A stretch of 64,000 nt of DNA from Pseudonocardia asaccharolytica DSM 44247 = NBRC 16224 (GTDB taxonomy: Bacteria > Actinomycetota > Actinomycetes > Mycobacteriales > Pseudonocardiaceae), in contig NZ_AUII01000019.1 in assembly GCF_000423625.1 (NCBI RefSeq), positions 1-64,000 on the forward strand, written 5' to 3'. The notes beneath the pieces were generated by a model, which saw only the letters and a program-made list of their open reading frames with translations, did no database searches and was not told the origin of the DNA. Position 1 is the first letter of the stretch. Each line of letters starts with the position of its first letter. The position numbers were made by a program, and so were the translations under genes. Shown in pieces: positions 1-64,000 of this stretch.

Positions 1-916
1 ACCAGCCGCGATCGGCGTAGCGCTGCTCGGTCGGCAGATCCGGGATGTTGATCCCCACCATCGCCTCCCCCAACCCCCGCGACACCTTCGCCAACACATC
101 CGGATCGTCGTAGAACGTGGTGGCCTTCACGATCGCCGCCGCCCGCTGCGCCGGATCCCCCGACTTGAAGATGCCCGACCCCACGAACACCCCCTCCGCA
201 CCCAACTGCATCATCATCGCCGCATCCGCCGGCGTCGCGATCCCCCCCGCGGTGAACAACACCACCGGCAACCGCCCCGCCCGGGCCACCTCGGCCACCA
301 ACTCCACCGGCGCGGCCCACGCCTTGGCCGCCCCGAACAACTCCGCCCCGTCCAACCCGCCCAACCGGCGAATCTCCCCCCGGATCGCCCGCATGTGCCG
401 GGTCGCCTCCACGATGTTCCCGGTCCCGGCCTCCCCCTTCGACCGGACCATCGCCGCCCCCTCGGCGATCCGCCGCAACGCCTCCCCCAGATTCGTCGCC
501 CCACACACGAACGGCACCGTGAACGCCCACTTGTCGATGTGATGCGCCTCGTCCGCCGGGGTCAACACCTCCGACTCATCCACGTAATCCACCCCGAGCG
601 CCTGCAGCACCTGCGCCTCGACGAAATGCCCGATCCGCGCCTTGGCCATCACCGGGATCGACACCGCCTCCACGATCCCGGCGATCATGTCCGGATCACT
701 CATCCGGGCCACCCCACCCTGCGCCCGGATATCCGCCGGCACCCGCTCCAAGGCCATCACCGCGACCGCCCCGGCATCCTCGGCGATCTTCGCCTGCTCC
801 GGAGTGACCACATCCATGATCACCCCACCCTTGAGCATCTCGGCCATACCGCGCTTGACGCGCGCGGTCCCCTGCTGAGGGCCGGTGTTCTCGGAATGGG
901 CCTGGTCGCGCGACAC
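1..916 (-). CDS. pdxS: PdxS, pyridoxal 5'-phosphate synthase lyase subunit (3' end just outside window)
   Basis: Synthase subunit of the DXP-independent vitamin B6 pathway. With the PdxT glutaminase it makes PLP from ribose 5-phosphate, glyceraldehyde 3-phosphate and ammonia. The reverse-strand translation gives about 305 residues starting [10 protein letters not shown], followed by typical PdxS blocks: [37 protein letters not shown]-like text, and a C-terminus ending [14 protein letters not shown]. The frame is open to the first base of the window, so the stop lies just outside. I chose the GTG start because AGAGAGG lies a few bases upstream. It is last in the PIM-synthesis gene chain, as snzP/pdxS is in mycobacteria. 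Confidence 0.95.
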
Positions 917-978
917 GGCGATACCTCTCTGGAGGAGAACGAAATCGCTGTTAATGGTACGTCAGCACAAGGCGGCCG

Positions 979-1509
979 CTACGCCACGCTCCGGCGCCCT
1001 GTCGTCGGCATCGGATCGGGGTCGGCGATATCGAAATACCGCGGCAGCGGTGCCGTTCCGGCCAGCCGCAGCCAGGCCACCAGCCGTCGCGAACGCAGCC
1101 CGAGGGTGTCGCGGACGGCGTCGTTGTACACCCGGCGGGCGAGGATGACCAGCTGCTCGGCGTCGACGAGTTCGCGCACCACGCCGTCGGCCACCGCGCT
1201 GCGATCGATCTCGCTCAACGCTCTGGTCAGGGCGTTCTCCGCGGACTCGCGGTCGTTCGCGGCAGCGGTGCGCGCCCCCGTCAGCGCGCTGTGCAGTGCC
1301 GTGGCGTCCCGCCCGCCGGCGTGCAGCGCCGCCGCGATCCGACCGGCCACCCTCGACCGCCGGTCCAGCGCCGCCTCCAGGCCGGCGCGCGCCGCGTCCG
1401 TGCGGACGTGGAGCCGGTCCAGTCGCCGGGCGCGGCTGACGCTGAGCACGCTCACCCACGTCACGACGAGCAGCAGCGCGATCAGCGCGATCCACGCGAG
1501 AACCATCAC
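979..1509 (-). CDS. LemA-like membrane-anchored protein
   Basis: 176 residues. An N-terminal hydrophobic helix (about residues 3-22) is followed by a long Ala/Arg/Glu-rich helical region and a YNDAVRDT-type segment that resembles the LemA family (one membrane anchor plus a helical bundle; biochemical role unknown). The GTG start overlaps the pimA stop (GTGA), which implies translational coupling. In mycobacteria the equivalent slot between pimA and pdxS also holds a membrane protein, there carrying a NUDIX domain; no NUDIX box is visible here. Assignment to LemA rests on overall pattern and context only. Confidence 0.65.
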   Translation of the reverse strand: MMVLAWIALIALLLVVTWVSVLSVSRARRLDRLHVRTDAARAGLEAALDRRSRVAGRIAAALHAGGRDATALHSALTGARTAAANDRESAENALTRALSEIDRSAVADGVVRELVDAEQLVILARRVYNDAVRDTLGLRSRRLVAWLRLAGTAPLPRYFDIADPDPMPTTGRRSVA

Positions 1510-2681
1510 GACACCCCCTCCCGCACCGGCACGAGCCGGCGTGGGTCGGCCGCCATCGCCGCCCGGTAGACCTGCAGCACGGAGTCCGCGACCACCGGCC
1601 AGTCGTACTCGGCCACGCGCCGCCGCCCGGCTGCCGTCAACGCCGCGCGCCGGGCCGGGTCATCGAGCAGGTCGGCCAGCGCGGCGGCGAGCGCCCGCGC
1701 ATCGCCGGGCGGGACGAACACCCCGGCGGGGGCCCCGGTCCGCGGGCCGTCGGACCCGCCGAGCACCCGGCGGAACGCATCCAGATCGCTGGCCAGCACC
1801 GGCGCCCCGGCGGCCATCGCCTCGGTGAGGACCATCCCGAAGCTCTCCCCACCCAGATTGGGTGCGCAGTAGACGTCAATCGAGCGCAGCGCGGCGGCCT
1901 TGGTGGCCTCGTCGACGGCCCCGAGGATGTCGAGCCGGTCGGCCAGCGCGGGGCCCGCGTGCCGGCGCAGCGCGTCCGCATCGCCCCGGCCGATGACGAG
2001 CAGCCGCAGCCCCGCCCGGCTCCCCTCGAGCAGCCGCAGCGCGCCGAGCAGCACCGGCATGCCCTTGCGTGGCTCGTCGAAGCGGCCGAGGAAGCCGACG
2101 GTGGCGCCGTCCGCCCGCGGAAAGCCGGGCAGCAGCGGGCCGTGGGCGAACCGGCGCACGTCGACCCCGTTGGGGATCTCGACGGCGTCCCCGCCGAGGT
2201 GTTCGACCTGCACCCGGCGCGCCAGCGGCGACACCGCGATCCGCGCGGTCACCTTCTCCATCAGCGGCCGCAGCACCCCACCGAACGCGATGAGCGCGCG
2301 GGAGCGCTCGGTCGAGGTGTGGAACGTGGCGACGATCGGGCCCTCGGCGGCCAGCAGCGCCAGCACCGAGATCGAGAAGGTGGTGGGTTCGTGCAGGTGC
2401 AGAACATCGAAGGTGTGCTCGGCGAGCCAGCGTCTGACCCGGGCATAGGCCACCGGCCCGAACCGGACCCGCGCGACCGATCCGTTGTAGGGCACCCCGA
2501 GCGACCGTCCGGCCGGGGTGACGAAGGCGGGCAGGTCCCCGTCGTCCTCGGCCGGGGCCAGCACCTCCACCGTGTGCCCGCGGGCCTGCAGTGCGCGGGC
2601 CAGGTCGACCACATGTCCCTGCACCCCGCCGGGAACGTCGAGTGAGTACGGACACACGAGGCCGATCCGCAGCGGGGTCAT
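1506..2681 (-). CDS. pimA: PimA, phosphatidylinositol alpha-mannosyltransferase (GT4)
   Basis: Transfers the first mannose from GDP-mannose to phosphatidylinositol on the cytoplasmic face of the membrane, the start of PIM/lipomannan synthesis. 391 residues, the usual PimA length. Visible marks are CPYSLDVPGGVQGHV near the N-terminus (nucleotide-binding glycine loop), HLHEPT, His121 in ATFHTS, GFLGRFDEPRKG (Arg200, Lys206), and the GT4 E-x7-E motif in ESFGMVLTEAMAAG. The ATG overlaps the stop of the upstream acyltransferase (ATGA); a longer open frame upstream is not coding. The gene order around it strongly supports the assignment. Confidence 0.95.
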   Translation of the reverse strand: MTPLRIGLVCPYSLDVPGGVQGHVVDLARALQARGHTVEVLAPAEDDGDLPAFVTPAGRSLGVPYNGSVARVRFGPVAYARVRRWLAEHTFDVLHLHEPTTFSISVLALLAAEGPIVATFHTSTERSRALIAFGGVLRPLMEKVTARIAVSPLARRVQVEHLGGDAVEIPNGVDVRRFAHGPLLPGFPRADGATVGFLGRFDEPRKGMPVLLGALRLLEGSRAGLRLLVIGRGDADALRRHAGPALADRLDILGAVDEATKAAALRSIDVYCAPNLGGESFGMVLTEAMAAGAPVLASDLDAFRRVLGGSDGPRTGAPAGVFVPPGDARALAAALADLLDDPARRAALTAAGRRRVAEYDWPVVADSVLQVYRAAMAADPRRLVPVREGVS

Positions 2682-3598
2682 GAGACCACCGATACCCGAT
2701 CCGCCGTGAACACGGGCTGCAGCATGTGCCAGTCGGCCGGGGCCCGGGTGATCAGACCGGTGAACGCATCGGCGACCGCCTGGGTGGCCTTGTCGACGCC
2801 GGCGCGGTCGGGCACCGTGATCGGTGCCGCCAGCGGAAGCGCCCACCCGTCCGCCGTGAAATGCGGATAGGCAGGGAGCAGGAGGGCACCGGTCAGCGCC
2901 GCGAGCCGCGCCGGGCCACGCGGGAAGGTGGCGGGCTCGCCGAAGAACGACACGGTGGCGCCGGAGCCGCGCAGGTCGCGGTCGGCGACCAGGCAGACGG
3001 TTCCGCCCGCCCTGAGCCTCGTCATCAGCGTGCGATAGGCGGCGGCGCCGGCCTCGGCGGCGACGACCTCGAAGCCCAGCGACTCCCGGTAGTCGACGAA
3101 CCGGCGGTACAGCGACTCCGGCCGCAGCCGCTCGACCACCGTGGTGAACACCGGTTCGCGGCCCTGCAGGCGCAGCGATTCGACGAACCAGACGCCGGCC
3201 ATGTCCCAGTTTCCGCCGTGCGGCAGCGCGAAGACCACCCCTCGGCCCTGGTCAAGGGCCTCCCACGCGGGTTCCATGCCGGTGACGTGCGGGTCCATCC
3301 GGCGGTGGATCTCCCGCGGGTCCATCGACGGCAGCCGGAACGCCTCGCACCAGTAGCGCGCGTAGCTGCGCAGGCCGGCGCGCATGAGGTCGTCCAGCTC
3401 GGCCGCGGTGGCGTCGGGAACGACCCTCGCCAGGTTCGCCCGCAGTTGCTGGGCCCCCCTGCCGTCGCGGCGGGCGGCGATATCGGCCCCGAGCCGGAAC
3501 GCGCCGTGCGCCATCCGTGGCGGCAACGCCCGGACGAACCGCCATCCCGCGGCGTAGCCCCGATCCGCTGCCCAGCCACCCAGCCGCCCACCCGTCAC
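2678..3598 (-). CDS. patA: Phosphatidylinositol mannoside acyltransferase (PatA type)
   Basis: Membrane-associated acyltransferase of the LpxL/HtrB superfamily, expected to acylate the mannose of PIM. 306 residues. The family H-x4-D catalytic motif is seen as HGGNWD (His127, Asp132), followed by VADRD and SFFGEPATFPRGPARLA, typical for this family. The GTG start overlaps the pgsA stop (GTGA), and its own stop overlaps the pimA start, so pgsA-patA-pimA form a coupled set. The open frame continues much further upstream, but that part is an out-of-frame shadow of pgsA. Confidence 0.92.
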   Translation of the reverse strand: MTGGRLGGWAADRGYAAGWRFVRALPPRMAHGAFRLGADIAARRDGRGAQQLRANLARVVPDATAAELDDLMRAGLRSYARYWCEAFRLPSMDPREIHRRMDPHVTGMEPAWEALDQGRGVVFALPHGGNWDMAGVWFVESLRLQGREPVFTTVVERLRPESLYRRFVDYRESLGFEVVAAEAGAAAYRTLMTRLRAGGTVCLVADRDLRGSGATVSFFGEPATFPRGPARLAALTGALLLPAYPHFTADGWALPLAAPITVPDRAGVDKATQAVADAFTGLITRAPADWHMLQPVFTADRVSVVS

Positions 3599-4212
3599 GA
3601 CGACCTCGGCTCGGCCCGCGCGCTGCGGTAGGTCGCGACCATCCGCTGCCCGGCCGTCCACAACGACGCCGCCGCGAGCAGCCACAGCGCCACGGCCAGC
3701 GCATACGGCACCCCGACGCCCTCGAGGAACGTCCCGAGCAGCGCGACGATCAGCCGTTCGGCCCGCTCGACCAGCCCTCCGTCGGCGCGCAGCCCCTCGG
3801 CCTCCGCCCGGGCCTTGATATAGGAGATGAGCTGGCCGGTGACCAGACAGATCAGCGCCGCGACCCCGACCAGCCGCTGCTCCCCCACGCCGAGGCACCA
3901 CCACGCGAGCCCCGCGAACAGCGCACCGTCGGCGATTCGGTCGCAGGTGGAGTCGAGGACCGCGCCGAACGCCGTGCACCGGCCGCGGGCGCGCGCCATC
4001 GCGCCGTCGACGAGGTCGAACAGGACGAAGGCGGTGACCACCCACGCCCCGGCGACGAGCTGGCCGCGGGGCAGGAACCACAGCGCGGCGGCCACCGAAC
4101 CGACGGTGCCGGCGACCGTCACCGCGTCCGGCGTCATCCCCCGGCCGACCAGCCAGCGGCCAACCGGATCGAGCAGACGGTTGACTCGGGCACGAGCGTG
4201 GAGATTGAGCAT
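3595..4212 (-). CDS. pgsA: Phosphatidylinositol phosphate synthase (CDP-alcohol phosphotransferase)
   Basis: Makes the phosphatidylinositol backbone from CDP-diacylglycerol and inositol phosphate, supplying PimA. 205 residues with several hydrophobic helices. The family signature D-x2-D-G-x2-A-R-x(n)-G-x3-D-x3-D is present as DLVDGAMARARGR then FGAVLDSTCDR, supplying all the metal-binding aspartates. Placement directly before patA and pimA separates it from phosphatidylglycerol phosphate synthase paralogues. The ATG start gives the normal family length. Confidence 0.93.
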   Translation of the reverse strand: MLNLHARARVNRLLDPVGRWLVGRGMTPDAVTVAGTVGSVAAALWFLPRGQLVAGAWVVTAFVLFDLVDGAMARARGRCTAFGAVLDSTCDRIADGALFAGLAWWCLGVGEQRLVGVAALICLVTGQLISYIKARAEAEGLRADGGLVERAERLIVALLGTFLEGVGVPYALAVALWLLAAASLWTAGQRMVATYRSARAEPRSS

Positions 4213-4281
4213 CGACGGGTGCCGACTCCTGCCGGGCAGTGGCGAACAGGTGTTGATCAGGGACGACGAACCAGATCAAGC

Positions 4282-4854
4282 CTAGTCACGAGTGGACGTG
4301 TGGCGGACCGGGGGCTCGCTGTTCGTCGCGGGTTCCCAGGCCTCGGCGAGCAGGTCACGGGTCTCCGACAGCAGCTGCGGAATGACCTTCGTCTGCCCGA
4401 CGATGGTGATGAAGTTCGCATCTCCGCCCCACCGCGGCACGACGTGCTGATGCAGATGCTCGGCGAGCGACCCGCCCGCTGCGGTGCCCAGGTTGAGCCC
4501 CACGTTGAACGCGTGCGGCGTCTCGACCCGCTTCATCGCCCGTACCGCCCGCTGGGTGAACCGCATCAGCTCGGCGGCCTCGCGGTCGGTGAGGTCCTCC
4601 AGGTCGGCGACGTGCCGGTAGGGCAGCACCATGAGATGCCCCGGGTTGTACGGGTGCAGGTTGAGCAGCGCGTACACCGTCTCGCCGCGGGCCACGATGA
4701 GGCCCTCATGGTCGGGCAGGCCGGGGATGCGGCAGAACGGGCAGCTGCCCTCCCCCGCCTCCTTGATGTAGGCCAGCCGGTGCGGAGTCCATAACCGGCG
4801 GAACCCGTCCGGTGTCCCGACTCCGTCCTGGGGCACCATCGCCGGCTCGTTCAC
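4282..4854 (-). CDS. HIT-family hydrolase/phosphorylase (Ap4A-type)
   Basis: 190 residues. The histidine triad is HLHQHVVPRW, in the NLGTAAGGSLAEHLHQHV context. An upstream CPFC pair (CPFCRIPG) and the HPYNPGHLMVLP block are typical. Homologues in this operon position (Rv2613c type) are diadenosine tetraphosphate phosphorylases. Lies 20 bp downstream of thrS and about 70 bp upstream of pgsA, so probably co-transcribed. The exact substrate is inferred from orthologues. Confidence 0.9.
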   Translation of the reverse strand: MNEPAMVPQDGVGTPDGFRRLWTPHRLAYIKEAGEGSCPFCRIPGLPDHEGLIVARGETVYALLNLHPYNPGHLMVLPYRHVADLEDLTDREAAELMRFTQRAVRAMKRVETPHAFNVGLNLGTAAGGSLAEHLHQHVVPRWGGDANFITIVGQTKVIPQLLSETRDLLAEAWEPATNSEPPVRHTSTRD

Positions 4855-4874
4855 GGTTCGATCCTATGCGGCGC

Positions 4875-6932
4875 TCATTCGCTGATCGGAAACGCTTCCG
4901 CGGTCGGCGAGGCGTTGTCGCGCCGCTGGATCCAGCCGACGATCGCCTCGACGGCGGCGTCCACCGGAATTCCGTTGCGCTGGGTGCCGTCCCGGAACCG
5001 GAAGCTGACCGCGCCCGCCTCGACGTCGCGGGCGCCGGCCAGCAACAGGAACGGCACCTTGGCCAGCGTGTGGGTGCGGATCTTCTTCTGCATCCGGTCG
5101 TCCCCGGCGTCGACCTCGACGCGGACCCCGCGGGAGCGCAGCGCCTTCGCGATGCCCGCCACGTGCTCGACCTGGTCGTCAGTCACCGGGATGGCGACCA
5201 CCTGGACCGGCGAGAGCCAGGCCGGGAACGCGCCCGCGTAGTGCTCGGTGAGGACGCCGAAGAAGCGTTCGATCGAGCCGAACAGCGCGCGGTGGATCAT
5301 CACCGGCCGCTGCCGGGTGCCGTCGGCGGCGGTGTAGGTCAGATCGAAGCGGTCGGGCAGCATCAGGTCGACCTGGATGGTCGACATCTGCCACGAGCGC
5401 CCGATCGCGTCCTTCGTCTGGACGCTGATCTTGGGCGCGTAGAACGCGGCGCCGCCCGGATCGAGCACCAGGTCCAGCCCGCTGGCCTCGGCGGCCGCGC
5501 GCAGCTCGTCCGTGGCGCGCTCCCAGTCGGCGTCGTTGCCGATCGACTTCTCCGGGTCGCGGGTCGACAGTTCCAGGTAGAACTCGTCGAGGCCGTAGTC
5601 GCGTAGCAGGTCGAGCACGAAGGTCAGCAGCGAGCGGATCTCGTCCTGCATCTGCTCGGGCGTGCAGTAGATGTGCGCGTCGTCCTGGGTGAAGCCGCGG
5701 GCCCGGGTCAGCCCGTGCACCACACCGGATTTCTCGTACCGGTACACCGTGCCGAACTCGAACAGCCGCAGCGGCAGCTCCCGGTAGCTGCGCCCGCGCG
5801 AGCGGAAGATCAGGTTGTGCATCGGGCAGTTCATCGGCTTCAGGTAGTAGTCCTGGCCGGGCTTGCGCACGCTGCCGTCCGGGTTCAGCTCGGCGTCCAG
5901 ATGCATCCCCGGGTACATCCCCTCGGAGTACCAGCCCAGGTGTCCGGAGATCTCGAACAGCTGACCCTTGGTGATGTGCGGGGTGTTGACGAACTCGTAG
6001 CCCGCCTCCTCGTGGCGGCGCCGCGAGTAGTCCTCCAGCTCCTTGCGGATCACCCCGCCCTTGGGGTGGAACACCGGAAGCCCGGAGCCGATCTCGTCGG
6101 GGAAGGAGAACAGGTCGAGCTCGGCGCCGAGGCGGCGGTGGTCGCGGCGTTCGGCCTCGGCCAGCCGGTGCAGATGCGCGTCGAGGGCCTCCTGGCTCTC
6201 CCACGCGGTGCCGTAGATGCGCTGCAGCTGCGGGTTGCGCTCGCTGCCCCGCCAGTACGCCGCGGCTGTGCGCATCAGCTTGAGCGCCGGGATGAACTTC
6301 GTGGTGGGGACGTGCGGACCGCGGCACAGATCCGACCAGACCGTCTCACCGGTATGCGCGTGCACATTGTCGTAGCTGGTCAGCTCGCCGGAGGCGTCGA
6401 CCTCCATCACCTCGGAGTCCTCGGAGACGCCGCCCTTCAGCTCGATCAGCTCCAGCTTGTAGGGCTCGTCGGCGAGCTCGGCGCGGGCCTCGTCGAGGGA
6501 GGCGAACCGGCGCCGGGAGAAGCGCTGCCCGGACTTGATGATCTTGCGCATGGCCGATTCGAGCTTGGTGAGGTCCTCCGGGGTGAAGGGCCGCTCGACG
6601 TCGAAGTCGTAGTAGAAGCCGTCGGTGATGGGCGGGCCGATGCCGAGCTTGGCCTCCGGGTGCAGCTGCTGGACGGCCTGGGCGAGCACATGCGCCGCGG
6701 AGTGCCGGATGACGCTGCGGCCGTCCTCGGTGCCGGCGGCGACGGGCTCGACCTCGACGTCGGCGTCCGGGGCCCAGGCCAGGTCCCGCAGGGCGCCCTC
6801 GGCGTCGCGGACCACGACGATCGCATCCGGCCCGCCGGTCGGCCACCCCGCCGCGCGGACGGCCGCGCCTGCGGTGGTCCCGGCCGGCACCCGGACGGGG
6901 GCGGACGCGGGCTGGGCGGGCGGTGCGGACAC
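4875..6932 (-). CDS. thrS: Threonyl-tRNA synthetase
   Basis: Class II synthetase, 685 residues. An N-terminal TGS-like domain precedes the editing-type second additional domain ([11 protein letters not shown], with [10 protein letters not shown]). The catalytic core shows MNCPMHN, which carries the zinc cysteine, plus [25 protein letters not shown] (motif 2) and [13 protein letters not shown] (motif 3). The anticodon-binding domain lies at the C-terminus ([10 protein letters not shown]). First gene of the thrS-HIT-pgsA-patA-pimA chain. I saw no clear T-box leader in the 134 bp upstream. Confidence 0.96.
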
Positions 6933-7066
6933 GACGGGCCTCCGGTGAACGTGCGGATATGTGCCGTCGAGGCTAGCGGTCGAGGCCAGGCCGGTGACCG
7001 GCGTCCCGGGCGGGCCCAGGGAGGAGCCGCGGGAAGATCCGCCGCACCCTGGATGTTGCAGGCGAC

Positions 7067-8062
7067 GTGGCGACCCTCTCCGTCCTCGACCTCGTTCCCG
7101 TCGGTTCCGGCTCGACGGCCACCGCCGCGCTGGCGACCAGCACGAGGCTGGTCCGGCGCGCCGAGGAGCTCGGCTATCGCCGGTACTGGGTGGCCGAGCA
7201 CCACGGCATGCCCGGCATCGCGAGCTCTGCCCCCGCCGTCCTGATCGCCCACCTCGCAGCCGCCTCGGAGTCGATCCGGGTGGGGTCGGGCGGGGTGATG
7301 CTGCCCAACCACCAGCCGCTCGTCGTCGCCGAGCAGTTCGGCACCCTCGAGGCGCTGCATCCCGGCCGCATCGACCTGGGTATCGGCCGGGCCCCGGGCA
7401 CCGACCCGCGCACGGCCCGCGCGCTGCGCCGCGGCGCCGACCCGGGCAACGTCGACGACTTCCCCGAGCAGCTGTCCGAGCTGGCCGCCTACTTCCGCGG
7501 CGAGGGCCCGGTGACCGCCGTCCCGGCCGCCGGTCACGCGCCTGTGATCTGGCTGCTGGGTTCGAGCGGGTACAGCGCGCAGGTCGCCGGGCTGCTCGGC
7601 CTGCCGTTCGCCTTCGCCCATCACTTCAGCGCCGAGAACACGCTGCCGGCGCTGGCGCTCTACCGCGAGCGGTTCCGGCCCTCGCCGATCCTCGACGCCC
7701 CGCAGGCGCTGATCGGGGTGAACGTCGTGTGCGCCGACACCGACGCGCAGGCACAGCGGCTCGCGCTGCCGGGTGCGCTGTCGTTCCTGCAGCTGCGGCT
7801 GGGTCGGCCGGGCCCCGTGCCCAGCCCCGAGGAGGCCGCCTCCTACCCCTACACCGACGAGGAGCGCCGCTTCATCGACAAGCGGCAGGCCGACCAGATC
7901 ATCGGCTCCCCGCAGACGGTGCGCGAACAGGTCGCCGAGCTGGTTGAACGCACCGGCGTCGACGAACTGATGATCACCACCCAGACCCATGCCGGCGCCG
8001 ACCGGATCCGCTCCTACGAGCTCGTCGCGGACGTCCTGGACATCACCCCGGCCGCCGCGTGA
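7067..8062 (+). CDS. LLM-class flavin-dependent oxidoreductase (luciferase-like)
   Basis: 331 residues from a GTG start. The TIM-barrel bacterial luciferase pattern is clear: [72 protein letters not shown], and a C-terminal [10 protein letters not shown]. The MLPNHQPL text is typical of the alkanal monooxygenase-like (MsnO8/YhbW) subgroup. Stands alone, divergent from thrS. Substrate unknown. Confidence 0.9.
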
Positions 8063-8229
8063 GGTCTGATGCGGTTATGACTTCATCCCGACCGGCACCC
8101 CCGCGGGCTCGTTCCGGCAGGCCATCGAGCGCGGCGCCGGTGGCTCCGTGCTGCGCTTCCGGGCCCGGGTCGGCGACCGCGAGCTGGAGGGTATCGACCT
8201 CCTGCACGCCGACCACCCGACGTCGCTAC
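8063..8229 (+). other. Short non-coding stretch with possible gene debris
   Basis: Between the luciferase-like gene and the antitoxin-like gene. In one frame it reads as a plausible but start-less peptide (DFIPTGTPAGSFRQAIERG followed by LRFRARVGDRELEGIDLLH) that runs into the antitoxin gene out of frame. It looks like leftover coding sequence, but I do not recognise the family. Confidence 0.3.
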
Positions 8230-8457
8230 ATGATCACCGAGACCGACGAGGTCAGCGACGCCCTCGCCGATGCGGCTGCCCGCTGGCCAGACCTGCCGGC
8301 GACCGAACTGCTGCGCCGGCTCGTCGCCGAGGGACACGCGGCCCTGCGCGCCTCCGTGGCTGCCGAGCGGGCCGCGGTGGAACGGACCAGCGCGACGCTG
8401 ACCGGCGTCTACCAACCCGATGACCTGGACGCATTGCGCCGCGAGTGGCCCGCGTGA
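8230..8457 (+). CDS. VapB-type antitoxin (orphan)
   Basis: 75 residues, MITETDEVSDALADAAARW..., similar in pattern to short VapB/RHH-like antitoxins (N-terminal ETDEV, then an Ala-rich helical region and LLRRLVAEG). Its stop overlaps a GTG (GTGA) that opens a PIN-domain reading frame, the usual antitoxin-toxin arrangement. Because the toxin is broken, this gene would be an orphan antitoxin. A longer upstream start is possible, but that extra sequence looks non-coding. Confidence 0.6.
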   Translation: MITETDEVSDALADAAARWPDLPATELLRRLVAEGHAALRASVAAERAAVERTSATLTGVYQPDDLDALRREWPA

Positions 8458-8699
8458 TCACCTTGGACGCCTGCGTGCAGCCGAGGACGTTCTCGATCAG
8501 CTGCGCATCGGCACCTGCGAACTGCCGCGCGATGCCGCCGGGCGACTGGCCGAACTTCGGGCCTGCACCGGCCTGCGGATGCCGGACTGCTGCGTGCTCG
8601 TCATCGTCTAGATCAACGGCCCCGCGGAACCGGCGACATTTGACGAGCGGCTCGCCCGGGCGGCCGCCGAGCGGGCATCACCGTCCGAACCGACGGCTG
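8454..8699 (+). pseudogene. Degraded VapC PIN-domain toxin
   Basis: Opens with GTG giving VITLDAC, the N-terminal beta strand and first catalytic Asp of a PIN domain. It then jumps to another frame reading GRLRAAEDVLDQLR...LAELRACTGLRMPDCCVLV, the C-terminal half of VapC including the PDC acidic motif. An in-frame TAG follows, then ATFDERLARAAAER (the VapC end), and a further frame change would give GITVRTDG-stop. The middle of the domain is deleted. The remnant therefore has an internal deletion, a frameshift and a stop codon. Confidence 0.7.
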
Positions 8700-8728
8700 A
8701 TGTGCAGGTCGGGCACCGCCCGCGCAGG

Positions 8729-9898
8729 TCACGCCGCTGTGGCCGCCGCAGCCACCGCCGCCCAGAACTCGTCGAACCCGTCCTGCGCGCCGGTCATCGC
8801 CCGCTGGGTCAACAGGACGCCGACGGTGCCGCGCTCCGGGTCGACGCGCGCGGTCGTCCCGGTCCCGCCGTCCCAGCCCCAGCGACCCGGCGCCATCCAC
8901 GGATCGGCGGCCTCGACGTCCACCGCCGTGGCCAGGCCCCACGAACCACCGGGACCGACGATGGGCAGCGCCTGGCGGCGCTGGTCGCCGGTGAGCGCGT
9001 CGGCCGTCATCAGCGCGACCGAGTCGGCGCCCAGCACCGGCCCGCCGCCGTCGGCCATGGCGCAGAAGAAGCGCAGGACGTCGGGCGCGGTGGACACCAG
9101 CCCGGAGCCCAGCTGCTCGAAGGCGGATGGGCCGGCGAAGGCGCCGTCCGGCGGGTCCAGCAGCTCCAGCCCGTCGGACCCCGGCTGGTAGGCCGTGGCC
9201 AGCCGGTCGGTGTGCGGTGTCCCGAAGCTCGTGGACGTCATGCCCAGCGGCCCGGTGACGCGCTCGGCGAGCAGGTCGGACAGCGGTTGGCCGGTGGCCC
9301 GGGACAGCAGCACGCCGAGCAGGTCGATGCCGGTGTCGTACAGCCACCCCTCGCCGGGCTGGAAGGCCATCGGCAGGTCGGCGACCCGCGCCACGAACTC
9401 GTCCCCGGACATCCGCGGCGGCAGCGGGCCGGGGTAGACGCCCCGCCGCATCATGGCCGCCTGCAGCGGGGTCTCCTCCAGCACCGCGCCCCAGCCGCAG
9501 GTCATGGTCAGCAGATGCCGGACGGTGATCGGCCGCGTCGCCTCGGTGGTGCGGTCGAGCGGGGCGCCGGGGGCCACCAGGACGCGCGGGTTCGCCGCCT
9601 CCGGCAGCCAGCGCGCGATCGGGTCGTCGAGGGCCAGCGCGCCGTCGCGCACGAGGCCGAGCGTCAGCGCGCCCCCCATCGGCTTGGTGAGCGAGGCGAT
9701 GCGAAACAGCGTTTCCTCGCGCATCGGCGCGCTCCGCGTCTCGATGGCCGTCCGGCCGCCGGCCCGGACCTGCACCCGCCCGCCGAGACGGACCGCGGCC
9801 ACGTACCCGGGGATCCGGCCTGCGGCCACCTGCGCGTCCGGCACCCGCCAGACGCGCTCGAGGCTCGTGGCCGCCACCGGCCCGCCGCGCTGCGTCAT
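8729..9898 (-). CDS. Serine hydrolase of the beta-lactamase class C/esterase family
   Basis: About 389 residues. The catalytic S-x-x-K is SLTK in RIASLTKPMGGALTLGLV, a Tyr motif lies in WLYDTGIDLLG, and GWDGGTGTT stands in the position of the KTG-like triad. LDDPIARWLPE and ITVRHLLTMTCGWG are typical of EstB/D-aminopeptidase-like serine hydrolases. The ATG was chosen because GAGGAGG sits six bases upstream; an earlier in-frame start adds a poor low-complexity lead. No signal peptide is evident. Physiological substrate unknown. Confidence 0.88.
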   Translation of the reverse strand: MTQRGGPVAATSLERVWRVPDAQVAAGRIPGYVAAVRLGGRVQVRAGGRTAIETRSAPMREETLFRIASLTKPMGGALTLGLVRDGALALDDPIARWLPEAANPRVLVAPGAPLDRTTEATRPITVRHLLTMTCGWGAVLEETPLQAAMMRRGVYPGPLPPRMSGDEFVARVADLPMAFQPGEGWLYDTGIDLLGVLLSRATGQPLSDLLAERVTGPLGMTSTSFGTPHTDRLATAYQPGSDGLELLDPPDGAFAGPSAFEQLGSGLVSTAPDVLRFFCAMADGGGPVLGADSVALMTADALTGDQRRQALPIVGPGGSWGLATAVDVEAADPWMAPGRWGWDGGTGTTARVDPERGTVGVLLTQRAMTGAQDGFDEFWAAVAAAATAA

Positions 9899-9985
9899 CG
9901 TGTCCTCCTCACGGTCCTCGGAGGTACGACCGCCGGGGCGGCCCGAACTCATCGCACCGGGCGCCCCGGCCATCGGGATCGTGCA

Positions 9986-11179
9986 TCAGGCCGCGCCGCA
10001 TTCTCGGCCGCGCCGGTATCGGGCGTGCACCCCGTCGAGGAACCGGTGCACGGCCCGCACGGTGTGCGCCGTGCGCGCGGTGGGCAGCGCGTCGAACGCG
10101 TGCTGGGCGCGGGGCAGTTCGGCGTAGCAGACCGGCGAGCGGCTGACCTCGCGCAGCCGCCGCACCAGCCGGCGCGACTGGCCGACCGAGGCGATCGTGT
10201 CGGTGCTGCCGTGGATCACGAAGAACGGTGGCGCGTGCGGCCCGGCGCGGTGCACCGGCGAGGCCCGACGCCAGCCGCGTTCGTCGTCGACGAGCGTGGT
10301 GCTGAAAACCTTCCCCTCCAGCAGCGCGAACAACCCGTGCTCGTCGACGGTGAGATCGTGCACGCCATACAGCGGAACGGCCGCGGCGAGCGAGGTGTCG
10401 GCGTCGGCGAACCCGGGCTGGAAGTCGGGGTCGCCCGGGGTCAGCGCGGCGAGCGCGGCGAGATGCCCGCCCGCCGAGCCGCCGGTGATCGTGAGGAAAC
10501 CCGGGTCGCCGCCGTAGCCGGCGATATGCGCGCGGACCCAGGCGATCGCCCGCTTCACGTCGATGATCATCGACGGCCACCGCTGGGTGGGACCCAGCCG
10601 GTAGTTGACGGTCACGCACACCCAGCCCTGTTCGGCCAGGTAGGCCATCAGCGGTTCGGCCTCGTTGCCCTTGTCCCCGCCGCTCCACGCGCCACCGTGG
10701 ACCTGCATCAACACCGGTGCGCCTGCGGTCACCCCGGGCCGGGCCCAGATGTCGAGGCGGTGGGCCGGGTCCGGGCCGTAGGCCACATCGAGCGCGCGGC
10801 GGTAGCGCGCCCGAGCCCGGCGCCGGCCCGGGACCCGTCCCGGTGTCGCGGCGGGCACATCGGCCCAGGAGCCGAGGGCGGCGGCCAGCACCTCGGCGGT
10901 GCGGTCGGCGTCGCGGCGCAGGTCGGCCAGCCCGGCGACGGCGGCCGCGTTCACGAGCGCGGCGCCGAGCCCGGCGGGACGCCGCCAGCCGCCCCGGGTC
11001 AGCGCGGCCAGCCCGGCGGCCGCGTGCACCAGGCTCTGCGCGCCCGGCGACTCGGAGGCGATCAGGCACGGCGCCGCCTGGACGATCGACGCGGGCCAGC
11101 GCCGGATGACCGGGGTGCGGGCCCCGGCGGCGGTGAGGACACCGGCCAGGCCCAGCGCGATGGCGGCTCGACGGCTCAC
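9986..11179 (-). CDS. Alpha/beta hydrolase (hormone-sensitive lipase/carboxylesterase type)
   Basis: 397 residues. An N-terminal hydrophobic segment (ALGLAGVLTAAGA) suggests export or membrane attachment. The oxyanion motif is VHGGAWSGG, the nucleophile elbow GGSAGGH, and the acid/histidine region VIHGSTDTIA...AQHAF. The GTG start has AAGGGAG at good spacing. Upstream lie three regularly spaced palindromes and then the gntR gene on the same strand. The open frame continues through the palindromes into gntR sequence in another frame; I treat that extension as non-coding. Confidence 0.87.
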   Translation of the reverse strand: MSRRAAIALGLAGVLTAAGARTPVIRRWPASIVQAAPCLIASESPGAQSLVHAAAGLAALTRGGWRRPAGLGAALVNAAAVAGLADLRRDADRTAEVLAAALGSWADVPAATPGRVPGRRRARARYRRALDVAYGPDPAHRLDIWARPGVTAGAPVLMQVHGGAWSGGDKGNEAEPLMAYLAEQGWVCVTVNYRLGPTQRWPSMIIDVKRAIAWVRAHIAGYGGDPGFLTITGGSAGGHLAALAALTPGDPDFQPGFADADTSLAAAVPLYGVHDLTVDEHGLFALLEGKVFSTTLVDDERGWRRASPVHRAGPHAPPFFVIHGSTDTIASVGQSRRLVRRLREVSRSPVCYAELPRAQHAFDALPTARTAHTVRAVHRFLDGVHARYRRGRECGAA

Positions 11180-11210
11180 GGACGCTCCCTTCGCTCTCGC
11201 TCTTCCACCC

Positions 11211-11315
11211 GCGTTATGGCTCCATAACGCGCTCCGACGCCATCCGTCCAGCGCGTTATGGAGCCATAACGTGCTGGGAACCCGGCCCGCCACAACGTTA
11301 AGGAGCCATAACGTC
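11211..11315. repeat. Three 16-bp palindromes at exact 42-bp spacing
   Basis: Cores are GTTATGGCTCCATAAC (11213-11228), GTTATGGAGCCATAAC (11255-11270) and GTTAAGGAGCCATAAC (11297-11312). Their centres are exactly 42 bp apart, four helical turns, so they face the same side of the DNA. They lie between the hydrolase start and the gntR stop; the third contains the gntR TAA. They could be operators for the hydrolase promoter or members of a dispersed actinobacterial palindrome family. Confidence 0.8.
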
Positions 11316-12038
11316 GCTGGGAGGTGCAGCCGACAATCCGTTCCCGGCGCCGAACACGATCTCGCGCAGCTGGTGGCGGGTGCGCTCGATGTGCTCGCGC
11401 ATCGCGTCGGCCGCGGCGTCCGGGTCGCCATCCCGTACGGCGTTGTAGATCTGTTGGTGGTCCCGTCGGGACTCTTCGACAGGATCCACGTAAGGGAGCA
11501 GGTCGTGGGGGCTGAACAGCTCGCCTCGAACGGACTCGACCGCGGCTTCGAGTCGGACGTTGCGCGCCGCCCGGGCCAGCCCGCGGTGGAACTGGGAGTC
11601 GGCGAGCCGGAACGCGGCGTGGCCGCTGCCGACCTCGCCGAGCTTCGCGATGGCGGCCCGCAGCGTCGCGAGATCCGCGCGGTCCCGGCGGATCGCGGCC
11701 AGGCGGGCAGCGTCGGTCTCCAGCGCGATGCGGAAGTCAATCATGTCGTCGAACTCGCCGGCCTGAGTCCGCATCCGCATCCGCCACTTCTCGAGTGGCT
11801 CGGTCAGCTCGGTGACGTAGGTGCCGCCGAGCGCTCCTCGGCGGACCGTCACGTAGCCGTGCTGCTGCAGGATCTTGATCGCTTCCCGCACGCTGATCCG
11901 GGCGACCCCGAGCTGTTCGGCAAGCTCGCGCTCGGCGGGCAGCCGATCGCCGGGGCCGACCTCGCCGTGATGGATCAGAGTGCGGAGATGCTCGGCCACG
12001 GCCTGGGTCAACGTCTGTGCGGTGACCACGCGGACCAT
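11298..12038 (-). CDS. GntR-family regulator, FadR subfamily
   Basis: 246 residues. An N-terminal winged helix-turn-helix (TLTQAVAEHLRTLI, PGDRLPAERELAEQLGVARISVREAIKILQQHGYV) is followed by an FCD-type all-helical effector domain (FRIALETDAARLAA, FHRGLARAARN, DHQQIYNAVRDGDPDAAADAMREHIE). It probably controls the neighbouring glxBCD-glnT unit: a fragment of a second copy of this gene lies just upstream of intact glxB, and the divergent side of this gene holds the pseudogene copy of the same unit. The ligand is not visible. Confidence 0.9.
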   Translation of the reverse strand: MVRVVTAQTLTQAVAEHLRTLIHHGEVGPGDRLPAERELAEQLGVARISVREAIKILQQHGYVTVRRGALGGTYVTELTEPLEKWRMRMRTQAGEFDDMIDFRIALETDAARLAAIRRDRADLATLRAAIAKLGEVGSGHAAFRLADSQFHRGLARAARNVRLEAAVESVRGELFSPHDLLPYVDPVEESRRDHQQIYNAVRDGDPDAAADAMREHIERTRHQLREIVFGAGNGLSAAPPSDVMAP

Positions 12039-12200
12039 CGTCCGAGGCTATACCCCGCGCCGGATGGCCAGCGGTCTCGCCGCCGGTCAGAAGAGGCCTC
12101 ACAGGCCACGCAGGCAGGGCCGAATGGAGTAGCCATCGAATCTTTCGCCGGCGACCAGTCGGGCTAGTCGGGACCGGCTGAGTCTCGCGCCTCGGCAGCC

Positions 12201-12229
12201 TTGACATACACGCCGGCCAGGAGTCGGAT
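12201..12229 (+). promoter_or_regulatory. Relic promoter element matching the one upstream of glxB
   Basis: TTGACA, then a 17-bp spacer (TACACGCCGGCCAGGAG), then TCGGAT. The same block (TTGACA, 17 bp, TCGTAT) stands upstream of the intact glxB. The following AAAGTCCT-ATGTC-CAGATCTT is a decayed form of the perfect palindrome found there. It now precedes only the pseudogene scar and possibly the urease operon. Confidence 0.5.
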
Positions 12230-12280
12230 GAAAAGTCCTATGTCCAGATCTTGAGCCGACCTGCACTTGAGGTGGGACGG

Positions 12281-12410
12281 ATGTGTGGGATCGTCGGGAC
12301 TGCATCTGAAGAACGCCGAGCGGCATCCGCGACTTGGGAAGCCGCTGGTGCCGATGCTCGACGGCATGTCGAGCCGGGGACCGCACAGCGCAGGGGTGGC
12401 TGCACGACGG
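12281..12410 (+). pseudogene. 5' remnant of a glxB-like glutamine amidotransferase
   Basis: Begins MCGIVG, with the nucleophile Cys2, and matches the start of the intact glxB nearly base for base. An extra A after the sixth codon puts it out of frame (GGGACTGCATCTGAAG against GGGCTGCACCTGAAG). Homology continues through the region encoding MLDxMxSRGPxSAGV and LHDG, then switches abruptly to glnT sequence. It cannot make a functional amidotransferase. Confidence 0.85.
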
Positions 12411-12755
12411 CGACGACGCCTACCGGCTCCGGCTGCCCAAGACGCCCTACTCCTACGTCGGTGGGCTGATGGCGCACGCGCCGGCGATGAGCGCGGTGGC
12501 CTGCCCGACGGCGAACTCCTACAAACGGATCGGGGTGGGGGCACCGCTGTCCGGGTCGACGTGGGCTCCGGCATACGTGGCCTACGGCGGCAACAACCGC
12601 AGCCTCATGCTCCGGGCGCCCGATGCTGGCCGGGTCGAACACCGCGAGATCGACCGGTCGGCGAACTACGCCGACCCGTCAAGCACGCCGAGTTCGACGC
12701 CTACCACACCACCGAGTCCGAGTGGGAGATCGACCATTATCTCACGCTCATGTGA
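12411..12755 (+). pseudogene. 3' remnant of a glnT-like glutamine synthetase
   Basis: Matches the C-terminal part of the intact gln[42 protein letters not shown], and [11 protein letters not shown]. It then skips roughly 80 codons and ends in a different frame with [24 protein letters not shown]-stop, equal to the glnT C-terminus. The N-terminal two thirds, including the Glu metal ligands, are gone. Direct fusion to the glxB remnant shows that the whole middle of an ancestral glxB-glxC-glxD-glnT unit was deleted. Confidence 0.85.
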
Positions 12756-12810
12756 GCCGAGCGGGCCCGGAGCGTCCGAGAGACAAAGATCAATAAAAAG
12801 GAGGCGCGTC

Positions 12811-13503
12811 GTGCTACTCACTCCGACTGAGCTTGAGCGACTGACGATCTTCACAGCTGCCGAGCTTGCACGCAAGCGGAGGGAGAGGGGGTTAAAGCTC
12901 AACCACCCTGAAGCGGTCGCAATCATCGTTGACGAGGTGATGGAAAGGGCACGCGAGGGCAAGTCGGTCGCCGAGCTCATTTCCTACGGCTCAACCATTC
13001 TCACCACCGACGACGTCATGCCAGGCGTCGCCGAACTCATGCCCTTCCTACAGGTCGAACCGGTACTGAAGACGGGCACGAAACTCGTCACGATCCACGA
13101 GCCCATTCGCGCAGGAAAAGAGAAGGTTGAGCGCGTCGAACCCGGGGAGATCGCGACGGAGGAAGGTGAGATCGAGATCAACGCTGGACGGCGCACCACA
13201 AAGGTTACGGTAGTCAACACCGGAGACCGCCCGGTCCAAGTCGGCAGCCACTTCCACTTCTTCGAAGCGAACCGCGAACTGGAATTCGATCGCGAAAAGA
13301 GCTTTGGTATGCACCTCGATGTTCCGGCGGGGACAGCCAAGCGTTTCGCGCCCGGTGAGCACGTCGAGGTGACGCTGGTCGAGTTTGGTGGCACCGGCGA
13401 GGTGTGGGGACTGAACAATCTGACAAACGGTTCCGTCCGGAGCGAGGCAACGAAGAAACTTGCGATCGAGCGGGCCCGCCAACATGGTTTTAAGGGGGCG
13501 TGA
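12811..13503 (+). CDS. ureAB: Urease gamma-beta fusion subunit (UreAB)
   Basis: 230 residues. Residues 1 to about 100 are the gamma subunit ([49 protein letters not shown]); the rest is the beta subunit ([53 protein letters not shown]). Fused gamma-beta subunits are known from Helicobacter and from some actinobacteria. The GTG start was chosen for the strong AAAAGGAGG six bases upstream. The frame runs back in phase into the glnT remnant, but that sequence is a scar. Base composition is more A/T-rich than the neighbours, suggesting transfer. Confidence 0.95.
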
Positions 13504-13506
13504 GCG

Positions 13507-15219
13507 ATGGCTACGTTAACACGCAAAGAGTACGCCGCACTCTACGGCCCGACGGTCGGAGATGCTGTTCGCCTCGGCGACACCAACCTGTGGGCCGAGG
13601 TCGAGAACGACTTCATTGTCCATGGCGAAGAGTGCCTGCACGGAGGCGGCAAGACACTGCGCGACGGGATTGGCCTGGCGCCGGGCTACACAAGCGCCCA
13701 AGGCTCGCTCGATATGCTTATCAGCAATGTCCTGGTCATCGACCCGGTTCTGGGAATCGTCAAGGCCGATATCGGTATCAAGGACGGCAAGATCGCGGGC
13801 ATCGGCAAGGGCGGCAACCCTGGCCTCATGGACGGTGTCGATCCGCATATGGTCACGGCCGCAGCTACCACGGTCCGCGACGCCGAAGGCCTCATCGCCA
13901 CAGCGGGCGGAATCGATGTGCACGTCCATAGCGACAGTGCGGGCCTGTGCGAGCACGCGATCAGCGCTGGCCTCACCACAATGATCTGTGGATCCCTCGG
14001 ACCTATCACCGTCGGTATCGACTGCGGTGGCCCCTGGAACGTTGGCAAAATGCTTCAGTCGGTGGAGGCCTGGCCGATCAACTTCGGCTTTCTGGGACGC
14101 GGCAACTCGTCGAAACCAGAATCCATCGTTGATCAGATTATCGGCGGGGCGTTCGCTGTGAAGCTACACGAGGACTGGGGCTCCATGCCGGCTGCTATCG
14201 ACACGGCGCTTCGGGTCGCCGACGAGATGGACTTTCAGGTGCAACTGCACACCGATTCCATCAATGAGGCGGGGTTCTTTGAGTCGACGATGGAAGCCAT
14301 TGCCGGCCGAACGATTCACATGTACCACGCCGAGGGTGCCGGTGGCGGTCATGCCCCCGACATTATCCGCTGCGCGGGTGAGCCGAACTGTTTGCCGTCG
14401 TCGACCAATCCGACGAATCCGTTCACGGCCGACACGTTTGATGAAACTCTCGATATGATCATGGTGTGCCACCATCTCGACCCGAAGGTTCCCGAGGATG
14501 TGGCTTTCGCCGAGAGCCGTATTCGCAGGCAAACCATGGCCGCGGAGGACGTCCTGCACGACATGGGCGCCATCTCCATGCTCGGCTCGGACAGTCAGGG
14601 CATGGGCCGCATCAACGAAAGCATCACCCGAGTGTGGCAGATGGCCAGCAAGATGAAGGATCAACGGGGTCGGCTGCCGGAGGAGAACACCAAGAGAGGT
14701 GACAACAACCGCATCAAGCGCTACATCGCCAAGTACACGATCAATCCGGCGATCTGCTTCGGCATCGACCAGTACGTCGGCTCGTTGGAGCGTGGGAAAT
14801 TGGCCGACATCGTACTGTGGCGCCCAGGCTTCTTCGGCGTTAAGCCAGAGCTCGTCGTGAAGGGCGGATTCATTACCTGGGCGGCTATGGGCGATAGCGC
14901 CGCATCGCTCATGACCTGCGAGCCGATACTGATGCGGCCGCAGTGGGGCGCGTTCGGCGAAGCCAAGAAGGCATTGAGCGCCAGCTTCGTGAGTCAGCAG
15001 TTCATGGCCGAGGATGGCCCCGCGAGGCTTGGTCTCACCAAGCCCTGCCTGCCGGTGCGAGGTACCCGCAAGCTCAACAAGGGCCACATGCTCCACAACG
15101 GCGCTTTGCCCAAGATCGCGGTCAACCCGCAGACGTTCGAGGTCAGCGTGGACGGCCAGTCGGCGTGGGTGGAGCCCCTTGCCGAGGTCACGCTCGGCCA
15201 GAGGTACATGCTCCGCTAG
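13507..15219 (+). CDS. ureC: Urease alpha subunit (UreC), atypical active-site surroundings
   Basis: Ni-dependent hydrolysis of urea to ammonia and carbamate. 570 residues against 567 in Klebsiella. The nickel and catalytic residues are present by alignment from memory: His139 and His141 (HVH), Lys219 (VKLHEDWG), His221, His248, His274, Cys321-His322 (CHHLDP) and Asp362 (SDSQ). Unusual features: [10 protein letters not shown] replaces the normal HIHxICPQQ, the following glycine-rich loop is about three residues shorter ([18 protein letters not shown]), and the AM of SDSQAMG is GM. Starts three bases after the ureAB stop. Confidence 0.93.
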
Positions 15220-15242
15220 CCGCGAGACGCGATGGAGGAAGT

Positions 15243-15875
15243 GTGACAGACACATACCCCGGGGCCGCGCGAGTCGGGATCGGAGGGCCCGTCGGCTCGG
15301 GCAAGACCGCGCTGATCGAGCAGATCGTGCCACGGGTGATCAAGCGTGGAATCGAGGTCGGCGTGATCACAAACGACCTCGTCACACAGGAGGACGCACA
15401 ACGGCTCAAGCGCAGTGGGCTCATCGATCCCGAGCGCGTGATCGCGGTGGAGACCGGAGCCTGTCCCCATACCGCCATCCGGGAGGACCCCTCGCTCAAC
15501 ATCCACGAGGCCAACGTCCTCGAGGATACCTTCGAGAATCTCGACCTCATTCTGATCGAGAGCGGTGGGGACAATCTCGCTTCAACGTTCTCGCTCGCCC
15601 TGGTGGACTACTGGCTGTTCGTGATCGATGTGGCTGGCGGTGATGACATCCCGCGTAAACGCGGCCCCGGGGTTGTGCTCTCTGATCTTCTCGTCATCAA
15701 CAAGACCGATCTTGCACCGTACGTCGGCGCCGACGTCGACCTCATGGTGCGGGAGGCGAAAGCGGTGCGCGGCGAGAAGCCTCTCTACCTGACCAACTGT
15801 CGCACTGGTGAGGGCGTCGACGCGGTTCTCGAACAAGTGCTGCACGATGCACTCGTAGCAAGATCGCCGAAATGA
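15243..15875 (+). CDS. ureG: Urease accessory GTPase UreG
   Basis: SIMIBI-class GTPase that drives nickel delivery to apo-urease with UreD, UreE and UreF. 210 residues. The P-loop is [13 protein letters not shown], the metal-binding Cys-Pro-His motif appears as [19 protein letters not shown] is present, and the guanine-specificity motif is NKTDL. The GTG start follows GGAGG closely; a longer upstream frame is a shadow of ureC. UreG directly following UreC, before ureD/E/F, is an uncommon but possible order. Confidence 0.95.
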
Positions 15876-15882
15876 CCAGTAG

Positions 15883-16788
15883 ATGGGCGATATCGGAGGC
15901 GCGTCTGCGGGTATGAATGGGACACCAACGCCGGGCGGCCAGTCAGCGCGATCGTATTTTGATCAGCCCGTCCGAGCGGAGCTGGTTTTCTCGCGCGACC
16001 CTGTGGGACGCACCTACGTAAGTCGGCAGTACATGCCTTACCCGTTCCACATCTGCCGGCCGCTCTACATCGAGCATGACCCGCCCGGTATGGCCACGCT
16101 CTACGTTCAATCGTGTGCAGCGGGGTTGCAACAGCACGATGACTTACGAACATCACTCGTCGTGGGGTCTGACGCTCAGGTCCACTACACAACCGCGACT
16201 CCGACGATTGTACACAGCATGGAGGAGGACCAAGCGAAGCAGGAGACTTGGATCGAGGCCTATCCCGAGTCGCTCACTGAGTTTCTTCCAGAACCCCTCA
16301 TTCTCTTTCCGCGGTCTCGCCTCCGATCGTCCCTTTACGTATCGGCACACGAAAGTTCGTCGGTCATCGCCGGCGAGTCTTTTCTCCTGCACGATTACAG
16401 CGGCGCGGATGGCGTGTTCGACTGGTTCGAGAGCGAGCTGAAGATTCAGCGGCCGGGCGGCACGGCGCTAGCACGGGACAGGTTTCGAATCACCGGAAAC
16501 CTGTTCCGGGAAAGGCGGCCTGGAGTCAACGGAGAGTTCGTCGCTCAAGGATCCTTCGTCGTGCTAGCCGGGGAAAAATTCACAGAAGCCATGATCGGCG
16601 CGTTTCGCGATGAGCTGGGATCCTCGACGGACGTTTACGCGGGCGTGTCAGCTCTCCGCGACCGGTGCGGGGTGTGGACGCGTCTCCTCGCCCCAAACGG
16701 TCTTGCGCTTCGGGGCGCGATGACCACTGCATGGGTCGCGGCCCGCAAGCTGCTGACCGGCCTCAGCCCGACACCTCGCCGAAAGTGA
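15883..16788 (+). CDS. ureD: Urease accessory protein UreD/UreH
   Basis: About 301 residues. Recognised by the UreD-family pattern: a beta-rich protein with YVQSCAAGLQQHDDL, VHYTTATPTIVHSM, YPESLTEFLPEPLILFPRSRL and FEVAQ-type text near GEFVAQGSFVVLAG. It forms the scaffold with UreF and UreG on apo-urease. An ATG 30 bp further in (MNGTPTPGG), 13 bp after GGAGG, is a fair alternative start. Seven bases after the ureG stop. Confidence 0.85.
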   Translation: MGDIGGASAGMNGTPTPGGQSARSYFDQPVRAELVFSRDPVGRTYVSRQYMPYPFHICRPLYIEHDPPGMATLYVQSCAAGLQQHDDLRTSLVVGSDAQVHYTTATPTIVHSMEEDQAKQETWIEAYPESLTEFLPEPLILFPRSRLRSSLYVSAHESSSVIAGESFLLHDYSGADGVFDWFESELKIQRPGGTALARDRFRITGNLFRERRPGVNGEFVAQGSFVVLAGEKFTEAMIGAFRDELGSSTDVYAGVSALRDRCGVWTRLLAPNGLALRGAMTTAWVAARKLLTGLSPTPRRK

Positions 16789-17312
16789 AGCGTCGCGGTA
16801 AGCGCCCAATGCGCGCCACCAGGAGGCACGCCTATACGCTGACGAAGGGAGCGGCAGACTTGTTGGTGCTGAACGAGATCATTGGCCAGGCGGGCGATCC
16901 AGATATCTCCAGGCGCCTGCACGAGTTGGACCACTTGGGGAAGATCGAGTACATCACGTTCAGCAAAGAGGATGCGCTGCGACACCGCGTGCGCGTCGTA
17001 ACCGACCATGGCACCGAGTGCGCTGTGGTTCTCAGGCGGTCCGCGCGGATCGTCGATGGTGCCGTCCTGCTGCTGGACGACGACCGCGCCATCGTCACCC
17101 GCCTCAGTGAGCGGAACTGGCTGTCGCTTGTGCCACGTGACATAGCCGCCGCTCTCGAGCTCGGCTACCAGGCTGGGAACAACCATTGGACAGTGCGCTT
17201 CGACGGTCCGGTCATGAGGATTGCGGTCGAGGGGCCCGAGCGAAACTATCTCGACCGGCTAGCCGCCTTCTTTTCCGATCGCCGTGTGACCAGGATTGAC
17301 GATGGCCGGTGA
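16785..17312 (+). CDS. ureE: Urease nickel chaperone UreE
   Basis: 175 residues from a GTG that overlaps the ureD stop (GTGA), or 167 from an ATG 24 bases downstream (MRATRRHAYTL); neither has a strong Shine-Dalgarno. The C-terminal metal-binding domain carries ALELGYQAGNNHWTVRF, matching the GN-x-H signature around the nickel-binding His of UreE. There is no His-rich tail. Expected to dimerise and hand nickel to UreG. Confidence 0.82.
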   Translation: MKRRGKRPMRATRRHAYTLTKGAADLLVLNEIIGQAGDPDISRRLHELDHLGKIEYITFSKEDALRHRVRVVTDHGTECAVVLRRSARIVDGAVLLLDDDRAIVTRLSERNWLSLVPRDIAAALELGYQAGNNHWTVRFDGPVMRIAVEGPERNYLDRLAAFFSDRRVTRIDDGR

Positions 17313-17982
17313 AGCCGCTCTTCTCGCCGCCCTCCAGCACGGCGACAGCTTCTTCCCCAGCGGTACCATTTCGTTCTCCTGGGGCTTGGAAACGCTGATC
17401 GCGGAGGGCGCGGTCAAGTCGGCCGCCGACGTGCACAGTTTCGTGGAAGGGCAGCTTACCTCCCGCTGGGCCACCTGCGATCGGCCAGCGCTGGTCGCCA
17501 CATATCGTGCCGAGGACGCGTTGGACGAGGTCGCAAACGTCGACATCAAGCTCGACATCCTCGCGTTATCGCGAGAGATGCGGGAGGGGGGGCGTAGGGC
17601 CGGTGGTGCTCTGCTGGATGTGCATAGCAGCGTGAACACCCCACAGGCCGGCGCCTACCGTGATCGGGTTCGCGCCGGTCAGGCCCCGGGACAGCTTGCC
17701 GCCGTACAGGGACTTGTGTGGGCGGGTGTGAAGGTGGGTGAAGAAGCGGCGTGTGCCATTTCCGCGCACGTGGTCTGCACAGGCTTCGTCGGGGTCGCGA
17801 TCCGGCTGGGCCTGATAAGCCACATAGCGGCCCAAAGAATCCTCACCGGGATGCGTCCCGTGATCTGCCAACTGTTGGCCGAGCCAATCTTACCTTTCGA
17901 TATGGCCAGCGCCTACATGCCGGCGGCGGAGATCGCAATGATGCGTCACGAGACAAGCCAGGTTCGCATGTTCGCGAACTAA
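17302..17982 (+). CDS. ureF: Urease accessory protein UreF
   Basis: 226 residues, all-helical. Recognised by the N-terminal LQHGDSFFPSGTISFSWGLETLI, typical of UreF (xxDSxFPxGxxxxSxGLE), and by the C-terminal RLGLISHIAAQRIL. The start overlaps the ureE stop by 11 bases. It ends the urease operon; only two bases separate its stop from the remnant of a gntR gene. No nickel transporter gene is seen nearby. Confidence 0.9.
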   Translation: MAGEAALLAALQHGDSFFPSGTISFSWGLETLIAEGAVKSAADVHSFVEGQLTSRWATCDRPALVATYRAEDALDEVANVDIKLDILALSREMREGGRRAGGALLDVHSSVNTPQAGAYRDRVRAGQAPGQLAAVQGLVWAGVKVGEEAACAISAHVVCTGFVGVAIRLGLISHIAAQRILTGMRPVICQLLAEPILPFDMASAYMPAAEIAMMRHETSQVRMFAN

Positions 17983-17984
17983 TT

Positions 17985-18065
17985 GATCCTGCAGCAAGGT
18001 CTTGATCGTTTCCGGCACGCTGATCCGGGCTACCCCGAACCGGTGGTCGGGGCCGACCTCGGATC
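17985..18065 (-). pseudogene. Fragment of a second gntR (FadR-type) gene
   Basis: GGTCTTGATCGTTTCCGGCACGCTGATCCGGGC and the following bases match the helix-turn-helix-coding part of the intact gntR gene (residues about 25-65, VARISVREAIKILQQ) on the same strand, with substitutions and gaps. No start or stop of the gene remains. It shows that the intact glx/glnT unit once had its own adjacent gntR, mirroring the left copy. Confidence 0.75.
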
Positions 18066-18086
18066 CGGACGGGTTGCTGGATTGCC

Positions 18087-18142
18087 TTGACAAGCGCGCC
18101 GGCCAGGAGTCGTATAGACGAAAGGTCCTAAGTCAGGACCTT
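18087..18142 (+). promoter_or_regulatory. Predicted promoter and palindromic operator of glxBCD-glnT
   Basis: TTGACA, 17 bp, TCGTAT (with TATAGA overlapping) forms a plausible sigma-70-like promoter. Just downstream lies AAGGTCCT-AAGTC-AGGACCTT, a perfect 8+8 inverted repeat with a 5-bp centre, positioned to overlap the start of transcription. The block is conserved in decayed form upstream of the left pseudogene copy, so it is likely functional, probably as the binding site of the GntR regulator. Confidence 0.55.
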
Positions 18143-18247
18143 GAGACGATCGTGCTCGAGCCGGCTGACAGAAGCCTTGCGGACGGTGCCACGACTCTCA
18201 GACGGTGGCCACCGCGGCATCGACCGGGACGGGAGGTGGTGTGGCGG

Positions 18248-18928
18248 ATGTGCGGGATCGTCGGGCTGCACCTGAAGAACGCCGAGCTGTATCCGCGCCT
18301 CGGGGAGCTGCTGGTGCCGATGCTCGACTGCATGGCGAGCCGGGGGCCGGACAGCGCGGGCGTGGCGCTGCACGACGGCCACGCGATGCACGTCGTCAAG
18401 GACGTCGGCCCGCCCGTGGAGATCTGCGTGCGCAACGGGATCGCCGAACGGGGCGGATTCCAGGGAATCGGCCACACCCGGATGGCCACCGAATCGGCGG
18501 TGACCACACAGCACTCGCACCCGTTCGCGCCCACCCCGGACATGGCGGTGGTGCACAACGGCTCGTTCTCCAACCACGCCACCGTGCGGCGGCGGTTGGC
18601 GCGGCACGGGATCGGGTGCACGACCGACAACGACACCGAGGTGGCCTCCCGGTTCATCGGCCACCAGGTCGCCGGTGGCGCCGACCTGGCCGACGCACTG
18701 CGCATGGTCCTCAAGGAGCTCGACGGCTTCTTCACCCTGCTGGTGACCACCGGCACACAGTTCGCGGTGCTGCGGGACTCGTTCGCCTGTAAACCGGCCG
18801 TGATCGCCGAGACGGACGACTACGTCGCGGTCGCCTCGGAGTACCACGCCCTCGCCGGGCTGCCCGGCATCGGCGACGCCCGGGTGTTCGAGCCCGTGCC
18901 GGAAGAGGTCTACGCGTGGACCCGGTGA
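18248..18928 (+). CDS. glxB: Class II glutamine amidotransferase (GlxB/MgsA type)
   Basis: 226 residues starting MCGIVG, so Cys2 becomes the N-terminal nucleophile after Met removal. Other Ntn-amidotransferase marks are SRGPDSAGVAL, GHTRMATES, VVHNGSFSN and TDNDTEVASRF. Split glutamate-synthase-like systems encode this as a separate subunit that supplies ammonia or takes the gamma-glutamyl group. I started at this Met rather than the longer frame because Cys2 must be exposed; GGAGGT lies about 11 bp upstream. Overlaps glxC by 13 bp. Confidence 0.9.
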   Translation: MCGIVGLHLKNAELYPRLGELLVPMLDCMASRGPDSAGVALHDGHAMHVVKDVGPPVEICVRNGIAERGGFQGIGHTRMATESAVTTQHSHPFAPTPDMAVVHNGSFSNHATVRRRLARHGIGCTTDNDTEVASRFIGHQVAGGADLADALRMVLKELDGFFTLLVTTGTQFAVLRDSFACKPAVIAETDDYVAVASEYHALAGLPGIGDARVFEPVPEEVYAWTR

Positions 18929-19599
18929 TCCTCGACTGCACGCAGCTGTCCACCCGGGAGATCAACGCGGCGCTCGGTGGACTACCGGACGGCGCGGCGG
19001 CCCGGGTCATGGCGCCGTGGGGCAGGCACAACCTGGCCGTCGGGCTGGACAACCGCATCACGGTGCGGATCGAGGGCAATGCCGGCTATTTCATCGGCGG
19101 GCTCTGCGCCGGACCGGACGTGGTGGTCGACGGGTTCGTCGGATGGTCGGTGGCGGAGAACCTGATGCGCGGGACGGTGCGGGTGCGCGGCAACGCCTCC
19201 GAATGCGCGGGCGCCTCGGCGCACGGCGGCACCCTCATCGTGGAGGGCGACGCGTCGTCCCGGGCCGGCATCTCGCTCAAGGGCGGCACGGTGCTGGTCG
19301 CCGGGGACGTCGGGCATATGAGCGGGTTCATGGCCCAGGCCGGGATCCTGCTCGTCGGCGGGGACGCGGGCCAGGCGCTGGGCGACTCGCTCTACGAGAC
19401 GGTGATCTACGTCGGCGGCTCGATCGCCTCGCTGGGCTCGGACGCCCGGGTCGAGGACCTCACCGACGACGACGTGCTCACCGTGAAACGGCTGGCCGAC
19501 CGCGCGGGCTTCGAGCACATCGACCCGGGGAACGTCACCCGCGTGGCCTCGGCCCGCGAGCTCTACCACTTCGACGCGCTCGCCGGCCAGAGGTACTGA
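18916..19599 (+). CDS. glxC: GXGXG-domain protein (glutamate synthase alpha C-terminal-like, GlxC/MgsB)
   Basis: 227 residues from a GTG. The right-handed beta-helix repeats of the glutamate synthase C-terminal domain are seen as GNAGYFIGG, VRGNASECAGASAHGGTLIVEGDASSRAGISLKGGTVLVAGDVGHMSGFMAQAGILLVGGDAGQALGDSLYE in sequence, with G-x-x-G periodicity. In GlxBCD/MgsABC systems it forms the structural middle subunit beside the FMN subunit. Translationally coupled to glxB. Confidence 0.9.
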   Translation: MDPVILDCTQLSTREINAALGGLPDGAAARVMAPWGRHNLAVGLDNRITVRIEGNAGYFIGGLCAGPDVVVDGFVGWSVAENLMRGTVRVRGNASECAGASAHGGTLIVEGDASSRAGISLKGGTVLVAGDVGHMSGFMAQAGILLVGGDAGQALGDSLYETVIYVGGSIASLGSDARVEDLTDDDVLTVKRLADRAGFEHIDPGNVTRVASARELYHFDALAGQRY

Positions 19600-19601
19600 C
19601 A

Positions 19602-20954
19602 ATGGCCGCGGCCCCCCTGCCGATGGACGCGCGACGACCCAGCCACACCTTCGGGCCGCAGACCATCGCGGCGATCCAACGGATGGCCGAGGAGGGGCAC
19701 TACGAGATCCGGGGCTGGGGCGCCAAGCGCGTCCTGCCGACGTTCGACGACCTGGTCTTCCTCACCGCATCGGTCTCCCGGTACCCGTTGGAGGGCTACC
19801 GGGAGCGCTGCGAGACCCGCACCGTGCTCGGCGCTCGCCGGGCGAGCAGACCGCTCGAGCTCGACATCCCGATCACGATCGCGGGAATGAGCTTCGGCGC
19901 GCTGTCCGCGCCGGCGAAGATCGCGCTGGGCCGGGCGGCCACCGCGGTCGGCACCTCGACGACCACCGGTGACGGCGGAATGTCGGAGGAGGAGCGGGCG
20001 GCGTCACATCTGCTCGTCTACCAGTGCCTGCCGTCGCGGTACGGGTTCAACCCGGCGGACCTCAAGCGCGCCGACGCGATCGAGATCGTGATCGGGCAGG
20101 GCGCCAAGCCGGGCGGCGGCGGGATGCTGCTCGGGCAGAAGGTCAGCGACCGGGTCGCTGCGATGCGCACGCTGCCCGCGGGGATCGACCAGCGCTCGGC
20201 GTCGCGGCATCCGGACTGGGTCGGCCCCGACGACCTCCGGATCAAGATCGAAGAGCTGCGCGAGGCCACCGGCTGGGAGAAGCCGGTCTACGTCAAGCTC
20301 GGCGCCACCCGGGTCGGCAACGACGTCAAGCTGGCCGTGGCCGCGGGCGCCGATGTGGTCGTCGTCGACGGGATGCAGGGCGGCACCGGCGCCTCCCAGG
20401 ACGTGTTCCTCGAACATGCCGGCATCCCCACGCTCGCCGCGGTGCGGCTGGCGGCCGAGGCGCTGCGCGAGCTGGGCGTGGAGGACGAGGTGCAGCTCGT
20501 CGTCTCCGGCGGCATCCGCACCGGAGCGGACGTGGCCAAGGCGCTCGCGCTGGGCGCGACCGCCGTCTCGCTGGGGGTTGCGCCACTGATCGCGCTGGGC
20601 TGCAACGGCCGCACCTGGGTCCGTGACGGTGTCGCCCACGACGCGACCGCGGACTACCGGGCGCTGGGCACCGAACCCGGGTACTGCCATCACATGCACA
20701 CCGGCCGCTGCCCGGTCGGCATCGCCACCCAGGATCGCGACCTGGAGGCGCGGCTGGATCCCGAGGCGGGCGCCCGCCGCGTCGCGAACTATCTGCGATC
20801 GGTGACGATGGAGCTCACCACCATGGCCCGGGCGTGCGGAAAGTCCGATGTGCACAATCTCGAGCCCGAGGATCTGGTGGCGCTGACCGTCGAGGCGGCC
20901 GCGATGGCGCAGGTTCCGCTGGCCGGGACGACCTGGATTCCGGGCCGGAGCTGA
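19602..20954 (+). CDS. glxD: FMN-binding glutamate synthase-like subunit (GlxD/MgsC)
   Basis: 450 residues. TIM-barrel FMN domain of glutamate synthase: ITIAGMSFGALSAPAKIALGRAA, TTTGDGGMSEEE, QGAKPGGGGMLLGQKV, VYVKLGATRVGNDVKLAVAAGADVVVVDGMQGGTGA in sequence, and SGGIRTGADVAKALALGATAVSLG. A Cys-rich tail (CHHMHTGRCPVG) matches the iron-sulfur region. Together with GlxB and GlxC it would make glutamate or an N-alkylglutamate such as N-methylglutamate. Starts two bases after the glxC stop. Confidence 0.9.
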   Translation: MAAAPLPMDARRPSHTFGPQTIAAIQRMAEEGHYEIRGWGAKRVLPTFDDLVFLTASVSRYPLEGYRERCETRTVLGARRASRPLELDIPITIAGMSFGALSAPAKIALGRAATAVGTSTTTGDGGMSEEERAASHLLVYQCLPSRYGFNPADLKRADAIEIVIGQGAKPGGGGMLLGQKVSDRVAAMRTLPAGIDQRSASRHPDWVGPDDLRIKIEELREATGWEKPVYVKLGATRVGNDVKLAVAAGADVVVVDGMQGGTGASQDVFLEHAGIPTLAAVRLAAEALRELGVEDEVQLVVSGGIRTGADVAKALALGATAVSLGVAPLIALGCNGRTWVRDGVAHDATADYRALGTEPGYCHHMHTGRCPVGIATQDRDLEARLDPEAGARRVANYLRSVTMELTTMARACGKSDVHNLEPEDLVALTVEAAAMAQVPLAGTTWIPGRS

Positions 20955-20982
20955 GCGGCGATCCGTCGGCAGAGGAGTTGCC

Positions 20983-22335
20983 ATGGACGATGGGCGCGAC
21001 GATCTGAGGGCACGCGCGCGGGAGGACGGGATCGAGTTCTTCCTCGCCCTGTTCGTCGACATGCACGGCAAGCCGTGCGCGAAGGCCGTGCCGATGGCCA
21101 GCTTCGACCTGCTCATGGACGGCGGCGCCGGGTTCGCCGGGTTCGCCGCGGGCGCCATCGGCCAGAGCCCCGCGGATCCGGACCTGACGGCGATGCCCGA
21201 CCCGGCGTCCTACACCCGGGTGCCGTGGAAGGAGGGGGTCGCCGTGCTGCACTGCGACCCCTATGTGGGCGGCGAGCCGTGGCCGTACGCCCCGCGGGTG
21301 ATCCTCAAACGCCGGCTCGCCGCGCTGGCCGCCGACCGCGGCTGGACGTTCATGACCGGCGTCGAGGCCGAGTACTCGCTGCTGCGGCGCGCCCCGGACG
21401 GGAGGCTCGAGCTCGCCGACACCCTGGACTCGGCCGCGAAGCCCTGCTACGAGGTCAAGGGCCTGACCCGGATGTGGGACTTCCTTTCCACCCTGTCGCG
21501 GCACATGAACACGCTCGGCTGGGGCAACTACGCCAACGACCACGAGGACGGCAACGGCCAGTTCGAGAGCAACTTCGTCTACTCCGACGCCGTCACCACC
21601 GCGGACCGGACGATCTTCTTCCGGTACATGGTGCACATGCTGGCCCACGACTCCGGCATGACCGCGACCTTCATGCCCAAGCCGTTCGGATCGGTGACCG
21701 GCAACGGCATGCACATCCACCAGAGCCTGTGGACCCTCGATGGCACGCCGCTGTTCCGCGACGACAGCGACCCGCTCGGGCTGTCCAAGACGGCCTACTC
21801 CTATATCGGCGGGCTGCTGGACCACGGGCGGGCGCTCGCGGGGGTGATCTGCCCGACGGTGAACTCCTACAAGCGGATCGGGGTGGGCGCGCCGACCTCC
21901 GGGTCGACGTGGGCGCCGGCGTATGTGGCCTACGGCGGCAACAACCGCAGCCTCATGCTGCGGGTGCCCGAGGGCGGCCGGGTGGAACACCGCGGGGTCG
22001 ACGGGTCGGCGAACCCGTACCTGGCCTCGGCGGTCCTGCTCGCCGCGGGCCTGGACGGCATCGCCCGCGGACTCCATCCCGGTGAGCAGGTGACCGACGA
22101 CCTGTTCGCGCTACCCGCCGAGGAGGTGGCCCACCGGGGCATCGTGGCGCTCCCGAAGACCCTCGACCGGGCGCTGGAGGAGCTGGTCAGAGACGGTGTG
22201 CTGCGCGCGGCGCTGGGGCGGGTACCCGGCGGCGACTACCTCGACTACTTCACCGCCGTGAAACAGGCTGAGTTCGACGCCTACCACGCCGCGGTGTCCG
22301 ACTGGGAGATCGAGCGCTATCTCACGCTCATGTGA
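20983..22335 (+). CDS. GlnT/GmaS-type glutamine synthetase-like ligase
   Basis: 450 residues. Glutamine synthetase fold of the GlnT class: [61 protein letters not shown] and SANPYLASAVLLAAGLDG. Members of this class make gamma-glutamylmethylamide (GmaS), gamma-glutamylisopropylamide (IpuC) or glutamine. Linkage to GlxBCD and to two dimethylformamidases favours an amine substrate, but this is inference. Its 3' end overlaps the convergent methylase-like gene by 8 bp. A truncated second copy lies upstream of the urease genes. Confidence 0.88.
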   Translation: MDDGRDDLRARAREDGIEFFLALFVDMHGKPCAKAVPMASFDLLMDGGAGFAGFAAGAIGQSPADPDLTAMPDPASYTRVPWKEGVAVLHCDPYVGGEPWPYAPRVILKRRLAALAADRGWTFMTGVEAEYSLLRRAPDGRLELADTLDSAAKPCYEVKGLTRMWDFLSTLSRHMNTLGWGNYANDHEDGNGQFESNFVYSDAVTTADRTIFFRYMVHMLAHDSGMTATFMPKPFGSVTGNGMHIHQSLWTLDGTPLFRDDSDPLGLSKTAYSYIGGLLDHGRALAGVICPTVNSYKRIGVGAPTSGSTWAPAYVAYGGNNRSLMLRVPEGGRVEHRGVDGSANPYLASAVLLAAGLDGIARGLHPGEQVTDDLFALPAEEVAHRGIVALPKTLDRALEELVRDGVLRAALGRVPGGDYLDYFTAVKQAEFDAYHAAVSDWEIERYLTLM

Positions 22336-23038
22336 ACCCGCGGGGGTGGGACGTGGAGCAGCCGGCGACGGGCCGCAGCGCGGCGAGCAGCGCATCGGTG
22401 CGCCGCCGGTCGGGGGTCAGGGAGCCGACGAGCGGTGCGCCGGCCGGCGCGGGGCCGAGGCCGATCAGCAGCCGGCCCGAGCCGCTGTCGGGCACGAAGA
22501 TCCCCCGCGGCAGCTCCAGCAGCAGGTGCGGCGCGAGCCCGAACCGGTCGAGGTTCGCGAACGCGGTGCCGGGGCCGGGACGCATGACGAACCCGGGGCC
22601 GACGATGAACAGCCCGATCCCGTCCGGAACCAGCCGTGAGCAGGCCTGCAGCAACGCGACGTTGGCCGGGTCCTCGGTCAGGACCACAGGGCCGTCGGCC
22701 GTCTCGACCGGGATCCGCCGGGGCTGCCACCGCCATGGCGGGCAGCCGAGCACGACGTCGACGCCGGGTTCCAGGGTGGCCGCGACCGCGCGTGCGTCGT
22801 CGACGCGCCACACGATCCGGTCGGGCGGGGCGAGCCGCCCGCCGAGCGCGGCGCGGCGCGCGTCGGGCACCACACCGATCGCCCGCGCCGGCCGCAACTC
22901 CGCCACCAGCCGTGGGAGCATCCACCCGGCCGCGGCCCACAGGTCGACGACCGTTCGCGGCGGGCCCGAGCGCGCGCGCAGGTACGCACAGACGAAGTCG
23001 GGGATGAAGCAGGGGAGCTCACCGGCCGCGGGCCGCAT
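22328..23038 (-). CDS. N6-DNA-methylase-like protein with degraded motifs
   Basis: 236 residues. The layout resembles HsdM-type adenine methylases: an N-terminal PDFVCAYLRA, a Rossmann start VVDLWAAAGWMLPRLV (residues 30-45) where DxACGSG would normally be, DVVLGCPPWRW (98-104) in place of the NPPF/Y catalytic motif, and a closing LLLELPRGIFVPDSGSGRLLIGL. The SAM glycine motif and the N/D-PP-Y motif are both altered, so activity is doubtful. Seven bases after the Rieske-like gene, hence last in the first dmf operon. Function unknown. Confidence 0.6.
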   Translation of the reverse strand: MRPAAGELPCFIPDFVCAYLRARSGPPRTVVDLWAAAGWMLPRLVAELRPARAIGVVPDARRAALGGRLAPPDRIVWRVDDARAVAATLEPGVDVVLGCPPWRWQPRRIPVETADGPVVLTEDPANVALLQACSRLVPDGIGLFIVGPGFVMRPGPGTAFANLDRFGLAPHLLLELPRGIFVPDSGSGRLLIGLGPAPAGAPLVGSLTPDRRRTDALLAALRPVAGCSTSHPRGFT

Positions 23039-23045
23039 CCGCGGC

Positions 23046-24011
23046 TCACCCGCCCAGCAGGCTGCGCGCGTGGGTGAGGATCGGCGAGCCGTCGCCCATC
23101 CGCGCGCTGCGCGAGCGGGCGCGCGCCTCCCGGGCGACCGCCCGCCACCCCGCCGCGAGGGCGGCCGCCTCCTCGTCGGCGCCCTCCTCGACGACGCCCC
23201 CGGCCGCGTCCCCGCGGCGCGCGAACAGCGAGATCACGAGCGCCACCCCGTCGATCCGCGTCGGCTTCACCACGACGGTGGCCGCGTGGTCGGGCGCGCA
23301 CACGAGGACCACGTTCGGGAAGGCCCGCCACAACCGGACCCCGCCGTCGTCCGGCGCGAGCGGCGCGCCCGCGTCCGCGGCCCGCGGCCGGCCGCGCATC
23401 GTGCCCGGTACGTCGGTGCCCGCGGCCAGGCGCTCCACGAGCCGCCCACTGCGCGGCGGCGCGCCCAGCGCCTCGAACAGCGCGTCGCCGGCCAGCTTCC
23501 AGTTGCAGTCGAGCTCGGCCCAGAACCGTGCGACGTGCCGGAGCCCGCCGAGGGCCGCGGCGGCCGCGCCCAGCGCGCCGAGTTGCTCCTCCAGCGGCGG
23601 CGGATCGGCGAGCGTCACGAAGATCAGCGGGCCCACCGTCCGCACCGGCACGTCCGCGAGCTTCTGCGGGTTGAAGCCGATGAACTGGCGCATCTGCCGG
23701 GTGGGCACGCCGTCGTCGGCGGCAACGGCATCGGTGTCGAGCGAGTGGGCGCACGAGACGTACGGGCAGTTCGTCTTGTGGCCGTGCCCGCACTGGGCGG
23801 GGATGGTCCAGCAGGAGCCGTACTGGAGCACGTTGAACCCCGCCCGCAACCCGCCGTCGGGTCCGCGCTGCACGTGCAGACCGTGATGCCCGACGGTGGC
23901 GGGCAGGAGATCACCGAGGCCGGGGATCTGCTGTTCCACCCCGACGCACACCCACGCCCGGGTCCAGATGCGTTCGTCCTCCAGCGCGAGCTCGCGCAGG
24001 GCGGCTGACAT
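23046..24011 (-). CDS. Rieske oxygenase alpha-subunit-like protein lacking most metal ligands
   Basis: 321 residues. The fold pattern matches aromatic-ring-hydroxylating oxygenase alpha subunits: IWTRAWVCVGVEQQIPGLGDLL, GFNVLQYGS, NCPYVSCAHSLDTD, IGFNPQKL, GPLIFVTLAD and LDCNWKLAGDALFE. The Rieske ligands expected as CxH and CxxH are Leu62, Tyr64, Cys82 and Val85; only the Cys remains. The YH of the mononuclear iron site is LG (182-183). The frame is open and well coded, so it looks like a maintained pseudoenzyme. ATG with GGAGGT upstream, 22 bp after dmfA2. Confidence 0.78.
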   Translation of the reverse strand: MSAALRELALEDERIWTRAWVCVGVEQQIPGLGDLLPATVGHHGLHVQRGPDGGLRAGFNVLQYGSCWTIPAQCGHGHKTNCPYVSCAHSLDTDAVAADDGVPTRQMRQFIGFNPQKLADVPVRTVGPLIFVTLADPPPLEEQLGALGAAAAALGGLRHVARFWAELDCNWKLAGDALFEALGAPPRSGRLVERLAAGTDVPGTMRGRPRAADAGAPLAPDDGGVRLWRAFPNVVLVCAPDHAATVVVKPTRIDGVALVISLFARRGDAAGGVVEEGADEEAAALAAGWRAVAREARARSRSARMGDGSPILTHARSLLGG

Positions 24012-24033
24012 CGCGATGACCTCCGACCCGGAC

Positions 24034-26463
24034 CTAGGAACCCTTCGGCGCCAGCGCGTCGATGCGCCTGCGGTTCAGCTCCGGGTCGTAGGCCAGCCGG
24101 CCGCGGTGCAGCACGGCGTCGGAGGGCGGGTCGGGCAGCGGCCCGTCCTGCATGAACCGGTCGAGCACGTTCTTCGTCAGCCGGGAGATGTTGTTGTCGT
24201 AGTTGTTGTGCGACAGCGAGCCGCAGTAGGCGATCGAGCTGAACGCGAAGCAGGCGCCGCCGCCCGGGGTCTCGTGGTAGGCGATATCGGCCCGCACCCG
24301 CGGATGTTCGGTGCCGGTGAGGCCGGCCTGGTTGAACCCGAAGTCCTCCATCACGAGCAAGTAGCCGTCGGTGTGGCGGCCCGCGGAGGTGGCGACGAGC
24401 AGGGTGTGCGGCGGCGAGCCGAGCGAGGTGTCGACGATGTCCAGTTCGGTTCCCGCGGCGCCGCCGCCGACCAGCCCGAAGTCGCCGAGGCGCTCGTCGT
24501 AGCCGATGCCCTCGAACGCCCAGGACACCCGCGGGTCGTTCGACTCCGGCGTGCGCGTGTAGTACGAGCCGATGTCGAACCCTTCGCTCGACATGCCGGT
24601 CCCGGCGACGGAGTGCAGATAACGGCCGACGTAGCGCCACATCCCGCCGAGCTGGCCGTTGGACTGGTGGTGGTACTCGCCGGGGTCGGCGCGCCAGGTG
24701 CGGATGCCGGACTCGCAGCGGCGCATCTCGGTGACCTCGCCGCGGCCGTAGGCCGGGTGGAAGGTGTGGATCCAGTAGAAGCCGTCGGCGCCCATGTACA
24801 TGAAGCGCCCGCCGCGCTGCTTGTAGGCGTGGATCGCGTCGAGGTAGTTGGCGTCCTTGTGCTCGGGGTGGCTGCCGGTGATGAGGACGTTGTAGCCCTC
24901 GATCCGTTCCAGCCCGTCGTAGCTGATGTCCTCGTCGGCGATGACGTCGAACTCGTACCCCAGCTCGGTCAGCCAGTCGATGAGATGCAGGTCGGCGGGG
25001 AACTGCCACGGCGCCTGCATGAGGAAGTGGTCGTACTTCGGCCGGAACGACAGCACCGGCCGCAGCCGCGAGGACAGGCACAGCCCGCTCACGTCGGTGT
25101 GGGTGTCATAGATCGACCCGCCGTACTCCCGGTGCTCGGCCAGGAACATGTTCTGCGCCTGCAGGATCGGGATCCGGTAGACGAGCAGCTCGGCGCCGGC
25201 CGCGTTGGCCGCCAGATGCTCGTTGGCGTACGCCATGTAGTCGATCGTCGACATGATGACGCCGATCTTGGCGGTGCAGACCCCGAGCGGCGGGCGGACG
25301 AAGAACGGAACGTAGTCCTCGTCGCCGTCCTCCGAGGTGAGCTTGACGGCGTACACCGCGCTGCGCAGGTCCTCGGGGACCGGGAACTCGAAGTCGACGT
25401 CCCAGCGGGCGTCGTCGAGGTCGTCGTCGTGGAAGTGGATCGCGCCGTACTCCTGGGGGGCGTGCTGCCAGTTGGTCTCGACGCCGCGCCAGTTGTGGCC
25501 TGTCATGGCCCGGGTCGGCAGGTTCACCACCTCGCCGTGCAGTCGGTAGGGCCCCTTGTCGACGGCGGTGCGGGTGGGGATGCCCTCGGAGAAGTCCCAG
25601 GAGGCCACGAGGCAGGTCGACAGCTCGCCGGTCGGGCCCGGCCCGCGGCGCTCGTCGAGCTCGGGGCGCGCCCCCAGCTTCATCGTCTCGATCTCCATGC
25701 GACTCAGCGCCCGGTTGCACAGCCGGGGGCTGTCGATCTTGCCGTTGTAGTCGCCGCCCAGGATCACGCCGGGCACCGGGGACGTGCTCCCGGCCGGGCC
25801 CTCGTCGCGACGCTCCGCGTAGCCGGCCATGACCAGCGGCACGTCGGAATGCTCGATCCTCGTGTCCAGCGTCGCCTCCACGGGCTCGATCACGGGATCG
25901 AGCGCGTAGCGGATCTGTGGCTCGTGGTAGAGCACGGCCCGGCCCGATTCGGCGTCGAACGTCGCGGCCACGAAGTGCCACGCGTGGTCGCGCACGGGCA
26001 CGCCGGTGGTGAGCCGTTCGCCGTTGATCCGCAGCTCGAGCGCGCCGTTCTCGTCGAGGAACAGGCCGTAGCCGCGGTCGTCCGACCATTTCGCGATCAG
26101 CGCCTGCGGCCCCGGCTTCCAGTAGCCCTCGACCTTCGTCGGCATCGTCGGCCAGATCCAGCACTGCAGCGTGAAGCCGGCCACCCGCAGCGGACGGCGG
26201 TCCGCGACGACCACGTGCGAGCCGCTGTGGATGACCTGCCTGCGGCCGTCGTGGCGGCCGTTGAACGGCGCGTCGAGCGGAACCTCCTTGAACCCCGGGC
26301 CCGCGGGATTGGTGTCCCCGTGGATCAGCCGCACCAGCTGGGCGTCGTAGGCGGCGGGCCCGTCGCAGTTGACGAAGAAGCGGATCGGGTCCCCCTGCTG
26401 CACGGACCACTTGTCGCCGTAGGCGGTGATCCGCATCCAGGCCGTGCCGTTGCCGCTGCTCAT
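24034..26463 (-). CDS. dmfA2: N,N-dimethylformamidase large subunit, divergent copy
   Basis: Hydrolyses DMF to dimethylamine and formate in characterised homologues. 809 residues, longer than the classical enzyme (about 762). The iron site described for the Paracoccus enzyme, two Tyr and one Glu, maps to Tyr412 (YMAYANEH), Tyr452 (SIYDTHTD) and Glu534 (GSHPEH). An N-terminal beta-rich LamG-like region (WIWPTMP, DENGALELRINGERL) precedes the catalytic part. Strong GAGGAG before the ATG. Follows the small subunit gene by 48 bp. Confidence 0.9.
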   Translation of the reverse strand: MSSGNGTAWMRITAYGDKWSVQQGDPIRFFVNCDGPAAYDAQLVRLIHGDTNPAGPGFKEVPLDAPFNGRHDGRRQVIHSGSHVVVADRRPLRVAGFTLQCWIWPTMPTKVEGYWKPGPQALIAKWSDDRGYGLFLDENGALELRINGERLTTGVPVRDHAWHFVAATFDAESGRAVLYHEPQIRYALDPVIEPVEATLDTRIEHSDVPLVMAGYAERRDEGPAGSTSPVPGVILGGDYNGKIDSPRLCNRALSRMEIETMKLGARPELDERRGPGPTGELSTCLVASWDFSEGIPTRTAVDKGPYRLHGEVVNLPTRAMTGHNWRGVETNWQHAPQEYGAIHFHDDDLDDARWDVDFEFPVPEDLRSAVYAVKLTSEDGDEDYVPFFVRPPLGVCTAKIGVIMSTIDYMAYANEHLAANAAGAELLVYRIPILQAQNMFLAEHREYGGSIYDTHTDVSGLCLSSRLRPVLSFRPKYDHFLMQAPWQFPADLHLIDWLTELGYEFDVIADEDISYDGLERIEGYNVLITGSHPEHKDANYLDAIHAYKQRGGRFMYMGADGFYWIHTFHPAYGRGEVTEMRRCESGIRTWRADPGEYHHQSNGQLGGMWRYVGRYLHSVAGTGMSSEGFDIGSYYTRTPESNDPRVSWAFEGIGYDERLGDFGLVGGGAAGTELDIVDTSLGSPPHTLLVATSAGRHTDGYLLVMEDFGFNQAGLTGTEHPRVRADIAYHETPGGGACFAFSSIAYCGSLSHNNYDNNISRLTKNVLDRFMQDGPLPDPPSDAVLHRGRLAYDPELNRRRIDALAPKGS

Positions 26464-26511
26464 GGCTGCTCCTCGGGAGTCGTCGAGGGCATCGGGGACG
26501 CGGTGGGCGCG

Positions 26512-26961
26512 TCAGGTGACCGCCCAGTTGTCGTCGTGGCGCTTCCAGCCCTCGTGGAAGTCCTCCGGCATCCCGTCGGTCTCGGGGTACTGGTCCAGCC
26601 GCAGCAGGAAGATGTCGTGCTGGATCTCGTTCTCGTCGGTGTAGACCGTGTCGTTGACGAACTCCGGCGGCCTGCCGCGCACCCCGGTGAGCCTGCCGAT
26701 CCGCCACTGCCGCTCCACCTCGGTGCAGATGACGACGTACTTGCCGCCGTGGGCGCCCGGCTGCATCGCGCGCATGCGCACGAGCACCTTGGCGAGGTCC
26801 ATCTGCTCGTGGATGCCGCCGTGCGGCTCGATCGCGCTGCCCTGCCGCTCGGTGCGCAGGATCGAGCATCCGGCCACGCCCTTCATGTCGTCGATACACG
26901 CCCGGTGCTCGGCGATCATCCGGGCGCGCGCCTCGCTGTCCCGTGTCGGGATGGGGAACAT
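26512..26961 (-). CDS. dmfA1: N,N-dimethylformamidase small subunit, divergent copy
   Basis: 149 residues, about 17 longer than the classical small subunit. Recognised from position directly before the large subunit and from blocks shared with the second copy: a charged helical N-terminus with EARARMIAEHRACIDDMKG, then KYVVICTEVERQWRIGRLTG (compare KYILVCTRPHEEWRIAEITG in the other copy) and PPEFVNDTVYTDENEIQHDIF. First gene of the operon, with GGAGGGAGG upstream of the ATG. Confidence 0.82.
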   Translation of the reverse strand: MFPIPTRDSEARARMIAEHRACIDDMKGVAGCSILRTERQGSAIEPHGGIHEQMDLAKVLVRMRAMQPGAHGGKYVVICTEVERQWRIGRLTGVRGRPPEFVNDTVYTDENEIQHDIFLLRLDQYPETDGMPEDFHEGWKRHDDNWAVT

Positions 26962-27242
26962 CGAGCCCTCCCTCCGGTAGCGACCTTGTCTTCGCCGGCT
27001 CGGGTTCGGGGGGTGGTGTCGCGGACAGCGTCGCGAGCGCGGCGTCGGCCGCCAAGGCGCCTGGTGCAGGGCGCACCGATTGTGGCCGTCCAGAGCGACG
27101 CAGACGGCGGAAGGATGTATCGGCCCGCACTCCGGTGCCGGCGTGCCGGGGGACGGCCGCGGTGGACGGATGGACGCTGTCCCGCGCCGGGTCTACGGTG
27201 GTCTCGCGGTCGCAGGTCCCCGAAACGCGACGGGCCGGGTCG
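26962..27242. promoter_or_regulatory. Divergent intergenic region between dmfA1 and the PucR regulator
   Basis: 281 bp that should contain promoters in both directions. The dmfA1 side ends with GGAGGGAGGGCTCG before the ATG. I see no convincing -35/-10 pair or palindrome that I would name as operator. The regulator frame stays open through most of it, so the regulator could start earlier than assigned. Confidence 0.45.
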
Positions 27243-28451
27243 ATGACCGGCAACATCGCTGACGACATCATCGCGCAGTGCGGCGACCTCGTCCGTCTCG
27301 CGTCGGCCTCCGACTCGCCCGAGGGCCTGGTGGCGGCCGCGTCCCACGCCCTCGGCCGCCCATTGGCGCTCCTCGACACCAGCGGCGCGCTCCTGGTCGC
27401 ATCGTCCCCGTCCGCCCGCCCGGACGCGGGCGTGCTCACCACCGGAAGCGACGGGGCACCCGCCGGCTGGCACGTTCTCTCGGTGGAGCACGCCGGCGAG
27501 CCACTCGCCGTGCTCGCCGTGCGCGACGGCGGAACGCGGGAGGTGCCGCGCGGCATGCTCGAGCTCGTCGGTTCCCTGCTCGGCGAGCAGTTCGCGCGCA
27601 CCGCATTGGCGAGCGCCGTGCGCGGCGAGCGCCGGACCGCGCTCCTTCGCCGGCTCGTCACCGACGACTCGATCACGGCGGCGGACATCCGGACCCAGGC
27701 GCGGTCCGCCGACCTGCGCCTCGCCGACTGCTACTGGCCCGCCCTGCTCGCGTGGACGGCGGGCCATCCCGGGCCGCGGACGCTCGCCGAGCTGGACCGC
27801 GAGGCGCAGCGCCTACCCGGGACCATCGCGGTGACGCTCACCCACAGGTCGGTTGCGCTGCTCATCCCCGTGCACGGTCCCGACGAGCCCTGCCGCGCGA
27901 GTGTGCACCGCGAGCTGGGCCGGCTGGTGTACCACGCACGTCACCTCGGACATCGTGACGTCCACGCGATCGCCGACGAGCGGAGCGCCGGGCTGAGCGA
28001 GCTCCCGGCCCGCGTCGGCCGGCTCCGGCGGATGCGGCGCTACCTGCCGCATACCGCCGGCGACGCACCCGTCCGCCCCGCGCGATCCTTCGCGCTCGCG
28101 TGCCTGTTGACCGACGGGCTCGAGCGAAGGCGCGCGGAGGACTTCGTGCGTCTGTGCCTGCGCAGGCTCCTGCGCCACGACCGTGACCATGGAACCGACC
28201 TGGCGCGGGTGCTGGAGCTGGCACTGGACTTCCCGCGGCGCGACGACGCGGCCCACGCGGGCTATATGCACCGCAACACGTTCCGCCGCCATCTGGCCCA
28301 GGCGCTCGAGCTCGTCGACACGGATCTGGAGGATCCCGAGGACCGGCTCACCGTCCATGTGGCGCTCAAGCTGCGCAGGCTCCTCGACACACCACTGGAC
28401 GGGGCCGACGCCACGGACCGCCGGGGAAGCCGGGGAAGAGGTCCACCCTGA
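27243..28451 (+). CDS. PucR-type helix-turn-helix regulator
   Basis: 402 residues. The N-terminal sensor-like part has LALLDTSGALLVASSP. The C-terminal PucR HTH domain reads LALDFPRRDDAAHAGYMHRNTFRRHLAQALELVDTDLEDPEDRLTVHVALKLRRLL, with HRNTFRRHL as recognition helix. Divergent from one dmf operon and convergent on the other, so a likely regulator of DMF use. The start is uncertain because the frame is open upstream; the ATG chosen begins MTGNIADDI. Confidence 0.85.
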   Translation: MTGNIADDIIAQCGDLVRLASASDSPEGLVAAASHALGRPLALLDTSGALLVASSPSARPDAGVLTTGSDGAPAGWHVLSVEHAGEPLAVLAVRDGGTREVPRGMLELVGSLLGEQFARTALASAVRGERRTALLRRLVTDDSITAADIRTQARSADLRLADCYWPALLAWTAGHPGPRTLAELDREAQRLPGTIAVTLTHRSVALLIPVHGPDEPCRASVHRELGRLVYHARHLGHRDVHAIADERSAGLSELPARVGRLRRMRRYLPHTAGDAPVRPARSFALACLLTDGLERRRAEDFVRLCLRRLLRHDRDHGTDLARVLELALDFPRRDDAAHAGYMHRNTFRRHLAQALELVDTDLEDPEDRLTVHVALKLRRLLDTPLDGADATDRRGSRGRGPP

Positions 28452-28462
28452 GGCCGGCAGCG

Positions 28463-30757
28463 TCAGCTGTCCGAGGCCGTCGCTCCGGCGGGGACGGGCT
28501 CGTCGCGCAGGAACCGGTCGAGGACGTTCCTGGTCAGCCGCGAGACGTTGTCGTCGTAGTTGTTGTGCGACAACGACCCGCAGTAGGCGATCGAGCTGGC
28601 CGACCAGACTGCGCCACCACCCGGCGTCGGGAAGTACGTGATGTCCGCCCGGACCTGGCCGCTCTGGCTGCCGCCCACCCCCGGTACGTTGAAGAACAGC
28701 TCCTCGAGCACCTCCAGGTAGATGTCGGTGTGGTTCTCGGAGACCGCACCGATGACGGTCTCCGGGGGCGTGCCCAGCGCCGTGTCGACGATGTCGAGCT
28801 CAAGCCCGGCGGCCCCGCCGCCGACGAGCCCGAAGTCGCCGATCTTCTCGTCCGGGTCGATGCCGTCGAACATCCACGCGGCCGGACCCCCGTCCCGGGC
28901 GTCCCCGGCAAGGCGGTAGTAGGACGAGACGTCGAACCCCTCGGCCCCGAAGCCGACCCCGACGAGCCGCTGCGGCGCGCGTCCGCGATGCCGCCACAGC
29001 GTGCCGTACTCCCCGGTGAACGACAGGTGGTACTCGCCGGGCGCGCACCGCCAGGCATTGGAGCCGTGCCCCTTGCGCACCTCGATGACGTTGCGGTCCT
29101 CGGGGTCGTAGTTGATCACCCAGTAGAAGCCGTTCGCGCCGAGATACATCAGGCGACCGCCGGAGCTCACGTACTGGTGCACGGCGTCGAGCATCTGCTC
29201 GGAGTAGTACTCCGGATGCGAGCCGGTCAGGACGACCTGGTAGGGCGCGAGCACGTCGACGCCCTCGTGGTGCAGGTCCTCGTCGGTCACGACGTCGAAC
29301 TCGTAGCCGAGCTGGGTCAGCCAGTCGATGAGGTGCAGATCGGCGTTGAACTGCCACAACGACGGCGACAGCCAGTGCCGGAAACCGGGCCGCATGTTCA
29401 GGATCGGCCGCAGCCGGGTCGAGTAGGCCACCCCCGAGCCGTCGGCGTGGATGTCGTAGGTCGACAACCCGAACTCGCGGTGCTCGCTGAGCACGATGTT
29501 GCGCTGGTCGAGGACCGGGTTGCGCGCGACGAACAGCTGGGCCAGCGGCGCCCAGAGGGTCACGTGGTCGTTGGCGTAGGCCATGTAGCTCGCCGTCGGC
29601 GCGAGGAACACGATCTTCTTCTCCGCGCCGCGCGGCGCCCGCACATAGAACGGCACGTGGTCGACGTCGTCGTCGGCCCGCAGCCGCGCCGCGTACAGCC
29701 CCGACGGCAGATCGTCGGGGACGGTCAGGGTGAAGTCGACGTCCCAGCAGGCGTCGGTCAGGTCGTCGTCGTGGAAATGGATCGCGCCGTACTGCTCGGG
29801 GACGTGGATGAAGTTCTGCTCCGTGGCCCGCCAGTTGTAGCCGGTCATCCCCCGGGCCGGACCGTTCCACGCCCGGCCGTGCAACCGGTTGCGGGAGACG
29901 TCGGTGACCTGGCGGGTGTGGGCGACACCGTGGTCGGTGATCTCCTCCTGGAAGTCCCATGCGGCCACGAGATCGGTTCCGCGCGGGGTCTGCACGGCCC
30001 CCTCGGCCCGTTCCGGACCGAGGGCGACGGCGTGGACGCGCGGACGGTCGAGCTTGCCGTTGAAGTGGCCGCCGATGACCTGACGGGAGTCCTCGCCGGC
30101 CGGCGTCTCGACATATCCGGCCATCACGAACGGGACCGCGAGCCCGTCCGGCGCGCGGACCGGGCACGCCTCGGTGACGGTCGCGGTCGTGCTCTCCCAC
30201 GAGGTGGCGAAGGCGAACCTGCTGTTCGTGACCGTGACGACCGGGGTCTGGCTGACGGTCAGGGCGCCGTCGGCGTCCTGGGAGGCCACGGCCAGATACC
30301 AGACACCGGCCAGCAGCGGCACGCCGGCGCTGGTGCGCTGGGTGTTCCCGGCGCCGTCGCCCACCCAGACCTGCAGCGCCCCGTCCTCGCCGATGAACAG
30401 GCCGTGCCCCGCCTCGCGCGAGGCGTCCCATTTGGTCAGCAGGCCCTGGACGCCGCCGCGCGGCGTCGTGGGCGCCACCGTGACCTGCAGCGTCCACTGC
30501 GCGCCGGGACGCAGCTTGGGGTGATCGGGCACCTCGACATGGGATCCGCTGACGACGCGCTGGACCCGGCCGGGGAAGTCGGCGTCGATACCGGTCTGCA
30601 CCGGCTCGATCTTCTCCCCCGGCCCGTCGGGGTTGGTGTCGCCGTGGATGAGCCGGACGATGTCGGCGTGGTAGCGCTCGGTGTCGCAGCTGACCAGAAA
30701 GTCGACGTCCTGGCCGGGAAAGACCGACAGCTGCCTGCTGTAGCCGATGACCTTCAT
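28463..30757 (-). CDS. dmfA2: N,N-dimethylformamidase large subunit, canonical-length copy
   Basis: 764 residues, very near the classical 762. The iron-site residues map to Tyr394 (YMAYANDH), Tyr434 (STYDIHADG) and Glu516 (GSHPEYY). Shared blocks with the other copy include RLIHGDTNPDGPG, EQYGAIHFHDDDL, LIDWLTQLGYEFDV, GGRLMYLGANGFYW, GDFGLVGGGAAGLELDIVDT and SSIAYCGSLSHNNYDDNVSRLTRNVLDRF. The ATG overlaps the small subunit stop (ATGA). Elsewhere the two copies differ widely, so the duplication is old or they were acquired separately. Confidence 0.93.
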   Translation of the reverse strand: MKVIGYSRQLSVFPGQDVDFLVSCDTERYHADIVRLIHGDTNPDGPGEKIEPVQTGIDADFPGRVQRVVSGSHVEVPDHPKLRPGAQWTLQVTVAPTTPRGGVQGLLTKWDASREAGHGLFIGEDGALQVWVGDGAGNTQRTSAGVPLLAGVWYLAVASQDADGALTVSQTPVVTVTNSRFAFATSWESTTATVTEACPVRAPDGLAVPFVMAGYVETPAGEDSRQVIGGHFNGKLDRPRVHAVALGPERAEGAVQTPRGTDLVAAWDFQEEITDHGVAHTRQVTDVSRNRLHGRAWNGPARGMTGYNWRATEQNFIHVPEQYGAIHFHDDDLTDACWDVDFTLTVPDDLPSGLYAARLRADDDVDHVPFYVRAPRGAEKKIVFLAPTASYMAYANDHVTLWAPLAQLFVARNPVLDQRNIVLSEHREFGLSTYDIHADGSGVAYSTRLRPILNMRPGFRHWLSPSLWQFNADLHLIDWLTQLGYEFDVVTDEDLHHEGVDVLAPYQVVLTGSHPEYYSEQMLDAVHQYVSSGGRLMYLGANGFYWVINYDPEDRNVIEVRKGHGSNAWRCAPGEYHLSFTGEYGTLWRHRGRAPQRLVGVGFGAEGFDVSSYYRLAGDARDGGPAAWMFDGIDPDEKIGDFGLVGGGAAGLELDIVDTALGTPPETVIGAVSENHTDIYLEVLEELFFNVPGVGGSQSGQVRADITYFPTPGGGAVWSASSIAYCGSLSHNNYDDNVSRLTRNVLDRFLRDEPVPAGATASDS

Positions 30758-31149
30758 GCCGAGGCCTCCTCGCCGCCGGTCAGCCCGTTGTCCCGAAGCC
30801 GCTTGCGGAAGATCGCGTGCTCGGCCTCGAACCGGTCGGTGAAAGTGTCGTCGAGGAGCGTCGGAGGCTGGTCCGGCTCGCCGGTGATCTCGGCGATGCG
30901 CCATTCCTCATGCGGCCTGGTGCAGACCAGGATGTACTTCCCCTTCATCACCAGCTGGTTCTTGCGCAGATAGGTGAGCACCCGCTCCAGGTCGTCGCTG
31001 TGCTTGCCGATGGGAGTGGCGCGGTGCTCCTCGATGATCTCCGCGGTGACCCGCGGAGCGATCTCGGTCTCGAAGATGTGCTTCTCGACCTGGCGGTAGG
31101 CGGCGTGTGCCCTGGCGTTCTGCTCCTCGAGCGAGGGAAGGCGTGCCAC
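30754..31149 (-). CDS. dmfA1: N,N-dimethylformamidase small subunit, canonical-length copy
   Basis: 131 residues, matching the classical small subunit (about 132). Contains EEHRATPIGKHSDDLERVLTYLRKN, MKGKYILVCTRPHEEWRIAEITGEPDQPP and DRFEAEHAIFRKRLRD. The GTG was chosen for GAGGAG six bases upstream; earlier in-frame sequence looks non-coding. Translationally coupled to its large subunit. Confidence 0.88.
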   Translation of the reverse strand: MARLPSLEEQNARAHAAYRQVEKHIFETEIAPRVTAEIIEEHRATPIGKHSDDLERVLTYLRKNQLVMKGKYILVCTRPHEEWRIAEITGEPDQPPTLLDDTFTDRFEAEHAIFRKRLRDNGLTGGEEASA

Positions 31150-31463
31150 GAGGTCTCCTCTGGTCGTCTTCTCGCGGGGCACGGGCCACGGCCGTCGCGG
31201 GCACCCCGCGAAAATGATGTGCGTCACTGCCAGGGCGTCGACGCTAGCCCCACCCCGGGCGCTGCCCAAGGGGCGCGCACACCAGTCCGCGTCCGGTCGG
31301 GGGGCCTTGACTACACAGGGTGGCGCAACGCCCGGGCCGGCGTGCGACGTACACCCGATCCACGCGGACGTTCGGGTGATGAGCCACGCCGGAGCGCACC
31401 GTCAGCGCGGAAACGATCGTTGGCCCTCGCGACGAGTCGAGTGTCGGAAGGAGGGCCACGCGA
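31150..31463. promoter_or_regulatory. Divergent intergenic region between second dmf operon and PBP
   Basis: 314 bp. The left side must hold the promoter of the canonical dmfA1A2 genes and the right side that of the penicillin-binding protein gene, whose GTG is preceded by GGAAGGAGGGCC. A lower-GC patch (AAAATGATGTGCGTCAC) sits about 65 bp upstream of dmfA1. I see no gene and no clear palindrome. Confidence 0.4.
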
Positions 31464-33914
31464 GTGTCCACAGCGCACCCGCCACCGCCCTCCCGGATCG
31501 GCCGTCCCACCCGACGGCCCGCCCCCGGCCATCCGGCCCGGCGTGGCGGCAGCCCGCGCCGGGCCGGCGTGGGCTGGTGGCAACCCCCCGCACCGGCCCG
31601 GCGGCGCCCGGGAACCGGCGAGGCGGGACGCGTCCGCCTCGCCGTCCCGGATCAGCGTGACCGGTCGGACCCCGAAACCGGCGCGCGCGGCAGGCGGCGC
31701 GCCCGCCGCCCGGTCGGTCCGCTCGACCTGCTCCGGGCCTGGTTGGACCCGGGCTCGCCGGGTCGCCCCCCGCTCACCACCGACGACCGCCGCGCCCGCC
31801 GCCGGCGCCTGCTGCGCTGGGCGTTCCTCGGTGGCCTCGCCACCCTCGTCGTGGTTCCGCTGCTGCTGTTCGTCGTCGGCTATGCCTTCTTCTCCGTGCC
31901 CAGCCCCGACGAGGCGGTGAACAACCAGGTCTCGCTCGTCTCCTACGCCGACGGCAGCCGGCTCGCGCGGCTCGTCCCCGAGCAGGGCAACCGGATCAAG
32001 GTGCCGCTGGAGACGATCCCGGTGCCGGTGCGCAACGCCGTGCTCGCCGCTGAGGACCGCACCTTCTACTCCAATCCCGGATTCGACCTGACCGGCATCC
32101 TGCGTGCGGCGTGGAACCAGCTGCGCGGCGGGGCCGGCGGGGGCTCCACGATCACCCAGCAGTACGTGAAGACGACCCTGGTCGGCAACGAGCCGACGCT
32201 CTGGCGCAAGTACAAGGAGATGATCGTCGCGGTCAAGCTCAACCAGGAGAAGACCAAGGACGAGATCCTCGGCGGCTACCTCAACGCGATCTACTTCGGC
32301 CGCGGCGCGTACGGGGTGCAGTCGGCCAGCCAGGCCTATTTCGGCAAGACCGTCGACGAGCTCTCCGCCAGCGAGGGTGCGCTGCTCGCCGGGGTGATCC
32401 AGTCCCCGTCGCGCTGGGACCCGGCGATCAACCCGGACAAGGCCGTGGCGCGCTGGGAGTTCGTGCTCGACGGCATGGTGTCGCAGGGCTGGCTGTCCCC
32501 CGCCGAGCGGGCCACCGCGAAGTTCCCGCAGACCGTGCCGCGCAAGAGCGCGTCCCACGGCGCCCCAACCGACAGCCGCGGACACATCGTGACCGCGGTG
32601 CGCGAGGAGCTCGAGGAGCTGGGCATCTCGGACCAGGAGTTCAGGGAGGGGCTGCGGATCACCACCACCATCGACCCCGAGCGGCAGCACGAGGCGGTCG
32701 AGGCGGCGCACCGGACGCTGGCCGGGCAGCCGCCGAACCTGCGCAGCGCCGTCGTCGGGATCGACCCGGACACCGGCGGCATCCTCGCCTACTACGGGGG
32801 CGACAACGGGGTCGGGCTGGACTACGCGCGGGTGCACAAGCAGGCCGGGTCGACGTTCAAACCGTTCGTGGTGCTTGCGGCGCTGCAGCAGGACCCGCCG
32901 ATCGGGCTCGGGACGACGTTCGACGGCGCGGCGGTGCCGGGCCTGCGCAACGCCGAGGGCGCCGACTGCGCGCGCTGCGACCTCAAACAGGCCATGACGA
33001 TCTCCAACAACGTCGTGTTCAACACGCTGGCGAAGCAGATCGGCCCGGAGCGGATCGCGGCCGCCGCCCGCAGCGCGGGCATCACCTCCTCGCTCGACAA
33101 CCCCGACGAGCGGATCGCCCTGGGCAACAAGGAGGTCACCCCACTGGAACTAGCGTCAGCCTATGCGACGATCGCGGCGGGCGGGGTCTGGCACCAGCCG
33201 CATCTGGTCGCCGAGGTCGTCACCGCCGACGGCCGGGTGCTCTTCACGGCGCCCGACTCCGGCGGCGAGCGTCGTTTCTCGCAGCGGGTGGCCCGCAACG
33301 TCACCGAGGCCATGATCGACGTCGCCGAACACGACGGCCTCGCGCCGTCGGGGGTGCGCCAGGTCGCGGCGAAGACCGGCACCGTGCAGTCCCGGTTCGA
33401 GGGGCAGAACAACGACGCGTGGATGAGCGGGTTCACCACCGACCTGGCCGTCACGGTCTGGATCGGCACGGATATGAACTCCCCGATCCGCACCGCAGGC
33501 GGCGAGCCCATCTCCGGATCCACCCTACCCGGCAGGACGTGGCAGCGCTTCATGGCCGACGCCGCGCGCGAACGGCCGCCGGCGCCCTTCGCTTCCTACC
33601 GTCCGATCGGTGACCCGCCGTCGAACCGGGAGCCGGGGGAGGATCCGCGGGTGACCTCGACCCCGACCGCGGCGGCTCCGACCCCGGCCCCCGCGCCGAC
33701 GTCGGAGCCGGCTCCGCCGCCCACACCGGGCCCGGAACACGGCGCACCGGCCGGCGCCGACCGTTCCGCCGTGCCACAGCGACCCCAGCAGGCCGGCACA
33801 CCAGGCCCGGCCGCGCCCGGCCCCGACCCGCGGGCGGCGCGGGTCGCCCCGGCGCCCACGACGAACGCGCAGCCGACGCCGGCGCCGGACTGCAGCGTCG
33901 TGCCCTGCGGGTGA
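31464..33914 (+). CDS. Class A penicillin-binding protein (transglycosylase-transpeptidase)
   Basis: 816 residues. A long basic, Pro/Arg-rich cytoplasmic N-terminus is followed by one membrane helix (about residues 115-138), a GT51 transglycosylase with EDRTFYSNPGFD and GGSTITQQYVK, and a transpeptidase with STFK (around 463), SNN (around 514) and KTGT (around 636). The C-terminal about 120 residues are Pro/Ala/Thr-rich with no domain. Builds peptidoglycan at the membrane surface. GTG start. Confidence 0.94.
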   Translation: MSTAHPPPPSRIGRPTRRPAPGHPARRGGSPRRAGVGWWQPPAPARRRPGTGEAGRVRLAVPDQRDRSDPETGARGRRRARRPVGPLDLLRAWLDPGSPGRPPLTTDDRRARRRRLLRWAFLGGLATLVVVPLLLFVVGYAFFSVPSPDEAVNNQVSLVSYADGSRLARLVPEQGNRIKVPLETIPVPVRNAVLAAEDRTFYSNPGFDLTGILRAAWNQLRGGAGGGSTITQQYVKTTLVGNEPTLWRKYKEMIVAVKLNQEKTKDEILGGYLNAIYFGRGAYGVQSASQAYFGKTVDELSASEGALLAGVIQSPSRWDPAINPDKAVARWEFVLDGMVSQGWLSPAERATAKFPQTVPRKSASHGAPTDSRGHIVTAVREELEELGISDQEFREGLRITTTIDPERQHEAVEAAHRTLAGQPPNLRSAVVGIDPDTGGILAYYGGDNGVGLDYARVHKQAGSTFKPFVVLAALQQDPPIGLGTTFDGAAVPGLRNAEGADCARCDLKQAMTISNNVVFNTLAKQIGPERIAAAARSAGITSSLDNPDERIALGNKEVTPLELASAYATIAAGGVWHQPHLVAEVVTADGRVLFTAPDSGGERRFSQRVARNVTEAMIDVAEHDGLAPSGVRQVAAKTGTVQSRFEGQNNDAWMSGFTTDLAVTVWIGTDMNSPIRTAGGEPISGSTLPGRTWQRFMADAARERPPAPFASYRPIGDPPSNREPGEDPRVTSTPTAAAPTPAPAPTSEPAPPPTPGPEHGAPAGADRSAVPQRPQQAGTPGPAAPGPDPRAARVAPAPTTNAQPTPAPDCSVVPCG

Positions 33915-33963
33915 TCCGCCACAGGCGGTGTCCGCGACCGGCCGCGGCGGCTACCGTGGCGGA

Positions 33964-34221
33964 ATGACCAGGTCGAACACGCCGCGCGACGAGCGGACCT
34001 TCGACGTGGTGGCGTGGATGTCCGAGCGCCGGATGGTGCTCTACGTTCCCGCCATCGAGGCGGCCACCAGCGTGCGGGACGCCGCCGACGCCGACGAAGC
34101 GGTCCGCGATCTGATCGCGGTGCTGACCGGTCTCGACGCCGCAACGATCAGCTGCGATATCCGGCTGGGGCGCCCCGGCGGGGGGTTACCCGGGGTCGCC
34201 GGGGCCGCCGGGGTTCCCTGA
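33964..34221 (+). CDS. Small conserved-looking protein, function unknown
   Basis: 85 residues: MTRSNTPRDERTFDVVAW, then RRMVLYVPAIEAATSVRDAADADEAVRDLIAVLTGLD, with a Gly-rich tail. The middle resembles short HicB-like proteins (a YxVxxPxIE stretch followed by an EA-rich helix), but there is no partner toxin next to it. Ends five bases before the convergent cyclase gene. Confidence 0.5.
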   Translation: MTRSNTPRDERTFDVVAWMSERRMVLYVPAIEAATSVRDAADADEAVRDLIAVLTGLDAATISCDIRLGRPGGGLPGVAGAAGVP

Positions 34222-34226
34222 TCGCC

Positions 34227-34913
34227 TCACTCGACGAGCGCGACGGCGCGAGTCGGGCCGCCGTGCGCGCCGCGCAGCTTGAGCGGGAAGCCGATGAACG
34301 TGAACCTGGCGTTCACCACCCGGTCCAGATGTGCCAGGTTCTCGTAATGGGTGATGTGCTCCCGGCGGCACATCATGTGGCAGGGATAGCTGGTGCTCGC
34401 GGGATTGTCCGGGGTCGGGCTGTCGACCCCGAACGTCTTGATCTGTCGGCGCACGATCCACTCGCTCGCCGACTCCCCGAGGCCCGGGAAGTCGGTGAGG
34501 TAGCGCCGGTCCCCGGCGTAGCGGTTCCAGGTCGCGGTGTGGAACAGCACGATGTCGCCGGGCCGTACGTCGACCGGCGACGCCGCCTCGACGCGATCGA
34601 GGTCCGTGGCTGTGATATCGGTCCGCGGCGTGAACTCGGTGACGTCGAGGCAGACCGCCGGGCCGAAGAACAGCTCGAGCGACATCTTCTCGATCGTCTC
34701 CGCCGCCGGGTCCGGATCGAGATGGGAGAACGAGTCGACGTGAGTGGGACCGTTGTCGTTGAGCATGAATCCGGTGGTCTGGAAGGAGAACCCACCCTCG
34801 AACCGCGGGGCCGTCTCCTCATGCGTGGTGTGTTCGAACTGCACCGTCTTGAGGTGCCCCGGGTAGACCTTCATCCCCTCGTAGATGTCCTGCGACAGGT
34901 CGATGATCCGCAT
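34227..34913 (-). CDS. Cyclase-family metal hydrolase (KynB-like)
   Basis: 228 residues. The cyclase-family motif H-x-G-T-H-x-D is here NGPTHVDSFSHLD, keeping the THxD and downstream His metal ligands but with Asn in place of the first His. DLSQDIYEGMKVYPGH is typical at the N-terminus, followed by GVDSPTPD and FIGFPLKLRGAHGGPTRAVALVE. Family members hydrolyse N-formylkynurenine or cyclic amides/lactones. Last gene of the molybdenum-hydroxylase set, so it may open a hydroxylated ring product. Confidence 0.85.
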   Translation of the reverse strand: MRIIDLSQDIYEGMKVYPGHLKTVQFEHTTHEETAPRFEGGFSFQTTGFMLNDNGPTHVDSFSHLDPDPAAETIEKMSLELFFGPAVCLDVTEFTPRTDITATDLDRVEAASPVDVRPGDIVLFHTATWNRYAGDRRYLTDFPGLGESASEWIVRRQIKTFGVDSPTPDNPASTSYPCHMMCRREHITHYENLAHLDRVVNARFTFIGFPLKLRGAHGGPTRAVALVE

Positions 34914-34964
34914 CCGAGCCTCGCCCTCCCTCGGCGGGTTCCACGGGACGGAGTCCCGTGGGTT

Positions 34965-35747
34965 TCAGTACATGACGGCACCGGCGCTGACGTTGAGGTC
35001 CTCGCCGGTGATGGCCGCCGCGGCGTCCGAGGCCAGGAACGCGCATGCGCGGGCCACCTCGTCGGCCTCGACCAACCGGCCCAGCGGCGACGACCCGGTG
35101 AACGCAGCCAGCGCCTCGTCCTCGCCGATCCCGCGGGCCGCCGCCTGCCTGCGGATCACCTCGTCGATCCGCGGCCCGGCAACCGCTCCCGGGCACACCG
35201 CGTTCACCCGGATCCCGTGCGGGCCCAGCTCGACGGCGAGGGTCCGGACCAGCCCGATCACGCCCAGCTTCGCCGCGGCATACGGCGTGCGCCCGTGCAG
35301 CGGACGCTTTCCGGTCATCGACGAGATCGCGATCAGGCTTCCGGCCCGGCGCGCGATCAGGCCGGGGACGAACGCGCGGAAGGTGAGGAACACCCCGTCC
35401 AGGTCTGTGGCAAGGGTGGCGCGCCACTCGTCCAGGGTGATCTCGTGCAGCGGTGCGGTCGGCCCGGCTGTCCCGGCGTTGGCGACGACGGTGTGCACCG
35501 GGCCGAGCGTCTCGTCGGCCCGCGTGAGCTGCTCCGCCATCGCGGCCACCGAGGCCTCCTCCTGAACGTCGCAGACCAGCGGCACCGCGGTACCGCCGGC
35601 CTTCTCGATCTCGGCCGCGGTATCACCCAGCGCCGCCGGATCCCGAGCCGCGGCGGCCACGGCGAACCCGTCCGCGGCGAGCGCGACCGCGATCGCCCGC
35701 CCGATGCCCCGGTTCGCGCCGGTGACGACGGCGATCCGCTGGCTCAT
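34965..35747 (-). CDS. Short-chain dehydrogenase/reductase
   Basis: 260 residues, classical SDR. Cofactor loop TGANRGIGRA, NAG motif VVANAGTAGP, catalytic Ser in IAISSMTG, Tyr-x3-Lys as YAAAKLG, and a PG motif NAVCPGAVAGP. The C-terminal ITGEDLNVSAGAVMY is usual. Lies between the molybdenum hydroxylase and the cyclase-family hydrolase on the same strand, suggesting a shared catabolic pathway. Substrate unknown. Confidence 0.92.
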   Translation of the reverse strand: MSQRIAVVTGANRGIGRAIAVALAADGFAVAAAARDPAALGDTAAEIEKAGGTAVPLVCDVQEEASVAAMAEQLTRADETLGPVHTVVANAGTAGPTAPLHEITLDEWRATLATDLDGVFLTFRAFVPGLIARRAGSLIAISSMTGKRPLHGRTPYAAAKLGVIGLVRTLAVELGPHGIRVNAVCPGAVAGPRIDEVIRRQAAARGIGEDEALAAFTGSSPLGRLVEADEVARACAFLASDAAAAITGEDLNVSAGAVMY

Positions 35748-35750
35748 GCC

Positions 35751-35780
35751 CGACTCGCTCGCGGAAACACCGCGACTCGC
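35751..35780 (-). repeat. Dispersed 30-bp GC-rich repeat, copy 1
   Basis: Read on the minus strand it is GCGAGTCGCGGTGTTTCCGC followed by GAGCGAGTCG. It agrees with the copy at 58164-58193 at 28 of 30 positions. It lies in the gap between the SDR and the molybdopterin subunit genes, with further CGACTCGCGGGG-type half sites beside it. Confidence 0.7.
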
Positions 35781-35814
35781 GCTCGGGAGTACGGCGACTC
35801 GCGGGGCTTGCGGG

Positions 35815-38253
35815 TCACCGGGGGGTGCGCAGGGCGGCGCGGATGCGTTCCGGGGTCATGGGCAGCTCCGTCAGGCGGACGCCGAGCGGCGCGAGCGCGT
35901 CGTTGACCGCGGCGTTCACCGCGGCAGGTGCCATCATCCGGCCGCCCTCGCCGCCGCCCTTGATCCCGTGCGGGGTGTAGGGCGAGGGCGTCTCGACATG
36001 TCCGATGGCCAGCTCCGGCACCTCCATCGCCGACGGGATGAGGTAGTCCATGTAGCTGGAGGAGAGCAGCTGCCCGTCGTCGTCGTAGACGTACTCCTCG
36101 TACAGCGCGGTCCCAATACCCTGCGCGACCCCGCCGAGGATGTGCCCGGCGAGCGAACGCGGATTCACCAGTGTCCCGCAGTCGTGCACGGCCGCATAGG
36201 CCAGGAACCGGACCGCTCCGCTCTCGATGTCCACCTCGACCACCGGGATGTGGCAGGCATGCCCGACGAACGGATAGAAGACACCGAGGTCCTTGCGGTC
36301 CGCCGAGGGCATCGTCGTGTACGGGTGGTCGAAGACCTTCGACTCCTCCAGCCCGCTCTCGATATCCTCGGGAAAACCGTGCTTGAACAGGTGCAGCGCG
36401 ATCGCGATATCGCCCAGCGACTTCCGCCGATCCGGCACGCCCCGCACCTGGTACCCGCCGTCGGCCCACTCGAGATCGTCCGGGTCGGCCTCCAGCAGAT
36501 GTGCCGCGGCCCGCCGCGCCTTGGCCTTGATCTTCGCGGTGGCACCCTCGACGGCACCGGCGAGCATCACCGTGGTCCGCGAGCCACCGGGGCCGGTGGC
36601 CGGCAGACCGTTTCGGCTGCCCTGGTAGGCGACCGAGACGTCGTGCGGGTCGCAGTCGAACTCCTCGGCGACGAGCTGGGCCACCATCGTCTCGGGGCTG
36701 TTGCCCCAGAACGCGCAGGAGTACAGGGTCGCGGTGATCCCGCCGGTGGCGTCCACGGTGAGCGTCACGCTCTCCGGCATGCTCGTGACCGGCGCGCCCG
36801 GCTCGTCGAACCAGAACCAGAACTCGGTCGCCGAGAAGACGCTGCGCTCCGCGCAGGTGATCAGGCCGATCCCGATGTAGCGGCCCTCCTGCTCGCGCAG
36901 CCGCTTCTGCTCGGTGCGCCAGTGGTCGTAGCGGCCCAGCCGCAGCGTCTGGTCGAGCACGGCGTCGTAGTCGCCGGAGTCGTAGACGTTGCCGGTCGGG
37001 ATGAAGTACGGGAAGTCCCGGATGAAGTTGCGCCGCCGGATCTCGACGGGGTCCATGCCCAGCTCCCGGGCGGCCTTGTCGACCATCTGCTCGAGCATCC
37101 AGTTGTTGACCTCCGAGCCGAAACCCCGGTACGCCCCCTGCTGGTTCTTGTTGGTCAGCGCCGCCCGTACCCGGTAGCGCACGCTGCCGATCGTGTACGG
37201 GCCGACGACCTGGGCCAGCGCGTTGCCGTGGTGACCGACGCCGAACTGGATGTAGGCGCCGTAGTCGTCGATCACGTCGATCGCGAGGCCGCGCAGCGTG
37301 CCGTCGCGCATCACCGCGAGCTCGACGTCATAGACCCGGTCGGAGCCGTGATGATCGCAGTTGGCGATGTTGTCGACGCGGTCCTCGAGGAAGACGACCG
37401 GACGCCCCACCATCCGCGAGCACATCCCAGCGAGGACCAGAGGCTTGGTGACGAACAGCTTGGAGCCGAAGCTGCCGCCCGCGGGCACCTGCCGGACGTC
37501 GAGCCGGTTCGCCGGAATCCGCAGCGAGGCCGCCGCCATGAACAGGTAGCTGGTGAACGACAGCGAGTTGGTGTGCACGGTGAGCTGGCCGGAACCGTGG
37601 TCGAAGTCGGCGATCGCGCCGACGGTCTCCAGCGGCTGCCCGCCCGAACGGTGCCAGCGCAGCCGGTCCCGCACGACCAGGTCGGCCTCGGCGAAGTCGC
37701 GCTCGACGTCGCCGAAGTCGAAGCTGCGCTCGTAGGCGCAGTTCGTCCCCAGCGGCTCGTGGACGAGCGGCGCGCCCGGTTCCAGCGCCGCCTGCGGGTC
37801 GACGATCGGGGGCAGCGACTCGTACTCCACCTGGATCAGTTCGAGCGCGTCCTCGGCGAGGTAGCGGCTGTCCGCGACGACGACAGCGACTCCCTCGCCG
37901 ACATAGCGCACCGTGTCCACCGCGAGGCAGCGCCAGACGTGGTTGGCCGGGTCGGGGCCGAAGTCGGGCAGCGGGTCGGTGAGCTCGGCGGCCTGTGCCC
38001 CGGTGATCACCGCGTGCACGCCGTCGAGCGCGGCCGCCGCCGCGGTGTCGATCGAGACGATCCGCGCGTGCGGATGCGGGCTGCGCAGCACGGCGGCGTG
38101 CAGCATGCCCGGGGTGACCAGATCGGCGAGATAGCCGCCGCGGCCGCGCAGGAACTTGGGGTCCTCGACGCGGCGGACGGACTGGCCTACCCACCTCCGA
38201 TCGCGCTTGTGCGTGCGTGCCGGGGGTGGCGCGGGGCGGTCGATCGTGGTCAT
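35815..38253 (-). CDS. Molybdopterin-binding subunit of a xanthine dehydrogenase-family hydroxylase
   Basis: 812 residues. Starts with the usual WVGQSVRRVEDPKFLRGRGGYLAD. The active-site loop AYRGFGSE (around residues 372-379) places it with the broad aerobic molybdenum hydroxylases and not with form I CO dehydrogenase (AYRCSFR). The base-catalytic Glu lies in GIKGGGEGGR (around 763). Hydroxylates N-heterocycles or aldehydes with water as oxygen donor. The ATG overlaps the stop of the 2Fe-2S subunit gene (ATGA). Confidence 0.92.
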   Translation of the reverse strand: MTTIDRPAPPPARTHKRDRRWVGQSVRRVEDPKFLRGRGGYLADLVTPGMLHAAVLRSPHPHARIVSIDTAAAAALDGVHAVITGAQAAELTDPLPDFGPDPANHVWRCLAVDTVRYVGEGVAVVVADSRYLAEDALELIQVEYESLPPIVDPQAALEPGAPLVHEPLGTNCAYERSFDFGDVERDFAEADLVVRDRLRWHRSGGQPLETVGAIADFDHGSGQLTVHTNSLSFTSYLFMAAASLRIPANRLDVRQVPAGGSFGSKLFVTKPLVLAGMCSRMVGRPVVFLEDRVDNIANCDHHGSDRVYDVELAVMRDGTLRGLAIDVIDDYGAYIQFGVGHHGNALAQVVGPYTIGSVRYRVRAALTNKNQQGAYRGFGSEVNNWMLEQMVDKAARELGMDPVEIRRRNFIRDFPYFIPTGNVYDSGDYDAVLDQTLRLGRYDHWRTEQKRLREQEGRYIGIGLITCAERSVFSATEFWFWFDEPGAPVTSMPESVTLTVDATGGITATLYSCAFWGNSPETMVAQLVAEEFDCDPHDVSVAYQGSRNGLPATGPGGSRTTVMLAGAVEGATAKIKAKARRAAAHLLEADPDDLEWADGGYQVRGVPDRRKSLGDIAIALHLFKHGFPEDIESGLEESKVFDHPYTTMPSADRKDLGVFYPFVGHACHIPVVEVDIESGAVRFLAYAAVHDCGTLVNPRSLAGHILGGVAQGIGTALYEEYVYDDDGQLLSSSYMDYLIPSAMEVPELAIGHVETPSPYTPHGIKGGGEGGRMMAPAAVNAAVNDALAPLGVRLTELPMTPERIRAALRTPR

Positions 38254-38762
38254 GACCTCACCTCGACATCGTGCGTGGCGTTCTGTCCGGTGCGCATCCG
38301 GGCCGCCGCGGCCAGTACGGCCTCGACGATGTACTGGTATCCGGTGCAGCGGCACAGGTTGCTGGCGATGCCCTCGCGGACCTGCGCGGATGTCGGATCC
38401 GGGTTGTGCGCGAGGATCTCGCAGGCCCGCATGAGCATCCCCGGGGTGCAGTAGCCGCATTGCAGGCCCTGTTTGGCCCAGAACTCGTCCTGCAGCGGGT
38501 GCAGCGTCGGGCCATCGGCGAGGCTCTCGACGGTCCTGATCTCGGCGCCGTCGGCCTGCACCGCGAACGTGATGCAGGAGCGGATGCTCGCACCGTCCCG
38601 CAGCACCGTGCAGGTGCCACAGACGCCGTGCTCGCAGCCGATGTGGACCTCCTTGAGACTCAACTCGTCGCGCAGGAGATCGACGAGCAGCATCCGCGGC
38701 TCCACCTCGGCGATGTGCCTGCGGCCGTTCACCGTCAGGGTGATCGTGTGCTTCTCGGCCAT
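38250..38762 (-). CDS. 2Fe-2S subunit of the molybdenum hydroxylase
   Basis: 170 residues. Plant-ferredoxin-type cluster CEHGVCGTCTVL with the fourth Cys in RSC, and the C-terminal helical domain with CGYCTPGML and CRCTGYQ for the second cluster. Passes electrons from the molybdenum centre to the FAD subunit. Five bases after the FAD subunit gene and overlapping the molybdopterin subunit gene. Confidence 0.95.
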   Translation of the reverse strand: MAEKHTITLTVNGRRHIAEVEPRMLLVDLLRDELSLKEVHIGCEHGVCGTCTVLRDGASIRSCITFAVQADGAEIRTVESLADGPTLHPLQDEFWAKQGLQCGYCTPGMLMRACEILAHNPDPTSAQVREGIASNLCRCTGYQYIVEAVLAAAARMRTGQNATHDVEVRS

Positions 38763-38767
38763 GGGAC

Positions 38768-39637
38768 TCACCTCTGGTCCTGGGCGCGGTGCAGGGCGAG
38801 CGTCACGGCGCGGCGCACGTGGCTGCGGGCCAGCTCGATCCGGGTCTGCGCGCTCGCATGCAGGTCCCCGGCGGGCCGGACGCCGGAGACCGCGGCATCG
38901 GCCGCCGCGGCGATCGTGGCGTCGTCCGGGACGGCGCCGGTGAGGACGTCCTCGGCGGCGGTGGCGCGGATGGCCGTCGGGGCGACCCCGGTGAGCGCAA
39001 GTGCCGCTCGGCTGATCCGGTCGCCGTCGAGCTCGACCAGCGCGGCGACCGCGACGATCGCGAAGTTGCCGTGGGTACGGGCGAACTCGACGAACGCGTA
39101 CCCGCCCGCGCGCCGCGGCAGCCGGATCTCGGTGAGGATCTCGTCGGCGGCCAGTGCCGTGCTGAACGGCCCGCGCAGGAACTCCGCCGCCGGGATCGTG
39201 CGGGTCCCGCCTGGTCCGGCGGCGACGAGGTCGGCGTCGAGCGCGAGTGCGACGGCGGGCAGCTCGGCGGCGGGGTCGGCGTGCGCCAGGCTGCCGCCGA
39301 TGGTGCCGCTGTTGCGGATCGGGGTGTGCCCGACCAGCCCGGTCGCCTCGGCCAGCAGCGGTGCGGCAATCGCCACCTCGGGGGCCTGCTCGATCTGCGA
39401 CTGCCGGGTCATCGCCCCGATCACCAGGACGTCGCCGTCGAGCCGGATGCCCGACAGCTCCGCGACGTTGCGCAGATCGATGAGGTGGCTCGGCTCGGCG
39501 AGCCGGAAGTTCATCAGCGGGATCAGGCTCTGGCCCCCGGCGAGCACCCGGGGCTCGGCGTCGGCGTGCTCGGCGAGCAGCCCGACGGCCTCGGCGATCG
39601 TGGGCGGCGCGGCGTAGGAGAAGGGTGGCGGTTTCAC
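38768..39637 (-). CDS. FAD-binding subunit of the molybdenum hydroxylase
   Basis: 289 residues from a GTG. FAD loops are VLAGGQSLIPLMNFRLA and RNSGTIGGSLAHADPAAELP, typical of CoxM/xanthine dehydrogenase medium subunits. First gene of the FAD - 2Fe-2S - molybdopterin order, 179 bp downstream of a GAF-PucR regulator on the same strand. Confidence 0.95.
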   Translation of the reverse strand: MKPPPFSYAAPPTIAEAVGLLAEHADAEPRVLAGGQSLIPLMNFRLAEPSHLIDLRNVAELSGIRLDGDVLVIGAMTRQSQIEQAPEVAIAAPLLAEATGLVGHTPIRNSGTIGGSLAHADPAAELPAVALALDADLVAAGPGGTRTIPAAEFLRGPFSTALAADEILTEIRLPRRAGGYAFVEFARTHGNFAIVAVAALVELDGDRISRAALALTGVAPTAIRATAAEDVLTGAVPDDATIAAAADAAVSGVRPAGDLHASAQTRIELARSHVRRAVTLALHRAQDQR

Positions 39638-39816
39638 AGCGGCCTCCGCGACGAGGTGTGCTGGACGGCGCGCGCCGGGTTGCGGCCTGCGGCACGCGCC
39701 TCTCTCGATGTTGCTGGCCCGCGTCGGGATGGACCATGTGTGCCGGCCCAGGAAAACCGGCGTGCCGCTGGGGCCGGGCACAAGCCGGCGCGGCGGCCGG
39801 GGGTAGCCCCGCTGCG

Positions 39817-41697
39817 CTAAGCGTCCGCCCGGACGATGTCGCGGATCGTCAACGCGAGCTGCAGCTCCAGCCGCACCCCGATATCGCGCAGGTTGCGCCC
39901 GGTGAGCTGCTCGATGCGGCCGAGGCGGTAACCGACGGTGTTGGGATGCACGACCAGCGCCCTCGCGGCCGTCGTCGTCGAGCACCCGGTGGCGAGCCAG
40001 ATCCGCAGGGTGGCGAGCAGGTCGCCGCCGCGCTGCGCCTCGTACACCACCACCGGACGCAGCAGCCCGCGGGCGAACCGGCGCAGCGCATCCGGGGTTC
40101 CGGTCTCCAGCAGCAGCGCGGACAGCCCGAGCTCGCGGACGTCCACCAGCCCGCCGGGGCGACTCGCCCGGCGCAGCGCCATCGCCCCGCGCGCCACCCG
40201 GAACGCGGCGGCGTAGTCGGAAACGGCATGGGCGACCGGCCCGGCCACCAGGGTCGGGGTGGCGTCCGATCCGACCGCCCGTTCGATATGCACCAGGATC
40301 CGGCGCAGCGCCTCGCCCGGATCCGGCTCGGCGGGCAGCAGCACCACCTGCAGCCCGTCGTAGGGTCCGGCCAGCGGGCAGGGACCCGGTTCGGCCGCGG
40401 ACCTGGCCAGCTCCGGCAGCCGTACCGCCGGCGGGACCGGGCCGTCCACCGCCAGCACCGCGACGAGGTGCGGGTGGCTCAGATCGTGCCCGAGCGCCGC
40501 CGCCCGGTCGAGGACGACCTGCGGACGCAGGGGGCCGTCGACGCGCAGCAGGTCCGCGAGCAGGTCGCCGGACAGCCGCCCGTGCACGTCGACCAGATGC
40601 CGCTGCTGCAGCAGCTCCAACGCAACGACCAGTGCGAACCGCTCCACGACCCGCAGTTGGACGGGCTCCGGCGCCGCGGGTGGCGCGGTGACCCACAGCC
40701 GTCCCACCAGCTCCCCGCCCAGCACCACCGGCGCCGCCCACGCGATCTCCCCCGCAACGACGCCCGGAGCCCCGGGCAGCACCGGACCGCCGGCCGGCAC
40801 GATGGGGACTTCGGCGACCTCGTAGCGCCGGTCCATGGCGGACTCCTGGGCCGCCAGCGCCTTGCGGGCCGGGGCGCGCCGCCGGGCCGCGGCGTCCGGC
40901 GGCGGCCGATATCCCTGATCGGGAGCGCTGACGAGCACCCGACCCTCGGCGTCCTCGACCGTGACCGATGCGCCGAGGGTCTCGGCGAGTGCCGAGACCA
41001 ACCCGGCGAGACCGACCTCGGCGAGCACCAGCTGCATCAGCCGATGGTGTTGCTGTTCGGCCCACTCCAGGACGGCCCGCCCGCGGCGCAGCTCCGCGTT
41101 GGCCCGCGACAGCTCGCCGATCACGTCCTGCTGGGCGGTCCGCAGCCGCGCGGTCTCCAGCGCCAGTGCCGCCTGCCCGGCGAGCAGCTCGATCAGCTCC
41201 AGCTCGGGGCCGGCGAACTCTCGGGCGGCCACCGAATAGGCGACGATCACCCCGGCCAGGTCGTCCACGGCGCGCAGCGGCACACTCACCAGCGCGTGGT
41301 AGCCCTGCGCGGGAGCGAGCTGCCGCAACAGGCCGTAGCGCCACGCGGAACGCACGTCGGGGACGACGATGGTGCGACCCTCGCGGAACGCCCGGGCCGC
41401 GGGCGTGTCCAGCTGCGGACCGGGCGGGTGGATGAGCAGGGCGTCACCGTCGCTGACCAGCGCGACGTAGCCGGGGCTGAGCCCGCACCATCCGGCCACC
41501 CGTAGGTGCTCGCGCGCCGGGTCGGCGAGCATCACCGCGCAGGACTCGAAACCGATCAACCGGCAGGCCTGCCGCGCGACCCGGGTGAGCACCGCCTCGA
41601 GCGGCTCGGCGGCGTTGACGGCGCGGGCGATCTCGCTGACCGCGGACATCCACGACCGCAGCGAGGCCGGAACCTCCGACACGCTCACACTGTGCAC
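39817..41697 (-). CDS. GAF-domain PucR-type transcriptional regulator
   Basis: About 626 residues. The N-terminal GAF domain (ACRLIGFESCAVMLAD to GYHALVSVPLRAVDDLAGVIVAYS) is followed by a linker helix (QDVIGELSRANAELRRG) and a PucR C-terminal HTH: TLRIWLATGCSTTTAARALVVHPNTVGYRLGRIEQLTGRNLRD. The start is uncertain: GTG codons at 41697, 41688 and 41682 and a TTG at 41724 are all in frame without a clear ribosome site. Likely controls the molybdenum hydroxylase genes downstream. Confidence 0.85.
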   Translation of the reverse strand: MHSVSVSEVPASLRSWMSAVSEIARAVNAAEPLEAVLTRVARQACRLIGFESCAVMLADPAREHLRVAGWCGLSPGYVALVSDGDALLIHPPGPQLDTPAARAFREGRTIVVPDVRSAWRYGLLRQLAPAQGYHALVSVPLRAVDDLAGVIVAYSVAAREFAGPELELIELLAGQAALALETARLRTAQQDVIGELSRANAELRRGRAVLEWAEQQHHRLMQLVLAEVGLAGLVSALAETLGASVTVEDAEGRVLVSAPDQGYRPPPDAAARRRAPARKALAAQESAMDRRYEVAEVPIVPAGGPVLPGAPGVVAGEIAWAAPVVLGGELVGRLWVTAPPAAPEPVQLRVVERFALVVALELLQQRHLVDVHGRLSGDLLADLLRVDGPLRPQVVLDRAAALGHDLSHPHLVAVLAVDGPVPPAVRLPELARSAAEPGPCPLAGPYDGLQVVLLPAEPDPGEALRRILVHIERAVGSDATPTLVAGPVAHAVSDYAAAFRVARGAMALRRASRPGGLVDVRELGLSALLLETGTPDALRRFARGLLRPVVVYEAQRGGDLLATLRIWLATGCSTTTAARALVVHPNTVGYRLGRIEQLTGRNLRDIGVRLELQLALTIRDIVRADA

Positions 41698-41766
41698 CCT
41701 CGCCGCCGCACCCCCCGCTGGCAAGGGCGCTCGCTGTCCCGGGCACGGAACCGGCGCCGGCCCGGG

Positions 41767-42873
41767 TCAGCTCACGGCGGAGCGGCGCGGGATCGACGGC
41801 TGTTCACCGGCCCGCGAGCCCGGACGCACCACCACGGTGCGCACCAGGTGCACGATCATGGCCAGGAAAGCCGCGGCCCAGGCGGCGAGCGCCACCCACG
41901 TCTCGTGCTGCCCGATCGCCTGCACGATCGGCAGCAGATCGGCCTGGCCGATGTCGTATCCGGCGACGCCGTACATGCCGAGCGGGAACACGATGCTCCA
42001 CAGCGCCGAGTCGTACCGCAGCGGGACCCGGTGGGTGATGTGGCGCCACCAGCCGGCCGCGACGAGCGGCGGGATCAGCCAGGTACCGACCGACCAGAAC
42101 ACCACCGACAACCCGGCGACGAGACCGCGGGTCACCTCGACCGCAGGGGTGTCGAGCATCTGCACGATCTGGGACCCGGACAGCACGGTGATCGCGGTCG
42201 CCCCCATCGCCACCCAGTAGGGCGGGGTGAGGTCGCTGGGGCCCACCGGGTACAGCATCAGCCGGGCCGCGACGAAGACGCCCGCGGCCCCGTACAGGAA
42301 GATGCCGACCGACCAGGACCCGAAGGCCAGCAGCGCGAGTTCCCGGGTCCCGAAGCCGACGATCGGCTGCAGCGCCGCGGCCAGTACCGCGACGGACTGG
42401 CTGGCCACGACCCAGACGAACCAGGTGCCGTTCGCGCCGGCCACCACCGGTCGTTTCGTGCGGGAGAGCACGGCGGTCCACGGCACCACGTACCCGAGCA
42501 CCAGCCACGCCAGCCCGCCGCAGGCCAGCAGCCCCAGCGCGACCCCGTGATGACCGTCGGCCAGCAGCCGGGCACCCAGCACGTCGGTCCCGGCCACGAA
42601 GGTGAAGAACCCGAATCCCCGGCGGGGGTCGGAGAAATCGGCCAGCACGTTCGCCCGGAACGCGATCCACCGCCAGCAGCTCAGCACGACCAGGACCGCG
42701 TAGCACGCCACGGCGAGCCACATCAGGATCGCCGACAGCGTGCCGAGGCCGAGGTTCCCGACCCCGACCGACACGATGCCGGTGGCCATGACCAGCGCGA
42801 AGTAGCCGGGATCCAGGGTCGCCACCGCGGCCCGCAGCGCGGCCCACCGGCCACGGCCATCGTCAACGCTCAC
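41767..42873 (-). CDS. TDT-family transporter (TehA/C4-dicarboxylate exporter-like)
   Basis: 368 residues with about ten hydrophobic helices. Family text: LDPGYFALVMATGIVSVG, FFTFVAGTDVLGARL, GTWFVWVVASQSVAVLA, LTPPYWVAMGATAITVLSG and FPLGMYGVAGYDIGQA. These proteins export dicarboxylates, sulfite or tellurite-related anions; the substrate cannot be read from sequence. The GTG start overlaps the 3' end of the kinase gene by 11 bp. Confidence 0.9.
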   Translation of the reverse strand: MSVDDGRGRWAALRAAVATLDPGYFALVMATGIVSVGVGNLGLGTLSAILMWLAVACYAVLVVLSCWRWIAFRANVLADFSDPRRGFGFFTFVAGTDVLGARLLADGHHGVALGLLACGGLAWLVLGYVVPWTAVLSRTKRPVVAGANGTWFVWVVASQSVAVLAAALQPIVGFGTRELALLAFGSWSVGIFLYGAAGVFVAARLMLYPVGPSDLTPPYWVAMGATAITVLSGSQIVQMLDTPAVEVTRGLVAGLSVVFWSVGTWLIPPLVAAGWWRHITHRVPLRYDSALWSIVFPLGMYGVAGYDIGQADLLPIVQAIGQHETWVALAAWAAAFLAMIVHLVRTVVVRPGSRAGEQPSIPRRSAVS

Positions 42874-43576
42874 CGCGGCACCCTCCGTCGATCTCCTCCA
42901 GCACCGCGCTGGGCACCACGAGATCGGCGCGCCGAGCGGTGCCCGCCACCAGCATCGCGTTGGGACCGTCGACGTCACGCACCCAGCGCCGGGCAAAACC
43001 GGGTTCCTTGCCGAACGCCACATGCCGGGCAACGAGCCGCGCGAGCCGGACGTCCTCGCGCAGAGCGCAGAACCACACCTCGTCGAGCACCGCGGCCACC
43101 GGGCGCCACACCTCGTCGTCGACGAGCAGGTAGTTGCCCTCGGTGAGGACGAGCCGCGCCGCCCGCGGCACCACGATCGCCCCGGCCAGCGGCTGTTCCA
43201 GGGTCCGCTCGAACGCGGGCGCGTAGACGACCGCCTCGTCGTCGGCCCGCAACCGGCGCAGCAGCGCGCGGTACCCGCCGGCGTCGAAGGTCTCCGGGGC
43301 ACCCTTGCGGTCGCGCAGACCGAGCCGTTCCAGGGCGACGTCGGCGAGATGGAACCCGTCCATCGGCACGGGGGCGACCCACTCCCCCGCCGCCAGCCCG
43401 GCGGGCGGGGCCGGCTCCAAGGCCGCGCAGAGCCGTTCGACCAGCGTGGACTTGCCCGCGCCCGGGCTGCCGGTGATGCCGAGCAGCACCCGTCGGCGGC
43501 CGTCGCCGACGAGGGCGCGGGCGCGCTCGCACAGGCCGGCGAGCGTCGGTGTGGATGTCGGTGGGGATGCGGTCAC
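42863..43576 (-). CDS. Nucleoside/nucleotide kinase-family protein (uridine kinase/PanK-like)
   Basis: 237 residues from a GTG. P-loop GITGSPGAGKSTLVE, then VPMDGFHLADVALERLGLRDRKGAPETFDAGGY and VLTEGNYLLVDDEVW, the pattern of the uridine kinase/fructose-transport FrcK group of P-loop kinases. C-terminal GPNAMLVAGTARRADLVV is characteristic. Substrate unknown. Coupled to the downstream transporter. Confidence 0.9.
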   Translation of the reverse strand: MTASPPTSTPTLAGLCERARALVGDGRRRVLLGITGSPGAGKSTLVERLCAALEPAPPAGLAAGEWVAPVPMDGFHLADVALERLGLRDRKGAPETFDAGGYRALLRRLRADDEAVVYAPAFERTLEQPLAGAIVVPRAARLVLTEGNYLLVDDEVWRPVAAVLDEVWFCALREDVRLARLVARHVAFGKEPGFARRWVRDVDGPNAMLVAGTARRADLVVPSAVLEEIDGGCRGER

Positions 43577-43654
43577 TATGGCTCGGCACTGTAGACGGCC
43601 CGCGACGCCGTGGTCGGCGATGCCAGGGGTTCCGCGAGGGCATAACCTCGGTGG

Positions 43655-44863
43655 ATGGCCTCCGTCAATGCTGACGAGAACAGAGCCGACGAGAACAGAG
43701 CCGACCAGAACAGAGCCGACCAGAGGCGGCTCGAGGCGGGCCGGACGGTCGCGGCCCGGATGGCCGAGGCCGCGGCCGCGTGGTTGGAGTCGCTCGACGA
43801 CCGGCAGCGTGCGGTCGCGACCGCGCGCGCCCCGGGCTCCGACACCGAATCCGACGCCGAACGGCTGCGTTGGTACTACACCCCGACCGACCACGGCGGC
43901 CTGCCGCTGCGCGAGCTGCGCCCCGCCCAGCAGAGTCGCGCGATGCAGCTGGTGGCCAGCGGGTTGTCCGCGGCCGGGTACGGCACCGTCGCGACGATCA
44001 TGGGCCTGGAGAACGTGCTGGACCGTACCGAGGGCTGGACGGTCGACTGGGGCCGCGAGCGCGGGCGCGACCCCGGGCTGTACTACCTGCGGGTCTTCGG
44101 CGAGCCCGGTGCCTCGGGGGCCTGGGCGTGGCGCCTCGGCGGCCATCACGTGTCGCTGAACAACCTCGTCGTCGACGGCGCGGTCCGCTCCACGACGCCG
44201 TGCTTCCTGGGGGCCGACCCGGCGTCCTCGCCGCTGCTGGGGCCCGCTCCGCTGCGGCCGCTGGGTGGCACGGAGGACCTGGCCCGCGAGCTGATGCGGT
44301 CGCTGCCCGCCGAGCTCGCGGAGCGCGCGACGCTGCTCGACCGCGCCCCCTTGGACATCATCGGCGGCAACCGGGCGCGCATCCTCGGTGGCGAGGAGGG
44401 CGAGCAGATGATCCGGCTGCCCGATCTCTGGCGGGGGCGATTGCGCGAACCCCGCCTCGCCGAACTGGTCGCGAGGATGGACCGCCAGGGCGAGGAGGGC
44501 ACCGGGTACGACGCGGCCGACCACGCCCGGCTCGCGCTCACCCACGCCCCGAAGGGCCTGCCCGGTTCGGCGCTCGACGCGGGGCAGCGGGAGCTGCTGG
44601 CCGCGCTGCTGATGACCTACCTGGGGCGGGTTCCCGGCGGGCTGACCGACGTTCCCGAGCTCGAGGACGTGCATCTGGCCTGGGCCGGGCCGACGGAACC
44701 GGGCGCCGCGCACTACTACCGGTTGCAGGGCCCGCGGCTGCTCGTCGAGTACGACAACACCCAGCGGGGCGCCAACCACGCCCATTCGGTGTGGCGCGAC
44801 CCCGAGGCCGACTTCGGCCACGACGTGCTCGCCGCGCACCGGGCCGCGGCCCACCGCAGATGA
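43655..44863 (+). CDS. DUF3500-family protein
   Basis: 402 residues. After a short repeat-coded N-terminus (ADENRADENRADQNRADQRR) comes the DUF3500 pattern: WYYTPTDHGGLPLRELRPAQQSRAMQLVASGLSAAGY, DPGLYYLRVFGEPG, WAWRLGGHHVSLNN, HYYRLQGPRLLVEYDNTQRGANHAHSVWRDPEADFG. Members are widespread but of unknown function; the conserved His/Asp-rich end suggests a metal or small-molecule site. No signal peptide. Confidence 0.88.
   Translation: MASVNADENRADENRADQNRADQRRLEAGRTVAARMAEAAAAWLESLDDRQRAVATARAPGSDTESDAERLRWYYTPTDHGGLPLRELRPAQQSRAMQLVASGLSAAGYGTVATIMGLENVLDRTEGWTVDWGRERGRDPGLYYLRVFGEPGASGAWAWRLGGHHVSLNNLVVDGAVRSTTPCFLGADPASSPLLGPAPLRPLGGTEDLARELMRSLPAELAERATLLDRAPLDIIGGNRARILGGEEGEQMIRLPDLWRGRLREPRLAELVARMDRQGEEGTGYDAADHARLALTHAPKGLPGSALDAGQRELLAALLMTYLGRVPGGLTDVPELEDVHLAWAGPTEPGAAHYYRLQGPRLLVEYDNTQRGANHAHSVWRDPEADFGHDVLAAHRAAAHRR
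43673..43729 (+). repeat. 15-bp in-frame tandem repeat
   Basis: Unit GACGAGAACAGAGCC occurs twice, then GACCAGAACAGAGCC, then a partial GACCAGAGGCGG. It encodes ADENR, ADENR, ADQNR, ADQRR near the N-terminus of the DUF3500 protein. Unit length is a multiple of three, so copy-number change would keep the frame. Confidence 0.9.
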
Positions 44864-45013
44864 GCCGTTACCGGTCGCCCGCTGATCGCCCGGATCGTCC
44901 GACCGCAGACCGTTCACCCGCCCATGATCGTCGTTACGGAGCCCGCAGCCGCGCCGACCGCGGCGGAACCTGCCCCTTCACCGATCATGGACCGGAGGCG
45001 GCATGCTGGGGCC

Positions 45014-45811
45014 GTGGCCGAGTCGGAGTACGTGCGAGGCCGCCCGCACCGGGCGCTGGTCCGGTACGTGCTGGGCTACTCCGGCTACCGCGAGTTCAGC
45101 CCGATCCCGCTGCGGCGGCGGCAGGCCCCGGTGGGCTCGTGTGCGTTGATCCTCAGCTTCGGCGACCCGATCCGGCTGCACGGTCCGGCCGGGCCGCTGG
45201 TGCCCGCGTCGTTCCTCGCCGGGATGCACGATGCGGCGGTGATCACCGAGTTCACCGGCGCCCAGGGCGGCGTGCAGGTCGATCTCACCCCCCTCGGGGT
45301 CTTCACCCTGCTGCGCCGTCCCATGCCCGAGCTGACCAACCGCACTCCCCGGCTCGACGAGCTCGACGACGCGGCGCTCTCGGCTCTGCCCGCCCGGCTG
45401 GCCGAGGACCGGGACTGGGCGCGGCGCTTCGCGCGACTCGACCGGTACCTGGGCTCCCGGCTGCTGGACGACCGCGCCGCGCACCCGGACCCGGAGGTCG
45501 CGTGGGCGTGGGACACGCTGGTGGACAGCGACGGTGCGGTGCCGGTCGCCGCGCTCGCCGCGGAGGCCGGCTGGAGCCGCCGCCATCTGCTCACCAGGTT
45601 CCGCGACCAGATCGGGTTGGCCCCCAAACCCGCGGCGCGGGTACTGCGGTTCAGCCGGGCCGCCCAGCTGCTCGTGGCCGGATCCGCCGCCGCCGACGTC
45701 GCCGCCACCTGTGGGTATGCCGATCAGAGCCATCTCGTGCGGGAGTTCCGGGCGCTGGCAGGCTGCACCCCCGGCCAGTACCGCGCCGAACAGGACGCGG
45801 CGGCCACGTAG
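45014..45811 (+). CDS. AraC-family transcriptional regulator
   Basis: 265 residues. The C-terminal AraC double HTH reads VAALAAEAGWSRRHLLTRFRDQIGLAPKPAARVLRFSRAAQLL then VAATCGYADQSHLVREFRALAGCTPGQYR. The N-terminal region (HRALVRYVLGYSGYREFSP) is the sensor part. I prefer the GTG at VAESEYVRG over an upstream frame because homologous proteins start near this point; GGAGG lies rather far upstream. Followed by a VOC protein gene. Confidence 0.85.
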   Translation: MAESEYVRGRPHRALVRYVLGYSGYREFSPIPLRRRQAPVGSCALILSFGDPIRLHGPAGPLVPASFLAGMHDAAVITEFTGAQGGVQVDLTPLGVFTLLRRPMPELTNRTPRLDELDDAALSALPARLAEDRDWARRFARLDRYLGSRLLDDRAAHPDPEVAWAWDTLVDSDGAVPVAALAAEAGWSRRHLLTRFRDQIGLAPKPAARVLRFSRAAQLLVAGSAAADVAATCGYADQSHLVREFRALAGCTPGQYRAEQDAAAT

Positions 45812-45865
45812 CGGGTTCCCATTCGTTCAAGACCGGCGCACCGGCAGGCCCTTAGCGTCGCCGCC

Positions 45866-46243
45866 ATGAGCATTCATCCAACGCTGCGCTACACCGACGC
45901 GCACACCACCATCAAGTTCCTGACCGGCACGTTCGGCCTGACCGAGATGCACACGAGCACCGACGGTTCCGGCGCGGTCACCCACGCCGAGCTGTCCTGG
46001 GGCGACGGCGTCGTGATGCTGGGCACCCGGTCCGACCCGCCGGGGCCGTTCGACACCGGCCGCGCCGTCCTCTACCTGACCACCGACGACCCCGACGCAC
46101 TGCACGAGCGAGTCGTCGCCGCCGGAGCCGAGATCGTCTACGGGCTGACCGACCAGCCCTACGCGTCCCGCGAGTTCGCCGCGAAGGACCCGGAGGGCAA
46201 CGTCTGGTGCTTCGGCACCTACCACCCCGCGGCGGCGTCGTGA
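45866..46243 (+). CDS. VOC-family (glyoxalase/bleomycin-resistance-like) protein
   Basis: 125 residues. One VOC module: LRYTDAHTTIKFLTGTFGL, AELSWGDGVVMLG, VLYLTTDDPDALHERVVAAGAEIVY and SREFAAKDPEGNVWCFGTY. The closing DPEGNVW matches the common FxDPxGN motif. Substrate unknown; the neighbouring AraC regulator may control it. Confidence 0.9.
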   Translation: MSIHPTLRYTDAHTTIKFLTGTFGLTEMHTSTDGSGAVTHAELSWGDGVVMLGTRSDPPGPFDTGRAVLYLTTDDPDALHERVVAAGAEIVYGLTDQPYASREFAAKDPEGNVWCFGTYHPAAAS

Positions 46244-46470
46244 TGAGCCGCGCCCGCCCGCATGGTGGCGTGACGACACCACCCTCACCGCCCATCTCAC
46301 CGCAGCATGGTCCGGCCAAGGCCGGGGACCCGGTGGCCGACCGCGGGCGCGTCGTCGGGCTGCTGTTCGGGTTCTTCCCGGCCCAGGTGAGCCACGCGAT
46401 CGCGCAGCTCGACGTGGCCGAGCGGCTGCCGCCGACCGGGTACAGCGTGCTGCGCGCGGTGCCGGCATGA
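46243..46470 (+). pseudogene. Possible remnant of a winged-helix methyltransferase N-terminus
   Basis: 75-codon frame whose ATG overlaps the VOC stop (TGATG) and whose stop overlaps the next start (ATGA). Residues GRVVGLLFGFFPAQVSHAIAQLDVAERL resemble the dimerisation domain that opens SAM-dependent O-methyltransferases, but no catalytic domain follows. It may be a gene remnant kept as a coupling peptide, or a small real gene. Low certainty. Confidence 0.35.
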
Positions 46471-46820
46471 CGACCGACCCCCTGCCGCGGCTGCGCGCGC
46501 TGTGCCTGGCGCTGCCGGAGGTCACCGAGAAGCTCAGCCACGGCGAGCCGACCTGGTTCGTGCGCAAGGTGTTCGTGACCTACGCCGACCGTCACCACGA
46601 CGACCGGGTGGCGTTCTGGTGCGCCGCCCCGCCGGGGGCTCAGGAGGCCATGGTGGCGGCGCATCCGGACCGTTTCTTCCGCCCGCCGTACGTGGGGGGT
46701 CGCGGCTGGCTGGGGGTGTGGCTCGACGTTCCGGTGGACTGGGACGAGGTCGCCGAGATCGTCGCCGACGCCTATCGGGAGATCGCCCCGAGGCGGCTCG
46801 TCGCCCGGATGCCGTCGTGA
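46467..46820 (+). CDS. MmcQ/YjbR-family protein
   Basis: 117 residues: LRALCLALPEVTEKLSHGEPTWFVRKVFVTYADRHHDD, then HPDRFFRPPYVGGRGWLGVWLDVPVDWDEVAEIVADAYREIAPRRL. This is the YjbR/MmcQ CyaY-like fold, found as a presumed DNA-binding protein. Often next to VOC genes, as here. Confidence 0.88.
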   Translation: MTTDPLPRLRALCLALPEVTEKLSHGEPTWFVRKVFVTYADRHHDDRVAFWCAAPPGAQEAMVAAHPDRFFRPPYVGGRGWLGVWLDVPVDWDEVAEIVADAYREIAPRRLVARMPS

Positions 46821-46839
46821 ATGCTCGTAACATGTCCGA

Positions 46840-47607
46840 GTGTCCGATTCCCGGCTGCCGCTGATCGAGCTGAACGGTTCGCGCTACGAGTACGAGGACG
46901 TTGGGGGCGGGTTCGCGAGCGCCCCGCTGCTCTTCCTGCACGAGGGGCTCGGCTCGGTCGGGCTGTGGCGCGGCTTCCACCGGCGCATCGCCGCGGCGTC
47001 GGGTCGGCGCGCCGTCGCCTACTCCCGGCTCGGCCACGGGTTCTCCGACCTGCCGCCGAGCAAGCGGACGCCGTCGTTCATGCACGAGGAGGCGGCGCAG
47101 GTCGTGTCGTCGCTCATGGCGGCGCTCGACCTGCCCGAGCCGGTGCTCGTCGGGCACAGCGACGGCGCCTCGATCGCGCTGCTGGTCGCCGCCGCGCTGC
47201 CGGTCCGCGGGCTGGTGGTGATGGCGCCGCATGTGTTCGTCGAGTCGCACGGCCTCGACGGCATCGTCGCCGCCCGCACCGCCTACCTCGAGGGTGACCT
47301 GCGGACCCGGATGGCACGGCACCACCGGGATCCCGACGTGACGTTCTGGAACTGGAACGACGTGTGGCTCGACCCACGGTTCCGAGACTGGGACATCACC
47401 GCCGAGCTCGCCGGCATCCGCTGCCCGGTTCTGGGTGTGCAGGGCGACGCCGACCGGTACGGCTCGATGGCCCACGTCGAGGCCGTGCGCGACCGCGCGG
47501 GCGGCCCCGTCGAGCTGCTCGCCCTTTCGTGTGGGCACTCCCCGCATCTGGAATGCCCCGAGGCCACCGAGAAGGTGGTCACCGAGTTCCTCCGGTCCCT
47601 GGGCTGA
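46840..47607 (+). CDS. Alpha/beta hydrolase
   Basis: 255 residues from a GTG. LLFLHEGLGSVGLWRGF carries the oxyanion region, VGHSDGASIALLVA the nucleophile Ser, GVQGDADRYG the acid, and CGHSPHLECPEA the catalytic His. The HEGLGS start is typical of the MhpC/BphD-like C-C hydrolase and esterase group. Substrate unknown. Confidence 0.9.
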   Translation: MSDSRLPLIELNGSRYEYEDVGGGFASAPLLFLHEGLGSVGLWRGFHRRIAAASGRRAVAYSRLGHGFSDLPPSKRTPSFMHEEAAQVVSSLMAALDLPEPVLVGHSDGASIALLVAAALPVRGLVVMAPHVFVESHGLDGIVAARTAYLEGDLRTRMARHHRDPDVTFWNWNDVWLDPRFRDWDITAELAGIRCPVLGVQGDADRYGSMAHVEAVRDRAGGPVELLALSCGHSPHLECPEATEKVVTEFLRSLG

Positions 47608-47626
47608 GGGACCTGTACGGAGAGAC

Positions 47627-48166
47627 CTATGTGGACGGGGCACCGGCCCGGAACGCGGGCGCCCGGCTCGGGCTCGGTCGCGGATGCGCCCGCAGCAGCG
47701 GCAGCACCCGCGGCGCGACGACCTCGGAGAGCACCACCACGCTGGTCGAGCGGATGACCGAGCCGGACCGACCGATGCGCAGCAGGGTCGCGTGCAGGTC
47801 CTCGTGCGAGGCGGCGGCGACCCGGCAGAACACGTCGGCGGTTCCGGTCGTCGCATGCGCCTCCAGCACGCCGGGAATGGCGTCGAGCTCGGCGCGCACC
47901 GCATCGATCGCGCCCTGGGCGATCTCCAGGGACACGAAGGCCTGCACCGGGAAACCGGCGGCGCCCAGGTCGATCTCGGGGCCGTACCCGGTGATCACCC
48001 CGGCCTGCTCCAGCCGCTCGAGCCGGGCGGTGACGGTGGCGCGCGCGACCCGCGCCAGCCGCGACAGCTCCAGCGCGCCGGCACGGGGGTGCGCGCGCGC
48101 CAGAGCGATCAGCTCGACGTCCAGGGCGTCGATCTTGCTGATCGGCGGGCTCATCGACACCGTCAC
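47627..48166 (-). CDS. Lrp/AsnC-family regulator
   Basis: 179 residues from a GTG, or 175 from the ATG four codons later. HTH: LDVELIALARAHPRAGALELSRLARVARATVTARLERLEQAGVITGY. The RAM effector domain follows: GFPVQAFVSLEIAQGAIDAVRAELDAIPGVLEAHATTGTADVFCRVAA. A Pro-rich tail ends the protein. Divergent or co-linear targets are not obvious. Confidence 0.92.
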   Translation of the reverse strand: MTVSMSPPISKIDALDVELIALARAHPRAGALELSRLARVARATVTARLERLEQAGVITGYGPEIDLGAAGFPVQAFVSLEIAQGAIDAVRAELDAIPGVLEAHATTGTADVFCRVAAASHEDLHATLLRIGRSGSVIRSTSVVVLSEVVAPRVLPLLRAHPRPSPSRAPAFRAGAPST

Positions 48167-48213
48167 CTTCTGCGCGATCCGGCTGGCTGACCTTGCTCAG
48201 CATGACATTCTGC

Positions 48214-48636
48214 TCAGCTCGCCGACCACCCCACCCAGACGGTCGGGGTCAGCGCCAGTACCGGCCCGGCCGGCCGCGCGTCGCGGTAGGGCGGATACTT
48301 CGCCACCAGCGCGTCGAGTGCCCGCGTCCGCAGCGCGCCGCCCGTGTGCACGACGGCCAGCCCGTCGATGCGAACCCACCACAACCGGGTCCAGTCCTCG
48401 GCGTAGTGGTCGACGAGCAGCACCGCCCGCGGGTCGCGTTCGATATCGGCCAGCCGGGCCAACCGGCCGTGGCGCTTGGGTTTCACCTCGTCGACCGCCG
48501 AGAAGAGCAGCCCCTCCACTAGCACGAACGTGATCGGCACCAGCCGCGGGGTGCCGTCGGGGCGCAGCGTCGCGAGCCTGCCCACGCGCGCCGCGGCGAC
48601 CCGGCGGCGCTGTTCGGCCTCCCCCAGCGCGGGCAA
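48214..48636 (-). CDS. PPOX-class F420-dependent protein (TIGR03668 type)
   Basis: 140 residues, split-barrel flavin-fold: VGRLATLRPDGTPRLVPITFVLVEGLLFSAVDEVKPKR, then RDPRAVLLVDHYAEDWTRLWWVRIDGLA and KYPPYRD. The pattern KPKR...HYAEDW is characteristic of the actinobacterial Rv_PPOX subgroup that uses F420. I chose a TTG start because GAGGAGG lies six bases upstream and no in-frame ATG/GTG fits better. Confidence 0.88.
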   Translation of the reverse strand: MPALGEAEQRRRVAAARVGRLATLRPDGTPRLVPITFVLVEGLLFSAVDEVKPKRHGRLARLADIERDPRAVLLVDHYAEDWTRLWWVRIDGLAVVHTGGALRTRALDALVAKYPPYRDARPAGPVLALTPTVWVGWSAS

Positions 48637-48723
48637 TGACGCCTCCTCGAGCAGCCGGTTCGGGCCCAGTCTGGCCCGGATGTCGGTCCCGCACGAGCGC
48701 CGTCTCGCCTACGCTCGGCCGCT

Positions 48724-49452
48724 ATGGCGCATCCACCCGCGACCGAGCTGGTTCCCGGGATCTGGCGGATCCCGACGGTCGGCCGCGCCCAGGTGAACTC
48801 CTACGCCTTCGTCGACGGCGACGGGTCGGTCACGCTGGTCGACTGCGGGCTGAGATCAGCGCCGCCGCGGATCGTCGCCGGCCTGGCGGCGATGGGAAAA
48901 CACCCATCGGACGTCGCCCGGATCGTGCTCACCCACGCCCATCCCGATCACGCCGGCGGCGCCGCGGAGCTGGCCCGGCAGTCCGGCGCGCCGGTGGCCG
49001 TCCACGTCGACGACGTGCCCTACGCGGTGCAGGGCCGCGCCCCGCGCCCGGACCAGTCCCTGCGGGCCGGGCGGTTCCTCGCGCGCCTGCCCGGCGGCGG
49101 CTTCCCGCCGGTCCCGGTGGGTGAGGACCTGACCGACGAGCAAGTCCTCGACGTCGGCGGTGGGCTGCGGGTCGTCGCCACGCCGGGGCATTCCCCCGGA
49201 CACGTTTCGCTGCTGCACGAGCCGACCCGGCTGCTCGTCACCGGCGATGCCATCTTCAACGTGCTGCGGCTGGCCATCTCGCCGCGGCCGCTGTGCTCGG
49301 ACTTCCGGATGACCCGGCGCACGGCGCACCGGCTCGGTGAGCTCGACTACGACGCCGTGGCGTTCACGCACGGCCCGGAGATCACCGAGGGCGGACGCGA
49401 GGTGCTGCGGGCGTTCCTCGCCAGAACGGTCACCGCCCGGACCCCGGAATAG
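48724..49452 (+). CDS. MBL-fold metallo-hydrolase
   Basis: 242 residues. Zinc motif HAHPDH (around residues 71-76), with TPGHSPGHVSLL and VTGDAIF supplying the further His and Asp, and FTHGPEI at the end. N-terminal LVPGIWRIPTVGRAQVNSYAFVDGDG is usual in glyoxalase II-like members. Substrate unknown. Confidence 0.93.
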   Translation: MAHPPATELVPGIWRIPTVGRAQVNSYAFVDGDGSVTLVDCGLRSAPPRIVAGLAAMGKHPSDVARIVLTHAHPDHAGGAAELARQSGAPVAVHVDDVPYAVQGRAPRPDQSLRAGRFLARLPGGGFPPVPVGEDLTDEQVLDVGGGLRVVATPGHSPGHVSLLHEPTRLLVTGDAIFNVLRLAISPRPLCSDFRMTRRTAHRLGELDYDAVAFTHGPEITEGGREVLRAFLARTVTARTPE

Positions 49453-49595
49453 CTCCCGGGCTGTCGGTGCCGGCATCGTCCCGCGAGTCCGTCGACGGTG
49501 CCGCCGCATTCCCGCTGATGGCCGCGGTGGAGGGTTGGCCGGAGACGCCGTGGGTCATTCCGTGGCGGCCCGCCGACGCTGGGTAGTCTGCGTCC

Positions 49596-52500
49596 GTGTT
49601 CGCCGTCCACGGGTTGTGGTCTCCCGGCCGCGGGCTGCTGTTGTGGGCCGAGGACGGCGAGCGTCCCGCGACGACGAGCAGCCGCTCGCTGCGCTCGGCC
49701 CGGCCGCACCCGTTCGCGGTGCCGTCGGCCGAACTGGCCGAGCTGCATCCGGGGAAGCCGGTCATCGTGACGCTGCTGCTGCCCTCGCGCCGATCGGGCC
49801 CGGTGGCCTCCCCCGAACTGGTCCGTTCCGCGCCGATCCGCGCCGGCCGGTCATCACCGAGCCTGCTGCCATGGTCGGTGCCGGCCGTGATCGTCGACCC
49901 TACCGAGCTCGACGACCCGGCCGAACAGGTGCGCTATGGCGCCTCCGTCGCGCATCTGCGTGAGATGCTGCGGTTCGCCGACGGGCTCGCCGCGCGCGGC
50001 CGGGTGCTGCCGACGCTGGTCCGCGAGCCGGGCCCGGAGGCCCGCTGGCGTCTGATCGTCCAGGGCCGCGATGCGGTCGTGTTCGATGCGCTGGTGTCGG
50101 CGCTCCCCCCGGTCGGCCGGGCCGAACGGCAGGCGCCGGGCGCGACCACCGGGCCGGACCCGGGGGAGCTGGTCGGCGACGCGGTCGCGGTGCTCACCGA
50201 CACCGCGGTCCGCGACCGGCTGGCTCGCGCCGACGCCCTCGTCCCGCTCGTACCGCCGCGGCGCGGTCGCGTCCCGCGCCGCATCCCGGTCACCGAGGGA
50301 TGGCTCGCCGCCCTGCTCACCTCCGACGGACGGGTCGAGGCCGATGAGCGCGAGCTGGACGAGCTCGCCCGCGCGTTGGAGCCGTGGGACGGTGTCGGCA
50401 CCGAATCCGCCGGGCCGGCGCGGGCGTCGTTCCGGCTCACCGAGGTTGGCGTCCTCGACGACCCGGCTGCCCCCGACGGGCCGAGCACCGACCAGACCGG
50501 CGACGGCACCCGCTGGCAGCTGCAGTTCCACCTCCAGTCCGCCGCGGACCCGAGCCTGCTGGTGCCCGCGGACCGGATCTGGGGCGGCGGCGCCGGCAAG
50601 CTGGCCAGGCTGATCGGCGAGCCGCAGGAACTGCTGCTGGCCGAGCTCGGCCGGGCCTCGCTGGTCTACCCGGCGCTCACGCCCTCGCTGCGCCAGGCCC
50701 GGCCCGAGTCGCTCGACCTCGACCTCGAGGGCGCCGCGCGGTTCCTCACCGAGGACGCCGCGTTGCTGCTCGGCGCCGGGTTCGGGGTGCAACTTCCGGC
50801 GGGCTGGGACGGCGGGCGGCGGCTGGGTCTGCGGCTGTCGGTGCGCTCCACCCCGACCGCGGGTGTCGTCACCCGCAGCGGCCTCGGCCGCGAGCAGGTC
50901 GCCGATTTCCGCTGGGGCCTCGCGGTCGGCGACGACGTGCTCGACGCGGCCGAGCTCGACGCGCTGGTCGCGGCCAAGGCACCGCTGGTGCGGCTGCGCG
51001 GCAACTGGGTCACGATCGACCCCGAGCAGCTGCGTGCCGGCCTGGAGTTCCTGCGCCGGGCCGAGCGCAGCCGCGCCGGCCGGCACCCACCCTCGGCCGC
51101 CGACGTGCTCGCGCTCGCCCAGCGACACCCCGCCGAGCTCGCCGACGAGCTGCCGCTGCCGGTCACCGGGGTCGACGCGCAGGGTTGGCTCGGCGATCTG
51201 CTCGACGGGACCGCCGAACGCAGCCTGGAGCCGCTGGAGCCGCCGCCGGGTTTCACCGCGTGGCTGCGGCCTTACCAGCGGCGCGGGCTGTCCTGGCTGG
51301 CATTCCTGTCCTCGCTGGGGCTGGGCGCCTGCCTGGCCGACGACATGGGGCTGGGCAAGACCGTGCAGCTGCTGGCCCTGGAGGCACACGAACGGGCCGG
51401 GCTCCCCGCGTCCCGCGGTGCGACCCTGCTGCTGTGCCCGATGTCGCTGGTCGGGACGTGGCAGCGGGAGGCCGCCCGGTTCGTGCCCGGGCTGCGGGTG
51501 TTGGTCCACCACGGTGGCGACCGGATCCGCGGGGACGGGTTCGCCGACGCGGTGGCCGCCGCCGACCTCGTCGTCACCACCTATGGCACCGCCACCCGCG
51601 ATATCGACATGCTCGCCGCGGTCGCGTGGCGCCGCATCGTGCTCGACGAGGCCCAGGCCATCAAGAACAGCCTCGCCGCTACGTCCAAAGCCGTGCGCAG
51701 GCTCCGGGCCGAGCACCGGATCGCGCTCACCGGCACCCCGATGGAGAACCGGCTGGCCGAGCTGTGGTCGGTGATGGACTTCCTCAACCCCGGGGTGCTC
51801 GGCAGCACCGAGCGGTTCCGGCAGCGGTTCGCGGTCCCGGTCGAGCGCTACGGCGACACCGAGGCGGCCGGGTTGCTGCGCCGCATCACCCGGCCCTATC
51901 TGCTGCGCCGGATGAAGACCGATCCGAACGTGATCGACGACCTGCCGGAGAAGATCGAGATCACCCAGCACTACCGGCTCACCCGCGAACAGGCGTCGCT
52001 GTACCAGACGGTCGTCGACGACATGATGGAGAAGATCGAGGGCTCGGACGGGATCGCGCGGCGCGGCAACGTTCTCGCGGCGATGGCCAAGCTCAAACAG
52101 GTCTGCAACCACCCGGCCCAGCTGCTGCACGACGGCTCGGAGATCGGGCGGCGGTCGGGGAAGGTCGCGCGGCTGGAGGAGATCCTCACCGAGATCCTCG
52201 CCGAGGGCGACAAGGTGCTGTGCTTCACCCAGTTCACCGAGTTCGCACAGATGCTGGTGCCGCATCTGTGCGCCCGGTTCGACCAGGAGGTGCTCTACCT
52301 GCACGGCGGCACGAACAAGAGACAGCGCGACGAGATGATCGAGCGGTTCCGGTCACCCGGCGGGCCGTCGATCTTCCTGCTGTCGCTCAAGGCGGGCGGC
52401 ACCGGGCTCACCCTCACCGCCGCCAACCACGTTGTGCATCTCGACCGGTGGTGGAACCCGGCCGTCGAGGACCAGGCGACCGACCGGGCGTTCCGGATCG

Positions 52501-52703
52501 GCCAGCGCCGCACCGTGCAGGTGCGCAAGTTCGTCTGTCCCGGCACCGTCGAGGAACGGATCGACGAGATGATCACCTCCAAGAAGACGTTGTCGGGCAT
52601 GGTGATCAGCGACGGGGAACGCTGGCTGACCGAGCTGTCCACCGTCGAGCTGCGCGAGGTGCTGACGCTGGGGGCGGAGGCCGTGGATGGCACGGATGAG
52701 TGA
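49596..52703 (+). CDS. SNF2-family DEAD/DEAH helicase-like ATPase
   Basis: 1035 residues from a GTG. The N-terminal half is the SNF2-associated region (GRASLVYPAL, WVTIDPEQLRAGLEFL). The ATPase has LADDMGLGKTVQLLAL (Walker A, near 580), LDEAQAIKN (Walker B, near 685), ALTGTPMENRLAELWSVMDFLNPG, and the C-terminal helicase lobe with LSLKAGGTGLTLTAANHV and QATDRAFRIGQRRTVQV. Bacterial SNF2 proteins of this type act with a SWIM-domain partner, here encoded by the next, overlapping gene. Role in DNA repair or remodelling is inferred. Confidence 0.94.
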   Translation: MFAVHGLWSPGRGLLLWAEDGERPATTSSRSLRSARPHPFAVPSAELAELHPGKPVIVTLLLPSRRSGPVASPELVRSAPIRAGRSSPSLLPWSVPAVIVDPTELDDPAEQVRYGASVAHLREMLRFADGLAARGRVLPTLVREPGPEARWRLIVQGRDAVVFDALVSALPPVGRAERQAPGATTGPDPGELVGDAVAVLTDTAVRDRLARADALVPLVPPRRGRVPRRIPVTEGWLAALLTSDGRVEADERELDELARALEPWDGVGTESAGPARASFRLTEVGVLDDPAAPDGPSTDQTGDGTRWQLQFHLQSAADPSLLVPADRIWGGGAGKLARLIGEPQELLLAELGRASLVYPALTPSLRQARPESLDLDLEGAARFLTEDAALLLGAGFGVQLPAGWDGGRRLGLRLSVRSTPTAGVVTRSGLGREQVADFRWGLAVGDDVLDAAELDALVAAKAPLVRLRGNWVTIDPEQLRAGLEFLRRAERSRAGRHPPSAADVLALAQRHPAELADELPLPVTGVDAQGWLGDLLDGTAERSLEPLEPPPGFTAWLRPYQRRGLSWLAFLSSLGLGACLADDMGLGKTVQLLALEAHERAGLPASRGATLLLCPMSLVGTWQREAARFVPGLRVLVHHGGDRIRGDGFADAVAAADLVVTTYGTATRDIDMLAAVAWRRIVLDEAQAIKNSLAATSKAVRRLRAEHRIALTGTPMENRLAELWSVMDFLNPGVLGSTERFRQRFAVPVERYGDTEAAGLLRRITRPYLLRRMKTDPNVIDDLPEKIEITQHYRLTREQASLYQTVVDDMMEKIEGSDGIARRGNVLAAMAKLKQVCNHPAQLLHDGSEIGRRSGKVARLEEILTEILAEGDKVLCFTQFTEFAQMLVPHLCARFDQEVLYLHGGTNKRQRDEMIERFRSPGGPSIFLLSLKAGGTGLTLTAANHVVHLDRWWNPAVEDQATDRAFRIGQRRTVQVRKFVCPGTVEERIDEMITSKKTLSGMVISDGERWLTELSTVELREVLTLGAEAVDGTDE

Positions 52704-53517
52704 GCGCACGCCGTGGTGGCGCGACGCCCCGCCGAGCCGGCCGCGGCGGGTCAGCGGTGGCATCCAGATCCACACCGCCCGCGGATCGGTCGCCCAGACG
52801 TGGTGGTCGGCCCGGTTCATCGAGGTCCTGGAGTCCCTCGGGGTCGGGGGCAGGCTGGCCCGGGGCCGCACCTACGCCCGTGCCGGACAGACCCTGGATC
52901 TGCGGGTCGAGCCGGGCGCGGTCGTCGCCCGGGTGCAGGGGACCCGCCCGCAGCCCTACCGGGTCCGGATCGGGCTGCGCACCTACGGCAAGGCCGAGTG
53001 GACCGCGGTGGAGCAGGCGCTCGCCGACGACGCCTGGTATGCCGCCGCCCTGCTGGCCGGGCGGATGCCGCCGGAGATCGAGCAGCTGTTCGCCTCGCTG
53101 GGCCTGGCGCTGTTCCCGGCGAGCGGCCACGACCTGAGCATGGACTGCTCGTGCCCGGACTACGCCGTGCCGTGCAAGCATCTGGCCGCGGTGTTCTATG
53201 TCCTCGCCGAGCGCTTCGACGCCGACCCGTTCGAGATCCTCGCGCTGCGCGGACGCGACCGGGAGACCCTGCTGGCGAATCTGCGGGCCCGCCGCGGCGG
53301 CACCGCCCAGGCACCGGACGCACCGCAGGCCACCCCGCTGGCCGACCTGCTCGACACGTTCTTCGTCGCGGGTCCGTCCGAGGCCTCGCAGCTCCCGCCC
53401 GCCCCCACCCCACCCGACGCCCTGCTCGACCAGGTCCCGGCGTTTCCGATCGAGGTCCGCGGGCACCGCGTCGTCGACCTGTTGAGACCCGCTTACCGGG
53501 CGCTCGGCGACGGCTGA
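52687..53517 (+). CDS. SWIM zinc-finger protein partnered with the SNF2 ATPase
   Basis: 276 residues. The SWIM motif C-x-C-x(n)-C-x-H is CSCPDYAVPCKH (around 154-166). N-terminal ARGSVAQTWWSARFIEVLES and YARAGQTLDLRVEPGAVVARVQG are typical of this family. The ATG overlaps the helicase gene by 17 bp with GGAGG upstream, giving tight coupling. Likely a DNA/protein-binding partner of the ATPase. Confidence 0.92.
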   Translation: MARMSERTPWWRDAPPSRPRRVSGGIQIHTARGSVAQTWWSARFIEVLESLGVGGRLARGRTYARAGQTLDLRVEPGAVVARVQGTRPQPYRVRIGLRTYGKAEWTAVEQALADDAWYAAALLAGRMPPEIEQLFASLGLALFPASGHDLSMDCSCPDYAVPCKHLAAVFYVLAERFDADPFEILALRGRDRETLLANLRARRGGTAQAPDAPQATPLADLLDTFFVAGPSEASQLPPAPTPPDALLDQVPAFPIEVRGHRVVDLLRPAYRALGDG

Positions 53518-53524
53518 GGACCGG

Positions 53525-55174
53525 TCACTGGTAGGAGATGAACACCGGCGAGATGGGCCCGACCGCGACCGTCTGGGCGGGGGTGAAGGTGGGCGTGTCC
53601 TCGTCGTAGAAGTTCTTCCAGCCCCACCAGAGGTTCGGCGGTGGGTCCGCGTGCAGGGCGTTCCAGGTTCCGAACTTCAGCTCGGGTGTCCCGAAGCCGT
53701 CCGCGTGGATCAGTACGGCCAGCTCGTCGCGACCGGTGTCGACCTGGCCGCGGTCGCTGATCATGCCGAGCTGGAACTGGTGCAGCATGAGCAGCTTCTG
53801 CGGCAGGTGGTGGTCCCGGGTGAGGTCGGCGAGCCACTCGACGACGGTGTTGATCTCCGCCGCGGTCACCGAGCCGATCTGCACCCGGTGGAGCTGACCG
53901 GGACCCAGCCGCCACTCGGGATCGAGCGCGAGCCCCACGTGGGGTTCGGTGAGCAGCTCGGTGTAGCGGCGGGCCTGGCTGAGGAAGTCGGCCCGGCCGG
54001 GTTGCAGATCGAGCACGACGTACATGCCGGCGGCGCGGGCGGCGTCCACCCAGGGACGCAGGTCGGTCACCGAGGACTCGGCGGAGTAGTCCCCGTCGGG
54101 GCCCGGAGCCGAGTCCGCGACCGTGGCGATGATCTCGAAGGCGGGCACGACCGGATCCGCCACCAGCGATTGGTAGGACCGGGCCAGTCGTTGCGCGCGC
54201 CGGACCGCCGCGTCGACGGGCTGCTCGCCGAGCACGCCGAGGGCCGGGGCTCCGGGGTGCCCGTAGAGGGCGACCATGTGTCGCCCGGGGAAGAGCACCT
54301 GCCCCCCGCCGGGAAGCTCCGCGCCGGTGGCCGCGGCCTCGAGCCTGCCGCGCAGCACCTCGGGCGTCCCGAAGGCTGCGCCCAGTGCGACGACGCGGCC
54401 TGCCGGGTGCTCGTTCAGAACGGTGGCCAGACCCGCAGCGGCCCGCGGATCGGGCACGGCCAGTACCCGCACCTGCGCGCCGGAGGCCCTGGCGGTCGCG
54501 ACCGCCAGGGCCTGGTCGGGGGTGGCCTGGGCGAGCACCAGCACCGACGCCTCACGCACGGCCGGGGTCACGGTCGGCAGCACCTGGTCGGACCCCCGGT
54601 CGGTCCGGTCGGGTACGGGCGGGTCAGCGGCGAGCAGCGCGGTCGGGTTCCGCCCGAGGGCGGCGACGTCGGCGACGAGCCGGGCGGAGTCGATCGGCTC
54701 CGGCGCGCCGAACCGCCGTCCGGTGAGCCGTTCGAGCGCCGCCGGATCCGCCGGGGCCTCGACGACGGCGGGTCCGCCGTCCTGCGCCCTGGCCCACGCC
54801 GCGGCCGTCCCGACGGCGAGCACGACGGCTGCCCCCAGCCTGCCCAGCTCGTCGCGGACCGGCCCGTCCTGGCCGGCGGCCGGAGCAACCAGCGCAGGCA
54901 CCCCTAGCGCCACCGCGAGCGAGGCCGACCGGGCCTGGCCGGCGAGGTCGTCGTCAGCGGCCAGCACCACGACCGGCGCCGAGCGGTAGAGCGCCGCGCT
55001 CGTCGCCACCGCCAGCGCCGCCGCGTCCGCGCCGGAGACGACGACCGGCCGCTCCCCGAGGTCGCGCAGCTGGGGAGCCTGTGGGGTGGACGGTTGCCGG
55101 GAGCATCCGGCGGCGAGCAACACGAGGATCAACGGGACGAGCAGCGCCACACGTCTACCGCCGATTCGTCCCAT
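53525..55174 (-). CDS. Large lipoprotein of unknown function
   Basis: 549 residues. Signal peptide RRVALLVPLILVLLAAGC with lipobox LAAGC (Cys24). The first half repeats a Rossmann-like pattern of paired segments (VVVSGADAAALAVATSAALYRSAPVVVLA, AAVVLAVGTAAAW) that recalls cell-wall-binding repeat type 2 proteins. The second half (FEIIATVADSAPGPDGDYSAES, MYVVLDLQPGRADFLSQARRYTELL, VGLALDPEWRL) looks like a TIM-barrel glycoside-hydrolase-like domain. Anchored outside the membrane. Function not known. Confidence 0.8.
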   Translation of the reverse strand: MGRIGGRRVALLVPLILVLLAAGCSRQPSTPQAPQLRDLGERPVVVSGADAAALAVATSAALYRSAPVVVLAADDDLAGQARSASLAVALGVPALVAPAAGQDGPVRDELGRLGAAVVLAVGTAAAWARAQDGGPAVVEAPADPAALERLTGRRFGAPEPIDSARLVADVAALGRNPTALLAADPPVPDRTDRGSDQVLPTVTPAVREASVLVLAQATPDQALAVATARASGAQVRVLAVPDPRAAAGLATVLNEHPAGRVVALGAAFGTPEVLRGRLEAAATGAELPGGGQVLFPGRHMVALYGHPGAPALGVLGEQPVDAAVRRAQRLARSYQSLVADPVVPAFEIIATVADSAPGPDGDYSAESSVTDLRPWVDAARAAGMYVVLDLQPGRADFLSQARRYTELLTEPHVGLALDPEWRLGPGQLHRVQIGSVTAAEINTVVEWLADLTRDHHLPQKLLMLHQFQLGMISDRGQVDTGRDELAVLIHADGFGTPELKFGTWNALHADPPPNLWWGWKNFYDEDTPTFTPAQTVAVGPISPVFISYQ

Positions 55175-55262
55175 TTCAGCCCCCCGACCAGCCCGCGCCT
55201 GGCCTGCAGACTAGGAGGGGCGAGGCGCATCGGTCAGTCGGACACGCCCGGGGCCGGTGAGG

Positions 55263-55604
55263 TCAGAACGCCACGGCGGGCGCCCGGAGCCGGCCGGTGC
55301 GCAGGGCCCAGCGCTCGAACCACAGTGTGAACAGCGGTGGGATGCTGGCGACCAGCGCGAGCAGGAGGGTGCGCGGCTCCCAGCTCAGTCGCCGGGCGGC
55401 GACGACGGCGATCACCAGGTAGGCCACGAACAACGCTCCGTGGATCGGCCCGAAGATCTTCACCCCGATGTCGCTTCCGACGGCGATGTACTTGAAGAAC
55501 ATGCCGACGAGCAGACCGGCCCACGAGCAGGCCTCGGCGATCGCGATCGCCCGGAAGGCCCTGGCGGCGCCGGAGCGGGAGGGGTCGGCGGACTGCTCGG
55601 CCAT
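55263..55604 (-). CDS. DUF3817 small membrane protein
   Basis: 113 residues with three hydrophobic helices: FRAIAIAEACSWAGLLVGMFFKYIA, GPIHGALFVAYLVIAVVAARR and LLLALVASIPPLFTLWFERW. The AEACSW...GMxxKY...GPIHG pattern is that of DUF3817 (YdzA-like). The ATG has AGGAG nine bases upstream; a longer frame that extends into other genes is not coding. Follows the DUF309 and hemerythrin region. Function unknown. Confidence 0.88.
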   Translation of the reverse strand: MAEQSADPSRSGAARAFRAIAIAEACSWAGLLVGMFFKYIAVGSDIGVKIFGPIHGALFVAYLVIAVVAARRLSWEPRTLLLALVASIPPLFTLWFERWALRTGRLRAPAVAF

Positions 55605-55722
55605 CGGCGGCAACTCCTGGGGTCTCGGGCGGTTCGTCCCCTCCACTGTGCCGCACGCGCCCGCACCACCTTCTACCGGGTGTCGAATATCTCTCCGCGG
55701 CCGGGCCGGTGCCCACCGGTCG

Positions 55723-56136
55723 TCAGCGGGGTTGGCACCCGGACCAGTCGACGGCGACCGCGGCGGCCGGGAAGAGGCCGTTCTCCTCGCGGTCGATATG
55801 CCGGCGGAGCAGATCGATGAACGCGCCGGCGCCGGAGAGCTCGCCCTTCGCGATCCGGTCGAGACGGGCGTCGAGGTCGTCGTGCTCGTCGCACAGCGTG
55901 CTGATGTGCTCGGTGAACATGGGATCGCGCCGCAGCTCGGCGAACAGGCCCCGCTCCTCGCCCTCGGTATGCGGATGCAGCAGGTGGCCCAGGTCGTGCG
56001 CGCACTCCCGGGCGGCCGCATGGTCGCCGCGCTGCGCGGCCCTGGCCAGCTCGCCCGCGGTGTTGACGATCTCGTCGTGTTCCGCTGAGAACCGCCCGAT
56101 GATCGTGATCGCGCGGCAGCCGCAGTATTCGCACAT
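55723..56136 (-). CDS. Hemerythrin-like protein
   Basis: 137 residues. Four-helix hemerythrin pattern with histidines and acidic residues: FSAEHDEIVN, GHLLHPHTEGEERGLFAEL, CDEHDDLDARLD and LRRHIDREENGLFP. The opening MCEYCGC gives three Cys at the N-terminus, seen in several actinobacterial members. Likely a di-iron oxygen/NO sensor or iron-handling protein. GAGG precedes the ATG. Confidence 0.9.
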   Translation of the reverse strand: MCEYCGCRAITIIGRFSAEHDEIVNTAGELARAAQRGDHAAARECAHDLGHLLHPHTEGEERGLFAELRRDPMFTEHISTLCDEHDDLDARLDRIAKGELSGAGAFIDLLRRHIDREENGLFPAAAVAVDWSGCQPR

Positions 56137-56302
56137 CTGGCCTCGGATGTCCTTCCGGGTGGCACCGGGTTACCACCTCCTCTGTACCCTGGACCGCCGG
56201 GGCGGTCCCCGGCCACAGGACCCGCGGGTCCGGGACCGCCGGCCCGACACGGCCCGATCCGGATGGCGGTGAACGGCGGGCGCCGTTAGTAGGGTCGGGG
56301 TC

Positions 56303-56809
56303 ATGTCCGTCGACCACCGCGGAGACCGGCGTCGCCGTGATCGGGACCCCGCGGGACGGGCCCGCAACGCCCGCCCGCGCGACGCCAGCGGCCGGCCGCT
56401 GCCCTACGGCCAGCCGGGTGTGCCGCGGCTGCCCGAGGACCTGGTGCTGACCCCGGACGAGACGGTCAGCCAGGCCCAGCGGCTGCTCGACGAGGGCCTC
56501 CCGTTCCAGGCGCACGAGGTGCTGGAGGCGGCGTGGAAGTCCGCCGATCCGGCCACCCGGGATCTCTGGCGGGCCCTCGCGCAGCTCGCGGTCGGGCTCA
56601 CGCACGCCCAGCGCGGCAATACGCGCGGTGCGGTCGCGCTCCTGGACCGCAGCGCGGACGGCGTGGCCCGGTGGATCGGCGACCCACCGGCCGGGCTGGA
56701 CCTCGACGGTTTGATCCGGCACGCCACCGCGCTGGCGGAGCGGATCGAGACGTCCGGCGCGGACGTCGTGGTCGAGGCGGACCTGCGGCCCCGGCTGCGT
56801 CGCTCCTGA
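56303..56809 (+). CDS. DUF309 protein
   Basis: 168 residues. A basic N-terminus (RNARPRDASGRPLPYG) is followed by the DUF309 core: QAQRLLDEGLPFQAHEVLEAAWKSADPATRDLWRALAQLAVGLTHAQRGNTRGAVALLDRSADGV. The FQAHEVLExxW...LWxxLxQxAVGxxHxxRGN signature is clear. Function unknown. Confidence 0.9.
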   Translation: MSVDHRGDRRRRDRDPAGRARNARPRDASGRPLPYGQPGVPRLPEDLVLTPDETVSQAQRLLDEGLPFQAHEVLEAAWKSADPATRDLWRALAQLAVGLTHAQRGNTRGAVALLDRSADGVARWIGDPPAGLDLDGLIRHATALAERIETSGADVVVEADLRPRLRRS

Positions 56810-56892
56810 ACCGGTCCGGGGTTCGAGTCAACCGCGCCGCCACGTCCGTCACCATGATCGTCGCTTCGGCGGCCGCGGCCGCGCACATCGCG

Positions 56893-56934
56893 GTGCCCGG
56901 CTCCCAAACGTCGATCATGACGGGAGCCGGGCAC
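56893..56934. terminator. Hairpin between convergent DUF309 and alcohol dehydrogenase genes
   Basis: GTGCCCGGCTCCC pairs perfectly with GGGAGCCGGGCAC, a 13-bp stem with a 16-base loop (AAACGTCGATCATGAC). It stands between two converging genes, as expected of a bidirectional terminator. No U-tract follows, which is common in high-GC actinobacteria. Confidence 0.7.
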
Positions 56935-56952
56935 CGGGAGGGAAGGCGCCGA

Positions 56953-58071
56953 TCAGTCGTAGCGGATCACGCCGCGGATGTTCTTGCCGTCGTGCATGTC
57001 CTGATAGCCCTGCTGGATCTGGTCGAGCGAGTAGGTCTTGGTGATCAGCTCGTCGAGCTTCAGCACGCCGTCCTGGTAGAGCTGCACCTGCCGGAGGATG
57101 TCGAAGCTGGGCGCCGACGCGCCGAACAGTGCCCCCTGCAGCCGCTTCTGGAACAGGGTCAGCTCCGAGATCGCGATCGGCAGCCCCACCTCGGTGATAT
57201 CGCCGAGGCCGGTGACGACCACGGTGCCTGCCTTGCGGATCGCCGTGAACGCCTGCGCGACGTGCTCGGGCTTCGTGACGCCGACCGTGACGATCGCGGA
57301 GTCGGCCCCCTGCCCGTTGGTCATCTCCTTGGCGAGCTCGGTGGCCTCCTCGATGGTCTCCGCGCTGTGCGTGGCACCCAACTCCTGGGCCTTCTCCCGC
57401 TTGAACGCCACCGGGTCGACGGCGATGATGTTGGTCGCGCCGGCGTGCCGCGCGCCCTGTACGGAGTTGATCCCGATGCCGCCGATGCCCATCACGATCA
57501 CCGTGTCGCCGGGCCGCACCTCCGCGGAGTTCACCGCCGAACCCCAGCCGGTCCCGACCCCGCAGCCGAGCAGGCACGCCTTGTCCAGCGGGATGTCGTC
57601 GGGGATCTTCACCGCCGACTCCACGGCCACGGTCGTGGTCTCGCAGAACGTCGAGATCCCGCACATCTGCCCGACCGGCCTGCCGTCGAGACTGAGCCGG
57701 AAGTCCTCCGGGTTGTCCCACCGCGAGCCGATGAGCAGCGTCGCGCCGAGGTCGCACAGGTTCTGCTGACCCGTCGCGCACCAGCGGCAGCGCCCACAGC
57801 CGGGCAGGAACGAGAAGACGACGTGATCGCCCTCGGCGAAGCCCCGCACCCCCGTTCCGATCGCCGTCACCACGCCGGCTCCCTCGTGACCTCCCGCGAA
57901 CGGGTAGATCCCGACCGGAATGTCGCCGGTGGCGATGTGGTCGTCGGAATGGCAGAGGCCGGAGGCCGCCATCTTGACCTGGATCTCGCCGGGCCCCGGG
58001 TCGTCGAGTTCCAGGTCGACGACCTCGAACTTGCCGGGCGCCTGCCGGATCACCGCTCCACGGGTCTGCAT
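56953..58071 (-). CDS. NDMA-type zinc alcohol dehydrogenase
   Basis: 372 residues. MDR zinc alcohol dehydrogenase: ASGLCHSDDHIATGDIP, GGHEGAGVVTAIG, a four-Cys structural zinc loop GCGRCRWCATGQQNLC, and VIVMGIGGIGINSVQGA for the cofactor. GLCHSDDHIATGD and the length match the NDMA-dependent (mycofactocin-associated) alcohol dehydrogenases with tightly bound NAD. ATG chosen with GGGAGG upstream. The substrate is likely a short or branched alcohol. No mycofactocin genes are in the window. Confidence 0.9.
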   Translation of the reverse strand: MQTRGAVIRQAPGKFEVVDLELDDPGPGEIQVKMAASGLCHSDDHIATGDIPVGIYPFAGGHEGAGVVTAIGTGVRGFAEGDHVVFSFLPGCGRCRWCATGQQNLCDLGATLLIGSRWDNPEDFRLSLDGRPVGQMCGISTFCETTTVAVESAVKIPDDIPLDKACLLGCGVGTGWGSAVNSAEVRPGDTVIVMGIGGIGINSVQGARHAGATNIIAVDPVAFKREKAQELGATHSAETIEEATELAKEMTNGQGADSAIVTVGVTKPEHVAQAFTAIRKAGTVVVTGLGDITEVGLPIAISELTLFQKRLQGALFGASAPSFDILRQVQLYQDGVLKLDELITKTYSLDQIQQGYQDMHDGKNIRGVIRYD

Positions 58072-58163
58072 CGAGCACCTCCCGAACGACAACGTTGTGC
58101 GATGGGGTATGCACGCACGACGATATGACCGGTATCACACAAAGGGAAGCCTCCGCCTACCCC

Positions 58164-58193
58164 GCGAGTCGCGGTGTTTTCGCGACCGAGTCG
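58164..58193 (+). repeat. Dispersed 30-bp GC-rich repeat, copy 2
   Basis: GCGAGTCGCGGTGTTTTCGC followed by GACCGAGTCG, 28/30 identical to the minus-strand copy at 35751-35780. It lies between the alcohol dehydrogenase start and the DprE2-like gene end, next to a CGCTATCCCCGCGA tail. Confidence 0.7.
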
Positions 58194-58232
58194 CGCTATC
58201 CCCGCGACCACACCCACCCGCTCATAGGTTGC

Positions 58233-58976
58233 TCAGCGCGGTAGCCGCCGCCAGATCGCCCGTGGCAGCACCCGCATCCCCCAGAACACCGGCCGCAACA
58301 GCGCGGGCACCCAGACCTCGTCGCGACCGCCGTGCAGAGCCGCAACCGTGGCGTCCGCGACCTGCTGCGGGGTGCTGGGGAACGGGGCGGGCGCCATCCC
58401 GGAGGTCATCCGGCCGATCACGAACCCGGGCCGGACCAGCAGCAGCCGCACCCCGCTGCCGTGCAGAGCATCGGCCAGCCCGCTCGCGAAGCCGTCCAGC
58501 CCCGCCTTGGCCGACCCGTAGACGTAGTTCGCCCGGCGCACCCGGACCCCGGCCACCGAGGAGTACACGACCAGCGTGCCGCTGCCCTGTGCCCGCAGCA
58601 GCTGGGCGAGATCGGTGAGCGCGTGCACGTGGGCGACGTAGTCGGTGTGCACGATCTGCACCGCATGCCGGGCGTCGGCCTCGGCTCGGGCCTGCTCGCC
58701 GAGGATCCCGAACGCGACGACGACGGTGTCGATCGTGCCGTGCCGGGCCCACAGCGCGTCGAGCAGCGGGCGATGCGACGCGAGGTCGTCGGCGTCGAAC
58801 TCGACCCGCTCGACCGCGCTCGCCCCGGCGGCGCGAACCCGTCGCTCCTCGTGGTCGAGATCGCCGCTGCGCCGCGCGGCGAGCACCACGGTCCGTGCCC
58901 CGGACCCCGCCAGCCGCTCCGCGACCGCGACCCCGATCTCGCTGCGCCCACCCAACACCAGCACCGTCTCGCCCAT
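58233..58976 (-). CDS. SDR similar to decaprenylphosphoryl-ribose 2-keto-reductase (DprE2)
   Basis: 247 residues. Cofactor loop VLVLGGRSEIGVAVAERL, acid FDADDL, AFGILGEQ, Ser in VYSSVAGVRVRRANYVYGSAKAGLDGF with Y-x3-K. The RVRRANFVYGSxKAGLDGF-type block and the IRPGxVxTxM-like LVRPGFVIGRM match mycobacterial DprE2, which completes epimerisation of the arabinose donor for arabinogalactan. No DprE1 lies beside it, so it could be a paralogue. Confidence 0.75.
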   Translation of the reverse strand: MGETVLVLGGRSEIGVAVAERLAGSGARTVVLAARRSGDLDHEERRVRAAGASAVERVEFDADDLASHRPLLDALWARHGTIDTVVVAFGILGEQARAEADARHAVQIVHTDYVAHVHALTDLAQLLRAQGSGTLVVYSSVAGVRVRRANYVYGSAKAGLDGFASGLADALHGSGVRLLLVRPGFVIGRMTSGMAPAPFPSTPQQVADATVAALHGGRDEVWVPALLRPVFWGMRVLPRAIWRRLPR

Positions 58977-59009
58977 TCTGCGAGTCTCGCCCCTGGGCAT
59001 ACTGGCGCG

Positions 59010-59858
59010 ATGACCACCCCGCCACGGCGGGCCGCAGTGCTCGGCTCCCCCATCACGCACTCGCTGTCCCCGGTCCTGCACCGGGCGGCCTATGCCGCCC
59101 TCGGCCTCGACGGCTGGCGTTACGACGCCCACGAATGCGATGAGGCCGGTCTGCCCCGCTTTGTCGACGGACTGGGTCCGGAGTGGGTCGGGCTGTCGCT
59201 CACGATGCCGCTCAAACGGGTCGCGCTCGCCGTGGCCGATCGGGTCTCCCCGCTGGCGACGGCGACGGGCGCGGCCAACACCCTGGTCCTCGGCCCCGAC
59301 GGGCGTTTCGCGGAGAACACGGACGTCGCCGGGATCGTCGCCGCGCTGCGCGAGAGCGGGGTGCGGCAGGCCGGGCGGGCCGTCGTCCTCGGTGCGGGCG
59401 GGACGGCGCAGGCCGCGCTCGCCGCCCTCCGCGAACTGGGAACCGTCGATCCGCTGGTGTTCGTCCGCGACACCGGACGGGCCGGTGAGCTGCGCGCGGC
59501 CGCCGAACGGCTCGGGATGTCCCCCCGGGTCGAGGCCGCGCTCACCGATCCGGAGCGGGCCGCCGGCGCGCTCGCCGACGCCGATGTGGTGATCTCCACG
59601 CTGCCCGCGGGCGCGGCCGACCCGCTCGCGGCCACCCCGTGGTCGCGGTCGACAACCGTGCTCGACGTCGTCTACGCCCCCTGGCCGACACCGCCCGCCG
59701 CCGCGGCGGCGGAAGCGGGCTGCGCGGTCGTCAGCGGACTCGCGATGCTGCTGCACCAGGCCGTCGCGCAGGTCGAGCTGATGACCGGCCACCCGGGTCC
59801 GGTCGAGGCCATGCGCTCCGCCCTCGACGCCGTCACCGCAGCTCAACCCCCCCTGTGA
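59010..59858 (+). CDS. aroE: Shikimate dehydrogenase
   Basis: 282 residues. Shikimate-binding GSPITHSLSPVLHRAAYAALG, catalytic Lys in SLTMPLKRVALAVAD, NTLVL, TDVAGIVAAL, cofactor loop VVLGAGGTAQAALAAL, and C-terminal SGLAMLLHQAVAQVELMTG. NADPH-dependent reduction of 3-dehydroshikimate. I took the ATG at MTTPPRRAAVLGSP; an upstream open frame is antisense to the DprE2-like gene. The stop codon lies inside the long palindrome downstream. Confidence 0.93.
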   Translation: MTTPPRRAAVLGSPITHSLSPVLHRAAYAALGLDGWRYDAHECDEAGLPRFVDGLGPEWVGLSLTMPLKRVALAVADRVSPLATATGAANTLVLGPDGRFAENTDVAGIVAALRESGVRQAGRAVVLGAGGTAQAALAALRELGTVDPLVFVRDTGRAGELRAAAERLGMSPRVEAALTDPERAAGALADADVVISTLPAGAADPLAATPWSRSTTVLDVVYAPWPTPPAAAAAEAGCAVVSGLAMLLHQAVAQVELMTGHPGPVEAMRSALDAVTAAQPPL

Positions 59859-59900
59859 GTGCGTAACAGTGTTAGAACACTGTTACGCACTCACAGGGGG
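59849..59900. terminator. 52-bp perfect palindrome containing both convergent stop codons
   Basis: Arms of 25 bp (starting CCCCCTGTGAGTGCGTAACA and continuing GTGTT) are exact inverted copies around a two-base centre AG. Each arm contains a TGA that ends one of the two converging genes (aroE and the methyltransferase), both preceded by a CCC-CTG codon pair. It probably acts as a bidirectional terminator. Confidence 0.85.
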
Positions 59901-60475
59901 CGGTGAACCGAGACGGCGTACGAGCCGCCGGTATAGGCGTCGCGCGACCACGTCGACCATCGGTCCTCGGGCGACAGGCCCGACGCCGCGCACCAGCCGT
60001 CGTAGTCGGCGAGAGTGGGCCAGCCGCCCTGCAGCGAGAATCCGGCGACGAGCCGCCCGCCCGGCCCGAGGTGCCGGGCGCAGGCCGCGACGGCGGCGGC
60101 GCGATCCGTCGGCGCGACATACGGCACCACGTTGCCGGCGAGCACCACGACATCGAAGCGCGCCGCCAGCTCGAGATCCTCCAGCCCGAGCGTGAGCCAG
60201 CGCAGCGACGGCGCCTTCGCCCGGGCGGCGGCGATCATGTCCGGATCGGGGTCGACGCCGACGACGTCCATCCCGCGGCGCGCCAGCTCGACCGCCACCC
60301 GCCCCGTGCCGCAGCCGCCGTCGAGCACCGCGGAGGGTTCGTAGGACGCCACGAGGTCGGCCTCGCCGTGCGGGTTCTGCCCCGCCGCGGCCATCCGACT
60401 CCACCGTTCGTCGTAACTGTCGAGGTCGACCTCGGTACGCCAACGCGACCAGTCGCCGGGGAGCGTGTGGGACAC
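59891..60475 (-). CDS. Class I SAM-dependent methyltransferase
   Basis: 194 residues from a GTG. SAM-binding motif I VLDGGCGTGRVAVELA, acidic loop GVDPDPDMI, motif IV DVVVLAGNVVPYV and LGPGGRLVAGF. N-terminal DLDSYDERWSRMAAAGQNPHGEADLV is usual for this small-molecule methyltransferase group. Substrate unknown. It ends within the shared palindrome. Confidence 0.9.
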   Translation of the reverse strand: MSHTLPGDWSRWRTEVDLDSYDERWSRMAAAGQNPHGEADLVASYEPSAVLDGGCGTGRVAVELARRGMDVVGVDPDPDMIAAARAKAPSLRWLTLGLEDLELAARFDVVVLAGNVVPYVAPTDRAAAVAACARHLGPGGRLVAGFSLQGGWPTLADYDGWCAASGLSPEDRWSTWSRDAYTGGSYAVSVHRPL

Positions 60476-60609
60476 GCCGCCGAGACTACGTCCCGCGGCG
60501 GGCGCACCGTCCACCGCGGGCGTGCGGCCCGAGCACGCGGCCCCTTGCGCCGACGGCCGCAGGACGCGCAACATGCGGTTCCGAATTCGCGGCCGCAGCG
60601 GAGACCATC

Positions 60610-62742
60610 ATGGCCGAGCAAACGCGTCGAGCTCCGACGACCACACGGTCGGCGGGCCCGGCCCGCGCCGGGCGGGAGCGGCTCGCCGTCCTGCTGCGCC
60701 GCCTCCCGTTCACCACGGTCGTGGTCGCGCTGATGCTCGCCGCCGGGATCGGCACCGGCTCGCTCTGGCATCCGGTGACCGACCGGCCCTGGTACCCGCT
60801 GGCCGGATACGGAATCCCGGCACTGGCCGACGGGTATCTCTGGACCCCCGTCACCGCGGCGTTCTTCGCCCTGACCCCCCTGTACTACCTGCCGATGGCC
60901 GGCGGTTTCGCGGTGCTCGTCGGGTTCGCCGAGTGCCGGCTGGGCACCCGGCGCGCCGCGCTGGTGACGATCGGCGGCCAGCTCGTCGGGCTCGTCGGGG
61001 CCACCCTGCTGTTGCTGGCCCTCCGGGGCACCGGCTGGGCGTGGGCGGTCCTGCTCGCCGGGCAGCTCGACGTCGGGTTCTCCGCCGGCGCGCTGGCCGC
61101 GGTGGCCGCCACCTCCGCCGTGCTGCGATCGCCGTGGCGGCTGCGGCTACGCCTGGCGCTGGGCATCTACCTGCTGGTCTCGATCCTCTACGTCGGCTCA
61201 CTGGCCGATCTCGAGCACCTGATCGCCGGGGTCGCGGGGCTGCTCGCGGGCGGGACGCTGACCCGCAACCTGGGGCCGCCGCCGGGCGGGCGCGCCAGCC
61301 GCCGGGAGTGGCGGCTGCTCGCCGTCGCCGGCGTTGCCGTCATCGCCGTGGGCACCGTGGTCGTGTGGCTGGTGCCGAGCGAGGGGCCGCTCGGGGCCAC
61401 CGCGGGCGCCGACGGGTCGTTGCTCGACGTGCTGATCACGCTCATCCTGGCCGCCCTGCTGGTCAACGGGCTGCGCCGGGGGCGACGCGCGGCGTGGTGG
61501 TGGGGGGTCGTGATCGCCGGGCTCAACGTGTTGCTCGGGGTCGCTGTCGGCGTGCTGGCCGCGGTCGCCGTCGCCCTCGACCTGCCCTACCAGATCGAGG
61601 GTGCCGCGCTGTTCGTGGTGGATCGGCTGTTCTGGGCGGCGTTGCTGGTCGTGCTGGTGGCGGGCCGGCACGCGTTCCAGACCCCGGGGAGGAGACGGCG
61701 GCGCCGCGGCGTCCCGGGCGCGACCGATCGGGACACCGCGACGGCGCTGCTGATCGAGCACGGCGGCGGCACCCTGTCCTGGATGGCGACCTGGCCGGAC
61801 AACGCCTGGTTCCGCACCGCCGACGGGGACAGCATCGTGGCCTACCAGGCACACGCCGGCGTCGCGATCGGGCTCGGCGACCCGATCGGTCCGTCGGGCT
61901 CGCAACCCGGCGCCGTCGCCGAGTTCGCGCGGATGACGGAGCGCTCGGGGCTGGTGCCATGCCTGTTCTCGGTGACGACCCCCGTGGCGACCGCCGCGTC
62001 CGGGCTCGGCTGGCAGCACGTCCAGGTCGCCGAGGACACCCTGATCGACCTGCCCGACCTGGAGTTCGTCGGCAAACCATGGCAGAACGTGCGCTCGGCG
62101 CTCAACCGGGCGGCCAAGGAGGGCGTCGAGTTCCGGCTCGCCGCCCTCGCCGACGAGCCGTGGTCGCTGGTCGAGCGGGTGCGGGGGCTGGCCGAGGAAT
62201 GGGTCGGCGACAAGGGGCTGCCCGAGATGGGCTTCACCCTCGGCGGTGTGGACGAGGCGCTCGACCCGCGGGTGCGGGTCGCGCTGGCCCAGGACGCCGC
62301 CGGCACGCTGCACGGCGTGACCTCGTGGCTGCCCATCTACGGGCCCGGCGGGCACCCCCGGGGATGGACCCTCGACCTGATGCTGCGGCGCCACGACGGC
62401 TTCCGGGCCGTCGTCGAATTCCTCATCGCGCGCAGCTGCCAGGCGTTCCGGGCCGACGGCGCGGCGGTCGTCTCCCTGTCGGGGGCGCCACTGGCCCGCT
62501 CCGGCGACGCCGGCGAGGCCGCCGGCGTGCAGCGCGTCCTCGACGGGCTGGGCACGGCGCTCGAACCGCTGTACGGGTTCGGCTCGCTGCACGCGTTCAA
62601 GGCGAAGTTCCGCCCGCGCTACGAACCGCTGCACCTGACCTACCGCGACGAGGGTGACCTCGCCCGCATCGGGATCGCGCTGACCAGGGCCTACCTCCCC
62701 GACACGCCCGTGCGGGAGCTGCTGCGGCTGACCCGGGCGTAG
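60610..62742 (+). CDS. Rhomboid-like/DUF2156 integral membrane protein
   Basis: 710 residues. The first about 360 contain around nine hydrophobic segments, the first six in a rhomboid-like arrangement (FTTVVVALMLAAGIGTG, YLWTPVTAAFFA) but without an evident catalytic Ser-His pair. The C-terminal half is a GNAT-fold DUF2156 domain (GTLSWMATWPDNAWFRTADGDSIVAYQ, IGLGDPIGP, PWQNVRSALNRAAKEGVEF, FKAKFRPRYEPLHLTY) as in MprF and LysX-type aminoacyl-phospholipid synthases. May modify a membrane lipid. Confidence 0.87.
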   Translation: MAEQTRRAPTTTRSAGPARAGRERLAVLLRRLPFTTVVVALMLAAGIGTGSLWHPVTDRPWYPLAGYGIPALADGYLWTPVTAAFFALTPLYYLPMAGGFAVLVGFAECRLGTRRAALVTIGGQLVGLVGATLLLLALRGTGWAWAVLLAGQLDVGFSAGALAAVAATSAVLRSPWRLRLRLALGIYLLVSILYVGSLADLEHLIAGVAGLLAGGTLTRNLGPPPGGRASRREWRLLAVAGVAVIAVGTVVVWLVPSEGPLGATAGADGSLLDVLITLILAALLVNGLRRGRRAAWWWGVVIAGLNVLLGVAVGVLAAVAVALDLPYQIEGAALFVVDRLFWAALLVVLVAGRHAFQTPGRRRRRRGVPGATDRDTATALLIEHGGGTLSWMATWPDNAWFRTADGDSIVAYQAHAGVAIGLGDPIGPSGSQPGAVAEFARMTERSGLVPCLFSVTTPVATAASGLGWQHVQVAEDTLIDLPDLEFVGKPWQNVRSALNRAAKEGVEFRLAALADEPWSLVERVRGLAEEWVGDKGLPEMGFTLGGVDEALDPRVRVALAQDAAGTLHGVTSWLPIYGPGGHPRGWTLDLMLRRHDGFRAVVEFLIARSCQAFRADGAAVVSLSGAPLARSGDAGEAAGVQRVLDGLGTALEPLYGFGSLHAFKAKFRPRYEPLHLTYRDEGDLARIGIALTRAYLPDTPVRELLRLTRA

Positions 62743-62747
62743 CCCGG

Positions 62748-63387
62748 CTACCGGGCGTCCGGGCGCCAGACGTCGGTGATCGGCTCGGTGTCGGCGCTGT
62801 GCCCCAGCGGCGGCAGGCCGTACATCGCCTGGATCGTGCGCAGCAGCCGGTAGTGGTCGACCCGTTCGGAGTACTGCCCCGGGGAGACCATCGGCCCGAC
62901 GCAGAAGGTGACGATCCGGTTGTCACCGCTCGTCGACTCCGACTCGTCGAACGTGACGATCAGCAGGCTGTCGTGGTCGCGGGCCCAGCGCACGTATCCG
63001 TCGAGGTGCTCGCGGGCCCACGCGTCGCCGGTCGCGACGTCGCAGTCGTGCATGTCGTGGCACAGGTTCGGGATCAGGAACGAGCTCGTGGGCAGGTCGG
63101 CGTACTCGTCGGGCAGGTCCGACAGCGGCCGGTTGGCCTCGGCCGGGACGTTCGAGAAGTTCACCCACGGGTTGTGTTTGCGGGCGTAGTCACCCTCCAC
63201 ACATCCGGTGTAGCCGACCTCGGGCAGGTCCTCGGCGTAGCCGGTGAACCTGTGTCCCGCGGCAGCCAGCTGGCTGGCCAGGTTGGGCGCGGAGATCGGG
63301 CCGACGCAGCTGTCATCGTCCACCCCGTGGGTGTCGCCGGAGAACAGCGCAAGGTAGTCGGGCCGGCTGCGGGGACATCGCGGGACC
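62748..63387 (-). pseudogene. 5'-truncated alkaline phosphatase/phosphoesterase-family gene
   Basis: Open frame reads RPDYLALFSGDTHGVDDDSCVGP...LASQLAAAGHRFTGYAEDLPEVGYTGC, then HDMHDCD and LIVTFDESESTSGDN, the central and C-terminal part of acid phosphatase/phospholipase C-like phosphoesterases. Family members carry about 60 further N-terminal residues (signal peptide and MMENxS metal site). Here an in-frame TGA stands only about ten codons before RPDYLAL, right at the end of the upstream gene. Translation could restart at GTG 63323, but the product would lack the first metal site. Confidence 0.75.
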
Positions 63388-63390
63388 GGG

Positions 63391-63789
63391 TCAGCTCAAC
63401 ACGGCGCGCCGGCGGCGGCGCCGGCGGCTCAGCGCCACCGCGGCCACCACCCCGGCCAGGATCTGGCCGCCCAGCACGATCTTGTTGACGTCGACGGCCG
63501 GATGCCAGGCCACCTTGCCGTCCGGCCCGATGGCGAACGCCCCGACCGGCCGGGCCACCACGCCCGCACCGCTGCTGCCGGCCGGGTTGTTCGCGCCGCG
63601 GCGGCCGCCGATGCCGCCGCCCGCGCGCACCCGCGCGACCGGGACGACGGTGGTGCCGTCCTTCTCGATCGGTGGGCCGAACACCTGGTCGCGACCGAGC
63701 CGCTCGGCGACGATGGCGACCACGTCCGAGGCCGCGCGCTGCTCCGGTGTCTGCTCGGGTGTCTGCTCGCTTGGCGTCGAGGAACTCAT
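63391..63789 (-). CDS. GerW/YtfJ-like protein with C-terminal membrane anchor
   Basis: 132 residues. DVVAIVAERLGRDQVFGPPIEKDGTTVVPVARVRAGGGIGG is the GerW pattern, and VVARPVGAFAIGPDGKVAWHPAVDV follows. A C-terminal hydrophobic segment (KIVLGGQILAGVVAAVALS) ends in a run of arginines. GerW relatives are found in non-sporulating actinobacteria with unknown role. 21 bp after ilvD. Confidence 0.85.
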   Translation of the reverse strand: MSSSTPSEQTPEQTPEQRAASDVVAIVAERLGRDQVFGPPIEKDGTTVVPVARVRAGGGIGGRRGANNPAGSSGAGVVARPVGAFAIGPDGKVAWHPAVDVNKIVLGGQILAGVVAAVALSRRRRRRRAVLS

Positions 63790-63810
63790 GGTCCCACCCT
63801 GCCACGCGGG

Positions 63811-64000
63811 TCAGCCGCAGACCGCCCCCTCGGCGGCCGACCCGACGAGCTTGGCGTACTTGGCCAGCACGCCGGTGCGGTGCTCCGGTGGCGGCGGCGT
63901 CCACTGCGCGCGGCGGCGGGCCAGCTCGTCGGCGTCGACCTCCAGGTCCAGCCTCCGGGTGGTCATGTCCAGGGTGATCGGGTCGCCGTCGCGGACCAGC
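63811..64000 (-). CDS. ilvD: Dihydroxy-acid dehydratase, C-terminal end (partial)
   Basis: Only the last about 62 codons are in the window: [37 protein letters not shown], then [23 protein letters not shown]-stop. The [17 protein letters not shown] ending is diagnostic of IlvD, the dehydratase of branched-chain amino acid synthesis. The remainder lies beyond the right edge. Confidence 0.93.

Follow-up and report, generated by a model that had tools for sequence, protein, structure and literature searches.

The enzyme encoded at the locus analyzed here belongs to the family of the dimethylformamidase (DMFase) DmfA1A2 of Paracoccus (PDB 6lvb; pAMI2), a mononuclear-iron amidohydrolase of the 2-Tyr-1-Glu type. 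A figure legend calls Asn547 of this enzyme essential, and the portion of the text available describes no Asn547 mutant (PMC7686228). According to the same portion, the canonical DMFase made recombinantly in E. coli performs like the native enzyme; hence, a helper is not a general requirement of this enzyme type, and any need for an additional protein would have to be specific to a particular clade. Another relative of DmfA2, with a different substrate, is the N-acetyl-(R)-beta-phenylalanine acylase of PDB entries 8i5a and 8huy (the depositors' name), on which our literature search found no paper.

The second family of relevance comprises the alpha subunits of Rieske oxygenases, which combine a 2Cys-2His Rieske set with an HxxxxH site for mononuclear iron. 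A Rieske fold that is free of ligands and serves as a non-catalytic partner exists in NirD, the small subunit of assimilatory nitrite reductase, which consists of the Rieske domain alone.

We analyzed a window of 64,000 nucleotides (contig NZ_AUII01000019.1 of Pseudonocardia asaccharolytica DSM 44247, positions 1 to 64,000) in which a dmfA1-dmfA2 pair is followed on the minus strand by a gene for a protein that resembles a Rieske oxygenase alpha subunit. This gene is denoted psR, a working name given in this analysis. The order on the minus strand is dmfA1, dmfA2, psR and a gene for a 236-aa protein:

26512..26961, minus strand: dmfA1, small subunit, 149 aa; homologs in 79 of the best 80 of 104 related loci
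24034..26463, minus strand: dmfA2 of the psR-linked clade, the partner gene, 809 aa, PF20254
24020..24024, minus strand: GGAGG, resembling a ribosome-binding site, 8 nt ahead of the start codon (ATG) of psR (read from the sequence)
23046..24011, minus strand: psR, 321-aa protein that resembles a Rieske oxygenase alpha subunit but has neither the Rieske nor the mononuclear-iron ligands (ORF, alignment, model)
22328..23038, minus strand: 236-aa protein without a family match, 7 nt after psR

The psR frame is intact (321 codons, start at 24011, according to the ORF list and the sequence), and 22 nt separate it from the dmfA2 stop at 24034. A first-pass annotation of this DNA had described an intact frame with a good ribosome site 22 bp after dmfA2, all of which is borne out; the minus strand was absent from that description. 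A relative of the 236-aa protein also follows psR in G051, a genome of the same genus, and in Mycobacterium sp. 141, which are the other actinobacterial loci reaching that far. These relatives (75% identity in G051 and 37-41% in Mycobacterium sp. 141) were found only there among the fetched loci. The 236-aa protein carries a CPPW and a DLWAAAG stretch resembling a worn SAM motif; it may be another degenerate enzyme, derived from a methyltransferase.

The descent of psR can be traced by both sequence and predicted structure. Pfam assigns it to PF00848 alone (6e-8), its NCBIfam matches are limited to oxygenase families and fall far below the cutoff, and its sequence descent from Rieske oxygenase alpha subunits shows in a profile match of 3.7e-13. 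In a model (mean pLDDT 80.4, pTM 0.82) for which 80 aligned sequences served as input, the oxygenase alpha fold is complete (Foldseek 7e-14), and VIA-align matches it to terephthalate dioxygenase (Z 19.1, 253 residues, 3.2 A) and stachydrine demethylase (Z 19.0, 258 residues, 3.6 A). For terephthalate dioxygenase (7q04), stachydrine demethylase (4qup) and the carnitine monooxygenase CntA (6y8s), the likeness extends over the entire fold, with Z of 18.2-19.1 and 244-258 of the 321 residues matched; there is also a sequence relation, which includes GbcA, and the NWK and PN motifs are shared. Model confidence is low just where the cysteine loops lie (residues 61-90 average about 54). The residues that in the oxygenases hold the two iron sites, and the cysteines found in their vicinity, map as follows:

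23757..23828, minus strand: former Rieske boxes Leu62-x-Tyr64 ... Cys82-x2-Val85 (alignment to HcaE 8k0a)
23751..23813, minus strand: invariant four-cysteine motif C67-x6-C74-x7-C82-x4-C87 (82 of 82 sequences; coordinates computed from the ORF start)
23448..23468, minus strand: former mononuclear-iron motif (YHxxxxH place), residues 182-188, LGAPPRS

The alignment of psR with HcaE (PDB 8k0a) is gapless across the Rieske motif: Leu62 takes the place of a Cys, Tyr64 and Val85 each that of a His, and the fourth ligand, Cys82, is retained. After NWK, the place of YHxxxxH reads LGAPPRS. The first-pass annotation had named these three Rieske replacements, with only Cys82 staying, as well as LG in place of the YH of the mononuclear iron site, and was correct on both. 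Across 82 psR sequences (79 loci, the window, G051 and Paracoccus aminophilus pAMI5, with near-copies included), former ligand position 62 is Ala in 74 and position 85 Thr in 75, and Tyr64 is peculiar to the window copy, 79 of the 82 having His there. None of the 82 has the Rieske ligand set C-x-H ... C-x2-H, and the psR rows show no YH...H pair at the HxxxxH place after NWK, so an active Rieske oxygenase can be rejected; homologs with full ligands at the same position being absent (0 of 82), the pseudoenzyme reading is not refuted. For comparison, 55 loci yielded 40 distinct canonical oxygenases that were counted and 7 with a longer Rieske spacing, the rest being duplicates; HxxxxH is present in all 40 that were counted, and the Rieske motif in every non-psR relative scanned (26 in one set, 40 distinct plus 7 with the longer spacing in another, the sets overlapping). 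The alignments and the model together show that psR derives from a Rieske oxygenase alpha subunit, with the fold predicted to be kept and both iron sites lost.

Unlike the alpha subunits, psR has four invariant cysteines in another arrangement and a short, variable C half; unlike NirD, it retains the whole oxygenase alpha fold in addition to these cysteines. C67, C74, C82 and C87 are invariant in 82 of 82 sequences (consensus QHGGCRxVPLQCQTGxKTxCSFTSCGYSRDR), as is His46, with His43 present in 81 and His64, the His of Rieske box 1, in 79. Canonical oxygenases have Cys at the three gained positions in 3, 9 and 0 of 40 cases. The first-pass annotation had suggested that a remaining CGH...CAH set might bind a different metal. 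Its cysteines, C74 and C87, proved invariant in all 82 sequences, and its histidines vary, with His at H76 in 2 of 82 and at H89 in 24 of 82, so the set as written was rejected. The candidate metal set consists of the four cysteines, joined by His64 in most members; His64 cannot be essential because it is lost in the three actinobacterial copies.

Nei-Gojobori omega values for 17 pairs range from 0.03 to 0.34 in the Rieske-like half of psR and from 0.15 to 0.59 in the rest; for the pair formed by the window and G051, they are 0.20 in the Rieske-like half and 0.59 in the C half, with 0.18 for dmfA2. With one exception among the 82, the extracted psR stretches measure 308-417 aa. The remodelled half is thus constrained, whereas the former catalytic half drifts in both length and sequence. 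Plain decay of an ex-oxygenase gene nearing loss, or a sequence error, could be suspected from the G051 copy, whose available sequence breaks the frame near residue 30, and from the C-half omega of the actinobacterial pair. This reading has next to no probability and was rejected: the losses are identical and the four cysteines present in 82 of 82 sequences, and the omega of the Rieske-like half is far below 1. Relaxed selection, which the first-pass annotation had named as the sign of decay, is contradicted by purifying selection in that half, though the C half is under weak constraint between the window and G051. Conservation across the family excludes chance and sequence error.

A scan with DmfA2 only, psR not being used, over one genome per species (84,980 species) yielded 104 confirmed loci, of which the best 80 were retained by closeness to the window-type DmfA2 clade. 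Among these best 80 of 104, psR lies directly downstream of dmfA2 in 79, and in the remaining locus (L103) the contig ends inside dmfA2; the gap, measured to the first ATG or GTG, has a median of 65 bp and ranges from -4 to 165. The best 80 of 104 loci belong to alpha-, beta- and gammaproteobacteria, Mycobacterium sp. 141 and a Modestobacter MAG. The genera represented include Methyloversatilis, Methylobacterium, Hyphomicrobium, Xanthobacter and Methylopila, which are genera of methylotrophs. When loci were instead fetched by the psR profile, psR adjoined dmfA2 in 15 of 15.

The genome surveys gave the same picture. Of 385 alphaproteobacterial genomes, 5, including the survey's centre genome, encode psR (E below 1e-130), and the next matches to the psR profile start at 1e-35; the 25 of these that were fetched are all canonical Rieske oxygenases. 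A DmfA2 relative is present in 64 of the 385 genomes, and the five in which it is at least 66% identical are exactly the five psR genomes; the other 59 have only DmfA2 relatives of at most 53% identity and no psR. Within the genus, 21 of 62 genomes have DmfA2 relatives, and only the window genome and G051 combine the close type with psR, the 19 further genomes holding only relatives of at most 49%. In a sample of 394 Actinomycetes genomes, which probably does not include G051, psR was found in the window's own genome only. The psR surveys (394 Actinomycetes and 385 alphaproteobacteria) scored five first-look candidates per genome, and the DmfA2 survey two; a contig scan with a two-row psR alignment found no relative.

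G051 shows the same order of dmfA1, dmfA2, psR and the 236-aa protein as the window, with 76% identity between the psR proteins. On pAMI5 of P. aminophilus, dmfA1, dmfA2 and psR (40% identity) are followed by genes for a 108-aa protein and an AmiS/UreI channel; the DMFase locus of pAMI2 has no psR. The pAMI5 psR (L023, 13878-14858) is annotated as 'biphenyl 2,3-dioxygenase', likely a misannotation, as it is without the ligands of either iron site. The distance matrices of psR and DmfA2 are correlated (r 0.85, reached by 0 of 1000 permutations; same nearest neighbor in 53 of 82 cases), as expected for co-inherited genes. Collectively, psR directly follows dmfA2 of one clade wherever it was found and read. 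The earlier suggestion of a retained non-oxygenase tied to a special type of DmfA2 is thereby supported (79 of the best 80 of 104 loci; 5 of 385 genomes).

We compared the partner proteins of this clade with other DmfA2 relatives, after excluding matches of fewer than 380 residues. The resulting 89 psR-linked rows count the window twice, some genomes twice and near-copies, and the 55 other rows are those from fetched loci. The iron ligands and the accompanying His (Y412, Y452, E534 and H532, the positions of Tyr399, Tyr440, Glu521 and His519 of the DMFase) are kept in all 89 linked rows and in all 55 others. In contrast, the position of Asn547 of parDMFase is Asp in 89 of 89 linked rows and Asn in 53 of the 55 others. 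In the window, this residue maps as follows:

24784..24786, minus strand: codon for Asp560 of DmfA2, in the place of active-site Asn547 of parDMFase

In a FastTree tree of 76 DmfA2 sequences (29 of the 89 linked and 47 of the 55 others), the linked sequences fall on one side of a branch that has a support of 100; its stem measures 0.62, and there are several long branches in other places of the tree. The psR-linked proteins are thus set apart from the DMFase both by the Asn-to-Asp change and as a separate clade with a long stem. The two other rows with the same Asp (L165 and L166), from 1.4-Mb genomes, stand beside flotillin and rhodopsin genes (family names confirmed for one of the two) and lack psR within the 16 kb read, which weakens the notion that this Asp needs psR. 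Where an Asn-to-Asp DmfA2 without psR is encoded in loci L210 and L211 (genomes G845 and G923), the surroundings with flotillin and rhodopsin genes (by Pfam, for L210) resemble the gene cluster in the available text of PMC10308929.

The first-pass annotation had offered an assembly factor, a regulator or an extra subunit as possible roles. We propose, at what we consider an even chance, that psR serves one DmfA1-DmfA2 clade as a dedicated partner or as a maturation factor, its Rieske loops having been remade as a cysteine metal site. The four cysteines, together with His64 in most members, would bind a metal, either as a re-ligated Fe-S cluster or as a single Fe or Zn. The protein would dock on DmfA2 and help to load or protect its 2-Tyr-1-Glu iron site, the surroundings of which are changed by the replacement of Asn with Asp. 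The DmfA1A2 enzyme of this clade would hydrolyze a small amide or urea-type compound, possibly DMF, with the products entering methylamine, ammonia and formate metabolism.

The strict adjacency and the co-distribution with the DmfA2 clade, along with the retention of the whole oxygenase fold, would also fit psR as a permanent third structural subunit, with the cysteines merely bracing the remodelled loop in the manner of a structural zinc site. Canonical DmfA2 already requires a small subunit for activity, according to the available text (PMC7686228). However, the strong variation of the C half, in both length (308-417 aa in all but one of 82) and omega (0.15-0.59), is unlike what tight packing would produce, and we consider such a structural role unlikely, if still worth serious attention. 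It is also conceivable that a new Fe-S cluster in psR feeds the DmfA2 iron, so that the enzyme would catalyze redox chemistry (oxidative demethylation, for example) in place of hydrolysis. The ancestors of psR carried electrons to a mononuclear iron, the new cysteines are situated in the cluster loops, the iron surroundings of the partner are altered, and genes for a FAD/2Fe-2S protein of the sarcosine-oxidase-alpha type are neighbors in 6 of 82 stretches. Nevertheless, DmfA2 retains all the iron ligands of the hydrolase, and no dedicated oxygenase-type reductase or ferredoxin was recognized among the annotated recurrent neighbors, several rarer ones being without a family match, so that electron transfer appears distinctly improbable.

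The neighborhood of the related operons bears on the substrate of the clade for which we propose psR as a dedicated partner. We counted a gene as present when tblastn gave a match at 1e-4 in the stretch covering 8 kb on each side, or less at contig ends. Among the best 80 of 104 loci, in addition to dmfA1 (79), these stretches encode a Sel1-repeat protein (76), a 102-aa protein without a family match (78), a Peripla_BP_5 binding protein (66) and the matching permeases and ATPases (62-67), with all transporter components in 53, and more rarely the urease subunit UreC (23) and a GmaS-like synthetase (4). The Sel1-repeat and approximately 102-aa proteins (11553-12242 and 12247-12561 of L079 and equivalents) come after psR where this region was read, and the small one occurs on pAMI5 too. 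Urease accessory genes recur near related operons. The window encodes urease at lower coordinates on the plus strand, together with a set of three genes that resembles N-methylglutamate synthase and a glutamine synthetase of type III (TIGR03105); a transporter of the Peripla_BP_5 type was not found in the window. Taken together, these genes are consistent with a small amide or urea-type compound being imported and hydrolyzed.

The uptake genes of the related loci could also fit a sensor or regulator that responds to substrate, iron or redox state and is encoded with the enzyme by happenstance; fixed cysteines are common in redox and metal sensors. We regard this possibility as improbable, given that separate regulators are available (PucR-type by the window operon, two-component beside pAMI5 and other loci, AmiR-type in 9 of 82 stretches) and that scans of psR proteins revealed no DNA-binding domain. 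The AmiR/ANTAR-type regulator genes (5378-6001 of L060, 911-1546 of L073 and others), of which the one in L060 adjoins the binding-protein gene, are hints of amide-sensing control.

As for DMF itself, the published data on Paracoccus, as far as the available texts go, point both ways. Dziewit et al. 2015 (PMC4543880) report that DMF cannot be used by P. aminophilus lacking pAMI2 and that no link between the pAMI5 genes and DMF use has been established. By contrast, P. sulfuroxidans DM175A1-1 grows on DMF, with chromosomal dmfA1 and dmfA2 reported, their type unstated (PMC11381386), and in the genome of P. sulfuroxidans CGMCC 1.5364 the single DmfA2 relative is the psR-linked one. On this evidence from P. 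sulfuroxidans, we gave up the view that the substrate is probably not DMF. The substrate of the clade is thus unsettled, DMF being neither shown nor excluded, and the first-pass label 'dimethylformamidase operon' is unproven.

Within our literature search, which covered few subscription papers, we met no accessory protein for 2-Tyr-1-Glu iron amidohydrolases and no paper joining DMFase with Rieske proteins; the search on ligand-free Rieske folds, NirD and Rieske pseudoenzymes returned nothing on point, and the available parts of the DMFase and Paracoccus literature (PMC4543880, PMC11381386 and PMC7686228) do not mention psR. If the proposed role is true, psR would be such an accessory protein, and its Rieske fold would have been re-ligated rather than just emptied. 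The full combination, namely a Rieske alpha subunit that has lost both iron sites, carries in its cluster loops a four-Cys (or three-Cys plus His) metal or Fe-S center, and acts as the obligate partner of an unrelated mononuclear-iron amidohydrolase clade in an operon spread across several bacterial classes, is to our mind slightly short of an even proposition. psR marks a distinct, uncharacterized DmfA2 clade that databases file under dimethylformamidase, with psR itself labelled as a dioxygenase on pAMI5; NCBIfam gives no match for DmfA2 or the 102-aa protein.

Finally, some further features of the window deserve mention. A second dmfA1-dmfA2 pair is located at 28463-31269 on the minus strand. 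The DmfA2 encoded there shares about 47-50% identity with the first, carries the usual Asn at the position in the active site and is without its own psR. In G051, a similar second pair adjoins the operon. A piece of the glutamine-synthetase catalytic domain, at about 12400-12666 on the plus strand, shares one frame with urease gamma and beta (ORF 12334-13503), and a full glutamine-synthetase-like gene is present at 20983-22335.
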